Under the pieces are notes generated by a model. It was not told where the DNA came from, searched no databases, and saw only the letters and a list, made by a program, of their open reading frames with translations. Shown here in pieces: positions 1 through 64,000 of a DNA stretch of 64,000 nucleotides. The stretch covers positions 62,001 through 126,000 of the forward strand of contig JBAMJV010005497.1 of the NCBI GenBank assembly GCA_037951105.1, written 5' to 3'. Every line of letters starts with the position of its first letter. The first letter of the stretch is position 1. Source of the DNA: Echinarachnius parma. Taxonomy: Eukaryota; Echinodermata; Echinoidea; Clypeasteroida; Echinarachniidae. The translations under genes and the position numbers were made by a program.

Positions 1-19
1 CTGATGAGTTCTTTTAATT

Positions 20-518
20 GTGATCTCACATCACCACAAAACGACCATTAAGTCTTGGTGGTAGTTTCTCTGTTATTAGCTGAAATAGTCAAATTTTATT
101 TCAAATATGAGATTCAGGATTTGGTATTTCCTGAATGGGGGTATCTTAATCCACCTTCTGTGAAATTTTGAGCATCAGAAATCATTTTGCAAATTTATTT
201 TTGAATGAAAATGATCACATTATAGTGCTTTAGTGGACACCGATATTTGAAGCTGCCTTATTTTAACCTGTTCCCTACGAGTTTCTGAAATCCCCATAGA
301 ATTTGTACACAACCCACCCGGTTCCCGTTGTCAAGGGGTTAAACTGCTTCAGCCATGTTCCAAATCTTTAGCGCTTATTCTGACAGAGTTTGCTTAGTCC
401 TAATATGACAAATTATATTACCATTTTAAAGGTAATGACTTCTTCTTTTATAATGTGATGTGAAAATCAGCACAATTATTTTTCTCGACTTACTGGTCGT
501 TTTGTGGTGTAGGGTCAC
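20..518. mobile_element. Non-autonomous DNA transposon, 4-bp target duplication (copy 1)
   Basis: Ends are inverted repeats of about 24 bp: GTGATCTCACATCACCACAA at the left and its near-complement ending ...TTTGTGGTGTAGGGTCAC at the right. It is flanked by AATT at 16-19 and 519-522, a candidate 4-bp target duplication. A homologous copy lies at 52033-52465 flanked by ATTT on both sides, which supports the end definition. No open frame of note inside, so it is non-autonomous. Superfamily is not assigned; a 4-bp duplication excludes Tc1/mariner and hAT. An 80-bp unit (263-342) is inserted inside this copy only. Confidence 0.75.
263..342. mobile_element. Ultra-short TTAACC element (type B) nested in the 20-518 transposon
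   Basis: The unit begins TTAACCTGTTCCC and ends CAAGGGGTTAA, with CCCATAGA in the middle. The second copy of the host transposon (52033-52465) lacks it and has a single TTAA at the matching position (near 52293), so the unit is an insertion of about 76 bp with one duplicated TTAA. No coding capacity. It belongs to a dispersed set in this window (3796-3876, 28283-28361, 28545-28622, 60391-60474, 62222-62301). Confidence 0.7.
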
Positions 519-522
519 AATT

Positions 523-1428
523 ATAAGTATACAAATCTAAATTTTAAATTTTTGATAATTGGAGCCTAATTTTGCCAGATCCAAGTCCCTGTTGCTGAGA
601 GAGAGAGATTCAATCGATTATAAAGTTTCAATTAATTGCAAGTCAGAACATGTGATTAAATGCACTAATCGGATTGGTTTGAATGTGCATATTTTCTGAC
701 TTAAAGGAGGGGTGTAATCCCGGCTTTGATTCAGGTTTATAGCTTTAAATATGTGCCTTTATTGATATACCACACTCTTTTTTTCAAAGAAATCCTTAAG
801 TTGGGAAAAAAAGGTAAATTTCATGCAACTTTTTTGCTTTATTACGCATCGGCGTTCCATGCTCCTAAAAAAAGTCATTTATAGCAGAGCGGGAATGTGC
901 GCGCGTGTCACCCGATTCATGACATCACATGCAGACCGCAACGCGGAGGAATGTGCATTGTTTACATGCAGAGCCTATGACTTGCTTGTAAAACAAACTC
1001 GTTTTTGCTTGTAAATTGAGGTTTTACTGAAAATGCTTAAGAATTGCTAAGAAATGAATTGTAGCAGGATGCAGCTACACATCTGAGTGTATATCGTCCA
1101 TGATATAAACCTGAACAAATGTTTGCAAATATTGAAACAAATGGAAATAATATCTCTGTGTCAACGTGAGTATTGCACTCAGTGTGTACGTATATGACCG
1201 AGCTAAACTGCGATTGCCTGCAGGTGACGTCACAAAGATGACGTCATTTTTTGTTCGCCCGGGACTCAGTTTTTTTACGGGGGTTCCGAAAGTGAATTTA
1301 CAAGTTGATTTTTTTATTTTACTGGGTTTTCCCACGAGGAAAATATGTTTGTATTAGTAATCTTCATGAAAATCTACCTTAGATACAGTAAAACCCAATT
1401 TTGAGGCAGTTTTCTTGTCACCATACCT
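523..1428. other. Unique AT-rich sequence, no gene seen
   Basis: About 900 bp without a supported gene. It includes a GC-richer patch near 880-960 and two TGACGTCA-like words at 1225-1250. The short open frames here have no recognisable domain. Confidence 0.5.
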
Positions 1429-1978
1429 TTAAAGGGGTAGTTTAGTTTTGGTAGAGAGGGCGCTGCACATCACAATTTTTTTGTGAGGTAATGAAAAACT
1501 GAGTGTCGAATTTGAGAGAACATGGAATTTTAATGGCAGAATAAACTTTATTTGGTCAAAATCGACCCAGAAACGGCTGAAATATCAATAAATATATCTG
1601 ATCTTATAATTATTTGTGGCCCAAATAATTAGATGATTTTTAGAAAAAAATAAAAAACTGCTTGCACTTTTTCAAAAATTTTCAAAAGCGTTATTTAAAT
1701 AGTTGTTGATGATCTCGCTATTTAATCATTATATCAATATCAATAAAACATCACATGCATAATTTTGTATGAAAAATGGTTGAAACCAATGCCTTTTTAA
1801 AAAGCGCCCTCTTGTGTTTTAATGGCTCTTTTTTAATGATAACAGGCTTTTTACTTAGTCGTTTGTAATTTTGTATACCTTTCGAGCATGGTGGAGTTAT
1901 AACTATTAGTTTATAATGTTACTGAGCAGGTTTCGGCTACTAAAGTTCAGCCTTACCAAAACTAAACTACCCCTTTAA
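1429..1978. mobile_element. TTAA-flanked MITE with perfect 25-bp inverted ends (family 1)
   Basis: The left end starts TTAAAGGGGTAGTTTAGTTT and the right end is its exact reverse complement over 25 bp including TTAA. The interior is AT-rich and noncoding. TTAA targets are typical of the piggyBac and Kolobok superfamilies. Perfect identity of the two ends suggests a comparatively young copy. Other TTAAAGGG-ended families in the window are at 14482, 23133, 45643 and 57587. Confidence 0.8.
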
Positions 1979-2040
1979 TCATTAATTGTAACTCATAATA
2001 CCTGTGGTTTGCAGTTGCACCATGTATGAGGAGAAGATTG

Positions 2041-2160
2041 GTGAATCCTGAGAAGGACTGTTGGTATTCTTTCTAGGATAGTCCTAAAAAGGACTGTGGT
2101 AGTCCTAGCAAGGACTGTTGGTAGTCCTGGAAAGGACTTTTGGTATACTTTCTCGAGCGT
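2041..2160. repeat. Minisatellite of about 29 bp
   Basis: Four degenerate units built around AAGGACTGTTGGTA alternate with TAGTCCTAG-type words. No gene. Confidence 0.7.
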
Positions 2161-2435
2161 GTAGTGCTAATAAGAGCTACAGCGCCGGTATAGTTATTGT
2201 AAGGAGAGGGTGGGTGGTAGGAGTGGCTCGACTTTTCGAACAGGTTGACTGTCAGTCGTAATCGTAACTTTTTCTGGTCAACATTCTTCATGGCCAGAGT
2301 GATAATGCACAGTCACGGCAGTGCACATCTGAGTTACCTTGGTACTGTACATCATGTACTGGCAAGAGAAGAGTTAAAATTGCTCGCCCTAGTCAGAAAA
2401 TATGTTTTTAAAGATCATAATGGCATCATATCAAA

Positions 2436-2520
2436 ATTTATGAATCAAATTCTGGACTTGAACTTACTTGTGTAAGTGTGACTTTTCGCCGATGTTCAGT
2501 CCAGAATTTGATTCATAAAT
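2436..2520. repeat. Perfect 23-bp inverted repeat (hairpin)
   Basis: Arm 2436-2458 (ATTTATGAATCAAATTCTGG + ACT) is exactly complementary to 2498-2520 with a 39-nt loop. It may be the remnant of a small foldback element. Confidence 0.7.
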
Positions 2521-2710
2521 CTATATACTTCGACTGGATGAGTGAGAATATACATCAATTTATAATGGCATCATGTTCAGCTCTATCTGTTTGAACCTTG
2601 TCTTTTACTATACTACTGTCTAAGCTGTTCTAGCAACCACCTGTCTATAGAGACCACCTGCTTAATATAAGACCACCTTTTATGTCTCCCTTTAGTGTTC
2701 TGTATTTGAC

Positions 2711-3040
2711 TGTTCATATCTTTCTTATTGAAGAACAAATCATATTGATTGCCAACCAATGTTATTACTTGTTGTTTTTGTTTTACCTGGATTACATTGA
2801 TCGCTAGGAACTTTTGGGTAGCTGGTCATTGTACAAAATAATCCCATACCATATTGATTTTTAAGTTGCAACTACTGTTCATATCTTTCTTATTGAATAA
2901 CAAATCATATTGATTGCCAACCAATGTTATTACTTGTTTATTTATTTTTTACCTGGATTACATTGATAGCTAGGAACTTTTGGGTAGCTGGTCATTGTAC
3001 GAAATAATCCTGTACCGTATTGATTTTTAAGTTGCAACCT
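2711..3040. repeat. Two-copy tandem repeat, period 165 bp
   Basis: The segment starting TGTTCATATCTTTCTTATTG at 2711 recurs at 2876 with only a few differences, including a T-run length change. No coding sequence. Confidence 0.85.
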
Positions 3041-3169
3041 TTGAAATTGTTCTCATGGATATAACATGGCAAGGAGAGACATAAGTCTTTTAGGATGCTG
3101 AACATTGTAATTGTCTAGTAGTAAGCCTGTGTTCTGCTAACGAATAGAGGCTTTCATGCCTTTTTTGTT

Positions 3170-3500
3170 TTATAGCAGCAATTATATATTTTTTAAAAAT
3201 GCAACCTTCAAAATATTTTTTGATAAGATTTAATATCCATAGTAACAAGAGGAATAAGCTGTAGTGCTACCAACTAGCTACATCATTGCAGTTATCCATT
3301 ATAAATCCCTTTTGTCCTGTCATCCTCATTTTTAATAAAAAACAAATAAAGTTTTGTATTGATTTGATCAAGATGCAGCCCTTCTAATTATATTTTACAT
3401 AATATATTTTATATCCATAGTAACAAGAGGTAGAAATCTGTCAGGTTGCAAGCTAGCTCAACATTGCAATTATCCAATTATCTTTTGTTCTGTTAATAAT
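3170..3500. repeat. Diverged two-copy repeat, about 180 bp
   Basis: ATATCCATAGTAACAAGAGG occurs near 3233 and 3411, each followed by related text ending in CATTGCAGTTATCC / CATTGCAATTATCC. No gene. Confidence 0.6.
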
Positions 3501-3795
3501 CACACGCAATCATGCCCGTCGTCATTAGTCCAATAGGGTATTGTGAGTCTGCAAAACAGCGTGATGTTTGGGTTTGCTTGCCCTTTTTCATCGATTGACC
3601 ATTTGAACTTGACTTTTCCGGGGCACTTTTTCCGCCGTCGCTGTGGTCGGCATGCTGCCTGAACGTGGGCCCTTTTGTTCCTTAGACTCTAAGTATCCCC
3701 TTCATTCACATCATAAATCCATTGGTGAAGCCAGTGGGTGGCAGGCTGGCATTGTACTCGCACGTACAGCTTGATTCAAAGCCCAGGAACTCTTT
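3501..3795. other. GC-richer non-repetitive patch
   Basis: The patch has several CpGs (cgccgtcgctg near 3630) and no open frame of note. It could be a regulatory element or unrelated unique sequence; nothing decisive is visible. Confidence 0.2.
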
Positions 3796-3876
3796 TTAAC
3801 CCGTTCCCGACTAGATTCTTCAATCCTCAAAGCTTTACTACAGGGCCAAGCAGGTTCCCGTCAGCAAATGGGTTAA
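3796..3876. mobile_element. Ultra-short TTAACC element (type B)
   Basis: It starts TTAACCCGTTCCCGAC and ends CAAATGGGTTAA, with TTAA at both edges; 81 bp in all. Same architecture as 263-342. Confidence 0.6.
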
Positions 3877-4209
3877 GAAGTGGACATATTGCAGGAGGCG
3901 AAATAGAAAGAGACATTGGTATGATACAAAGAGAGAGAATAAAAGGAAATGGGAGTGATGGAGAGAGGGGAGATCAGTGGAAAAATAGAACGCTGCACAT
4001 GAGTGGGGACGGTATATCCATGCAGCGATGGATGAATTAAAAGGTCAGGTGTGTTGGAAAAGTGCAGCACTTTACTGATCCTTGCATACTGCGAGATGAA
4101 AGTGCACTTTCCCCAAGCGCTAAGAAGATGCTTATGTTCTTAACGTCTTCTCCCATGTGTGATACGTGATGCTCTGAATGTCACTGAAGAACTGGTTCAT
4201 GAATGAAGT

Positions 4210-4226
4210 CCCCCCCCCCCCCCCCC
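4210..4226. repeat. Pure C run (17 bases)
   Basis: Uninterrupted cytosines. A second C-rich stretch (CCCCCCTA-like words) lies at 4411-4460, followed by a T/C-rich tract to about 4560. Confidence 0.9.
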
Positions 4227-4560
4227 AGCCTCTTAATGGGCTTACAGGCAAATTTGTATCTTGGGGTGACTGAGGTCTGTTTGCTTGGAATAATATCCTG
4301 ATAAAAACGAGCTGATTTCGCCTGTACATGAGCTTTTTTGACCCCCAAAATGTGCTGTTTTTGGCCAAATTTGAGGTGCCTAGTTGTGTTCTCAAACATC
4401 TGGTTGGGGACCCCCCTAGCCCCCCCCCCCCCTACCCCCCCTACCCCCCTACCCTACCCATATTCTCCCTCTTTCTTCTCCATTAATCTTTCTCTCATCC
4501 TCCTTTCCCCTTAGGTCTTTCCCCTTTCTCTCTCTCCCTTTCTTTCTCCCCTTTTAATCT

Positions 4561-7260
4561 CCTTTCTAGCCTTTCACCCCCATTCCTTAACCCCATTCCT
4601 ATGTTGCATGATTTGAAATCTTTTAAGTACAAAAAACAAGAGGTGGAATATTCTGAAAATATGACTTTTAAAAGATACTTGAGTACATGTATTGCCAAGT
4701 AATTTTTCTGAGAGAGTAATTATTATTATGTGAAAAGCGGAAGTTCAAATAACCATTATTATTAGTATTATTACTAGTATTAATTATTTTTATTGCCAAA
4801 TTGTAAATTTAAAAGCCTTAAATTAAGTTTTACTTTTTTCAAGCTTGATATGGATTCACTTGTGGATGTGAGAATGCATATTTGTATTTTATGCATTGTA
4901 TTTGTTTATTACATTAAATGATATCCATGCAATTGAATATTTGAGATCATCAATACAGTCATGTAGAACTTATAAGATCTATTTTGTATCTGAGTAAATA
5001 TTGATTGTGTTCATAATATCTGTGGATGTAAATTAATATCATATATATCTAATAACAAATGTAGAAAAGGTGCAATACACCATGGTTAAGTGCTCGACTG
5101 TTTAGGAGCAATTATATACAAAACGTTTAATAGTACGACTGAAGAGTGGGCATATGCCTATGAAACAACGTTGTATAATACGAAGTTGCACTAAAAAAAA
5201 TTGTATTATCCATACAAATGGATGAATATTCAGTAATTAAATCTTTTTCTTGTGAATATATTATACTAATGAGAGTGATTGGAAGCTTGAATTACAGTCC
5301 GTAATTCATGAACACTGTATTGATTCTCATGTAAACATTGACTAGGGGTCAAGCAGTGGTCACTCGTGATTGCGTCACGATGACGTGACTAAAATGGATG
5401 TTTTTTTCATTACAGCGGTGTGTGCATACCACCCTAATGCAAAGTTTGATCGGGAGATGATCAGTTTCTGTGTTGTACTTCAAACTGTATGGAGAAAAAT
5501 TAAGGACCGATTAGAAAAACACATTACTGACAGAGAATATTAGACACATTATGCTTTAATAAAAAGGTTATTCCCCGCTATAATAAAAATTGGATGGCTG
5601 TCAGTCTGAAAAGAAAATGTGTAATTTATAGTGGTATTTAATATTTATAATAGGTTTTTACAACATTTGCTGTGCAGGTTTATCATCATGTTATCAATTT
5701 TATAGTGAAAGGTTTACGGTTAGGTATAGTTTTAGGATTAAGTTTGGGCTTGAGTGTTAGTTTTAGGGTTTGGGTTTGGAATCTGTGTTGCTTATGAAGA
5801 AAAATGAATAGTGGATCAATCATTGCCAGAGCAAATGTTGTGGAATCTTACACATTTATTATACAATATTTGACATTTATCATGTGGCATTTTCACACCT
5901 GTCATACGCGTTATCACACATTGATTTTACCAATGAAAGGGATCAATTTCTAAATCATTTTTAATATAAAGATGAATGATAAATCAATTGACCTACATGT
6001 ATATTCACATTTTCAATGCAAGAAGATTTCTAGTAGAGATAGGACATTAATCTATGCTATAATCTGGAGCATGGTACGTTGCAAAGAATCATGAGGATTA
6101 TGATATCATAGTTAAATATGTTTTTTTTCCTCCTTAAAACTGAAATGTGTAATGATTTATTTGCTCTGGTTTCATTCTATTGTTGATTCTGTAAATCAGA
6201 GAAAAGATTCCATTGTTACTTTATAGCAGATGTTTTTTTTTTTTAATACAGTTTGCCATAAGATATTAGTGCATACATTAGGTTAAAATGATATCTCTAT
6301 TAAAGAATATGCCGAAGGCAGGGTATTCAAGCACTAACCTACTTAACAAAAGTATGATTGAAACGTAACACTCATTCTCTTAAAGATGGCCCAGTAATTT
6401 TATGGACCAGACCTGCATGGAATAATCATGCTGTTAGGCATGGACACAAATGTTGGTATTTTACCAAATATATGAAACATTGATTTGCTTTTGTGTGGTT
6501 GGGTCATTGTGTGTGATATTTGTTTCATGGTTTGATTCCGAGTGATCCCTTTGCTTCCTCGGCTGTTATTCAATCAGGAATTTTCTGTCAAAACCCAGGA
6601 AAAATATTGCCATAATATTTCCCTTGCAAAAAAAAAAAAAAGAGGAAAAAGGTCGTTCAACATACACAGCCTTTTAAATTGATGATGCATACAATAAGCT
6701 GCTATTATCAGACTGATTTCTTTTCAATAGTATAGCGCAGCGCCCGTGACATGAACAATTAGAAAGCAGGGAACGCAATAAATTTGATTTTGAGAGAATT
6801 GTATTGAGATAACTGATAAGAAGCAAACTAAACTGGTTGATTTTCTTTTGTGGAAACTGTTGAATCGATTAACCTCCCGCTGTGGAATGATCATATCAAA
6901 AAATATTTTTAAAGTTATGAAGGACAAGAGAATTTAGGTCAAAGCTATGCTCTACTATGTATGAACAGTGGCATTTTGTAAAATGAATGAAAGGCGTAAT
7001 GGGGGTGGGGCATGTTAGAGAGAAGTGGGAAAACAAATATTTTGTAGCGTTAAATATCACAAATACTTGTGCAAATAGTGCAAACAAAAATGGTTAGCTA
7101 TAAACCTACAAATCAATAACGGTTTTGAGCCAGAATGGCAAGTTACAAATGGTTATACCTTTTCACTACAGCACTAGACTTGACTCGTATCATGATACAA
7201 ACAATCTTCTCCTCAATGGCATTGATTAGGTTAGCAACGGGAGCAAGTGTGTACAGGAGC
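4561..7260. other. AT-rich unique DNA, no gene seen
   Basis: Some 2.7 kb with no supported gene, splice-site pair or clear repeat family. Short poly-T and poly-A runs are present (for example 6121-6128, 6233-6245, 6629-6641). Short open frames lack domains or conserved-looking motifs. Confidence 0.5.
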
Positions 7261-7279
7261 ATGTGAGCTGTGGAAAATA

Positions 7280-7510
7280 TTGCCCCTAATTACTACCCAT
7301 TTCTAGTCCCCCTTTTTACTGTACCTTTCTACGGCCTATTTGTCCTACCCCTTTACCCTTTCTAGTCCCGCTTTCTACCGCACATTTTTACTGCCCCTTT
7401 TACTGCTCCTTTCTAGTCCCCCTTGTTACTTCCTATTTTTACTGCTCCTAGTCCCCCTTTCTACTGCGATTGTTTTACTGCCCCTTTTTTCTGCTCCTTG
7501 CCTCGTTGAG
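7280..7510. repeat. Degenerate minisatellite of TACTGCCCCTTTCTAGTCCC-like units
   Basis: About eight irregular units of roughly 25-30 bp. Similar units and the same exit sequence (CCTTGCCT(C/T)GTT...CTAATA) recur at 7870-7970, so the element at 7523-7850 separates two related blocks. Confidence 0.6.
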
Positions 7511-7522
7511 TAAAGCTAATAA

Positions 7523-7850
7523 AACCCCGTCTTAACTGGGAGAAATAGTCGAGGTGACATCCTGACGTTATCAGGATGAGATCCCACCCCGTTCCAGTTA
7601 AGATGCTTCAATCAGGGTAACATCAGGACGACATTGGGGTGAGTTTCACCCTAGTCGGGCCAGGGTGACATCGCGGTAACGTCCGGACGTCATCCTGACA
7701 AACGGCCAGTTAAGCCGCGAGCGGAACAAAGTTACCTGGGTAGATGACGTCAGTCGGGCATGTACACAGCGCGCGCCGACTCTCGTGTCGCGCCAGCGCC
7801 AGCTGATCGCGATGAGGGAGGTGCAGTTGTTATGGTAACCTTCCCAAATG
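7523..7850 (+). mobile_element. MITE related to 56353-56786, right end missing
   Basis: It starts AACCCCGTCTTAACTGGGAG and matches the 56353 element through GATGACGTC-like, GCGCGCCGA and GTGCAGTTGTTATGGTAACC words, then the similarity stops about 150 bp before the expected right end. CpG-rich compared with its surroundings. Noncoding. Confidence 0.55.
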
Positions 7851-8260
7851 ATGTTCAAAAATGCACTTGGGAAAAATTGCCCTTATTACTGCCCCTTTCT
7901 ACTATCACTTTTTACTGCCCATTTAAAAAAAAAATTGTTACTGTCCCTTGCCTTGTTAGGACAAACTAATACATTTTTTGATGAAGCATGATGCAGTTTG
8001 TGAGTTTTGGGGGCTTCTTGTACAAATCTCCCCCTTTATCTCTCCATGGCCCCTGGAAACGCACCGTTTCCTTTTTCATTGTCTGCAGCAATTGCTTTTT
8101 TTTCAGCCTTGCCATTGTTAATCTAATGTAGATGGTAATGTCATCTCTTTTAGCCTTGAGAGTAATATGGAGTACTTAAAGATGAATATGTTTGAAACAT
8201 AAATGGCATCAAAACTATTATCATTACTTGCATGTAATTATGTTGTTGAATAGCAAAATA

Positions 8261-8460
8261 TTATTAACCCATTGCCTACAGGAACCTGGTGGGCCCTGTA
8301 TTAACCAATTCCCTTTGAGAGTGTGAAATTTTATGTATTGTATCTTTTGATGTCTTTATGAAGAATGTAAATAAACTGAAATGAAATGAAATGTACATAT
8401 TTCTTGAAAGGTCTATGGGTATTGGATGTTTCACACAAATCACACTGTCAATGGGTTAAA
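8261..8460. repeat. TTAACC-type units around a retroelement-like 3' tail
   Basis: TTAACCCATTGCCTACAGG at 8265 and CAATGGGTTAA near 8458 resemble type B ends. Between them, ATGTAAATAAACTGAAATG followed by AAATG repeats resembles the 3' tail of a LINE or SINE insertion. Interpretation is tentative. Confidence 0.4.
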
Positions 8461-9400
8461 ATGGTAGACATTCTGCAGCTTTGTAGCCATGTTTCCGGTA
8501 CGGAGCACATCACATGCTTATGGGCACACTATTAATGCGAACATCAAGACTCATAGTTGCACGTTACAAAAGAGACTCTTGCTATGATATAGATGCCAAA
8601 TAATGAATTCCAAATAATTGTATACCTATTGTGAAAGCAATCTATTTTTATATCATAATGTGCCTTTTCTTTAGAAAATGACTTCTGCCTCCTTTGATGG
8701 GCATCTTTTTGAGTACCATTATCTTGTCCGGTAATAAAGAGCTATATAGTTTAATTTGATAATTAGCCTCATCTTCATTGTAGGGAATCGGGTCAGAATA
8801 AAAAAGAAAAGCTCAGCAAAGTGTTTTAGGACTAAAAAAGCTTGCAAAGTGAAAAAAAGAATGTGGGTTTTCGAAAGAAAGAAAAAAGGTTTTAAAAGTT
8901 TAAATGAGAAAAAAAAGGTTACGAGGGGGTCACCCCAAGAACCTCCTATCTCATTAGCTGGTTGTGTGGGCACGTTTCAAAAGGACGTCGCTCGATGTCA
9001 GCACGGTCGAGCCAATCCAGCCTATTCAGCGCACATCAAAGGGGTCGATGCTTATCACTGGAATGAATGGGATTAGTCAGGTGTGATAGCCCCGATGAAT
9101 GACCATGTTTACTCCGCATGCCCCCGTAGCCTCGATACACAGACAATCGCCACTGAACTTCATACCGCCACGGCACCACTAATCGCCCTTTGCCTTAAAG
9201 GCACTTGGTTAGTAGTTTTAGTGAACAAATTGCGGAATCGTACTTTTCAGAGTTAAAATGTCTGTATTCATACATGTTCATGTGTGTATGTTAACCCCTT
9301 GCCTACTGAAACCGTGTGGGGGATTTCAGAATCTCGTTTAACCTGCCTGGTAATGTGAAGTTCATGTGGAATGATTTTGAATGAAAGAGTTGCATGGAAG
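8461..9400. other. Mixed unique sequence, no gene seen
   Basis: An A/G-rich segment at 8805-8930 (AAAAAAGAAA words) produces a spurious 106-codon open frame on + and a complementary one on -. A CpG-containing patch lies at 8980-9190. A truncated type B unit (TTAACCCCTTGCCTACTG) lies at 9293-9345. Confidence 0.4.
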
Positions 9401-10489
9401 AGCCCTTTCACACACATGAAAATTTGTGATTGCTTTCATGATTGTAATCATTTTTCACTCCAATCACGGTATTTTTTGTCCGTGTGAACTCAAACTAGAA
9501 TCACGAATCGCGAAACTCGAATCGTGGTCCGGAGGTGTTTTCTAATCATGATTCACTCAAATCACAGTGCGAATCTCTTGTGTGAATGGCTTGACCTCCA
9601 AAACACGATTTGGGAGGCGGAGCTTACGTGATCTTACATGCACTTCCGCTGATAAACTGCGCGCTAATTGCTACGAGTGCAGTGCATGCAGTGTAATACC
9701 AAAGATGTTATAGTCTGATTGACAGGTACACAAAAACACGTCTCCAGAAACGCGATTGTAATCACAGTTTGCGCGAAGTCTTTTTTCCTCGTGTAAAAGC
9801 AAGGCAACAGAATCACTGTGATTGTAAACACGATTACCTTCATGATTGCAATCATGAATTTTGTTGTGTGTGAAAGGTAGTGCTGTTGACGAGTCACGGG
9901 TACCCGGGTCCCGGGCACAAAAATCAATACTCGATATCCCCCCAAAAAAGCAAAATTCCCCTCATTGAACGCAAGAGTTATCAGCATACACGTGTTGCGG
10001 TTTTCGCTGCTGCGCCTGAACTACGTAATACTAATGGAAAATGAAATTGTATCGGGAGTCATCGATTCATTGCATGTACACAATGATAATCGCTCGTTGG
10101 CAGAAAATAGCCACAAATAAGTAGTGGCGCGATGACAATCACATTCGGCGAAGTGTGTGTTGAAGAGATCATTTATGTCCTATTTTCGTCAGAAATTTCG
10201 TAATCAAGGTAAATTTGAATAGCATGTTACCATAATTCCGTTAAAATCATGTCAGAAATGCTAAAACTATAATTCATTTACGAATTTGCTGTATTTTAGA
10301 AGATGATTTATTGTCATAAATGCGCTGCATTATTGTCACTTGAATGAACATGTTTTCCCAGCTGGCGTGACATGCCGATAACGAAATCAACAAATGGGTA
10401 AATTTCGGGTACCCGTGACTCGCCCGAAAATTTAGCGCGAGTCCCGGGAGGTAAATACTCCCGTAATCGACACCCCTAGTGAAAGGGCT
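9401..10489. mobile_element. MITE with CCCTTTCACACAC ends, interrupted by a younger insertion
   Basis: The left end AGCCCTTTCACACACATGAA and the right end (split by the 9878-10478 insertion) ...TTGTTGTGTGTGAAAGGGCT are inverted repeats of roughly 50 bp with repeated TCATGATTGCAATCATG-like palindromic words inside. Without the insertion the element is about 480 bp. Noncoding. Confidence 0.65.
9878..10478. mobile_element. hAT-like non-autonomous element with 8-bp target duplication
   Basis: GTGAAAGG flanks both sides (9870-9877 and 10479-10486). The left end TAGTGCTGTTGACGAG and the complement of the right end TAGGGGTGTCGATTACGGG are imperfect inverted repeats. An 8-bp duplication with a T/CAGGGGTG-type end is characteristic of hAT transposons. 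Subterminal GGGTACCCG words occur at both ends. Its interior is shared, in the opposite orientation, with the unrelated-ended element at 42437-43320. Confidence 0.75.
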
Positions 10490-10950
10490 CTATTTAATGC
10501 TCCTCCAAATCATGTTTAAAAAAATGATCATTGTTTTCAAATCTGTTCATTTTAGCCAAATGTTTCTGTTTGTGATGAAATGCTCATAGACTGTTTTTTG
10601 GGGTTCTGTTTAGACAATGAAACTGATATTTAGTATATAAATTATAATCAAACTTATTTTTTTGCTTTTGGCAACACCATCAAGTACGTTTTAACCCGTT
10701 TGAAATTATTTAATTTTGTAATAACACATACTTCCTGGTTAATATCATGAAGCCAGCCTAGTCTTGCTAGCTCATGTACCATCACAAATGCAGTAATCTC
10801 AGTGGCCTTTACAATGCCAGATCATAGTTGGCATCAAACCCAACTCACACATATTTACAATAATCATATCTCAATAGTTGAATGCATCATGTACAGAATG
10901 TCTGCTTGTGATATCAGTTTATATGCTATATAATAGCAGTATCCTTCCAG

Positions 10951-11262
10951 GGGGGGTGTTTCACAAAGATCTTAAGTTGATCTTAGCACTAAGATGGTCT
11001 TAAATATTATGGAAAGCCACTAGTGTCTTGAAACAGTTTTGTAAAAGTTATGTTGAAATGCATAAAATGTTGACTCAAATCATATATCAAAGAGATTCAT
11101 GATCTTCACATAAAATTCATGAAATTTCTTTGATAATTAGAAACATTTTATGCATTTCAACATAACTTTTACAAAACTGTTTCAAGACACTAATGGCTTT
11201 CCATAATAGTTAAGACCATCTTAGTGCTAAGATCAACTTAGGATCTCTGTGAAACACCCCCC
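10951..11262. mobile_element. Foldback element, near-perfect 312-bp palindrome
   Basis: The arm starting GGGGGGTGTTTCACAAAGAT is complementary to the arm ending CTCTGTGAAACACCCCCC; each arm is about 125-130 nt with a short AT-rich centre near 11090-11120. The transcript of either strand would fold into a long hairpin. Noncoding. Confidence 0.85.
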
Positions 11263-11393
11263 AGCACATTAAATGCCCTGTCATCTGCCATGGGCACATT
11301 TCATTCTGGCATCCTTTTAGGCCCACACTTTGCTTTAAAATTATATACATGTACACTCTAATGCATCACAATAATGTTAGCCTTATTCCCGTT

Positions 11394-11475
11394 CAGAACG
11401 GATTGAATTTGGTATAACATGTATTTTCCATAGACCCAAGCCCGAATATTTTGGGACCAGTCCTGAACGGGTTAA
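11394..11475 (+). mobile_element. Ultra-short TTAACC element (type A)
   Basis: Begins TTATTCCCGTTCAGAACGG, has CCATAGACCCAAGCCCGAAT centrally and ends CCTGAACGGGTTAA. About 82 bp. The GTTCAG/CTGAAC ends are complementary. Confidence 0.6.
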
Positions 11476-11929
11476 AATTATAGTAGCTATTCATAGCCTT
11501 AATTGTAATAAAACATATTCAAAAGCAAAAATGCAAATTGATGTAAAAATTTTGTTAGAAACTTAACATGAAATCTCCTTCATAGTAGATCTTTTTCTTC
11601 AAATGTTGTGTCTTTCGCTCATTCTTCTATCTCTCTTTCTCCTATCTGTCATTTATTTCTTACTCTTACTCTGTCTTGTCTGAGATGGGGATAGCCATTA
11701 ACATTCCAGGTGACCCACATATTAATGTTCACCTATGGTTGCCAGGAAAATAGACAGGGCCAACCCATTCAAGAGAGGAGGGTTGCAACATTCTCCCACA
11801 AGGGGGGCAACCAGTGACATAAGTTAAAATAGTGTCGTGTTTTCTTTATGATGTTTCCCCTTCAGAAAGGGTGACAGTAAAGGAGGAGGGCAAGTATTTC
11901 CACAGGGAAAGTTAATAGCCCCCTCACCC

Positions 11930-12050
11930 CTCCCTTGCCCCCCCCCCCCTCACTCCCCTTTGCCCCCCCCCCCCTCACTCCCCCTTGCCCCCCCCCCCCC
12001 TCCCTTGCCCCCCCCCCCCACTCCCCCTTACCCCCCTGCTGTCTGCCCTT
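11930..12050. repeat. C-rich low-complexity tract
   Basis: Repeated units of CTCCCCTTGCCC separated by C runs of up to 13 bases. The apparent open frame starting inside it is low-complexity. Confidence 0.85.
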
Positions 12051-12299
12051 CCCCCTGGCTATGTCACTGACTTTTACCTGAGATGTGTTGATGCACTTTC
12101 ATTACTGTGCATGTTCTATTTATTTCATGCACCCCGTCTCCTCGACATCGTAGTCGTATCATTCTTCACCCTCAACATGCACTTGTATGTCTTTAATGTA
12201 ATGTACATGTATGTGAAACTTGGATCTAACAAAATGTACCTATGGCATGATTGAAGGTATATTTTTATGTTTAACATAAAGATTTACGATTAATCCTTT

Positions 12300-12400
12300 A
12301 AGATTGATCAATTGATCGTACAATTAATTAATTGGTCGTACGATCTATTAATCAATCGTATTATCAACTGATTGATCGTCCCATTAATTGTGATTTGTCA
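12300..12400. repeat. Short array of ATTGATCGT / AATTAATT words
   Basis: Five or so quasi-palindromic units of about 17-20 bp (ATTGATCGTACAATTAA, ATTGGTCGTACGATCTATTA and similar). Confidence 0.6.
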
Positions 12401-12529
12401 TGTTACGGGACCCAGGACTGGTCCAGAATGTGTATTTTATACTATATCCATTTTGTCTTCAATCTGTTTATTAAAAGAGAGAAAGCAAGCAGAGTAGTGG
12501 ACAAACAAGTGAATGGATGTGTTGGGGGA

Positions 12530-13020
12530 AAAGAAAAAGACCAGGAGGAGAAGGAACACATTGAATAAAAGGAGAGGAGGCAGAAGAGGAAAGGAGAAGA
12601 GCGGACGGGATGAGGAGGAGGGGAGGAGAGGAGGAAATGAAGTAGAAAAGGAGGTGGCATATGAGGAAGGGGGAAGAAAAGAATGAGAGTAGGAATTTAA
12701 GAGAGGAGGAGATTATGCAGAAGAAGTGGAGGAGAGGAGGAGATGAAGTAGAAAAGGAGGTGGCATAGGAGGAAGGGGGAAGAAAAGAATGAGAGTAGGA
12801 ATTTAAGAGAGGAGGAGATTATGCAGAAAAAGTGGAGGAGAATAGAAGATGAGAGGAGACAGAGGAAGAGGAAAGCAGGGAGAGAAGACAGAGGAGGAAG
12901 AGAGCAGGGAGAGAAAAGGAGAGAAAGATGAGATGAATTTATATGAGAAGAGGAGGCAAAGGAGGAAAGGAGAACAAAAGAGGGAGAAAGGATGAAGAAG
13001 CTGAAGAAGTGGAGATCGAA
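12530..13020. repeat. GA-rich purine tract with a 105-bp internal duplication
   Basis: Strongly purine-biased on +. The block with GATGAAGTAGAAAAGGAGG occurs near 12637 and again near 12742 with few changes. No gene. Confidence 0.8.
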
Positions 13021-13439
13021 TACGTGGCTGAGGAAGACTTCATGCAGGGCTCTCCCTTAAACTTTTCCTTGAGGTGGCCAAAATGACCCATTAGATAAGC
13101 TCCCACCATAGACTTGTGTATTGTAGATCCTAATTCGTTAGTGACAATAAAGAGTTTCTAGTGGCCAAATTAAATGTCTGATGGCCACAGCTAAGGGCAA
13201 GCCCTGCAATGTATTCATGTACAAAACTTATAGGAATAATTTTATAGTACCAGAATAATCCCAAATGATATGTCCCAGGCCCATTTTGTGATATCAAATA
13301 GATACCCAACATTTTTAAAAGGGCTGTGTAATTCATAAAAAAAAACAATTAATTACCACCACTTACGGAACCACTAGTATTTCCTGGTTCCGTACAGGCC
13401 AAACATTTGCGAGTGCGCCAATGCTATTCACGCGTGCGT

Positions 13440-13663
13440 TTGGAGACAATAGAATCCCGGACGTTTCGTTCGCTCTGCACAAAGTAGTCTTCGTTCATGC
13501 AGACCCATGAACGCATGCTTTAGAATGGTGATGCGTTTTCCAATTACCTTTATATCTTTTTTTCCTGAAAACATATTTTTGTGAACTTGTTGATGGAATG
13601 GACTACTAAAGATGTTACCTTTCATTTATAAGAATATTATTTTTGGCTGGTGGTACCCTTTAA
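13440..13663 (-). mobile_element. Partial TTAAAGGG MITE (relative of 45643-46253)
   Basis: Ends GGCTGGTGGTACCCTTTAA and shares GAAAACATATTTTTGTGAAC and GGAATGGACT with the reverse complement of the 45643 element. The opposite end is not clear, so the element is likely truncated. Confidence 0.5.
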
Positions 13664-14160
13664 CTCATCAAGACTGGTATAGGATTTGCCATTGAAAATT
13701 TCCTAATTTTCTTTCAGAACTGTGCTTATCTGAACATGACATAGTGTAAAATGGTGAATATAAATATATTCAATTTGTTTTGTAACTTCCGGTTAGATCT
13801 AATTATGATAGCAAACATTGCGCACCAAATAATGAATGCACTAAATGCAGTCGTGAACAGGTTAACAACGACTCAATGCGACCCTGACACAATTTACTCA
13901 CCCATTTATAATTGTACCATTCATTACAACAAGTAGAGTAGAATGAACACAAATCCATCCAAATATTGTTTGGCAAGATCAATAAAGTGTATGTGTGGGT
14001 GTGTTTGTATGTTTTTGTGTTATACATGGGTGGATACTGTACCATTCTTTCTTTCTCTGAACGTGTCACACAAAATGAATCAAAATTTATAACGGGTACA
14101 CACCCTCGCCATACACGCAACTAACATACAATTATATCCGCAGGTCTCCATACTGATAGT

Positions 14161-14453
14161 GATACTAATAAAATAATTTGTCTCAATTCTTGGTTGCCCG
14201 AAAGAAAAAGTACTGACCAAAAACTTACATTTCACAAATTTCATAAATCTCACCTCATTTAGATCGATCTAAATTTTGATTGTGGATGAGGCTTAATTGA
14301 CATGGAACTTCAAGACTTCCTGATTCTTTCATTGTTAGTGTGAAATTCCTCTCAAAATGTGTCATCTTCTCTTCTCCAATATTTCTCATCTCTTATAACC
14401 ACCCCTTCCCCCTTCTATTTCACAACATTCAATGTTCAATGTTCAATTTTATT
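14161..14453 (+). repeat. Left copy of a 293-bp direct repeat
   Basis: Starts GATACTAATAAAATAATTTG and ends TTCAATTTTATT. An almost identical copy lies at 15594-15885. The two flank a 1.14-kb composite of inserted elements. Confidence 0.85.
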
Positions 14454-14481
14454 GTCGAGCCCACCGTAGGTGGAGGGAGAC

Positions 14482-14867
14482 TTAAAGGGATCTAGTAACT
14501 TTGTTGACATGTGCAAAAATTGATGAATGGTTGATGCAATGTATATCGTTGTTATCTCATATGTCCACAGGGTATTGTGTGAAAATTTCAAGTCAAATAG
14601 ACATTGTATGGCCAAGTAATGAGCGAAAATGCAAAGTGATATTCAGTAACTCACTGCACTCACTTTGTACACGGAAGAAAAACTCGCCCGGAGTTTTTCT
14701 TATCTGAATACTTCAATCATACATATCTTTGTAACGAAAGGGAAATTTGAAAAACCGAAACCTGTCCTGTGATTTTATTGTTAATACGAATACAACAAGG
14801 TATAAGGGAACCGCTAGAATAAAAATTTTATTTTGAGGATTTGGACAATGTTACTAAGTCCCTTTAA
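14482..14867 (+). mobile_element. TTAA-flanked MITE, TTAAAGGGATCTAGTAAC family (family 2)
   Basis: Ends TTAAAGGGATCTAGTAACTT and GTTACTAAGTCCCTTTAA are inverted repeats. Related copies are at 26071-26529, 35089-35478 and, on the other strand, 44100-44442. 386 bp, noncoding. Confidence 0.8.
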
Positions 14868-14935
14868 GGGATCCAAATTGCGTCCATCTGTCTTCCGTCC
14901 GTCGGTCCGTCCGTGACGCTTACAAAAATTTGAAT

Positions 14936-15525
14936 AACTTTCCAACCCTGCTTCTGTTTGTAACCAAACTTGATTGGTAAATGCCCTACATTGGCCTCCA
15001 TTATATTCTGGGGTCAAAGGTCACATAAGTAGGTCAAAGGTCAAATGAGGGTCAATGTGAAGTTTTACCTGCAAGAGTCTATTAGGGTTGATAACTTTCC
15101 AACCCTGCATCTGTTTGTAACCAAACTTGATTGGTAGATGCCCTACATGGGCCTCCATGATATTCTGGGGTCAAAGGTCACATAAATAGGTCAAAGGTCA
15201 AATGAGGGTCAATGTGAAATTTTACCTGCAAGAGTCTATTAGGGTTGATAACTTTCCAACCCTGCATCTGTTTGTAAACAAACTTGATTGGTAGATGCCC
15301 TACATTGGCCTCCATGATATTCTGGGGTCAAAGGTCACATAAGTAAGTCAAAGGTCAAATGAGGGTCAATGTGAAATTTTACCTGCAAGAGTCTATTAGG
15401 GTTGATAACTTTCCAACCCTGCATCTGTTTGTAACCAAACTTGATTGGTAGATGCCCTTCATTGGCCTCCATGATATTCTGGGGTCAAATGTCACATAAG
15501 TAGGTGAAAGGTCAAGTGCGTGCAA
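14936..15525 (+). repeat. Four-copy tandem array, period exactly 157 bp
   Basis: AACTTTCCAACCCTGC occurs at 14936, 15093, 15250 and 15407. Each unit ends in repeated AGGTCAAAGGTCA-like words. Units are highly similar, implying recent expansion. Confidence 0.9.
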
Positions 15526-15593
15526 GTGGGCGAGACACTTTACGGCTATCGCCTTGTTTAATTTTCAACAAGAAAAATACATATATTTACAAT

Positions 15594-15885
15594 GATACTA
15601 ATAAAATAATTTGTCTCAATTCTTGGTTGCCCGAAAGAAAAAGTACTGACCAAAAACTTACATTTCACAAATTTCATAAATCTCACCTCATTTAGATCGA
15701 TCTAAATTTTGATTGTGGATGAGGCTTAATTGACATGGAACTTCAAGACTTCCTGATTCTTTCATTGTTAGTGTGAAATTCCTCTTAAAATGTGTCATCT
15801 CCTCTTCTCCAATATTCTGCATCTCTTATAACACCCCCTTCCCCCTTCTATTTCACAACGTTCAATGTTCAATTTTCAATTTTAT
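15594..15885 (+). repeat. Right copy of the 293-bp direct repeat
   Basis: Near-identical to 14161-14453. The sequence after it again contains TTCAGCAAGAAAA...TTTACAATGA, resembling the sequence just before this copy, so the locus has been duplicated more than once. Confidence 0.85.
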
Positions 15886-15889
15886 TTCA

Positions 15890-16860
15890 TTTTCAGCAAG
15901 AAAATTTATAAATCATCTTTATTTATTCAAATCAATTGAATGTTACAAAGAAGGGTATATTTACAATGAACAAGTTATACCCATCCACAGGCCCTTTCAT
16001 TTCCAAACTACATATAACCCCCCATTTCCCTACCTTTGAACCCCTGTCCATTCACCCCATCCCCATCTTATCATTTATCCCAACCCTTCTTTTCTGTGTG
16101 TCCTATCCCCGCCTCTTTTATCATATCCCTTTCTCATTTACTGTCCTCCTTTTACCCTCTCATTCCCTTTCCATCTTGTCCCATACCAATTACCACACTT
16201 CCCCATCTATTTCTCAAACCATATATCCCCTTCCCCTCTGCCTCCTTCACAACACACCAAATGGTGTCCGGCCATTCTTTTCCCCGTGCCCCATTCTGTA
16301 ATTGTAAACCCTCTGTATTTATTGCCCCCTAAACTCTCTCCACCCTCCCTCCCTTTTCTCAACGTTGCTTCCCTCTCTTGTTTTCTTTCTTCTCTGTAAA
16401 ATCTCTCTCTCTATCTTTCTTCTAATTTCATTTTTTTGTTCTTCTCATCTCTTTTTTACTTTCTTATCTATCTCTTTCCTTTTCCCCTCTCTCCATCTTT
16501 CTTCCCATCTATATGGAACCGCAATGAACAACCTCACCCCCTCAGTTTACCATATTCCTACTTCCTACACCCTACAACCTACACCCTGCTCTCTACATAA
16601 TGTCTCAATACAATAGTCCGAGTCCCTTTTCTTCTTATTATTAATATTATAGAGTTCCCACTCTCATCATGCCATCCCTCTACCCCCTTTTTCTCTTTTA
16701 CCTGTACCCTTTTTTTAACCCTTTAATTTATTTGAAATCCTTCTTCCCTCTCTCTCTCATTTACCAGCCGCGTTCTCTTCCCCTCTCGTTTACCGCCCTC
16801 CTTTCTCTCTCCCCCTCTCTCTGTCAATCTCTCATCTCCTCTCGGTCTCACTGGGTCACA
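15890..16860 (+). repeat. Kilobase pyrimidine-rich tract
   Basis: C and T dominate the + strand for about 1 kb (TCTCTCTCTATCTTTCTTC and CCTTCCCCTC words). Open frames in it are low-complexity Ser/Pro/Leu/Phe and are not genes. It directly precedes the purine tract at 16930-17460. Confidence 0.85.
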
Positions 16861-16929
16861 TGATACTGTACTCTTGTGCAGCCAGCACCAGATCAGGGCC
16901 AATGTATGACAACCTAGAGCTTGACCTTG

Positions 16930-17460
16930 TACTCTAGTGAGTGAGAGGGGGAGAGAGAGACTAGAGATGGTGGGGGGAGAGAGGAGAGAGTGGTAGATGG
17001 ATGTAGGGGGTGGAGTGAGGGGCTTGGAGAGAGGAAAGGGGGTACATAAAAAGAGGAAGGATAGTGGGGGGGGGGGGGGGGGGGGGGTTGAGAGAAGGGT
17101 GGACAGAGGGGGGAGACCAAAGCAGAAAGCGAGTAAAAAGATACAGGCGGTATTCAGCTGGCGGGATAGAGAGAGGTAGAGCGATGGTACTAGAGGAAGG
17201 GGGATGGGGGGGGGGGGTGAATAAACAAAGAAAGGGGAGAAGAAGGAAGAGAAAGAAAGAGAGGGATAGGGAGGGGAGAAAGCGAGAAGGGGGGAAATGG
17301 ATAAAGAGAGAGGGTGTAAGAGCCTGAAGGAGAGGAGAGATGGTCCAATGGAGATTGGCATAGAAAGAGGAAGGGATAGAGAGAAAGAAAGAGTGGGGTA
17401 GAGAGAGACACACACACAGCACACACCGCACATATACACACATAGAAACACACGCAAGGG
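16930..17460 (+). repeat. Purine-rich tract with long G run
   Basis: The + strand is almost all A and G, with 22 consecutive G at 17066-17087, a second G run near 17210, then a short CACACA block at 17408-17455. It mirrors the preceding pyrimidine tract in strand composition. Confidence 0.85.
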
Positions 17461-18231
17461 CCTTCAAAGCAATTCACCTTGTTTCCCCATTAGTCAAATG
17501 GACTGTGCTGGGTAGGTTTTGTTTTGCGTTGTGCTCCAGCAACTACGTCCTCCGGTTTTTCAAGGGTGATGTGCTGTGTGTATGTGTGCCTGCCAGCCTG
17601 CGAGCCTGCCAATCTACTGCGTAGCGCCAGCGTATAGCTGAGCTGCGGATCAGAATTGTATTACGGTGCCCTCGCTCTCTCTCTCCATTTCTCCATCCAT
17701 CTCTCTTCCTTTCCTTCCTTCTCTCTCCTTCGTCTATCCGAGAGCTCTAGCTCTAGCTTGCTCTCGCAGCTCAGTGCACGGTCTGCCTGGCTCGTTGCCT
17801 CACTCTGCCGAAACCAGTTCAGCCTCGCAAGAATGTGGACGTATATTCCCGAGCTCTCTCTTTTACCGTGAAGTCTGCCTCTCTACTCTCCTGCCACAAC
17901 GTCGGAATACTTTGTACTTACCGTATGTGGGATTGCGTTTTATCGTTGAATAGTGACCGGCAGGTTTTCATGATGACCATATCATCCTATTTGCATACAA
18001 GCTACTGACATTAGTAGCTCCAGTTTTGTATTAGTTTGGCTTTTCACTCATTTGTGAACTTTTTTGAAGAAGCTACCATTTATCAGTGATTATTGGAGAA
18101 ACTGTCAATTATTGGGATTATTGGAGCTGGAAACAAGTCTTTTGTTGGATTGGCCTTGGAGTGATTACACTTTTGCCCTTTTGTGGGCGCAGATGTCCTT
18201 GTGCTTTTATTCTTGTGGAACAAAATTTTGT
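17461..18231 (+). promoter_or_regulatory. Candidate promoter and noncoding first exon
   Basis: This stretch is richer in GC and CpG than its surroundings, is not repetitive apart from a CT-rich patch at 17675-17730, and ends in the donor AATTTTGT|GTAAGTAG (intron would start at 18232). The next + strand acceptor leading into a convincing coding exon is at 46998, whose exon has 48 nt before the ATG, so a 5' noncoding exon is expected somewhere upstream. The short open frames inside (for example from 18064) show no domain. The transcription start is not located. Alternatives: an unrelated gene's exon or a chance donor. RNA evidence is absent. Confidence 0.35.
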
Positions 18232-19365
18232 GTAAGTAGTCTCTTTAGTACCTTTTACAAAAAGAAATATCTAGCCTTTAACCCCGCTTGATCTCGGAAA
18301 TGGTTTAATGCAAAGAGGAAGGAGAGATATTGTCAATGAAATATACAATAATTACTGTACTTTTTCAATAGGCGACTGCTAAACTTGGCAGAGAAGTATA
18401 GTAGATCATGATTATTTGTATTATTAGAACTCTTAAAAGTGACTGAATTAAATATTAATCTATTGAGGTTTTGTACAGTAATTATTTCCATCCAGTCAAT
18501 GTTGCAGTTTAATTAATATACATTTTTTTAAAAATATACCTTTAAAAAGGGAATGGTCTCGCAAAATGATTATATTAATTCATCATTTATTATATTCTAT
18601 TTTGTTATCAGCAGATGATTTATATGAACATTTGATAATTTTCAGTATTAATTCACTCATTAAATGGTAGTATTTGTTTACAATGCATATAATACAATGT
18701 TTCCTTAATAACTACCCCATAATATATGTAGATATGTTCATTTGTATTGTAACTTGACAAAATTATTACTGAAAAATGTATTTGTATGAATTTTAACATA
18801 AAAAGGGAAAATATTAAGTGTAATATATATTATTCTTGATTAATGAATATATACAGGAAAACAATATGTTTCATATAAAAATGATTATTATACTTTTAAG
18901 AGAGAAAGGCTGTTACAACGATGAAACAGATATTTAATTACAAAACAAAGTTTTGTTTCAGACTCGTATTATGTTTACAATACATTTTGTTTAAAAAATT
19001 CAAAACTCAGAAAAACGAGGCCCTTTTTAGGTCGAGTTTATTAATAATAACTTCATATCTTTACATAACATTTCCAGAAGCACATAATGTTGTTATGATC
19101 CCGCATCGCAGTCTTAATCAAATTCAAAATCAGAACATATCCACTCACTTTGCTCTGATGCTCATATTAGTAATTGCATATTGCATTGGATATGGAAACA
19201 TATAAGGAAGATTCCGACTCTCCTAAATCACATTAATTCCCCTGCCCTACCAACCTTTGGTATATGTCATGCAACCTAACCTATTTTTACTTTATTGACA
19301 TTACTACAAGCTAACATCAAAAGGAGGAGGAGGGGGAAAAAAAAACAAGAAAAAGAAATGTTGGC
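18232..19365 (+). other. AT-rich DNA, probable start of intron 1
   Basis: Very AT-rich, with no clear repeat family and no supported gene. If the first exon is right, the intron runs to 46998 (about 28.8 kb). Confidence 0.4.
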
Positions 19366-19369
19366 TGTG

Positions 19370-19765
19370 CAAGGTCTATGTCCTTTTTCTGCCAATCATA
19401 TCTGGTGATCTTGTTTTTTCACCCCACTGCATCTTCAAAATTATTGCTTGGTGCTCTGCGCCCTGCTTGTGTTTGAGGTTAAATCGCCGTGTGTCACTCA
19501 CAGGCATAGAACACGCACTAGCTCCCTCTCTCCTATCAACCCGCTCGCTCGCCTGGCAGGCTTGGCTGGGCTCCGCGACCCGGCGAGGCAAGAGCATATT
19601 ACGATTAACCAAGCCTGGCTTCACACTTTGTGGCCGTTGTCTGTGTTGACCCACATTAAATTGATTACATATTCGATCGGCCGGGCCGGGGCAACTTGGA
19701 TGACGGCACCGGATCGAGCCTGTGTCCATCCGTGTGTGTGTGAATGAGCGTTCTGCTGGTGTGAT
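19370..19765. promoter_or_regulatory. Candidate conserved noncoding element
   Basis: An abrupt GC- and CpG-richer island within very AT-rich DNA, without repeats. It contains homeodomain/GATA-like words (ATTACGATTAACC, AAATTGATTACATATTCG) and GATCGGCCGGGCCGG. Open frames on both strands overlap here (131 codons on -, 99 on +), but neither resembles a protein. Function is inferred only from composition and position in the putative intron. Confidence 0.3.
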
Positions 19766-19779
19766 TAGCAATAGCAGTG

Positions 19780-21289
19780 CCCCCAGTGTCCGACTGCATG
19801 ACTGTGTGTGTTTGTTTTCATTTACAGCCGACCAAGTTCATTTAATTTATTCCCTCTTTTCTTTATTTCCCATGCACCAATCTATATTGAATGTTGGTCA
19901 AGGGAGACAAATTTAACCCATTGCATTCTGGATGGCTCTTTTTTCTGGGATGATGATTTTGATTCAATTCAATTTAGTTTTCATTTATTCCCTATTTTTT
20001 CAATTTCACATTCTAAACCCATTCAGGAAGGTCTCTTTTTGGGGGATGAATCTACATTTATAATGACAAGTTCCTTAATAAACTCATTTTTTCTCTCCTT
20101 TTAATTCCCCTAAATCTATATGGGAGATATCTTTATAGCTAGGTAAAGAACCCCTGTCCTCCTGAATATGTAGTAAAATTTCTTTAAAAAGTGGTTGGTA
20201 TACCAGGCCCAATATGCATGTCACCCTTTTAGCTTTAGTTCCATGCTAAGTGTATTTCAGATGATAGCATCAAGTAAGCAATGAGTTGTTTTCTTTGTCC
20301 CCAATTAGCGTTCGCTTGGTTAGCATTTAATATTTACTAATTCAACCCTAGTTAACAACTAAATGACAACTTGTTGCACACTTAGCCCTGCCACCTAATA
20401 TAGAGATTCACTGTAGCATAAAGCAAGTAGGGTTTAAGAAATTTCAGCCCTAGTTTACATAGGTAATGGGTTAATTTTGTTTTCCTTTTATTGGCCGACA
20501 AATCTATATTGGATGACGGGTCAAAGGGCCAAGGATTTGATCAAGCCTGTAAATGTGAATTTCATTTTTATTTAATTTTGCTCCTCTCCTTTTGCACAAA
20601 AATCTATATTGAAAGTTGGTCAAAGGATCAATATTTAAGCTATATTCAGGGCTGGTCACAAAAATGCTTGGACAGAGTGAATGATTATTATTATTATAAA
20701 AACAACTTGCGCCATTGCTTTGGCTTCTTAAATCCCCAAGCCAGAGACATTTAAGTTAATTCAATGCTCTAAATTAGCACAGGCCGCCAAGTTGCATTGA
20801 TCCTTAATTCCACTGGCCGAATGAGCAACCTAAAATAACAGAATTTGTTAAGTTTTTCTTTGTTTTGGGCTACCAGATTTAGGTTTCGGACCACTTAAAT
20901 TTTATAAATCTTGTTTCAAAACTTCTAAATTGCCTTCAAGCCCCTTTTACACAAAGAGTAATGCATCAGATTTTAACCAATTCTGGGCTGATTGGCACAG
21001 AAAAAAAAATCATATAGCCTTGAATGTAGTGAATGGGGTATTAACTTTCATACTTGACAATTTCAGTCATAGGTATGTGTAGTCAAGAGGATTGCAAAAA
21101 ATAAATGGACTTTTCTAAAAAAAAAAAAAAATAAAAAATATCTCATAAAACTTTTTTAAAATTCTAGACAGACAAAAGCAAATCAAGTTTATATAAAGTG
21201 TACCTTTAATCGCAAAACCCAAGTATTTTTGTGGTTGATTATTGATCCCTGCTACATGTTGAGCAAATGTTGCCATAAATTGGTCCAAT
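19780..21289. other. Intronic unique sequence, no gene seen
   Basis: AT-rich with weakly repeated phrases (AAATCTATATTG followed by GGTCAA occurs near 19881, 20505 and 20603). No gene. Confidence 0.4.
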
Positions 21290-21515
21290 CTGTCAGACTC
21301 TGTAGCAGCTCGATATGTACATCCAGTAGTACTTAAATAATGTCATTAAACTTGTCATAAAGAACAAACTTAAGCTACCACTAGCTAAAAGCTAAACTCA
21401 GCTTTAAAATTACCCATGATTTGTACTGGTACTACAGGATGAATACTATAGTGTGGATGTAAAGGAAAAGAATCATTAATTGGATTACACAACTTTTTAA
21501 GAGTGGTGAAGTGTG
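21290..21515. repeat. Diverged first unit of the 21.9-22.9 kb array
   Basis: It shares CATTAAACTTGTCATAAAGA, CTACCACT, CATGATTTGTA and ACAGGATG with the array units that follow, but is separated from them by the palindrome at 21523-21885. Confidence 0.6.
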
Positions 21516-21522
21516 ATGTCAT

Positions 21523-21885
21523 AAATGATGTCATAAACATTTTTTTTTTTTTTTTTCAAATTTGGACTTCAATTTTAGAAAGAGCATAACAAATAATGTC
21601 CAAATACCGAAAATCATAGGTTTTGTATTGGCTGAGATATGCCCATCCGAATGATTTTTGTTGTCAATAGGCAATCAGTGTTATAGTGCACTGGTTCATA
21701 AATTTATGAACCAGTGCACTATAACACTGATTGCCCATTGAAGTAAAATTCATTCGGATGGGCATATCTCAGCCAATACGTAACCTATACCTTTTATTTT
21801 CAGTATTTGGACATTATTTGTTATGTTCTTTCTGAAAATTAAGTCCAAATTTTAAAATTCTAAAAAAGTGTTTTTATGACGTCAT
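21523..21885. mobile_element. Foldback element, palindrome of about 360 bp
   Basis: Perfectly symmetric centre TTCATAAATTTATGAA (21695-21710) with essentially no loop. Arms extend to ATGTCATAAACA on the left and GTTTTTATGACGTCAT on the right, differing mainly by a T-run at 21541-21556. It appears to have landed inside the tandem array. Confidence 0.85.
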
Positions 21886-21892
21886 GGCTTCT

Positions 21893-22900
21893 GTACTCTA
21901 TACACACATCCATCCAAGATAACATAATAACATTAAACTCGACATAAAGAGTAAACTTTCGCTACCACTCGCCTAAGCTCATCCGTGCTAACAAAATTCC
22001 TCATGGTCAGGATTAATGTAAAATTAGAACAGGATGTGCAAGTATGTTGAGGTTAAGGACGAGAATCATGAATTAGTTTAGATAAATTTTTTAACAGCCC
22101 TATACACACATCCAAGAGAACATAATAACATTAAACTTGACATGATAAAGAACAAACTTTCGCTACCACTCGCCAAAGCTCATCCGTGCTAACAAAATTC
22201 CTCATGATTTGTAATGTAAAACTAGAACAGGATGTGTAGGATAGTATGGAAGTAAAAAGGAGAAGATCGAACCATTGAATTAGTTTAGAGAATCTGTAAC
22301 GCCTATGTGCACACATATATGAGTACATAACAACATTAAACCTAACGGGAGCAATCTTACATAATAACATTAAACATAAAAGGAGCAAACTTTCGCTACC
22401 ACTTGCCTAAAGCTCATTCGTGCTAAAAAAGTTCCTCATGATCTGTAATGTAAAAGTAGAACAGGATGTGTATGTTGAAGTAAGGAGAAGAATCATGAAT
22501 TAGTTAAGAGAATCTGTAACGCCTATGTGCACACATATATGAGTACACAATAACATTAAACTTGACATTAAGAGCAAACTTTCGCTACCACTCGCCTAAG
22601 CTCATACGTGCTAACACAATTCCTCATGATTTGTAATCTAAATGTAGGACAGGATGTGTAAAATCTGTAACAGCCTATATACACATCCAAGAAAACATAA
22701 CATTCGACTTGACATAATGAGCAAACTTTTACTACCACTCGCCTAAGCTCATCCGTGCTAACATAATTCATCATGACTTGTAATGTAAATCTAGAACAGG
22801 ATGTGTAAAATCTGTAACAGCCCTATACACATCCAAGAAAACATAATAACATTCGACTTGACATAATGAGCAAACTTTCGCTACCACTCGCCTAAGCCCT
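21893..22900 (+). repeat. Tandem array, units of about 125-215 bp
   Basis: At least five units carry AACTTTCGCTACCACTCGCC, CTCATCCGTGCTAACA-like and GAACAGGATGTGTA words, interleaved with CACACATCCAAGA. Early units are about 190-215 bp and later ones about 125 bp through loss of an internal part; the last is truncated near 22895. Confidence 0.85.
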
Positions 22901-23132
22901 GCGAAAACATGCTGCCCCTGACTCAGTCAATATCATTTTGACATTTACGACCATATCTCCTTACCTGTTGAAGGAAATTGTTAATCATCTCTGAATCTAT
23001 ACCCAAAAAAAATCTTAAAGTGATCTAGTAACATTGTAAAAAGCCACAAAAATTACTTAGAACTAGAGCAGCTCTCACTTAACTTGTTGTTTTGTATAGT
23101 TTTTAATATAGAAGATCGATTGCTATGACAAC

Positions 23133-23773
23133 TTAAAGGGAGAGATCCACTTTTGCAAGCCAAAATTCAAAAGTTGCGAGGTTATTGTCTTATATGAAAG
23201 GAAATGTCATTTAATAGCATGCCTGAAAAAATTAGGGCTTGAAATCTCTTTTTCGTGGAGTTATAGACCTAAAACTGAATAAACTGAGGGACGTCGGTTA
23301 ATTTTGTACATACGTATTTTTGGCCGGTGAGTAAGTTCGTACATAGATTTCACGGAGTGCCATATCGGTATGCATGACCCCTACGTGACCCCCGCTAGCT
23401 ACGTGAGCCGCGCATAAGTACTAATGTGTGAGCGTTTACCAAGCAAAATACCCAAACTTCGCTTAAACTGACTACATGTAATAATATATTCTTTCTTTTT
23501 GAGATCTTTTTCTGTGACATACGTTAACAAATGTCGGCTTCACAATACCTTTACGAGAATTAGTACTATATAGTTGTAATATTATGCTAAATCAGTTGAA
23601 CTCCTTTATTGACCGATATATAGTTTAAATGGAGGGACGCATTCGTTTTTCATTCGTAGAATCTAAATTAGAGGGCTGTTCGCTCTGATTTTTTTTTGTG
23701 CGTGTTACATTGATCCCCATCCGTCAACTGAAAGCTGTTCAGACGTTTTGTAAAAGTGGATCTGTCCCTTTAA
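23133..23773. mobile_element. TTAA-flanked MITE, TTAAAGGGAGAGATCCACTT family (family 3)
   Basis: The left end TTAAAGGGAGAGATCCACTT and right end AAAAGTGGATCTGTCCCTTTAA-like (positions 23752-23773) are inverted repeats of about 25 bp. 641 bp, noncoding. Confidence 0.8.
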
Positions 23774-23795
23774 GGGGGGATTCTGGAATGGTGTA

Positions 23796-24150
23796 AGAAA
23801 AGGTGACAGGTACTTACTTGGGAGTGGGGGGGGGGGGGGGGGGGGGTAGAAGGTCAAGGATATATCTTCTTTATCTGAGCATGCAGGTGCCAGGAAGTGA
23901 CCATCATGTTTATAGGACACTCACTGCTCAACAGCCACAATGTGATCTAAATTGCTAGAAGGGGTTTGAACTTCCAACAGAATGTTGTATAAAAATGTTG
24001 CAAGAAAAGGTGGCAGGTACTTGTGAGTGGGGAGAAGAAGGACAAGGCTTTATCTAACAAAGTCTTTATCTGAGCAGGTGCCAGGAAATGACCATCATAG
24101 AGGTCAGTCACAATGTGATCAAAATTGCTGAGACAAATGAACTTCAACAT
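23796..24150 (-). repeat. Two-copy tandem duplication of about 205 bp with G-run expansion
   Basis: GTGCCAGGAA(G/A)TGACCATCAT and CACAATGTGATC(T/A)AAATTGCT occur in both copies. Copy 1 carries 21 G at 23826-23846 where copy 2 has GAGTGGGGAG (near 24027), so the G run expanded after the duplication. Confidence 0.75.
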
Positions 24151-24523
24151 ACTTCTGTTTTGTTCTTAGTCACTCACATTATGATACGTATTATGCGCTC
24201 CTAATCTCATGTGTACTTAACTCACCTTGTTCCCAGTAAACTATAATCAGAATTTTCTTAAAGTAGCTGAGCGAAGAAATATCACAAAATATCACAAAAT
24301 AGACAAATTATACATGTACGGGAAGCTTATACCAACCAGAACACAACTCATCTGCTCTTAAGTCTTGAAATATCAATGAAACGCGATAAGAAGCGTGTTT
24401 CCAAGACCCTTCTCAGAACTTCTATATGGCTTGAAACGGGAATTACCGAGTACGGATTAATGACGTCACACGTGCGAGTCCCCCGCCTAGAGCGTAGAGC
24501 GAGACGTATACAACTGTGTATTA

Positions 24524-25160
24524 AAACCCTCACAAGAAGTTCCGCAATTCAAGTTTGAGCGTTTATATCTCTCATGTTACTTTAGTACCGTTCATGAGTT
24601 TGGTATGATTGGAGGGCTTGTATTCCCCACTTTCAACTGATATGACATTTGCCATGAATATGTTATCATGGAATGCGCATGACACCCGAATATGGGGCAA
24701 AGTCAAAAGTAAAATGTTGCAAAATGCATTGATAAAACAACAGTGTACCCTCCTTTTGTTGTGAGAACGGTGTTATGAATAATGTTCAGTCGGTCATGCG
24801 TGAATGTCAATGGCGTTTTATCATTTTTTTAAAGGATGAAATATACCTTTATTATTTTTTAAGGATGAAATATACCTTTATTATTTTGAGGTGGTGCAAT
24901 AACGATTGTGTATGTTGTTAGGAAGATGTAGTGTGTTTTATTGACTGATTGAGAAATTATTATTATGTTTGACCATATTAATGCTTTTTGCAAGATTTCA
25001 CTTTTGACTTTGTAATGCACATTCCATGATAAAAAATGTCATATTATTGTGAAGTGGAGAATACAAGCTTTCCAATGGTAACACATTTATAAACGGTAAT
25101 ACAGTAATAAGGGAGATATGAACGCCCAAACTTGAATTGCGGAACTTATTGTGAGGGTTT
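24524..25160. mobile_element. Long-inverted-repeat MITE, AAACCCTCACAA ends
   Basis: The left arm AAACCCTCACAAGAAGTTCC is complementary to the right arm ending GGAACTTATTGTGAGGGTTT, with similarity extending roughly 150-200 bp inward (TTGAATTGCGG, GGGCTTGTATTCCCCACTT). The interior holds a short duplicated GGATGAAATATACCTTTATT. Noncoding. Confidence 0.75.
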
Positions 25161-25587
25161 ATAATACAGACATGACACGAACTTACGCCAGCTGATGATG
25201 GAAGTGGAATACAAATCTCTCGAAAACAGCTAATTACATTTTATTATTGCGTATACAGAATATTCCATTATACTTGAATCATGCAAATAGATTTGTCTAC
25301 CCTTCTATGTCGTTTAATTTCCCGAGATGTTTTCGTAAACATGTTAGCCTGGCAGCTAGCGCAGAGTGAATATTGTTGGTGACTATTGTTCAGGTTATAA
25401 CAATGACAGTGAATCTTGAGCACACCTTTGCATTTTATGATGTCATGCAGTTCAAATAACGGTGCATATGTAATTAATATTCGCAATTAAATAGTACTAG
25501 TAGTAGAAGTGTTTTAGTGACTTTACTGAAGAATGAATTCATGGTATTTTCCGTCTCGTCCTCTTCATTCTATCCCTCCTACATCCC

Positions 25588-25640
25588 CATCATCATCATC
25601 ATAATCAAAATCATCATCATCATCATCATCACTATCACTA
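25588..25640. repeat. ATC trinucleotide microsatellite
   Basis: CATCATCATC runs with interruptions. Confidence 0.9.
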
Positions 25641-25761
25641 TACCAATGACATTATATTGTGTGGAGCTGTTTACATCAACTTTGATGTCTACATTTAGTA
25701 GCAGTTCCTCCTGAAGATCAGGCATTGTGATGAGAATACTTAGCGTTCGGGTGGTATACAC

Positions 25762-25836
25762 ATACACCTACAGTACACAAAGCCCACGGGCTTGGGAGCA
25801 CACCTACAGTACACAAAGCCCACGGGCTTGGGAGCG
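25762..25836 (+). repeat. Two-copy tandem repeat of 37 bp
   Basis: ACACCTACAGTACACAAAGC followed by CCACGGGCTTGGGAGC is repeated back to back. Confidence 0.85.
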
Positions 25837-26070
25837 CTCTCTGAATGCGCTCTTCACACATGTGACGTCATTAATCGTACCCCCACACAGCGGGCTGACC
25901 AAGGGCGAATAACGGGTCGAAATGTCATCACTTTAGATTGCAGATTAATCAATTCTGTGACAATTTTTGACAAAATATATATGAATTATTAGGAAGAATG
26001 TAACATTTCCTTTGAGATGATGCCAAAATTATTTAGGTTACAAGCATTTTTAAACCTTCGCTCAGGTACT

Positions 26071-26529
26071 TTAAAGGGATCTGGTAACTTTGTTTTTCAT
26101 GTTCAAAAACTGACCCCATGCAAATGATTGATAAAATGTGTATTTCTGTGATCTGATGATATGTCCACTAAAGTGATGTGTGAAAATTACATGGTAAATG
26201 AATGTCATATGACCAAGTAATGAGCGAAAATGCAAAGTGATATTTGCCAACCCATTGCACTGACCTTTTACAGTTATAATTATCCGAATTCAAACATATA
26301 GAGGAAACTGACTAGAAATATTTTGAATGATTGAAAATGAGCAAAGAAAAATGGGCTTCGCCGGGAATCAAACCCGAGACCTCCAGATTGCGAACTTCAA
26401 TCATACATATTTATAACGGAAGAGAAGGTTTGGAAATCGAAAGCTGTTCCATGCTTCTATTGTTTATACAATAAGGTATGTGAGAACTAGTTAGTTTTTG
26501 GATTTTGAAATGTAACTATATCCCTTTAA
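26071..26529 (+). mobile_element. TTAA-flanked MITE (family 2) carrying a tRNA-like insertion
   Basis: Ends TTAAAGGGATCTGGTAACTT and AACTATATCCCTTTAA. It is about 75 bp longer than the 14482 copy because of extra sequence at about 26290-26395. Confidence 0.75.
26352..26394 (-). other. tRNA 3'-half-like fragment
   Basis: On the minus strand, GGTCTCGGGTTTGATTCCCG folds as a T-arm (CGGG, TTTGATT loop, CCCG) and contains a B-box-like GGGTTTGATTCC, followed by GCGAAGCCCA resembling an acceptor 3' strand. There is no D-arm, A-box or credible anticodon arm, so it is not a tRNA gene. It may be a tRNA-derived SINE remnant or an inserted tRNA fragment. Confidence 0.5.
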
Positions 26530-28272
26530 CCCCTTGGGTGCTGATGACGCATATGGTTTGAGCTTATGAGGTAAAGGCAAATGCCAGTAGTGGGAAATGC
26601 CCCACACACAAACAATTTAATGTACGCTCTTTTTACCAATCATGTGAAAGAATATGTTTTTACTAATACGGGATGATAAATATTTGGCCTGGAATCCGCC
26701 TACTAAGTGATATATTTGGTAAATTATCAAACTCATTTATTGTAAATTGATATCGCCAACGGTTGTGTGCACCCTCGTGCGCTGCGTGCTAATCCTATGG
26801 CAAATGCGGCACACAGGTTTCGCAATGAGCGTATAGATGTGGCCAGCGTAGACGGGCCAAACTGACGGTGAATTTAGGCTCAATGTCAGCGGCTTTTTAT
26901 AAACGTTTTAACAAATATTTCTGCATTTAACGATACTAAGGTTCAGATTTTTCCACACACGCCCCTTTTTATGCTATTTCAACAATACTAATCAATTAGT
27001 TTGGCCAATAAAGTTATTTCCGATAATTTTCCTAAAACAATTGGCTTTAAACATTAAACAAACAATACTTTTAAATTTATATCGTAGTTTTGATGTCATC
27101 GTAGTGTCAGGATGTGAGATTTCAGAGATATTTAACTTTTAAAATGTAAATTTGTGTGCCTCAACCATCCTGAGGCATGATGACATTCAAGTTTGATCAA
27201 TATATCTTTGAATCTTACCTTAATTAGATTTTGTTCTTTTTTGGCTACCACAATATCTTATGATTTGACATTTTCATAGGATGTTATAGATTATATTTAC
27301 TTTTCGATTAACATTATAGTTTTACTGTCTTCATAGGTCTGTCAGAATGTGAGATTTCAGAGGGAAATTAACTAATAAAACGTGTTTAACTCGGACTGAT
27401 TTTGCTACAACATGTATTCTCCATAGACCAAAGCCCAAATATTTTTGGGGACCAGTCCTGAACGGGTTAATATTGAAATATGAGTTCACCAAATCAGACT
27501 ACCTTGCAGTATGCTTCAGGATTTTAACTTACTAAATAAAAGAGATCACATACATTATGTACACTTTTTGATGAGTTAGAATATGATATTTTAGTTGTTG
27601 TAATATTATTGTCTTTGAGTGTTCCTGTGCTATGGAAAGTTGCTGAAATTAAAATAAGAAGAAACACAAATATGTAAACTACATGTATGTACTGTATGAT
27701 AACTTTCCATGCAATGGCAGTGGTTTTCTTCCCCCAAAAAACACACTAAATACATGTATACTGTAGGCATATATTGAATCACTGAACAAAAAATACACCA
27801 TCTTGATTTCAAGCTAGAACGAAAAGTAGGCCAGCATGATATGATGAGAGGAAGCGGGTAGCTCTAGGACCTAGTTTGGTCTAGTAAAATATACTGGTAA
27901 ACTTCCTGGTTGTGGTTCTAAGTTCATACCTATCTAGAACAAGTTGATAAAGGTCAATGATGAATCGAGGTCAGGGGGGATATTAAATAAAAGTAGTGTA
28001 GTGAGTGTTCTGTTTTCTAATTTAAGGACAAATGTTGTGTGCTTATGTATTAAGTAGGTGACAGTAGTTGTTGCCTTTTTGTTTAAAAAAGGGAAAAACA
28101 ATTCAGAAACAAGCATTTTTGCTGTTTTTAATTTTAGCAATAAATATAAATTTGTCTATGGGTTTTTTTGTAATGGCTATGCAAGATTTTGAATGTTCAA
28201 AAAATCTTTTGAGCATTTAAATGTAAAAGTATTTCAATGGCTCTCTATAAAATTTCTTTCTTGGCTTCATAA
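26530..28272. other. Intronic unique DNA, no gene seen
   Basis: AT-rich, apart from the type A unit at 27386-27470 and a CpG-containing patch near 26760-26870. The phrase AGGATGTGAGATTTCAGAG / AGAATGTGAGATTTCAGAG occurs near 27111 and 27345, suggesting an old duplication. Confidence 0.4.
27386..27470 (+). mobile_element. Ultra-short TTAAC element (type A)
   Basis: 85 bp from TTAACTCGGACTGATTTTGC to CCTGAACGGGTTAA with CCATAGACCAAAGCCCAAAT inside. Confidence 0.6.
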
Positions 28273-28797
28273 CCTTATCTATTAACCTGTTCCCTTCAAG
28301 ATTCTGAAATCTCCATAGACTTTGAACACAACCCACCCGGTTCCCGTTGTCAAGGAGTTAATATTGTTTAAACTTGATGAGGAGTTTATATTGAACTTTA
28401 AGTTTCTAAATGCACTAACATCAACTCTAATGATACACTGGTGGAAATTGAAGGTTATCTTGCGGTTTTGTTTTAATTCTTGATGAATTCGCTTCAGCAC
28501 CGGGTTTCCCCCGTCTCCTCTCGGCTAGCTCTCGCCTTATCTATTAACCTGCTCCCTTCAAGATTCTGAAATCTCCATAGACTTTGAACACAACCCACCC
28601 GGTTCCCGTTGTCAAGGAGTTAATATTGTTTAAACTTGATGAGGAGTTATTGAACTTTGAATTTCTAAATGCACTAACATCAACTCTGATGATCAATGCA
28701 CTGGTGGAAATTGAAGGTTATCTTGCGGTTTTGTTTTAATTCTTGATGAATTCGCTTCGGCACCGGTTTCCCCCGTCTCCTCTCAGCTAGCTCTCGC
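28273..28797 (+). repeat. Two-copy tandem duplication, period 262 bp
   Basis: CCTTATCTATTAACCTG starts both copies (28273, 28535). Each contains one type B TTAACC unit (28283-28361, 28545-28622) and GTTTCCCCCGTCTCCTCTC near its end. Copies differ at only a few positions. Confidence 0.9.
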
Positions 28798-31745
28798 CGC
28801 TCTTTGTTTACTTTAACCAACTTATGACTGGTCTCCCAAATAATCAGGTATGGGTCTACAGAGATTATATCACCTTCCACAATCAAATAGTTTTGAAGTG
28901 GTTAATATCTATCTAATTTTGTTTCCCTCCCTGGATATACGTGTAGCTCTTCACATTCTGTTACCAGCGCCCTCCTTTCACCTACGACAACCCCCATTTC
29001 CCCTCCCACATCAATTATTCGCTATACAGTTCATTCATCGGCACCCGTAAGGCCAGGTGATGTAATGTGCATAATTTATTAGATGTATTTTCATTTTTCC
29101 TCCCCGTTTCCTTACCTCGGATAAGTATTCCCAAGGTTAGCATCTGTCATCCTAACGACCCCGACATATGAGTTGGAAGTGCAGTTTCCAGCGTCATATT
29201 TTCTCCTATGATTGATTGGCAACCCAGAGTAAACTGTTATTGTAATCTGCTTCATTACCGTTGTGATCAAAACTAACTTCACAATGGAAGAGAGATGCCT
29301 TAATTTTGGTAGAACACACATTTTTGATAAATACAGTCAAGTACAGAAGTGTGACGTCACTGCTATTTTTACGAGTAGTGGTTCTAAACAATGTCAGGCA
29401 AGCCCCACATTTCTGACTGAGCAGTTGCTAAGAAGGCAATCGTCCAGCTTCGTCCACTTCTAAAAGCCTAAATCAATGAACAAGATGTTCAGAACCATTA
29501 CTATGGTATAAGCAACAAATACGTCTTCATTACTTCACTCTATAGACTCTATATAGCCGAGACAGCTCATGCACTGTTTGTAATGAGTTAAGTCTTTCTG
29601 ACATAGACATCCATTTTGAAAGCCCCAGAGGTGAAGTTCAAGCTACATATCATTGCCATTATGATAAGATTAAACTTCAATCCTCAAAACGTGAAAAAGG
29701 AAATAATTTGAATGTGAATTATATACACTTTATAACATTTTGAACATGACAAAAAGATCATTCTGCATTTGGAGGACATCCAATAATTCTGCTCTGATGG
29801 CAGTTACTGTACTTGAACTTTGAAGAATTTGGGTTAGGGAAAGGAATTTAGTAGATATCTTAACCTCTTCTCTACTAGATTTTGATGTATAAGTAATCAC
29901 CCTTTATAACTTTTTTCATACAAACTTTAACCCGTTCAGGGCTATTTAGTATTGGTTTAACATGCATTTCCCATAGACCCCAGCCCAATAAATGTGTGGA
30001 CCAGTTCTCAACGGGTTAATTGCTATATAATATTATTGTAGGTGTGAACGGAGATCAGTGGAATTTCGGGGGGAAGGTGCTAAAAAGCTGTAATAAAACA
30101 GATTGAATAACAAATGCGAAAGAAATATTACGGTATCATTTTTCAACAAAATACAAAGTGTCCATGGGTTCTATATAGGCTTAAAATTGCAAACTCAAGG
30201 AAACGGTGAACACATACATGTAGTCTCATGCATGATCACTCACTTACCCCAATGTAACGGATGATTTGCCACCGGAATGATGACATTTATGCCTTGTTCG
30301 TTTGAACTGGGGTGATTGATTGTTCCAAGAGGCTCCAGTAAAATGTTGATTTGATGATCAGAACCTTTGGTTCTTATGGGATATAGTTTTGCAACTGGTA
30401 TGAGCTGTAATTTGTGTGACTGCATGAATAATGTGCCCTCGTTAGACTCCTTGGAGTGAGATAAATTTTTTTGTGCGATGTTCCCTCGATGTTGTCTCGT
30501 ACCCAGAAGTCAAATGGATTCATTTATCATTCCACATTTTCAAAAGAAAACATGAATGTGTGTCTTCATAATGCATGAACGTTGTTTGGTTGGCTGTGTA
30601 ATGTTGCATCAATAAAAAATATGTAAGAAAACATACTGAAGCTCACAAACAAGACTTGTTGTTCACTGTTGATATATTATATAGAGACTAGAGAGGTTTA
30701 AAGGTGATCATGGTATTATTGTTGAAGAAAAAGATTGAAAAACTGTTCATTTCAGAGGTGAATTATAAGTTGTTGCATAGGTCTGGTAATTTTTGGCAAA
30801 AATTATTAAAGTATGTCCGTATCTATGATTTTGTATGAAAACACTATCGGAAGTTGAAAGATGTCGATATACAGACTAAATAGGTTGAAATAGGGTAGGA
30901 TTTGACTAAAACTTTTCTGTATTTCTTAAAGAAATTGTCTCCATTTGACCCCTTGCTTACATGAACCTGGTGAATTATGTACAAAGTCTATGGGGATTTT
31001 AGTATCTCGAAGGAACAGGTTTATCTGGTATTCTTGTTAAATGAATAGAAAATACTCTGCAAAGGCCAACCCAATTAAGCAGAGACCACTGAATATATCT
31101 CTGACTGGCCATTATTTAACTGCGATGGTAAATATCTAGCAAACTCCCTAGAGGTGAACCGAAAACAGGCTGCGAATGTAGGCCAGATTAGCTTGTATTC
31201 AGACATGTGTTAGCTAATGTCAAGGCCAGTTTCTTGTTATACTCGTTCCAGAGATTCCTGCTCTGGGGAACTATCCATCAAGTAATTATTGAACGGTACA
31301 CAAAGCGCAAATAGAAACAAGTTCAAAACAAAACATAACGAGATGTGCAAACATAAAAGAAAAAATGAAAACTTGTTTTTAGAAATTATCAAGGCCATTT
31401 CGGGATCTGTTTTTTTATTTACCAAAATATGGGCCTGTTAGTTTATTCATGCAAAAATAGATCATGCGGTTCGGCCCACTCAAAGTGGTAAATATAGTCC
31501 CATTAATTATCGACCCGAGTTCGCAGCTGCAAAAGTTTTCAGGCTGCCCGGTATTGGAATAACCGGCACCAATGGCTGTAGCATATTTCCGCAGAGGTGT
31601 TTATTGAGAGCGTGAAGGTACTCCAGATATTTGTAGTTTAACACAAGACTACTGACCCATTCAAGACTTTTGGGATTTGGTATAACATGCAATTCTTCAT
31701 AGATCCCAAGCAAAGTATTTGAGAACCATGCAGTCCAGGGAAATG
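28798..31745. other. Intronic DNA, mostly unique, no gene seen
   Basis: No supported gene. It holds type A units (29927-30019 and a diverged one near 31657-31740) and a type B-like unit near 30949-31023. Less AT-rich, non-repetitive patches at 29100-29330 (TGATTGATTGGCAACC) and 30235-30480 could be regulatory. Confidence 0.35.
29927..30019 (+). mobile_element. Ultra-short TTAACC element (type A)
   Basis: Starts TTAACCCGTTCAGGGC and ends CTCAACGGGTTAA with CCATAGACCCCAGCCC inside; 93 bp. Confidence 0.6.
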
Positions 31746-31872
31746 TTGCAATCAATTGTTAAGTTGCAATAACTGCAAATCAAAAAATATGTACATTTGA
31801 ACCAATCAGATTTGCGCATTCAGTCACATGATCTGACTCGCAATTAATTTGCAACTTTACAATCGATTGTAA
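31746..31872. mobile_element. Small foldback element of about 127 bp
   Basis: TTGCAATCAATTGTTAAGTT at the left pairs with AACTTTACAATCGATTGTAA at the right. Short noncoding loop region contains AACCAATCAGA. Confidence 0.6.
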
Positions 31873-32094
31873 CTCCTTCTGCAGTGGGGCCCTGAACAGA
31901 TAACTTTAATCGAGACGGTTTTGTTTGGTTTTGTTTGGTTTTGGTATAACATGCATTCCCCATAGAACCCAGCACAAATATTTTGGGAACATATAGGGGT
32001 TATAAAGAGTGCAAGGTTGTATGCGGGATTTGAACCTCTAATCACGAAGGTATATTGAACATGGCGGCATTAAGAAGCTAATAACTTAAAATAT

Positions 32095-32300
32095 TTCATA
32101 CCATCTGGATTCCCTCCCTCGTGATTTGCATCCACGTTTAGCTGACTTTACTCTGAGCCTACCGCCGCTACCACTAATAGTCAGAGTGGCTGATTTCCTT
32201 AATCATTTTGGGATCACATGACAAAGTGGGGATCATGTGGAATCTTTGGAAATAAACGAGTGGCATCAAATTAACCTTGAGTTGCAATATTAATACTGAT
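32095..32300. promoter_or_regulatory. Candidate noncoding regulatory patch
   Basis: Non-repetitive with words such as TGATTTCCTTAATCATTTTG, GATCACATGACAAAGTGGGG and GATTTGCAT. Low confidence; composition and motif impression only. Confidence 0.2.
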
Positions 32301-32415
32301 GAGAGGATTTTCAGCGTCGCCATTGTCATTTGAATTGGTAAATGCATTTAATACAATTAATGGGCAGGTAGCCTTGGTTCATCATGCATGCTTGTTATAA
32401 TTTTTTGGCCTCTAG

Positions 32416-32875
32416 TCAGTAATTATTAAAAACATGGCGTACGTGCTCGATTTGAAAGTATCCTTTTCAAATTCATAATGGAATAACCATTATGATTTGG
32501 GATTAAATGTAATGATGCTTGTGTTTCAACGCAATTTAGTTAATATCATGATCATGATTCTGAATTTAGATTGATATTTTATTATTTTATTCCATTGGCA
32601 AACACCAAAAAGCTGAGCTTTCCGTACATTTGGCCTTCCTTTTATATCCAATCAGTAATTAAAACGTGCTCGATTTAAAAATATTCTTTTAAAATTCATA
32701 ATTTACTTTAATCCTCTTGGAATAATCATAATGATGTGGGATTAAATGTAATGATGTTTGTGTTTTCATGCACTTTAGTTAAGATTACAATCATGTTTCT
32801 GAATTTAGATGGATATTTTATTATTTTTCAAACTCCAATAAGCTGAGCTTTCCATATATTTTTAAATATTTAAAA
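32416..32875 (+). repeat. Diverged two-copy repeat, period 237 bp
   Basis: CAGTAATTA...CGTGCTCGATTT starts both copies (32416, 32653), and both contain GGGATTAAATGTAATGATG and AGCTGAGCTTTCC. Confidence 0.8.
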
Positions 32876-35088
32876 CACTTGATACTAAAGTTCTTCAAAT
32901 CCATTAAGTTACAAGGACAATACGATTTAAAAAAATAAAATACAAAACACATTTTCCTTGCGATACATCCTTACATATCCCTGGCTCAATTCACTGGCTA
33001 CATGTAAATGATATTGTATCTTTTATTGTTTATTTTTATGATATTTTTCAAGGAGTAATTCGTCTGAACAAATGTAACATATTTGGTTGTTTGTTGTATT
33101 AATCCTGTTCAGGACTAGTCCCAGAAATATTTGAACTGAAGGCTACAGAGCATTCATGATATGCCATGAATGTTATCTTTGAAATGTGGCAAACATTTAT
33201 TCAACTTATTACATGAACTTCTTTCTAAAAGTATTTTGATAAACATATAGCCAATTTTACTTTGTTCAATGGGCTTATATTTAAAGTTGTTTGATGTGTT
33301 AAAACCCCTTGAGGGCTTGGAATATCTTTCAAGGCTTTGGAGAATAGACCATTCATGTTATACCAACATCAAAGCGTCTAACAATAAGTTGACACTTTTT
33401 TTAAAGTTTTTGTAGTGCAAAAATAGAAATCTTAGTTAGCAAAAAGTTTATATAATTCCCTTAATTCAATGCACATGTCAATTTTAACCTTCAGATCAAG
33501 ATTCTATTTGACTTTGGTATAACATGCAATTTCAAAAGACCCCAGTCTGAGTATTTGGGGGACTATAGTCCTGGATGAATTAACACTCTTGTCTGTGTGT
33601 TATATTGCCTGTATGTTATTATGAGATTGGATGATTTTGTTGTTTACAACAGACAGTCAGACAGACATACAGATTAATGAATTAATTAATTGGTATAGTT
33701 TGTCTTATTGTCAAAACTGGGACCTCCCCAGCAGTTATTATTGGGAGGCACTGTGATTAAATGAAATGAAATGGATGGGTTTAAAGGGATGATCTTTGAA
33801 ATTCAGATGTTTATTTTGGTACATGGCTGTATATTTTTTACGGGAGAATTTTTCAGAATGAAATGAACTGTGTAGTCTTTTAGGACATGTGATCGATTTT
33901 ACAGATATATTTTAAGAATAAACCAAACTTTTGGTTTTTGGTTTTTAGGAGATGTGATCAATTCATGAATACATTACCTTGTAATATATTGAATATTATT
34001 TTGCTCAGGATTGATGCCACCATGTACCATTATATAAACTTTGCAAATTTCTTGGAAGAACAATCATAAAAATAGTTCATTTAAAAACATTCATATCTGC
34101 ATGTAGCTGGAGGTTTGTCAAACCAAAAAGTGATCTTTCAATAAAATATTGGTTGCAAGTTCAGACAAGATATCATAGGCGTAGTCAGTAATCCATTCAG
34201 GTCTGCTCCCCCTAAATACTTGGGCTTGCTAGGGTGGGTCTAAGGCAAATGCATATAACAACAAGAGTCTTGGTTATTTACTGGGTGAACATGAATATCT
34301 TAGGTTTGCATTTTTTGTGCATCTATGTAAAACTACGTGTTAACATAAATGTCATGAAGTTAATTTGCAATGAATCGATTTGATTTGCCACGTCTTGATT
34401 CGCAATGTTTTCATTTCTTGTTTTGTGACCCGGAAGACAATTCATGTCTCGAGTAATTTATCAATTCTATCCCAGTCTAGCAAAATACTAAATTGATCAG
34501 AAAATGTTTGTCCGTGTATGAATTCATCACGTATGGCTGGGCAATTTTGATTTGGAACACTGAAGAGTGTTGACTTTAAATATGACTTTTAAATAGGACA
34601 AGGTTAGAGCTTCATGCACATGTTTTCCTTAAAAAAAAAAACCTACGCCATTTATGCGACTAGACAATAGTCTGGATTATGCAAGGTCATGAATGACATC
34701 TGTGCTGTACTTTTAAAGTCATCCATTTACTTCAAAAGATTTTTTCCAGAAGTGATAGTTCAGACTTCAATCATATTATACAGATATCATTGTAAGATTC
34801 TTCTGAATGATGTTTACCTAGTTGTTATCCGAATCATTCAAGCAAAGTATCCAAATTGGATACCATAAACGATCAGAGTATCTGAATATGGATACTTTCG
34901 TCTACAATCAAATTGAGTTCCGGAATGCTTTTTAATTCCATCTTAAATATATCAATAATTAGGGAGGCATTTGAAAAATTAAAACCCATTTCATTCTACT
35001 GTTTATTACCATATAGAAGGTACAAGAGAGGTATGAAAGCTCCAAGTCATTTTGGTTGAATTTGACAAAAGTTAATGGATCACTTTAA
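32876..35088. other. Intronic AT-rich DNA, no gene seen
   Basis: Apart from the retroelement-like tail and diverged type A fragments near 33100-33175, 33497-33582 and 34190-34260, nothing is recognised. Confidence 0.4.
33660..33780 (+). mobile_element. Possible retroelement 3' tail
   Basis: GTCAAAACTGGGACCTCCC ... GGGAGGCACTGTGATTAAAT followed by GAAATGAAATGG resembles the 3' end of a non-LTR retrotransposon or SINE with a short simple-repeat tail. No coding part is present. Confidence 0.35.
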
Positions 35089-35478
35089 TAAAGGGATCTA
35101 GTAACTTTGTTGACATGTGCAAAAAGTGATGAATGGTTGATTCAATGTATATTGTTGTTATCTGATATGTCCACTGGGTATTGTGTGACAATTTCAAGTT
35201 AAATGGACGTTATATGGCCGAGTAATGAGCAAAAATGCAAAGTGATGTTCACTTACTCATTGCACTGACTTTGTACACGGTTTCGACGATCCATTGGATA
35301 ATTTAACATCTGAACGCTTCAATCGTAAATATCTTTTTAACGAAAGGGAAATTTGAAAAACTAAAACCTGTCCCATGCTTTTTTTGTTAATACAAACACA
35401 ACAAGGTATGAGAGAACCGCTAGAATTCCAATTTGATTTTGAGGATTTGGACAATGTTACTAAAACATTGTTTAATGA
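35089..35478 (+). mobile_element. MITE of family 2, decayed right end
   Basis: Starts TAAAGGGATCTAGTAACTTT and ends near ACAATGTTACTAAAACATTG, where the CCCTTTAA terminus has been lost. Internal words (AACAAGGTATGAGAGAACCG) match the 14482 copy. Confidence 0.7.
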
Positions 35479-36409
35479 AAAATTGCAAAAGATTTAATTT
35501 TTGAGGTGAAATTAGTTGTATGTTTATAAATGTATGTCTATTGCTTGGGCCCAAAAAAACAAGATATTAAATCATCAGATTTTATATGAAAGTGACATAA
35601 TCACACTCCTTTAAAACTAGTCTGTTGGCCATTAAAATATAGACTATTTTGTAAGCAAAGAAAATGAAAGATATAATTTGGCAATTCAGCTAGTATTTTG
35701 GCACAATACACACAGTTTACCAAGAACCTTTAATCCTCTGATCAGACATCATGAATTTGGAATAAAGCGCTGGAGTTTCCAGTTGAAGTCAAGTATGGTA
35801 CCGTCTCTTAAGTTAACCGATTCGGGACTGGTACCAACAATTCACGGGCTGGGGTCAATGGAGAATCTATCCTGTAATATACCATGATCAAATCGACTTC
35901 AATAGGTTGATAGCAGATTGAACAAATACTGACACCTGTGTTGTTCTACTGATGAAAAAAGTGTGACAAATTATTATTTTTCAATGGTTGACCCACAAAT
36001 ACTAACCTGATTACACTTCACTCTGTGTCTGTGATGAGACAATTGTCTCAAGGCGTGGTCATTGAAAACTTTGTTTAAAAGGAAGATCCCATTGAATTCT
36101 CTCTCTCCTAAGAAAACGATAAAGAAAAAAAAAGAATAGATCTAGAGATGATTGGAAATTGGACACAGTCCTTGAAGATTGTTTTAAATAACCCTGTGAT
36201 GTTTGACGATCGATCGATTGAGGACCGCCCAAATCAAAATAGGAGGGTCGCGGCTCTGAGCAAATAAGCCGGCGGCCGGGTTACGTGTACTTCTGCTAGA
36301 CTGCAGAGCAAGGAACATCAGAAGTGATGTTGAGATGAATTGCTTTGCCTGATAACTCCCTGTCAGATGGAGACCCCTTAGAGACAGGGCAGAGGAAAGA
36401 GAGAAACAG
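35479..36409. other. Intronic unique DNA, no gene seen
   Basis: A CpG-richer patch at 36205-36330 (GATCGATCGATTGAGGACCG, GCCGGCGGCCGGG) stands out and might be regulatory. No supported gene. Confidence 0.35.
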
Positions 36410-37035
36410 AGAGATTAGAAGATGGTTCACGAAATAGAGGGGAGGGGAGGAGGGAGGGGGTGAGGAAATCAACCAAAACTGGGCCGGAAGGTTGGAAGAT
36501 GAATTACTGTGGGAGTAGGAAGGGAAGAGACATACATGTACAGAGAGGAAAATGAAAACTCGACATATCAAAATAGAGAGGAACAGAGAGATAAGGAGAT
36601 GGTTCATCAAATCTGGAGGAGGGAGTGGGGGGGGGGGGGGGGGGGGGGGGTGGCTGACCAGAACTAGGCTGGTAGGCCGTAAGATGAATTGTGTTGGGGA
36701 GTAGTAAGAAAAGAGAGAGAGGGGATAGAGAGTGAGGGAGAGAATGGATAACAGAAAATGGGAAGGTGGTTCAGAGGAGGAAGTGATGTTCTTTCTGTAG
36801 AGGTTCAGAGAAAGAGAAGATAAGAAATAGAAAGATTGTGGAGGTGCATTATCTGCCACCCCAGACAAGATTAGAGAAGGGAATATAGAAAGAGGGAGTG
36901 TGTCTAGAGTGAAAGAAAGAGAGGAGGATCTGAGAGAAGCTGGAGAATCAAATGAAGGGTGAAGGGGGGAGGGGGCTTTATTGGCAGACCCAATCGTGTT
37001 GGACAGGAGGAAAGGAAAAATAGAGAGAATGGCAG
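36410..37035 (+). repeat. Purine-rich tract with 24-G run and repeated GATGGTTCA blocks
   Basis: A/G-dominated + strand, with a pure run of 24 G at 36627-36650. GAGAT(T/A)AG(A/G)AGATGGTTCA recurs near 36410 and 36587, and AGGAAGTGATG-type variants follow, so it is a degenerate duplication. The 263-codon open frame on - is low-complexity Ser/Pro/Leu and is not a gene. Confidence 0.8.
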
Positions 37036-37039
37036 TTGG

Positions 37040-37400
37040 AGGAGGCGCAATGCCATTTTCATTTTTGTGCGAACTTCTTTGAACCACGTCATTTCACTAC
37101 CATCAAAAGCATTCTTTACCTTGAAAAATGAGAGATGTGACTTGCATGTCATTGCGCACTGCATTAAAGCCAGGAATCGTCATCAACCAGAATCAACAAG
37201 ACAAGAGCATTAGATATATCCCTATGTAATCAAAGTTCCCAGCCGAAAAGACAGAAATAAAAGCCCCCAGGCTCTAACCTTGTGCAGCTATAACCGCCCT
37301 CAATTTTGACAGACTTTTGGAATTGACAGATTCGCCTGCTAATATAATAGCCCCAAAGACGAAGAGGCTAGCTAGGTTTTGTAGGAAGAAGAAGAAAAAC
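37040..37400. promoter_or_regulatory. Candidate conserved noncoding element
   Basis: Non-repetitive, moderately GC-rich, with structured-looking words: CCACGTCATTTCACTACC, CAATTTTGACAGACTTTTGG, GGAATTGACAGATTCGCC (paired TTGACAG, a TALE/Meis-like core), CTAATATAATAGCCCC. No repeats and no convincing frame. Inferred enhancer-like element in the putative first intron. Confidence 0.3.
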
Positions 37401-37999
37401 GTGAGCTGATTGAAGGGAGAAGTTGAGGGGGGAAAATCCATCATATAAAACTAAGAGGAAGGGGAGGTAAGGTAGAGAAAACAGTTACAGGGCCGCATTC
37501 GATGAAAGATATTCCATTACGAAATGTTGATCTAGCGCTTAGAGCCAGCCAACTGGTATGCGATGGGTCGAGCGATGGAGATGGATATGATGTGTGTGCA
37601 TGCACATGCGCCATTTTGGAAGTGGAATTGATGCACTACAGGGTCTTGCCTTGTCACTTGCTTCACCAAACCAAATCTAATGTTGACTTCTAGGAAAGAG
37701 TTGGGCAGTCAATCAAATGTAAAACACAGGTCCTTGTTTGTGAGCAGCGAACAACTCGGAACTCGTCAAAAAAGGGATGCTGTATTTGGCTTTAATTAAC
37801 TTGCTCTTTGTGTGCGGGGGCAAAAATGACTTGTGAGACCCCTCCTTAACAGGCTTGATGGTTGAATCAATATTTAGCAGCTCGTATCGCAAAAAAAAAA
37901 AAATTTGACCATGAAGTGGAGCCTCGGTTACCCATAACCTTGAACCCATACCAAAGCTCTCCATATTTGGGTCTGTACTTTAGTCCCGTCGGTTGTCAC

Positions 38000-38530
38000 C
38001 TCACATTTTATTAAGCTCCCTTATTTTGTATTTTAATGATTCTCTCCTTTTTCTTTCCCATTTTCACTTTTGTTCTTTTGAGATTCTTTTCCTTGTTTTC
38101 CCTTACCCCATTTTCCCCTTTCGCTCTTCTAAGATCGGTTCTCATATTTTTTTTTTGATAGTTTGCTATTGTGCAAGGTTCTTTGGAGGGAAAAAATAAG
38201 GAAGTTGATTTGATCGAAGCACACAAAGGAACGGGATGAAGCAAATCCTAAGCTTGTATGCTCAATATTGAGTTAACTTCTTTTCTTTGGGTCCATTGTT
38301 CGCAGAGTTTGCCCATCAATTCTCACCTGTGCTACTTTCCAGTCAGTTTAAAGTGCCCCTCCCCCGCTTTTCACCCTTTTAGTTTCTTTATTCTCTTCTT
38401 TAAAGTACAGTTAAGGGTAAGTTCAGTTCCTCATATTGTATCTCTCTCTCTGTTTTAATGTTGTTTCTTGTCTCGAAGTACAGTAAACAATATGTGTACT
38501 CCTTTTCTTTCTCTTTTCTAGATTCGGTTA
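38000..38530 (+). repeat. Pyrimidine-rich tract
   Basis: T- and C-rich + strand (TTCTCTCCTTTTTCTTTCCC and similar), producing spurious short frames. No gene. Confidence 0.6.
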
Positions 38531-40188
38531 GTGTGAGAATTAAAATCATAAATTCTATTAATATTATGACGAAATTTGAATCCATATTTTGTTGATATCA
38601 AAGATAAAGGAATGTAGATTGTTTGAATAACATAAAGTTAGAAAAACCCTCTTATGAATGTCAAATATTTGCTTTTTTAGTTCAATCAGTTAAGATTTTA
38701 TTCATTTAGCTATTCAGCAATGCTACAAATTTGTGTTTGTCATGTTGGCCCGATGAAGCAAGTAAGATCAAGACTTTTCAGTTTTTATGGCCCAAAGCCA
38801 GAACTTAGTATCTTGCAATTAATAACTACAAATTATTAACGATTCTATTCTATCGGGTTGTTCAGTTGGGCAAGTAAAATTTAGAATCAATGAAACGTTG
38901 GTGGCCCAAAACCCAATTTGAGTGGCCCAAGGCTAGCCGGGCCAGTGCTAATTTCAAGTCCTGAGTCAGTGTTAAAGTTAAGGACTTTATTCTGAAACAA
39001 TTAATAGTCATACATGTACAAATAAACTGGGCAGAAAAGTACATGTAGATCAACCAGACATGAGCACTATAAAGGTAGCCTGTTTCAGTCAATTTGCAAG
39101 TACAGGTAATCACATAACATCAAAATACATCTTAATGACCACAACGATGAATATAATTCATAGCTATGTTTGTAATGGGTCTAAAGTTTCCAATATTAAC
39201 TATTCATTAAAATAGGCCCAAAGGGTTCCAGGAAGATGTTTCGTGTCTCAAAGGACAAGGTTGAAGACTGATTGTGAACTTGTAATTTCAACGAAATATA
39301 TTAAATTGTTGTCTTTGATATAAAATAGGTTGATATAAATATTTGTATTTACAAATATTTGCATTGGAAAGTTATTAAGAACATTTAGCCATTTAAAGCA
39401 ATATATATATATTTTTTTAATATGTGTGATAAAAACTTTGATCTCATGTTCCTTCGTTGTAGTTGCTGAAATGTTATTCGGATATGATTTCTTGTTCTTT
39501 ATTACACCTATAAATTCAAGTGGTCAAGTTAATGGACATCATATATCGTAATAGGAGTAGCATTTGTATATAATTTCAAGACAAGGAATAATAGCTATGT
39601 TGTACAATTCCAAATGTGTGACATTCAATATCTAATGTAGGCATATCCATTTTAATGCTCAGCTCAGAAATCTTATGTTCTGCAGGTACTATATATCTCT
39701 GCGTTATTCATAAACGCATACTTGAGTGGCCTGATACACTTCTGCGAACACCCAGAACTTTGACCTACATGTAAAAACTTTCCAAAGAAGAGAAAAGGGA
39801 GGGGTGAAACTATAAATGCAATTCACTCTACCCCGGGGTAACACTGGGGGGAAATTTCCTGCGTCTCGGGTCCCAACCAAAACAGAACGGACAATGGCTT
39901 GTACAAATGAGTGATCAGAGGCACAACGCTGGCAGTCCCCGCACTGGGCTTGGGTTGTTCAAGAAGTTAGTATTACCAATGGTCATGGATTGACCGTAGT
40001 GGCCACAGAAAACAAATCTGCGTGAATGGACAGAAGAGAAAAGCCGGAGAAAAGGGGATCGTCGGTGGCAAAGCCAAGGGTTGGGGGGAAAGGGGGCAAT
40101 GTGGCCAATCCCTGCCCTGTGGAGAGACCTGTGCCCTCTATGCTACCCAACCTGTTCAGGACTGGTCCCAGAAGCGCTCCAGCGCTGA
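38531..40188. other. Intronic DNA, no gene seen
   Basis: AT-rich to 39720, then a less AT-rich unique patch at 39820-40180 that contains GAACGGACAATGGCTTGTAC. GGCCCAAAGCCAG / GGCCCAAGGCTAG phrases near 38790 and 38924 hint at an old duplication. Confidence 0.35.
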
Positions 40189-40393
40189 TCTATGGAGAAG
40201 ACATACAAAACAGAAAGTCACAAACGGATTAATGGAATTGAAGAAATACGCTTTTATGTTGGGTTTTTCACTGCCCCTGTTGCGTTGAATATCTATGGAG
40301 AAGACATACAAAACAGACAGTCACAAAAGGATTAATGAAATTGAAGAAATGCGTCTTTATGTTGGTTTTTCACTGCCCCTATTGCGTTGAATA
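40189..40393 (+). repeat. Two-copy tandem repeat, about 101 bp
   Basis: ATCTATGGAGAAGACATACA occurs at 40189 and 40290; both copies end TTTTTCACTGCCCCT(G/A)TTGCG. Confidence 0.9.
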
Positions 40394-40653
40394 TTGACAA
40401 CTCTGCGCACCCATCCCCTTCCCACCCCAAGCCATATAGGGGTGCTTCACAAAGATTCTATTAAAGTTGAACTCAATTCTATATCTCAAGTATACTCAAG
40501 TATAACATGATTTTAAAAAAGCATAGAATTGGATGAAAAATCATCTATATCTTCTCTTATGAAGGCGATATTCTTGATCTCAATATATGTGCACGTTTGC
40601 TTTGATGAATGAGCTTTATTCCAAGTTCAACTTCGACAAATCTTTGCGAGACA

Positions 40654-40677
40654 CCCCCCCCCCCCCCCCCCCCCCCC
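40654..40677. repeat. Pure C run (24 bases)
   Basis: Uninterrupted C run following GAGACA. The sequence before it (40441 on, GGTGCTTCACAAAGATTCTA) resembles an end of the 10951 foldback element. Confidence 0.9.
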
Positions 40678-40858
40678 GTATGACCCTGACTGTGCATGCC
40701 ACTGTATGGGGTAGAGAAAGGGAGATTCTAGGCTGTGATGGGGGGGTCGGTCACCCATTGTGCTTCCTGAATCCCCGTACCCCAAGGGAGGGGAGGAAAA
40801 TCATGGTCAGTTCACCCCCTCTAGGCCCTGGGGGCGTAAGCCATGTATAGATCTCACC

Positions 40859-40954
40859 TTAACCTATTCAGGACTGGTCCAATATACTTGAGCTAGGGTC
40901 TATGGGAAATAAGTATGTTATACTAAAGCAAAATCAATCAGTCCGGAATGGGTT
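40859..40954 (+). mobile_element. Ultra-short TTAACC elements (type A), two adjacent
   Basis: TTAACCTATTCAGGACTGG to GTCCGGAATGGG, here with the central motif in the opposite sense (GGTCTATGGGAAATAAG). A second unit follows at about 40979-41042 ending GTCCTGAATGGGTTAA. Confidence 0.5.
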
Positions 40955-41639
40955 GTTCCATTAGAGACAATCTGGTTTGCTGTAATACACATTCTCCATA
41001 GACCCCAGCACAGTACATCTTGGACACTGTCCTGAATGGGTTAATACTGTCCATTGACATAGCGTCCCTCCGTGACCCCTTCATTGAGAGAGATTTTTTT
41101 GTTGATAGCTCCTGAAAGTTAAAGAGATTTTGAGTATTGACACTTTGTCTAGATTAGATTATATCATTTGACAAAGTATTGCAGCGGCATACGAAATGTC
41201 ATGATCTTTTAGATTCCTAGTTTGACCATACATTGCGAGACAAACGAATATCACTAGCGATATTATTTTCGATACTATATCCGCAATGGATTATATATTT
41301 ACTATATTTGATTGACACTTTCGTTTTGAAGTTTTATGGTTTATTTGAATTTCATGGGAAAGTACCTTTAACTTTGATTGTCAAGTAAAGTATGGTTCAC
41401 CTCCAATCGTCCACATGTTTGTCTAATATTGATTAAAAATATTGCAGATGTTTTTCTATATTGGTGCCAGGGGTGGCCTGCCCCACGTATACATAACTGT
41501 ATATATGAGTCAGGCCTGTACAATTTTCAGAATTAATTTGGTTTGCAACAAATTTGCTGTTCATCAGAACTCCTTTATATGATTTTGTGTCAATATGGTG
41601 ATTTTATAAATTTGCCTTTAATGCAATATAATGTTCCAC

Positions 41640-44100
41640 ATTAGCTTGATGAACTGGTCCATTTCGTTATAGCATGTATACATTCTCTTACTTGTATAAA
41701 CCCCACCAGCCCAAGATTTTCTTAGACAATCTCAGGCGTAGTTGTCAGTGGGTAAATTATGCTGGTTAATTACCACTTTGTCCCACTGTGACCTCCTCAT
41801 TTTGAGAGTGTTTTCATCTCGCCTTATACCCCGTTTCCTTAACACATTGATCGAGGCTATTTTATTTGGTTAAAACATGTATGCATTAAATATACATTCT
41901 CCATATAGGCGCCAGGTCAAGAATTCCTAGGTAAATCTCGGGGTTCAGTTGTCGGTGGGTTAATGATGTCCGTTACCACTTTGTCCCTGCGTGACCCTAC
42001 CTATTGAGTGAGGGTGTTTTGATAGCTCCTGCCCCTCCAGCCCCATTCTTGCTCCTGACCATGCCCACCGGATTCAGGTTACTAAAATCAAGGAGTTACT
42101 ATAGTCAGCTACTAGTAACCCTGAGCTAAGATGGAGGAGGCAGCTTGAGGAAATTTTCAAAACATTGATTGAGGCTATATTATTTCCTTACTACGTGTAC
42201 GTATACAAGCACTTTCCCATATAGACACCAGGCTGGTCAAGAATTTCTAGGTAAATCTCGGGTTCAGTTGTCGGTGGGTTAATGATGTCCGGTACCACTT
42301 TGTCCCTGCGTGACCCTACCTATTGAGTGAGGGTGTTTTGATTGCTCCTGCCCCTCCAGCCCCATTCTTGCTCCTGACCATGCCCACCGGGTTCAGGTTA
42401 CTAAGATCAAGGAGTTACTATAGTCAGCTACTAGTACTGTATAAGCCAATATTTTCGCGTACAGATATTTTCGCGAATGAGAGGGTAATAGACATTTTCG
42501 CGCGTTGTTGATTTCGCGATCGGCATCTCACGCCGTTAGCAAAACAGCTCAAATGCAGCGCATTTATGACAAAAAATCATCTCCTTAAATACAGCAGATT
42601 CTTAAATCAATTACAGTTTTTGCATTTCTGACATGATTTCTACGGAAATATGATAACTTACTGTTCAGATTTACCTCGATTACGAAATTTCGGATGAAAA
42701 TAGGACAAAAACGGCGTCAGTGCCGATCGTTTTTCTTCATCACACTATGGCGAATTCGATAGTCAAAGTGCCGCTATTTTCTGCCCACTAGCGGCGCGGC
42801 ATTCATTTACAACACGCCGATTATCATTGTGCACGTGCAATCAAGCGATGACTCCAATACAATTCTATTTTCTATTCGTATTACGTAGTTCAACTTCATG
42901 CACAAGCGCAGCAGCGAAAACATGCATACAGTACGTGTATTACAGAGTGCAGTGCATGCAACAACCAGTGCGATGCGAATCGACCTGGCGCTGATTTTTC
43001 CTTGTTTTTGCGCGCATTTTTGCTTTTATGTTCTCAAATTCCTTGCAGTCACGTAAGTAGATGAAATAGATTAAGGTGAAGTTATAGTTTAGGTTAGATC
43101 TAAGTAATTTGAGCTTCGCCGCTGCTCTCCTTTTTTGCAGTAGCTACTAGACCGCTACTTGATGTCTGCCTGGGGATTAGCCGACCAAGCGCATGCGAGT
43201 GACCGCTGACAATTTTATACAAATGACTGGCAATATTTTGGCGTGTTGTTATTTTCGCGTCTGCACTGACTCGCGAAATTCGCGAAAATAAAACCCTCGC
43301 GAAATTAACAGCTTATACAGTAACCCTGAGCTAAGATGGAGGAGGCAGCTCTCGGAATTATATACTTCAAAACATTGATTGAGGCTTTATTGTTTCCTTA
43401 ATACGTGTACGTATACAAACCAAACACTCTCCCGTATAGACACCAGGCTGGTCAAGAATTTGTAGGTAAATCTCAGGTTCAGTTGTCAGTGGGTTAATGA
43501 TGTACGTTACCACTTTGTCCCTGCGTGACCCTACCTATTGAGTGAGGGTGTTTTGATTGGTCCTGCCCCTCCAGCCCCATTCTTGCTCCTGACCATCATG
43601 CCCACTGGATTGAGGTTACTAAGATCAAGGAGTTACTATAGTCAGCTAAGATGGAGGAGGCAGCTCTAGGAATTATATATACTTCAAAACATTGATTGAG
43701 GCTATATTATTTCCTTACTACGTGTACGTATACAAACACTCTCCCATATAGACAACAGGCTGGTCAAGAATTCCTAGGTAAATCTCTGGTTTAGTTGTCG
43801 GTTGTTTAAAAAGGTCCATTACCACGTCCCTGCGTGACCCTACCTATTGAGTGAGGGTGTTTTGATTGCTCCTGCCCCTCCAGCCCCATTCTTGCTCCTG
43901 ACCATCATGCCCACCGGATTCGGGTTACTAAGATCAAGGAGTTACTTATATAGTCAGCTACTAGTAACCCTGAGCTAAGATGGAGGAGGCAGCTCTAGGA
44001 ATTATATATACTTCAAAACATTGATTGAGGCTATATTATTTCCTTATTACACATGTACGTATACAAACACTATAGTCAGCTAGTAACTCTGAGCTAAGAT
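41640..44100 (+). repeat. Tandem array of about 320-bp units, interrupted by a transposon
   Basis: GAGGCTATATTATTTCC-type words occur at 41853, 42171, 43381, 43698 and 44027; after subtracting the 886-bp insertion event the spacings are 318, 324, 317 and 329 bp. Each unit also holds GGTGGGTTAATGATGTCC, CCCTACCTATTGAGTGAGGG and CTACTAGTAACCCTGAGC. The first unit is diverged and the last truncated. The unit itself contains a type A-like TTAACC element (ACATTCTCCATATAGGCGCC...GGTGGGTTAA). Confidence 0.9.
42437..43320. mobile_element. TA-target MITE with ACTGTATAAGC ends
   Basis: Terminal inverted repeats CTGTATAAGC / GCTTATACAG, flanked by TA at 42435-42436 and 43321-43322, with subterminal ATTTTCGCG words at both sides. 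Neighbouring array units (near 42110 and 43962) carry the uninterrupted site CTACTAGTAACCCTGAGC, so the insertion and its TA duplication are directly visible. The interior (about 42525-42960) matches, in reverse, the hAT-like element at 9878-10478. TA targets fit Tc1/mariner-type elements. Noncoding. Confidence 0.85.
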
Positions 44101-44442
44101 GTGAAAATCCTCAAAACTGAGTTGGAACTCTAGTGGTTCTCACATACCTCATTGAATTTGTATAAGTATTACCATTAGAAGCATGGAACACCTTCTCTTC
44201 CAATATAAAGATATGTATGATTGAAGTGTTCAGATTTATAATTATCTAGTGGATAATTAAACTGTGTATAACATCAGTACAATGAGTTGATAGCGAATAT
44301 CACTTTGCATTTTTGCTCTGTACTCTGTCATATGACACATCTTTAAGTGGACCTATCAGATTACAGGAATACACATTTTATCAACCATTTGCCAGTTTTT
44401 GCACGTATACAGTGTATGAACAAAGTTACTAGATCCCTTTAA
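44100..44442 (-). mobile_element. MITE of family 2, minus orientation
   Basis: Ends ACAAAGTTACTAGATCCCTTTAA-like at 44420-44442, the complement of the 14482 left end, and begins AAAATCCTCAAAACTGAG. 343 bp, noncoding. Confidence 0.75.
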
Positions 44443-44732
44443 CCCATACTGGATTAATCAGGCCAGGGTCTATAGTAGAGAATTCTTGCTGTACCAAAAT
44501 AAAATGTCTTCAGTTGTTAAACCAACAAGCGATTGTAATATTCCTCAACTAACATTGTGATTTTGTTCTCTTTTGTTGAAAACATTTCTATGAAGGGAGT
44601 TGTTAGCAATATAAGAGTGGACGTTTATTGTAAGAAGAACAAGGTTAGAATTCCAACGTGAAACATGTGAATTACATGTGTGCATGCTGTATTTTCCCCC
44701 TCTAGCTTCGACCTTTTGGAGGTGAAGTTGAT

Positions 44733-44752
44733 GGGGGGGGGGGGGGGGGGGG
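44733..44752. repeat. Pure G run (20 bases)
   Basis: Uninterrupted G run after GAAGTTGAT. Confidence 0.9.
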
Positions 44753-44769
44753 TTGCAAAAAAGAATGAA

Positions 44770-45010
44770 ATGACAATTTCATGCGTAAATGGAGGTGAAT
44801 AACGGGTTCACGTCGGATTTTATGTGCTGCTCTATTTGTACCGCAATCAGAGACGCTTATTGCTTACACAAACTTCTATTATGGAAACTCTTTGAGGCGG
44901 GATGTTATTTGTGACTGCAACAATGTCCTTTCGTGCGGAAAAGGTTGATGTGTCAACTTTACTAGTGCATGGTACATTTCATCGCGTAGCAGGATAGGGG
45001 GCCTTTGTGC
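44770..45010. promoter_or_regulatory. Candidate noncoding regulatory patch
   Basis: Non-repetitive, CpG-containing stretch about 2 kb upstream of the coding exon (GGAAACTCTTTGAGGCGGGA, TCCTTTCGTGCGG, CATCGCGTAGC). Inference from composition only. Confidence 0.25.
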
Positions 45011-45642
45011 CTGCTTTATCAATGTACTTTCCGAAATACGCTTATATTAACAAATTATGTACCCAGGAGGTGTTATCGCAGGGACTTTTAGTAGTTAAGT
45101 CCTTCAGGACTGGTTCTGGAAATACCCTGTCTGTAGTATTATATGGAGAATGTGTGTTATTGTCAATAGAAAATCAGCATAAAGTGATGACTATATTTGA
45201 CTGTACATAGCAGTGTTCATAAACAATCCTGCATTATATCCAGATTAAGTGGCAGGTTGTCACCATAGCCCTACTAGTAGTAGTTCACTGGTAAGCTTGA
45301 TGGTGGACAATACATTACGAATGCAGTAAAAACAGTTATTGTATTTAAATCAGAATCAGGCTAGGCATTACAGATATTCAGATATGAACAGTGAACACAA
45401 ACGTTTATGAAAATATCTTTATTCATTTGTGGAAATAGTTATATTAGGTAGGTAAGATATGCATATGGTATGATAACTATGATTTTTTCCTCTTTATAAA
45501 TGTCAATCTGAAGAATTAAAGACAGATTTAATCACAGGGTGGAATGGATGACCTCAATGTTTTGAAGGTTATTGAAAGTATAATGTCAAATGCAGAGTTT
45601 GAAATCACTTACATTTGAGCTGAAGCTCAAGATAACATTTTA
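45011..45642. other. Intronic DNA, no gene seen
   Basis: AT-rich; a diverged type A unit (AAGTCCTTCAGGACTGGTTC...) lies near 45096-45170. Confidence 0.4.
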
Positions 45643-46253
45643 TTAAAGGGAACCACCACCCAAAAATTATATTCTTATATATGAAATGTAATAGTTTATG
45701 AGTCCATTCCACCAAAAGGTTCAGACAAATATGTTTCCAGGCAAATCTTCTTTCGTATCCGACATCTACACAAGTCCAGAATGTTAGATATTTGGCCATG
45801 ACTTTGCACATCGAAGGGCCTTCTCATTTCTAATTCTTATATATGAAATGTAATAGTTTATGAGTCCATTCCACCAAAAGGTTCAGACAAATATGTTTCC
45901 AGGCAAATCTTCTTTCGTATCCGACATCTACACAAGTCCAGAATGTTAGATATTTGGCCATGACTTTGCACATCGAAGGGCCTTCTCATTTCCAGGCAAA
46001 TGATATTATAATTTAAAAACTCATGACCATACAAAAGTATGTGTTAATGGGTCTGTAGAAGAAGACTATCTATAATCTAGGACTGACTTTCTTCTGTGAT
46101 TCTATTGGCGCACTCGCACGCGTTAGTTAATGGCATTGTTTATGAATTACACAACCTTTTGCGTAGTATTGGACATCAAATCAATATCGAACAACGATAC
46201 CAAAACATATAAGCCTGTGTTGTTATTTGCGTTTGCGTGGTGGTACCTTTTAA
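45643..46253. mobile_element. TTAA-flanked MITE, TTAAAGGGAACCACCACC family (family 4)
   Basis: Ends TTAAAGGGAACCACCACCC and GTGGTGGTACCTTTTAA are inverted repeats, TTAA at both edges. It contains a virtually perfect internal tandem duplication of 162 bp (45671-45832 and 45833-45994). A partial relative is at 13440-13663. Confidence 0.8.
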
Positions 46254-46605
46254 GCCTAAATTTATGGTGCTAAGAGGTTATACATCTACTAGATCAGATT
46301 AGGCAGAACTCTCGTTTTATATAGATCTGCTAGGAGTTTTCCTTCCTTATGTTAAAAATAAAGGTTCATGCTCGTTTCTCTTCCAAATTAAATGAACCTA
46401 CATCCTTTCAAAACTGCTCGTTCCAATAAGATTATAATCAAAATGTTATCACAGCAAAAACAATTTTTTCTTTGTCCTCACAATAAAAATGTTCTGTTCT
46501 CTCTGTTGGTGCGTTTCCGTCATGGCTTTCACAATGACACGCAACCTTTGGCAATGTTCTGCAACTTCTACAAGGCTGAATAAGGCTGACTAACCAAAGA
46601 TGTCT
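46254..46605 (+). other. Intron sequence upstream of the coding exon
   Basis: AT-rich, no supported feature. Confidence 0.4.
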
Positions 46606-46998
46606 TACATTTCTCTGGACTAATTTTGCATATTTACCCTCCTCTCTTCACAACTAGTTATCCTTTGCAGGATTTGTGTCCGACACCTGTCCTATATCTA
46701 AGAGTGGGATTTATGCAAATATATTTTGTTTTGTTTTTCTCAAAATTAAACTCACATCAAAACATATTTCCAATGATTCAAAGACTACTTTTGTAAATAG
46801 CCCCTTTTCTCTCTTTACAGTGGTCATTCGGAGGAGGCTTATTGGAGACTCATGGTCAGCATTTCAACATGTCAAAGCGGTAGGGACAAATATCATCGTC
46901 TCACAAATAGAAGTTAATCACAGCAACAAACATTTGTTTTCTTTTGTCTCGATCAGAAGCTAATTTTGTAAATTTCCCCTCTTCTCTTCTCTTTGCAG
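46606..46998 (+). repeat. Three tandem copies of the coding-exon 3' splice region
   Basis: Three blocks of the form CTAATTTTG(T/C)AAATT...CCCTC/TTCTCTT...CAG end at acceptors 46670, 46820 and 46998 (spacings 150 and 178 bp). The third leads into the coding exon. The first has an extra CACAACTAGTTATCC between its pyrimidine tract and TTTGCAG. The second copy extends through exon sequence to a start codon. Confidence 0.75.
46821..46890 (+). pseudogene. Degenerate duplicate of the coding-exon start (MSKR then stop)
   Basis: After the acceptor TCTCTTTACAG the sequence TGGTCATTCGGAGGAGGCTT parallels the real exon start TGGGCATTCGTAGAAGGAGC. It then reaches ATGTCAAAGCGGTAG (46869-46883), encoding M-S-K-R-stop, where the real exon has ATGTCTAAGCGTCAAGG. 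It is therefore a broken duplicate of the first coding codons. If its acceptor is used, it would add a four-codon upstream frame to the mRNA whose peptide copies the first four residues of the protein. Confidence 0.7.
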
Positions 46999-47046
46999 TG
47001 GGCATTCGTAGAAGGAGCTAGGTGCGTGTGATACTCACTCACCATC
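46999..47046 (+). other. 5' untranslated part of the coding exon
   Basis: 48 nt between the acceptor CTTCTCTTTGCAG (ending 46998) and the ATG at 47047. It contains TGA in the reading frame region upstream of the ATG (GTGTGATACTC), supporting the chosen start. The context ATCATGT is acceptable for initiation. Confidence 0.65.
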
Positions 47047-48208
47047 ATGTCTAAGCGTCAAGGTGGTGGAGGCAAGGAGGCCTCCTCCTCCCACATCAAA
47101 CGCCCCTGTGTGCAGGTCCCGCATCCGATCCATGTCTACACGCAGGAGCCCGCACACGGGTACTCCATGAACCAGAATGAGGCGGAACAGGCGGAACGGG
47201 CGGAACGAGCCGAACGAGCTGAACGTGCTGAACGAGCGGAACGAGCTGAACGTGCTGAACGAGCTGAACGTGCAGAGAGGGCGGAAAACAGTACGCCGCA
47301 CAGCAGCAGTGGGTCTATGGACGTACGTCAGTGCAGCCCCGATCAGGTGACGGCATCGCATGGCATGGAGAGACACAGTCTGGAGCGGCAAGGATCGCAT
47401 GGTAATGAAAGACCAGGATCTCGTGGTTTGGAGAGACAAGGGTCTTATGGGATGGAGAGACAGCAGTGTTCGCCCAGACAGAACTCTCCTCCACAGGGCT
47501 CACCCCTCCAGGCATCTCCTCTCCGAGTGTCACCCCCTCTCGTCTCTCCCCCGCAGGCCTCGCCGCCTCGCATGTCGCCATCATCGCATAGTTCGCCGAC
47601 CCTCGTGTCGACTACGCATTCGTCCCCAACGCGCGTGTCCCCGTCTCATATGTCCCCATCGCATATTTCTCCAACGTCACACATATCACCATCTCGCGTA
47701 TCGCCACCTTGCAGTTCACCGTCGCCTGTTTCATCAAACTGTGAAGCGTGTTACTATCATCACCATCACCACCACAACCACCATCACCATCAACAACAAC
47801 AACAACAACAGCATCCGCCACACCACCACCACTACAACTATGTCAGCTACAGTGCTGCATACTCTCCGCCACTGGACTCTAACGTTAACATTAATAACAA
47901 GGAGAGGTGTGACTCGCACCACCACGAGCTGCTGCCCGTGGCCCCAAAAGTGGCGCCCAAGTCTTCCGGTGCAGTCCCACCGCCGCCGCGATCCCACGCT
48001 TCCCTCCCGTCCTGGATCAAGTCGGAGGACAATCGGCCCACGTGGGCCAAGCGCCCCCAGCCGGTCAAGGAGGTCGTGAGTGTGGAGACGACGTGCAAGT
48101 CACGTGGAGAAAAGGAACTACACGAGAATAGTGAGAGGAGTAAGCCGGAGATGGAGGCTGCAAATCCGGTCACAAAATGGCCTAGTGCACCCAAATGGGT
48201 CGAACTGG
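47047..48208 (+). CDS. Main coding exon of an unrecognised low-complexity, probably nuclear or cytoplasmic regulatory protein
   Basis: Encodes 387 residues plus one base of the next codon. Visible parts: a basic N-terminus (MSKRQGGGGK, KRPCVQVPHPIHVY, about residues 1-35); an AEQ-(AER)10-AEN tripeptide array (residues 46-81), probably a charged helix; repeats of about 10 residues around LERQGSHG (about 104-140); a long SP-rich segment with some 20 Ser-Pro pairs (about 139-230), candidate proline-directed kinase sites; a His/Asn/Gln tract (about 237-262); then a less biased, tryptophan-marked end with LPSWIK, RPTWAKRPQP and KWPSAPKWVELE (about 318-388), which looks most likely to be conserved. 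No signal peptide or membrane segment. Start chosen because it is the first ATG after a strong acceptor; exon ends at the donor CTGG|GTGAGTATG. Read-through past the donor would stop at 48259-48261. Family not recognised; function unknown. Confidence 0.85.
47182..47289 (+). repeat. Coding 9-bp repeat (AER array, 12 units)
   Basis: Twelve in-frame units of GC(G/C/T)GAACG(A/T/G) encode AEQ, ten AER and AEN. Synonymous third-base variants alternate, and GCTGAACGTGCTGAACGA-type higher-order units suggest growth by slippage or unequal exchange. Confidence 0.9.
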
Positions 48209-48345
48209 GTGAGTATGTCCGCCAATTTTGTCATTACTTGTTCGAAATTAACGTATTATAGATGATTTGGGTCAGTACTTGTCAGTACTTGTTCGAAATT
48301 AATGTATTGTAGATGATTTGGGTGAGTATGTCAGACTGCAATTTT
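48209..48345 (+). repeat. Three tandem copies of the coding-exon 5' splice region
   Basis: GGGTGAGTATGTC at the real donor (48207) recurs as GGGTCAGTACTTGTC (48269) and exactly as GGGTGAGTATGTC (48320), with TACTTGTTCGAAATTAA and TAGATGATTTGGGT shared between. The downstream donor at 48322 is consensus-quality but lies after an in-frame stop (48259-48261), so its use would end the protein early. Confidence 0.8.
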
Positions 48346-51270
48346 ATTTTGGTAGTTGTTATGGTAGATGATTTAATTTAAATAGTCTTTACATGCAATT
48401 TCTTCATTGACCATGCAACCTGAAGCAAAAAGTTCTTTCAAAGCTCTTTTTCTGATAAATGCATTTACAATTAAATCAATATAGGGACAATTAAAATGTT
48501 AAAATTTATGATTTTACTTGCCCAAACGGGCCAGTACACACAAATGTTAGCGTGGAGGCTTGTGTACATGTACTTCAGCAAGACACATTTTCCTCAGAGC
48601 AACAGATTAAATGCTTTTCTCATGACAGAGTTTTAGATTGTAATGCCATTGACAATATATGTAGCTGTGTAAACAATAGTCAATGGTTCAGTGTTGCAGA
48701 CTCTGAAGCCGATCAGTATCGTTTCTAAGTGGGAGGGGTTAGACTAGTATCCTTGAATTACAGTTGCCCTTATTGAATTTTGCATTACAGATATATTATC
48801 ACTTTATAGAACACTTGTTTTTATCCATATTTTCATCCAATATCCTCCCAGCCATTCGCTACAGGCAACAAAACGGAAGGAAATAGGCCTACATTGTGCG
48901 AGGCTTGATTTAATTTCCTCTGAAAAAAAATCTGCGCCCTGCTCCAGAAACACAGTGCTGGCCTCGTAGAGTGGGCGGAAGTTTGACATCCCGCATAAAC
49001 TGCTGCCATATTGTCACGCGTCTTGTCGCTAGCCCCTCTGCGTAATCAACCAACATATTCCGTGTGGGTCTACTAGACGCCCGCCGCGCATGGCGATATA
49101 TATTCGAAGTGGGACAGTCAATTGAGTGGCTTGAAAGGAAAGGGGGAAAAAAAGGTCGGTCATAATAAAGCAAAGTCAAAGCCTTCTAAAAGTAAAAGAA
49201 ATATAACAGCTGCCCTTTTTGTGCGACAGTGTCCTGGGGTGTTGGCCTTAGTCCTCATTCTTTATGAAGACAGAAATGCACGTAGGAAGTCATCTCGAGG
49301 CTAGGCTGACTTCAAGGCTCCCGGTGTTTTTGCATTCTTGAAAAGGTCTTTTACACTCTTAACAGTACATAGATCTTTAAAGGCTGACCTATTTATGTCC
49401 CCAAAGTTGAGCCTTGCATCAAACCCTTGAGAGGAGAATGCTTTCTTCATTTAGAATGTCACTTTAAATACACTGGACATCAAGCAAAAAACGATTCCAA
49501 AATCCAAAGTACCTGAATTTGGATCTGTTTGATTTGGGTAGACTAGTTGGAAGCATGTAGCTATGTAGAGTTTGTAGAAAGATAACTTCATAAAACTGGT
49601 GAGTATATATACCTTAATCCTAGTCCACTCTTGAAGGCTTACATGGTTTCCTGGATAAAGGTCAGATTTTTAAAACCCATTCCTTTGAGATTCTGAAATA
49701 TCCCCATAAATTTGTACATATAGCCCACCAGGTTTCCGACATGTACAGAGAATCTTCATTCACTAATTAATGCTGATGCTTACTTTAAAAAAGGTCGCTG
49801 CACAAAAAAGATTTGAGACACAATGAACTCAAAATGTGAATGCCCAACTAATGAAGTCCACATGTCTTTCATGATGAGATTTTGTTATTGCTTGTACATC
49901 TGGGAATGGCATGATAGCTCGCACATTGGCGCATAGCATAAGTTGAGTGCAAAAAAGATGTAAAATACAACAATACCTGTCATGTTAACGACCTTTTCTT
50001 GCCACATGAATGAAATGTAGAGTCTGAAACAAATTATACCCTCGTTTATATCCCATACATACATGACAGTACAGTTCATGAACGGTATACATCAGCCATT
50101 TTTTGGGTAAAAGTTTTAACTTTGGCCTTGTGTCCTGTGAAGTGGGCCAAACTTATTTCCTTCGCTGTATGTGACGAGCTTAAAAAAAGGGCTTGTGACT
50201 TGTCGCTTTCATAATGAAATAAAAGGATTTTCATACCTGCTGCTTTTTTCTGACTGTTATTGCACATAGGGATTTGGTATGCATGGCTTGTTACCAATTT
50301 GTTGGTCTACTTTTTAAAATATGATTCCCCGTGGAGTGTTTCGGTGGGAGATTAAGGGCTAAGTGAAACGTCACGTCCTACTTAATAACTAGAGTGCATA
50401 GCCCACATTTGCTGGACCTGGCTTTGATAATCCATTGAGTATCAAACCCCAGATATACTGGGCTAGGTTCTATAAGCATAATTTGTATCATTAAATTCTG
50501 TTGAAGTGAATTTCATTTTTGGTATAATGCATTCTTCGTAGATCCCAGCTAGCTAAAGATATTTTGGGGGTGAGTCTTAAATGGGTTAAACCAATTTAGG
50601 ACGTTTTTATTTATTTGGATCTGGTATAGTGCATTTTCCATTTTCCCAAGCCCAGGTGTAATCAGGAATAATCTAGAATGGGTCAAATAACTTGTTGAGA
50701 AGTGAGCTTGATATAGCATGAGCTAGGGTCTGTGGAAACAGGGAACAAAATTTACATTTATTTTGGGGGGACTACTTTTCAAGCTTGCCTGCATGGAAAT
50801 GGCATTCTTAACCCGTTCAGGACTGGTCCTGAAAATATTCGGGCTTTGGTCTATGGAGAATACATATTGTAGCAAAATCAGTCCGTCCTCAACGGGATAG
50901 TTTTGTCATAACTTGTCATTCTGTTGCCCTAAAAAAAAAGCTAGCTCTATTAGTTGAAATTGATTTCCAACTTGCAATAAAATTCTGTATTAAAAGGACA
51001 GTTGGGTTTTAATAATCATTAAAGGTTTTCTCCCCAAAATACTTAGACTGTGGTCTATGCTATGGAGAATGCATGATATAAACCAAAAGCAAATAATCCT
51101 CAACGGGATAATTACGAAGTAGAGATCAACATTTTATGTATGGAAATGTCTGGTCTAGCTGTACATGTTTTCCAATGCAATATAATAAATCAATTACCGT
51201 GCATCAGCAAAATGCACGTCTGCATTACATCCAAAGAAATCCACACGTACACCGTTCACCATTGTACATT
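48346..51270 (+). other. Intron 2, part, no gene seen
   Basis: Mostly AT-rich. Contains a CpG-richer patch at 48925-49110 (GACATCCCGCATAAACTGCT, CCCGCCGCGCATGGCG), a type B-like unit near 49676-49740, and a cluster of type A units between 50440 and 51110, the best at 50808-50900. Confidence 0.5.
50808..50900 (+). mobile_element. Ultra-short TTAACC element (type A)
   Basis: TTAACCCGTTCAGGACTGG to GTCCGTCCTCAACGGGATAG with GGTCTATGGAGAATACAT inside. Neighbouring related units lie near 50508-50587, 50587-50690 and 51020-51115. Confidence 0.55.
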
Positions 51271-51274
51271 TAAT

Positions 51275-51470
51275 GGTAAATAATGTTTTGTTGCGGTTCA
51301 TTATGAAAATTGGAATTGTCCTGGAGAGGTTAAGACCCAGAACTTATTCCTTCCAAAGAATTCTATCGATTTACACCCACTGTTCACCTTTTGTAAATAA
51401 TGTTTTGTTGCGGTTCATCATGAAAATGGAATTGTCCTGAAGAGGTTAAGACCCAGAACTTATTTCTTTG
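51275..51470 (+). repeat. Two-copy repeat, about 116-bp spacing
   Basis: AATAATGTTTTGTTGCGGTT followed by GAATTGTCCTG(G/A)AGAGG and AGACCCAGAACTTATT appear twice. Confidence 0.85.
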
Positions 51471-51738
51471 AGCAGTTCTCTGGAAATGAATCTAGTGAAT
51501 ACATGTCTACTAGAGCATGTTACATTTATTGACACACATGATCAAAAGCAGTCACGTAATCACGTAATATGTTTCCACATATTTAATAAATACACAAATG
51601 GATTTATCCATGCTTGGACTGTTGCCAAATTCTCCTGGCGTTCCACTGCCAGGTCTAAGTCCAGTTCAAAAAGGGGGCAACATTTCAGTTCCAGAGTTTT
51701 TTTTTCTTTTTCTGATTCAACTATTTTGTATTTCTCAA

Positions 51739-51987
51739 GCATCATCATCATCACCATTATCACCATCATCATCACCATCACCATCACCCTCACCAGGTTT
51801 CAATTTAAGAAATGCCTGGTCTAACAAAATCCCTGATAAGTGAAATATACTTCATAGTAATTGTGATTATATGATAGTGATGATTATGATGACGATGACA
51901 ATGATGTCAATGATGACAATGATGACGATGACAATTATGTCAATGATGACAATGATGACGATGACGATGATGACAATGATGATAATG
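51739..51987. repeat. CAT/CAC microsatellite facing a GATGACAAT minisatellite
   Basis: 51739-51797 is (CAT/CAC)n; 51877-51987 is an array of GATGACAATGATGACGATG-type units. The two are partly complementary and could pair. Confidence 0.85.
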
Positions 51988-52032
51988 GTTTCACGTACCA
52001 AGTAATTTTGTGTCAAAATGACATGTACATTT

Positions 52033-52465
52033 GTGACCTTACACCACAAAACGACCGTTATGCCGCCGTGGTAGTTTGTCTGTTATTAGCTGATATAGCC
52101 AAATTTTGTTCAAAATATGAAATTCAGGATTTTGGTATTTCCTGAATGAGGGTATCATAATCTACCTTTTGTGAAATTTTGAGCGTCAGAAATCATGTTT
52201 AAATATAATTTTTAATCAAATAAATATGATCAGATTACAGTGCTTGAATGGACGCCGATCTTTGAAAAATCCCGTTTTCTCCCTAACTTTAAAACTGATT
52301 CAGCCATGTTCCAAATCTTGGCTGCTCATTTTGAGATGGTTCGCTTTGTCCAAATATGACAAAATATATACCATTTTAAAGGTATTGACTTCTACTTTAC
52401 TGTCATGTAAAAATTAGCACAATCATTTTCCCCGACTTATTGGTCGTTTTGTGGTGTGAGGTCAC
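52033..52465. mobile_element. Non-autonomous DNA transposon, 4-bp target duplication (copy 2)
   Basis: Ends GTGACCTTACACCACAAAAC and GTTTTGTGGTGTGAGGTCAC; ATTT at 52029-52032 and 52466-52469. Homologous along its length to 20-518 but lacking the 80-bp insertion found there, so it supplies the empty-site comparison. Confidence 0.8.
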
Positions 52466-52469
52466 ATTT

Positions 52470-53120
52470 GTACTTTGTACATTATCTGGGTACAATATTT
52501 CACGCTTGAAATGATAACCTTCAAATTCTATGTGAATCTAAATTATACGTTTCTTTGGTTTACCAAGTAGAATCTGGAAAATTAAAAGAACGAAGGAGGG
52601 GTACCATCAATGCAACACCACAAGGGTAAATTTTCAGCATGACGGGATTCCATTATTAGGGTGTTAAATGGACTTTCTTTGCGCCGCCGTGACCTGACCC
52701 AGATATAAATGAAGGTTCTATTTGTCGTCTGCTCATTCTTATTATTCTTGCACAGCGGGGAAAGAAAGAATGGAGCAGGAGAGAAGTTCCTTTCTATAAA
52801 AAGGTGCGAAAAAGATAAACAAGGAAGGGCCGAGAAGAGCGTATGAAGTGGAAAGATTGGGGACAGCCAAGTGTGAGACAACATTGAAATGTGTTTTCAT
52901 TTTGGCAGAGAGAAATGGGAGACCATATAAATTGATTTGTGATTTTTGTCTAGATATAAAAGTGAGAAGGAAAACAGTATTAAGAGAGAGAGAGAGGGAG
53001 AGTGAGGGGGAGGGGGAGATCGAGGGAATGGTAGAGAGAATTCATGATGTTCCCTTCTATTATTGTTATGAAAGTTGAGAAAAAAAGTAATACAAACACT
53101 AAACGATAACTAGAGAATTG
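52470..53120. other. Intron 2, part, no gene seen
   Basis: Unique sequence with a GA-rich stretch at 52985-53040. TTTGCGCCGCCGTGACCTGA near 52680 is GC-rich and might be regulatory. Confidence 0.35.
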
Positions 53121-53200
53121 TTAACCCCTTCATAACTGCTTGAATTCTGATGTATCACATTCCCACGAATGTGCGGACCAGTCCTGCATGGATGGGTTAA
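53121..53200 (+). mobile_element. Ultra-short TTAACC element (type A)
   Basis: TTAACCCCTTCATAACTGC to CCTGCATGGATGGGTTAA; 80 bp with TTAA at each edge. Confidence 0.55.
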
Positions 53201-53424
53201 GAATATGAGGTACCACATACATGACCCAGAGGGAGTGAAGTGTAAAGATGGAAGAGCCTCAAATATAGCGCCCCGTTTTATAATGAGCACATTTTATGAG
53301 ATTATGTTCAATCTGGAGTTGCACTTAACCTCTTTTCTCGGCTAATATCGGCACATTTAAAAGCGTGAGTGCATGTTCAAAGCGAGAAGTAGCAAGAAAA
53401 TGTTGAGAGATAGTTACAAATGTA

Positions 53425-53565
53425 ATAGCGAGGCTGCCCTGCTTCTTATCTCATTTAAACTCGTACATGCACATGTAACGAGGCAGCCTACCTTGCTTTT
53501 ATATCTTGTTTGAACGCGTACTTGTACGTGTACAGCGAGGCAGCCTTGCTTTTTATCTCGATTTC
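53425..53565 (+). repeat. Three-copy repeat of about 55-60 bp
   Basis: GCGAGGCTGCCCTGCTTCTT, ACGAGGCAGCCTACCTTGCT and GCGAGGCAGCCTTGCTTTTT start successive units, each with TACATG/TACGTG words. Confidence 0.75.
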
Positions 53566-53740
53566 AGACACGCATGGAAATAAAAGACCGCCTGACCTGG
53601 ATCGTTGCCTATTTATGGAGGATGAAAGACCCACATTTTCTGTACCATGACACAAATACCATGACTGTTACGGCTGGGTAATTAAATTTTAACTGATGAG
53701 TCTGAAATGAAAATGGGTCTGTCTCGTTTGTACGAAGTGG
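53566..53740. promoter_or_regulatory. Candidate noncoding regulatory patch
   Basis: Non-repetitive, with CCGCCTGACCTGGATCGTTG, CACATTTTCTGTACCATGAC and GGGTAATTAAATTTTAACTG. Composition-based inference. Confidence 0.25.
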
Positions 53741-54419
53741 GAACATGACTGTAAAAAAAAAAAAAAAAAGACACATTATGGAAATTGCAACAATTGAAAG
53801 AAGAAAAAAACTAATTAAATTTAATAATGGGCACGCTATTCATTGAAAACACAATACATATTGTATGCATGTATCTCATGTAATGGTATTCCTTTACCAG
53901 AAGGAAAGTTTGGAAGGTAATGCAACTGGTGCACTATGATTAAATTTCTTACTTTATTGAGATAGTACTTATTAAATTTCATATTTTATTGGAACAGTAT
54001 CCTTCAGTAGAATGTAGGTCATAATGATAATGGTTCAGTTGTTTTCAATTTCCATTTCATTTTTAAAGTCAGCTTAATTTGTATACATGTAAAATTATTT
54101 TTTGAAACTAGGACTTCTTTCAAAAAGACATTTTTTTCTTCATATCTTCAGCTTCAAAAGATCTTTCTTATGTTTTATATTTGAACATTTGTGGGCAGAT
54201 CCCAAATGTTTAGTTTTCATACATGGCATGAAATTTAGGAGGATTATTTAAAAATTCATTTATGAAGTAAAAATGGAGACAAGTGAGGTCAGTAAACATA
54301 AAACTGCATCAAACTTTTAGCAGTGTCGCATTTGACAGAGACAAAGGCACCATTCAGTAATCTCATTCCAGTCACTTTTTAAGCAAACTTTTAATCCAAT
54401 ATTTCAATTTTAAAAAAAA
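53741..54419. other. Intron 2, AT-rich, no gene seen
   Basis: Contains a poly-A run (53752-53769) and T-runs. Nothing else recognised. Confidence 0.4.
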
Positions 54420-54930
54420 GGTCTTTTGAAAGGTCTAGCAAAGTTAATTTCAAGTCGTGTCGTGACGTGGGGTCATCCAACATTCTTCGCGCCCTGCGGC
54501 ATTGCTCTCACATCGCGAGCCGATGAAAACGGGTACCGCAGACTCTCGGGGCTAAATTCCCGCAAAGCACTAATTGGACTAGCTTCCCTAATTCCAGACT
54601 GCATGAAGCAGCATTGTTTTTTTCTCACTATCTGACTCAGGGCTTCACTTGAACTCGCTTTTTCATGCAGCGACTGTTTTAGTGGCAGTGGATCCACCCC
54701 GGCCATACATTAGGTTAAATCACTTAAACCCGGATCATAATTTCTCACAGAAAGGGTGCCAACAGATCAGATTTAACCCTGATTCCAGCCGCAATAATCG
54801 CATTATGCTCTCATCCCCCGGAATGATTGTCTTTATTGCTGCGTCAGTAATCACGATTCATGTATGAAAATGCAGCTTAGCAATAATGAGATTTAAAAAC
54901 ACCCTGGAAGTTCTTCCGGCAAAGGACTGT
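54420..54930. promoter_or_regulatory. Strongest candidate conserved noncoding element
   Basis: About 500 bp of non-repetitive, GC-richer sequence embedded in AT-rich intron, 1.1 kb upstream of the small exon. It holds many homeodomain-like or bZIP-like words: CACTAATTGGACTAGC, CCCTAATTCCAGACTGC, AATAATCGCATTATGC, GTCAGTAATCACGATTCATG, TCGTGACGTGGGGTC. Short open frames on both strands overlap, none protein-like. A C-run closes it at 54939-54949. Function is inferred. Confidence 0.4.
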
Positions 54931-55495
54931 TAACTCACCCCCCCCCCCCTTCTCCTGATTATGCAGTTACAAACACACCCTCGCACGCATGAGTGTTGTT
55001 TTTGTTTATAATGTCCACATGCTTGACATGTTTTCATTGTTTTTAGTTATTATCATGATTAGATTAAAGAGATAACGAGAGATGGGCTAAAAGAGGAGAT
55101 GGGGGAGAGAACATAATTAATGAAAGATATCTTTAGGCCTTTTTCCTGAGTGGTACAGTTAGTTTTCTTTTATCTTTTGTTGTTTATTTTTCATTGGAAT
55201 GAGTTTGAAAAAGGTTGTCACTTTGGTTCATGGTATGATCAGGAATGAGCTGTAAATGATTTAAGAATTTTGTTTTTTTTATTATCGTGGTGTTATTATG
55301 ATGGTCTGCAGAAATTAAATTTTAAGCTGCTCAAACGTAATGAGACCGTATACCAATATATAGTATAACCTTTTTTATAAAGAGAAAGGTCGAGGATATC
55401 TTGGTTTGGGCCTATCGAATGGTGTGATCAGTAAACTGCTCAAATGTAATATGATTATGCCTCTTCCTTTTGAAAATCATGGACATTAAATCCGT

Positions 55496-55579
55496 TCAGG
55501 ACGGATCGATTTTGCTACAACATGTATTCTCCGTAGACCCAAGCCCGAATATTTTTGGGACCAGTCCTGAACTGGTTAA
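55496..55579 (+). mobile_element. Ultra-short TTAA element (type A)
   Basis: TTAAATCCGTTCAGGACGG to CCTGAACTGGTTAA, 84 bp, with CCGTAGACCCAAGCCCGAAT centrally. Confidence 0.6.
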
Positions 55580-55674
55580 TTATTCATCCATTCTTATGTA
55601 TAGATAAAGGCTGATGACAGTTTATTTTGTATTTAATCTGCATTCTCATCTTTTTTGTTTGTATATATCTTTAG

Positions 55675-55790
55675 AACATGGTTGCAAGGACATCACACCT
55701 GCATGGTAGGGCCAGTATAAAGCTGGCTGCCCAAGACCCTCCTCCCTGGTCGTTGCATTTAGCGTCAAGTTCAAAGAACAGATAATATTT
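55675..55790 (+). pseudogene. Degenerate copy 1 of the small coding exon
   Basis: It follows TATATATCTTTAG and aligns to the intact exon at 56061 (AACATGGTTGCAAGGACATC versus AACAAGTTTGCAAGGCCATA). In the inherited frame it hits TAG within twelve codons and has no donor at the expected end, so it cannot serve as a coding exon. Confidence 0.7.
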
Positions 55791-55890
55791 GAGGATAATC
55801 AGTATATCAATAGTATCAGTCTATTAATTTCAATCAAAATCAGTGGAATTATCAGTGAAATTATTTCTTGTTCTTTTTCTTTCTGTTCCG

Positions 55891-55995
55891 AACAAGTTTA
55901 TAATGCAATCACGTCAGGGTATGATAGGGCCAGTAAACTGCTCAACCACAGATCACCCTCTCTGGATGCTCAAAGAAAGGAACATCATTGAAGAT
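55891..55995 (+). pseudogene. Degenerate copy 2 of the small coding exon
   Basis: Retains DRASKLLNHRSPSLDA with almost no nucleotide change relative to the intact exon, but the acceptor CAG is CCG here, about ten bases (GCATTGGGCT) after GATGCT are missing, which shifts the frame to a TGA, and the donor is lost. It is a recent but dead duplicate. Confidence 0.8.
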
Positions 55996-56060
55996 AATCA
56001 ATATGACATGGAATTGACTTATCAATAACATTATTTTTCATTCTTTTTTTTCCTCTTCAG

Positions 56061-56179
56061 AACAAGTTTGCAAGGCCATAACATCTGGACACGATAGGGC
56101 TAGTAAACTGCTCAACCACAGGTCACCGTCTCTGGATGCTGCATTGGGCTCAAAGAAAGGAACACCAGACTTCCAAATG
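56061..56179 (+). CDS. Second coding exon of the gene
   Basis: Bounded by the acceptor TCCTCTTCAG (ending 56060) and the donor AAATG|GTGAGTTTC (intron from 56180). The 47047 exon ends with the first base of a codon; this exon supplies two bases to complete Glu and then 39 full codons: QVCKAITSGHDRASKLLN, then HRSPSLDAALGSKKGTPDFQ and M. The matching phase, open frame and two flanking degenerate copies support it. RSPSLD resembles a basophilic kinase or 14-3-3-type site. No stop is present, so the gene continues downstream. Family not recognised. Confidence 0.75.
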
Positions 56180-56352
56180 GTGAGTTTCAAAATCATTTTT
56201 TAATTACTTTGTTAAACGAGTCTAGTGGATGTTGAATGTTGTGCGTGTGTGATTCTATATAATTTATGCTTGTATTTGAATGTTTTTTTTTTAAATCTGA
56301 ATGGATGCTTCATTAGCCTCAAAGATCTGTTGTGTGTGTTATCATTATCTAT

Positions 56353-56786
56353 AACCCCTTTTTAATTGAGGAAAATAGTCGCGGTAACGTCCTGACAACA
56401 GCGCGGTAGGATTCGACCTAGTCGGGCTAGGGTAATAGCGCGGTAACGTCCAGACGTTACCAGGATGTTAAGCTGATAAACATTGTATTAAAAAACGCGC
56501 AGAATGTTACCCGGGTAGAGGACGTCATGGCCGTACAAAATGTAAAAAATTTCCCGCTAACGTATACCGGCGCGCGCCGATTAGCACATCACGCCAGCTG
56601 GTCGCATGATGAGAGAGGTGCGGTTGCTATAGTAACCTACCCGTGTGACTCAGAGAAACACTTTTGATTAAAACGTTGCACAACCTATCGCGGCGTATTT
56701 TATGACCCTTTTACGACCCGACCTCCACGAAATCCTACTCGGGTAAAAGCGAGGTAGAAAACAAGTTCTCCAATTAAAAAGGGGTT
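56353..56786. mobile_element. MITE with AACCCCTTTTTAATTG ends
   Basis: Ends AACCCCTTTTTAATTGAGGA and CTCCAATTAAAAAGGGGTT are inverted repeats of about 20 bp, flanked by TAT on both sides. CpG-rich interior (GCGCGCCGATT, TCGCGGCGTATT) unlike its AT-rich surroundings. Complete counterpart of 7523-7850. Confidence 0.75.
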
Positions 56787-57586
56787 TATGTTTGTATCTG
56801 AATGATTCTGTTTTACCTTTTATATCTGTATGTGTCTCAAGCCCCACGATGTGTGGGAATGGTGAAGTCTGGGTAGACTGGATCTATATCACAATAATTG
56901 TAGATAATTTTCATGCATTAAGTAAGTCTACTCCCATGTAGTCTGCTAGCAAAATATGACATTTAGAGACTTGTAATTTGGTTTACGGAATATGGTTAAG
57001 GGTAAAGGTTGAGGATAAAATTACAAGGTAGTTCATGGAGTTAGGGAAATTGAAGTTTCAGCCATCTTGTACAGAAGTAGATAAAATGGGTATAGACCAA
57101 GTGACAATGAACCGAATGTATAATAAAAATGGAAATGGTAAAAGAGTTTATAATTAGAAAAAAAAATGGGTAGAGCAGTCATCACATTTACTCTATTTAA
57201 TTCTATTGCATGACGAAACATTTAATAAAGAAATATAGGTCTATTATTCATTACTTGGAATCATTTACATCCAGAGGCTCTGATTTTAAATTCTGATGCG
57301 ATTGACTCATACTTCAAACATGAGAAATCTAATTTAAAGTATTTTGATTCATGGAAAATTCAACCACAAATGGGACATGCATTAGAGAAAGAGAAAGTAT
57401 GTGTATTTTTCGCGGAATGACCAGATGAAAGGAGCAAATTTGATTAGATAAACTAGTTGCCAGTCATAGAAGAATGGCATATTATATCCTTCCCCTTCAT
57501 AGATCCCTGCCCCTCCCCCAATTATTAATCCTTTGTTCATTCTCGCCCTCCCCCTTCCATTTACTCCTCCAAGATGATGTGATTGA

Positions 57587-58152
57587 TTAAAGGACAATGA
57601 AATCCAGGCAAATTGTTGTATGCACTATAAGACACTAAATATAATGAATAGTCTCTGAAAATTTGAGCACAATCGGGTCAAGAAATAAGAAAACTATGGC
57701 TCTTTGAAAAGAGCCATGTATTTCTTCGAGTGACTCAAATTGGCAACGCACTCTGGCAAAGTTGTGGACAACTCCCCATACATTTTGTACACAAAATTTC
57801 AGTTTTGTTCAATTTTCTCAAAATGTATGTTTACCCTTCGTTCGAGTTCAACATATGTTTTGTAGAATGCTTTTATACGTAACATATCATGAGTTGGGGG
57901 AATGGAAAAATGTGACTATGAAGAAAACTGTAAAAATGGGAACATTTGTGTACAAAACATATGGGGAGTTGTCCACACACTTATCAGAGTGCGTTGCCAA
58001 TTTGAGTTCCCCATAGGAATAAATGGACATCTTCAAAGAGCCGTAGTTTTCTTGTTTCTTACCCGATTATGCTCTAACTTTCAGAGATTATTCTTCTTAA
58101 TCTCTTCAAGACTATGAAAGCAATATTTTGCTTGGGTTTCATTGCCCTTTAA
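57587..58152. mobile_element. TTAA-flanked MITE and foldback, TTAAAGGACAATGAAATCC family (family 5)
   Basis: Ends TTAAAGGACAATGAAATCC and GGGTTTCATTGCCCTTTAA. The interior is a long imperfect palindrome: TTGGCAACGCACTCTGGCAA / CAGAGTGCGTTGCCAA and GACAACTCCCCATAC / TATGGGGAGTTGTC. 566 bp; the frames inside come from the palindrome and are not genes. Confidence 0.8.
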
Positions 58153-58289
58153 AATGTAACGTTACATACACCTACCCCATTCAATTTTGGTTACTTTGTT
58201 TCGAAGTAAATGTTCCATTTAAACTATGTTACTTCCTGACAAACTACTCACTCTTTTCAATCTGAGTTACTTTGCTTCAAGGTTGTAAT

Positions 58290-58978
58290 AATTCTCACAC
58301 AGTTCGCTCCTGAGAGTTCCTCAACTCCATCTTTGTATTTATGTCTATTTTCCTTATTTGCTTTTCTCTTACGATCAATATTCACTTCATTCTATGTCTT
58401 CCCTCCACTCTCTCCCTCTTTATTGTTATTGTTTATTTTTTATAATTTTCTTTCTGTTTTATACATTTTCTCTTCACTCTATCTCTCTCATCCTTTCCTT
58501 CCCTCTCTACCTTTCTGTTTAGTTTCCTTATTTGTCTTTCTTTCTGCCTTTCCCTCTATCTCTCATTTCCTCCTCTATTTCTCTCCATCTTTGTCTATTT
58601 TCCTTATTTGCCCTTTCTTTTTATGATCAGTATCCTATTCAATCTATTTCCTCCTTCATCTTCCTTTCTATCTTTCTATCTTTCTTTCAATCTTTCTATC
58701 TTTTATCTATTTTCCTTATGTGTCTTTCTCTCAAGATCAGTCTCTTCTGTCCACCTTTTGTTCTCCAATTTCACCTGCTCTCATCTTTGTCTCAATTTGT
58801 CTTTATTTGCCATACTAAATCATTCTTCTGTTCTCTCTATCTCTTCCCTCTACTCTCTCCCACTTAATTTTCTGTCAAATGTTGTATTTCTCTTCCTCTT
58901 CTCTATCTCTCTCCTCCACTCCTTTATTATCAGTCTCCTCTTCTCTCCATCTCTGTCCTCCACTCCCATCCGCTCCAG
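58290..58978 (+). repeat. Pyrimidine-rich tract of about 700 bp
   Basis: CTTTCTATCTTTCTTTC and CTCTATCTCTC words, with loose repetition of TTTCCTTATTTG. Frames in it are low-complexity Ser/Leu/Phe. It ends at an AG dinucleotide. Confidence 0.8.
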
Positions 58979-59014
58979 CATCCCATCCATATTGGCCATC
59001 TCCAGTTTCCCAGG
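58979..59014 (+). CDS. Possible 36-bp microexon (weak)
   Basis: It lies between CATCCGCTCCAG and the donor-like CCCAGG|GTGAGC. Being 36 nt it would keep phase 0 after the 56061 exon and add HPIHIGHLQFPR. There is no conservation evidence, and the long pyrimidine tract makes chance acceptors likely. Confidence 0.15.
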
Positions 59015-59879
59015 GTGAGCTCAGGCAGAACATAATAGTATGCCAATCCCCATGCGTGGTAGGAAAGTGCAGTGCCCCACTAGCTGCACCCCAATCGAGT
59101 GCAAATTGGTAATTTTCAGCCGACTTACTTTCGAGCCGTAGCGTGAGCCCCCGCTCGCTAGGATCAAATGGATGTCAAGAGCAGGGTCTAACAGGGATTT
59201 TGTTCATTTTAATACCAAGGGCAGACGATCATATTGTGGAATTTATGACACCATTAAAACCTAAGAGCAAGAGATAGAATATTAACAAAAAAGGGAAATT
59301 GAAAGCTGGAGAATGAGCTTGACTTTTTTACGGGACGCTAATACATTCATGTTCTTTACTCTGTATTAGTTATAAATTGATGCCAATTTGATGTAATGCT
59401 AATCATATTATGTGAACTAGATCAACGTACATGGTGGCTCATTACCATCGGTTTTCCCTATTAACTTTTCCCCCTAGAAAAACTTGGCTTGTGATATAGA
59501 GCCTGTCTAATATAATTATAAATCATTGCAAATGCATTTGAAACTTTCATTGGCGTATACATGTACTCTAATTTTAATTAACATGCAAGTCAATTACATG
59601 AGGAAACTAGAATGATCAAGTGCTCTGAAATATAGATCATTAAAGGCTTTTTAAACTCTAAGTTCTGCTTATATGTGGCAAAATGACTGCAATATATCAA
59701 GGATTTTTTTCCCCCAGAGAATATTTGAGTGATGATTATTTACCCCATTTTTGGGGGATTTTCTTGCACCTAAATTAAGATCATCAAGGGCTTTTACTCT
59801 GTCAGCTTTTAGTACAGATCTGGAAAGAAATGACTGCAATATCGAGCATTTTTTTTCTCTCCAAAGAACATTATTATGA
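59015..59879 (+). other. Downstream intron or flank, no gene seen
   Basis: A less AT-rich unique patch at 59020-59260 (CCAATCCCCATGCGTGGTAG, GAGCCGTAGCGTGAGC) may be regulatory; the rest is AT-rich. Confidence 0.35.
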
Positions 59880-60320
59880 TATGATTATCATTCACCCAAT
59901 TGTCTCGATCTAGTTCCCGTCAGATTGATTGTCCCCAAGAGTGTGTCTCGGAGAACACGGAATGTAACCCATTCTCTCCCAGCTTTCCCAATTCCTATAT
60001 ATTTAATACATAGCTCACAATGTTGCCGTAGGCGATATGTTAAGGGAGAAGAGATGAATGTTTTCCCTCCATTTTTTTCCTTCTCCCTTCTTAGTCACGC
60101 ACTGTGGCCTTATTTCATTAATTTGGAAGAGAGTGGATTACTCAGAGCTGATGAATCATAAATGGGCTAAGAATGTTAGGTTTTTTAATAAACCATGATC
60201 CATTTAAAAGGAGGCCACGAGCCCTTTGATAAAGCATTCTTTCTAGCAGAAAATGGCATGATGAGATTAAAGGAGGCGATCATGCTTTCTTGAGCAGTAT
60301 TGAAGCAGTCACCTAAAATG
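59880..60320. promoter_or_regulatory. Candidate noncoding regulatory patch
   Basis: Non-repetitive, with TCAGATTGATTGTCCCC, GGAGGCCACGAGCCC and GATGAGATTAAAGGAGGCGA. Inference from composition. Confidence 0.25.
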
Positions 60321-60390
60321 ATGAGGATACAAACACACACCCTCTATTCAAGCAAACAGCTTAACTAATAATGCATAAACACACACACAC

Positions 60391-60474
60391 TTAACCCTTT
60401 CGTTTTGAGATTCTTAAATCCCCATAGACATTGTTCATAGTCCACCAGGCTTCCTGTATAGGCAACAGTTTAAC
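60391..60474 (+). mobile_element. Ultra-short TTAACC element (type B)
   Basis: TTAACCCTTTCGTTTTGAG to GGCAACAGTTTAAC with CCCCATAGACATTG inside. Confidence 0.5.
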
Positions 60475-61200
60475 AAATTAAAGAAACAATTTATTGTAAT
60501 GTTAATAATTATAATAATACATAATGGTTATAATGATAATTGAATAATGATTTAAAGTATATGTTGATTATGATTTTTTCCTGGGTGAGATACACCAGTA
60601 CATGTATGTATGTTCAAGGATTGTATACTGGAATAATTCTTAACCCATTCACGACTATTCAATGTTGGTATAACATGTGTTCTCCATAGTAAACCGCCTG
60701 GATAATTTTTCGGACCAGGAAATGTGAAAATAAAATAATGAGTGTTTCTACATCTAATGCAGATTAGAATACAGACAATGGTAGTGTGATTTATAACTAA
60801 ATGTATTCTTCACAACATTGCAGAATCTATGACCTGACATTTCTATTGATCATTTTATTTTGATTTTGTGAAGAGATAAGTATATGGTGCTTGTTCTGTT
60901 CCAATTCTGTTTTCTTTGTTTTCTTTTGTAGTTGTTATTATTATTTTGAGAAAATTTTCCCTTGGGCTGTGTTCAACTTCTAACTCAGTAATAATTTTGA
61001 ACAAAACACAACAATCTATGTAAGCTGGGACATGAACAGTTTCCAGATATAAGTAAAAACAATAAATAAATGATATTCGTCATTGAATAATGACTTTCGA
61101 AAGGGAGTTATTGAATTTGTTACAAAAACATTGGATATATACACCACATTGATGGAAGATTATGATAACATGGGACTGGTATCCAGCAGTGTATTTGGGT
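60475..61200. other. AT-rich DNA, no gene seen
   Basis: Contains the left half of a type A unit (TTAACCCATTCACGACTATT, 60640 on) and AAT-rich simple sequence. Nothing else. Confidence 0.4.
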
Positions 61201-61205
61201 CTCCA

Positions 61206-61610
61206 CATAGGTAGTAACATGACCTACCACCTAGCCACAGGGACTAGCCCTAGGCTAACAAACTAGACCAAGATGATTAGATCCAGTGGTGTAGCCAGTA
61301 CCAAACCACATTGGAACCAAATGGGAGGGATTGGGGGGGGGGGGGGGGTGTGGGGGGGAGGCGGCAATGTAGTGGACAGCATGAGCGCCACAAAGAAAAT
61401 TGATTTGATGCATTTCTTTTTTATCTTTCCACATGGTGATAGAAGGGAGTAGAAGCAAGAACCTGTACAGGGAGGGGCTGGGAATTAGAGGCACCCTCCT
61501 TGTAGTACATGCCACTGAGTTGATCTCAACATTAGTCTGTAACATGAACAGCCTACGAGCTAGCCCAAGGGACTAGACCTAGGCCAGCCAAGTAGGCCAG
61601 GAATGGAGGA
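61206..61610 (+). repeat. Two related blocks about 335 bp apart, around a G run
   Basis: GGGACTAGCCCTAGGCTAAC near 61241 and GGGACTAGACCTAGGCCAGC near 61569 are embedded in similar text (CCACCTAGCC.., ACGAGCTAGCC..). A run of 16 G lies at 61333-61348. Confidence 0.6.
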
Positions 61611-62221
61611 CTTGCATGGTCTTAAAACCCATCAGAGACAGTTTAATTTTCTTATAAATTACAGAATCAAGTCAGTATTTTGGGGACCAACACTTAATGG
61701 GTTAAACATTAGTTCGCAACCTGATCTGCCTCCCTAACCCTAGGCCATCATGATCAAGCAAGGCCAGACGAGAGAGAGCAGAAAGGTTCCCAAGGAAAGA
61801 CCAAGTTAAATGAGCTGAGGGAAATGGGATTTACATTTCAGGAACATGATGAAAGAAGAACGATGAGCGATTTTTATGAAATAGTGATCGAGGGGGGGAA
61901 AAAAAGTGGTGGGTTTGTAGAAATCATGACTATCACAAACAAAGTGAAGTTCATGAAACCCATTGCTGACTTGAACCTGGTGAACCACATATAAACTCTA
62001 GGAGAAGTTCAATATCTAGGGATTGATGGGTTAAGAGTGAAATCTAAGGAGAAAAGGGAAAAGGTTAACCATTGGAGACGATCATGATTTTGGCATTTAC
62101 ACAAATTGTGCATGACTACAAGCTCGGCACCATCTTGGCTCTCTCTTCATTGTGTTCAGATAATTTGAGTATATATACATGTAGGGGGGTAGAATAATTC
62201 CAGGAAAATAAATGAATATCA

Positions 62222-62301
62222 TTAACCTGTTCCCTTCCTGATATTGCCATCACTAAAGAGTTAATACAGGGTCCACCAGGTTCCTGTAGGCAATGGGTTA
62301 A
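62222..62301 (+). mobile_element. Ultra-short TTAACC element (type B)
   Basis: TTAACCTGTTCCCTTCCTG to GGCAATGGGTTAA; 80 bp, TTAA at each edge. Confidence 0.55.
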
Positions 62302-62514
62302 CGTTGTATGTCATGAGCATAAAGTTAGTCATCCGTTCAAGACTGGTCTCCAAAATATACTCGGGCTGAGGTTTCTGGAAAATGTTCTTTATTCCAAACT
62401 CAAATCATCCTCAATTGGTTAAAAAATAAGGGAGGGGGGGAATGGCTACGGAAGAAAATATTATATAATTTCAAGACTGAGCCGGCGATAAATTGGGGGA
62501 GGTTTCATGGAAGA

Positions 62515-62670
62515 TAATAATAATAATAATATACTCAATTTATATAGCGCTTCATGGTGATAATCATCTCTAAGTGCTTTACAATGATATTATTACCCCG
62601 GTCATAGGATACAGTGCAATCCAGCACACATTGTGTGCACCATCTCCACATGTTATACATGTAATACCAA
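62515..62670 (+). repeat. Widely dispersed TATATAGCGCTT-type repeat
   Basis: (ATA)n, then TTTATATAGCGCTTCATGG, TAAGTGCTTTACAATGATAT and TATTACCCC. Repeats of this general form are common in many invertebrate genomes. Exact family not assigned. Confidence 0.5.
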
Positions 62671-62689
62671 TTCAAAACGCACCGGGGAT

Positions 62690-64000
62690 GCGTAAGGGGG
62701 AAAACAAGTATCTAGGAAAATAGATGTATGTCATTAACATCAGATGTCAAAAGCAAGATTTAAAGGGGTAAGGGAGGGATGGATTGTGGTCACAGAGGGA
62801 AATGTTACACAGTGAATAGAGGGTCGGTGAGGGTGAAGGTATGTAACAAATGTATTATACCAACATTAAACGATCCTCAATGGGTTAAAGGGGAGGCCTA
62901 AATGAGGAACAAACATCTAGGTAAACAAATGAATGTCATTAACATTGGATGTCACGAACTAAATTTAAAATGGGGAGGGAAGGAGGGGAAGGGAGATTGT
63001 GGTTACAAAGGGACATATTTCACTGGTGACCAGAGGGGTCTGTGAGTGCTAGGATACATACATGTATCCTATTAATAACAAAATTAAACAATCCCAAAAG
63101 GGTTAACGAGGTGGCCAAAATGGGAGACAAGCATCTAGGTAAACAAATGAATATCATTAACATTGGATGTCACAAACTAAATTTAAAATGGGGAGGGAGG
63201 GAGGGGGATGGAGATTGTGGTTATGAAGGGAAATATTTCACTGGTGACTGGATGGTCTGCATATGAGGGCAATGATACATACATGTATCCTATTAATAAC
63301 AAAATTAAACAATCCCAAAAGGGTTAACGAGGTGGCCTAAATGGGAGACAAGCATCTAGGTAAACGAATGAATGTCATTAACATTGGATGTTATGAACTA
63401 AATTTAAAAGGGAGGGAAGGAGGGGGATTGTGGTCACAGAGGCAAATATTACACAGTGACTAGAGGGTCTGCATATGAGGGCAATGATACATACATGTAT
63501 CCTATTAATAACAAAATTAAACAATCCCAAAAGGGTTAAAGAGGTGACCTTGATGGGAAACAAGCATCTAGGTAAACAAATGAATGTCATTAACATTGGA
63601 TGTTATGAACTAAATTTAAAAGGGGGAGGGAAGGAGGGGGATTGTGGTCACAGAAGCAAATAATACTCTGGTGACTAGTGACTAGTGAGGATCTGTGAGG
63701 GCAAATATCACAAATGGAATTGCCCTCAATGGGTTAAAGACGAACCCTAAAAAGGAAAACGAGCATAGATCTAGGAAAACAAATGAATTTCATTAAAATT
63801 GGATGTCATATAAGCAAGATATTAAAGGGGGAGGGACAGATAGCTGGTGGTTGCAAAGGGAAATATTACACAGGTGACTACAGGGTCTTTAGGCCGAGGA
63901 CCGGATATATGTATGTATTATACCAAAACTAAACAATCCTCAATGGGTTAAGAAGAAGGAGGCCTAAAAAGGAAAACAAGCATAGATCTAGGAAAACAAA
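62690..64000 (+). repeat. Tandem array of about 200-220-bp units running off the window
   Basis: GGGTTAA marks unit ends near 62883, 63101, 63322, 63534, 63732 and 63946 (spacings 218, 221, 212, 198, 214). Each unit has ACAAGCATCTAGGTAAACAA, CATTAACATTGGATGT, a GGGAGGGAGG purine stretch and AACAATCCCAAAAGGGTTAA. The unit end resembles a type A TTAACC element end. The short frames within are by-products of the repeat. Confidence 0.9.

Follow-up and report, generated by a model that had tools for sequence, protein, structure and literature searches.

The window analysed here, a stretch of 64,000 nucleotides, looks eukaryotic and carries an intron-bearing, animal-type gene on its plus strand. 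Exons 2 and 3 of this gene join in frame and together specify 427 residues of low complexity (Table 1). By a simple splice matrix the acceptor and the donor of exon 3 are both strong, and the matrices behind all site scores given below are generic ones, not trained on the host species. A Pfam scan of exon 2 named no family, its single match lying far below the cut-off (E 1.4), and a scan of 10 other open reading frames from the 59 listed likewise gave no name, with one match below the cut-off (E 0.083). Searching the PDB sequences with exons 2 and 3 returned six matches (E 0.0024 to 0.56), mostly to a His-rich stretch and uninformative. A tRNA search under bacterial settings found none, and Rfam at gathering scores found no family. 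When AG-GT pairs on both strands were scored as possible further exons, 12 candidates resulted, with exon 3 and part of exon 2 among them. Exon 2 also contains two internal tandem repeats, each with a unit length divisible by three: one of 9 bp, present about 10 times (the AER repeats, 47182-47270), and one of 24 bp, present about 3.4 times (47381-47462).

Sequences from the edges of exons 2 and 3 recur close by in three sets, which we call the acceptor set (A1, A2, A3), the donor set (D1, D2, D3) and the exon-3 set (E1, E2, E3). An initial annotation of this DNA had placed each of the gene's splice-boundary regions, three in all, in tandem triplicate; that wording goes too far, since the sets cover the edges of two exons and the donor of exon 3 has no clear copy.

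Table 1. Exons and duplicated exon-edge units of the gene, with splice scores from generic matrices.
Feature	Coordinates	Strand	Remarks
A1, weak and diverged putative relic of the acceptor/5'UTR unit	46595..46720	+	homologous AG 46656-46657 (CTAG, score 2.7)
A2, duplicate acceptor unit	46752..46917	+	exon side from 46821, acceptor score 11.2; start codon 46869
A3, acceptor unit presumably in use	46918..47083	+	AG 46997-46998, score 11.1; 5'UTR; start codon 47047
Exon 2, coding part	47047..48208	+	open reading frame, 387 codons + 1 nt
D1, donor presumably in use, and next intron bases	48206..48267	+	GT 48209, score 9.4
First member of 51-bp tandem pair	48228..48277	+	donor-like D2 at 48271, score 5.5
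Second member of 51-bp pair (48279-48328) and tail	48279..48374	+	intact donor D3 at 48322, score 9.4
E1, most diverged putative exon-3 relic	55652..55787	+	in-frame stop; acceptor -0.1; counterpart of exon-3 donor absent
E2, putative exon-3 relic	55846..55987	+	AG of acceptor missing; 10 nt deleted; GT absent between 55934 and 56057
E3, acceptor tract and probable working exon 3	56016..56179	+	acceptor 12.0, donor 10.3
Exon 3 (probable working copy)	56061-56179	+	40 codons counting last base of exon 2

Within the acceptor set, A2 and A3 are clearly homologous: their strict alignment score of 59 is reached by none of 300 dinucleotide shuffles, and nhmmer recovers them with E values of 1.7e-9 and 2.9e-8. 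The match spans the tract, the AG, the 5'UTR and the start codon, and the unit extends into the coding start of exon 2. The frame of A2 reads MSKR-stop, ending after four codons, and a donor-like site follows at 46880 (score 7.8); one of the 12 AG-GT candidates is the 59-nt interval 46821-46879 that lies within A2 (acceptor 11.2, donor 7.8). A1 is weaker. Its match to A3 exceeds all 300 shuffles, and that to A2 exceeds all 300 under lax scoring and is reached by 7 of 300 under strict scoring; blastn of A1 against A3 gives E values of 4e-4 to 5e-4, and nhmmer gives just 0.065-0.74 for A1. The position of the start codon is ATA in this copy. The initial annotation had placed the three acceptors at 46670, 46820 and 46998, and the first of these needs correcting, as the AG at 46670 sits opposite exon sequence in the three-way alignment and the counterpart of the acceptor is the CTAG at 46656-46657. 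On these alignments A1, A2 and A3 can fairly, though with reservation, be taken as three copies.

The donor, too, had been placed in three copies (48209, 48271 and 48322). What holds is the pair formed by D2 and D3, a clean 51-bp tandem duplication with 46 of 50 bases identical; D1 belongs to it through a short match only, in which 14 of 14 bases are common to D1 and D3 and the score beats all 300 shuffles. Extended with a gapped tail to 48374, the D1-D3 match scores 19.1, whereas none of 2000 mononucleotide shuffles scores above 16.0. The segment 48319-48374 then aligns to 48206-48268, weakly in its tail part, and the tail to 48374 alone is weak (D3-D4, 0 of 300 shuffles strict and 11 of 300 lax; D2-D4, 20 and 32 of 300). 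The donor unit starts at the end of exon 2, and the set would best be read as a nested, two-step event.

In the exon-3 set, the alignments confirm three homologous copies. The E2-E3 pair has a strict score of 136 and the E1-E3 pair one of 48, neither reached in 300 dinucleotide shuffles, and the E1-E2 score is reached by 4 of 300 shuffles under strict scoring and by none of 300 under lax; nhmmer with E3 as query over the whole window returns E2 at E 6.6e-23 and E1 at 1.5e-9. The initial annotation, which put the copies at 55675, 55891 and 56061, was right as to their number, but not in calling them copies of the whole exon: the match to E3 stops at 56164 in the case of E1 and at 56167 in that of E2, before the last 12 coding nucleotides and the donor are reached. 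Directly past the end of the match, the 3' flanks of E1 and E2 are alike at 15 of 17 bases (1 of 1000 shuffles strict, 6 of 1000 lax), and this common 17-base flank is absent from the end of E3, pointing to a break within the exon. After E1 we found nothing corresponding to the exon-3 end and donor (lax score reached by 384 of 1000 shuffles), nor was an E2-type 3' flank found upstream of E1 (672 of 1000, lax). A candidate continuation, 56177-56213 against 56008-56049, is reached by 7 of 1000 shuffles under lax and 26 of 1000 under strict scoring and is suggestive at most; because 56008-56049 may be a decayed counterpart, the break within the exon is probable rather than proven. On the simplest reading, a probable one, the duplicated unit broke off inside exon 3, so that its final 12 coding bases and its donor are found solely beside E3, and E1 and E2 were probably never whole exons, although E2 would once have been one if 56008-56049 truly corresponds to the missing end and its donor flank. 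A segment at 55421-55443, possibly a fourth copy of the exon, exceeds all 300 strict shuffles against both E2 and E3 (lax, 3 and 6 of 300), with an nhmmer E value of 5.9, and is unproven as a copy.

The copies also differ in how they have changed. E2 is frameshifted, having lost 10 bases that E1 and E3 retain; it contains donor-like sites scoring 5.7, 4.1, 2.0 and -2.9, and the exon part of E1 contains one at 55706 with a score of 7.3. Using E1, the most diverged copy, as outgroup, we polarised the differences between E2 and E3, counting 13 of 14; the fourteenth, at 56165, lies past the strings used and is nonsynonymous in the exon-3 frame. Five of the 13 changes arose on E3 and all five are synonymous, as against an expected synonymous fraction of 0.29 for random change at kappa 4, which marks E3 as a constrained exon. 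Seven arose on E2 (four synonymous, three nonsynonymous), and the one remaining difference, unpolarised, is synonymous. The E2-derived changes fit relaxed change, and the share of them at third positions (5 of 7), a weak hint of former constraint on E2, leaves room for an earlier period of constraint. Since the changes on E3 are all synonymous, while E2 has three nonsynonymous ones and has lost its AG and 10 nucleotides, we read E3 as the working exon and E1 and E2 as relics. In each of the three sets it is the copy adjoining the exon body that can still code. The observation that each set has a single such member was well made: A2 has its MSKR-stop frame, E1 an in-frame stop and E2 a frameshift, and use of D3 would add an in-frame stop.

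Two kinds of continued use of the spare copies have to be weighed against this picture of relics. The broader one is that selection has retained the copies, as alternative splice sites or as mutually exclusive exons, for tissue-specific isoforms; selection for tissue-specific alternative splicing had been raised as a possible cause in the initial annotation. The acceptor of A2 (11.2) and the donor D3 (9.4) do match the sites presumed to be in use (11.1 and 9.4), A2 is among only 5 of 3615 plus-strand AGs scoring 11 or more, the 59-nt AG-GT candidate exists within it, and the third-position excess on E2 points in the same direction. Selection of this kind is nevertheless improbable, as no donor follows the spare exon-3 copies and their changes are of the relic type: E2 is without its AG, has the 10-nt deletion and offers no GT after 55933 until 56058; E1 combines an in-frame stop with a weak acceptor; and three of the seven E2-derived changes are nonsynonymous. 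Splicing at A2 is predicted to lengthen the 5'UTR and to add two upstream open reading frames, of 21 and 4 codons, and splicing at D3 would bring an in-frame premature stop. The narrower possibility makes use of these same consequences, A2 and D3 being live alternative sites that tune output, the former by adding an upstream open reading frame (the MSKR-stop copy of the gene's start) and the latter by a premature stop; judged from the sequence, this is unlikely too, though somewhat less so.

How unusual it is to find duplications at these exon edges depends on the background, which is high. We compared 1270 segments of 100 bases each with the next 400 bases, at a score cut-off of 22 or more, and 156 of the 1270 passed; three block-shuffled windows gave 26 of 3810. 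The passing segments merge into 40 loci of small tandem duplication, 10 within 46.5-56.2 kb and 30 outside, an upper figure in that some are of low complexity (for example at 11851 and 17201), that shuffles yield about 0.7% of segments, and that neighbouring loci of one set are counted separately, the three boundary sets making up 5 of the 40. With 10 loci in 9.7 kb against 30 in 54.3 kb, the stretch 46.5-56.2 kb has roughly double the locus density of the remainder, 5 of the 10 being the boundary sets. Duplications cover 20.7% of the bases of the window; when a margin of 25 bases is allowed, the share of positions is 24.7%. Counted uniformly, 15 of the 40 loci have three or more copies, two of the 15 being the exon-3 set; on the same count, exon 3 has three copies, the acceptor two and the donor two. 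The window further contains a 212-bp array of about 4.6 copies with 82% matches (62702-63678), of which a further copy runs to the window end, and a 157-bp array of 3.7 copies with 96% matches (14934-15515) that has GGTCAAAGGTCA-like motifs.

Against this background, a single cause shared by the three sets, as proposed in the initial annotation, finds little to sustain it. In the form considered here, transcribed splice regions would be mutational hotspots of tandem duplication through pyrimidine tracts, R-loops or splicing-factor binding. The three sites do all have a duplication within 25 bases; when they are rotated together round the window, 934 of 64,000 rotations (1.5%) give this result, and cubing the single-site figures at three thresholds gives 1.5, 1.1 and 0.8%, so that there is a mild excess, in a pattern picked post hoc. 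Duplications are scarcer in the intron between the sites than elsewhere in the window (13.6% of intron positions have one within 25 bases, compared with 24.8% of positions outside 46-56.3 kb), so some local excess at exon edges is possible. However, like events occur throughout the window, the donor of exon 3 is without a clear copy, and the divergences of the copies are unequal; moreover, a simulation under assumed rates suggests that constraint on one of the copies prolongs the time for which exon-edge duplications can be recognised, relative to neutral ones, by a factor of 1.33 (edge) to 1.53 (whole unit constrained), and this longer visibility would bring the frequency expected by chance to a few percent. 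We therefore regard a common hotspot as very unlikely. The initial annotation had itself named an equal density of small duplications at other exons and at random intron positions as the result that would speak against it, and this is largely, though not wholly, what the 40 loci amount to.

The divergences themselves, expressed as Jukes-Cantor distances that were taken under lax gap costs (so that identity is overstated) and between copies of which some are constrained, run from 0.08 for D2-D3 through 0.20 for E2-E3, 0.30 for A2-A3, 0.34 for A1-A3 and 0.38 for E1-E3 to 0.49 for E1-E2. Such a spread argues for separate events and against a single one. Divergence bears also on whether the copies are real. 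Unresolved haplotypes in polymorphic genomes can yield tandem copies, and an artefact of assembly or haplotype merging might be suspected on that general ground, yet the boundary copies differ at 8-36% of aligned bases and have decayed in distinct ways, which exceeds normal haplotype difference and makes this origin very remote. An artefact of that type might instead fit a 162-bp unit that occurs twice with 100% identity at 45671-45992, roughly 1 kb 5' of the acceptor set, and that is either very recent or an assembly effect.

We propose that independent local tandem duplications fell across exon edges, and that in each case the copy joined to the exon is in use and the others are decaying, a reading to which we give a probability of roughly 0.83. 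The part of the initial annotation that derived the copies from local tandem duplication agrees with it and is supported by the homologies, which stand above the shuffles. Several small tandem duplications, with units of about 50-200 bp, would have occurred at different times in a duplication-rich region, perhaps through slippage or unequal repair. Where a unit spans the edge of an exon, just the copy still attached to the exon body could code, and the coding copy would be the last one in both acceptor-side units and the first in the donor unit. Selection would keep the attached copy, and the spares would drift as intronic relics or cryptic splice sites.

So read, the phenomenon is an ordinary one, and the odds that two of the spare splice sites remain in use are small. 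It would show splice signals and a start codon being copied and then decaying in a duplication-rich region, and adjacency to the exon body deciding which copy survives. It is also a caution for gene prediction, in which E1, E2 or A2 could be called exons; and if A2 or D3 is used, the locus would be an example of duplication generating upstream open reading frames or premature-stop isoforms.

Among known systems, small intragenic duplications in flies come close. According to PMC2891723, which cites other work, 15 fly lines yielded 1901 duplications, mostly tandem, with a median of 367 nt, 624 of them containing some exonic sequence. The likeness lies in duplications that are local, mostly tandem, tens to hundreds of bases long and in part exonic, and head-to-tail copies above chance are what we find (A2/A3, D2/D3 and E1/E2/E3, with A1 and D1 weaker); the fly duplications are described there as population polymorphisms, whereas the copies here are diverged and decayed and come from one window. 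Mutually exclusive tandem exons share with our exon-3 set the adjoining of homologous exon copies in one intron (PMC9013439, PMC5740500). PMC9013439 covers tandem exon duplication generally, and PMC5740500 asks of mutually exclusive exons a similar length, the same frame and no stops, with GT-AG favoured. The spare copies here differ: there is not an acceptor and a donor for each, and E1 and E2 do not keep the same frame free of stops, being without a donor and having a stop or a frameshift. As for alternative splice sites, an intact consensus is present at A2 (11.2) and D3 (9.4), by generic matrices not trained on the host. Finally, intron gain by a duplicated proto-splice site, as outlined in PMC2891723, resembles the present case in that splice signals are copied, and differs from it in its outcome: here no new intron appears, and existing introns carry relic copies.
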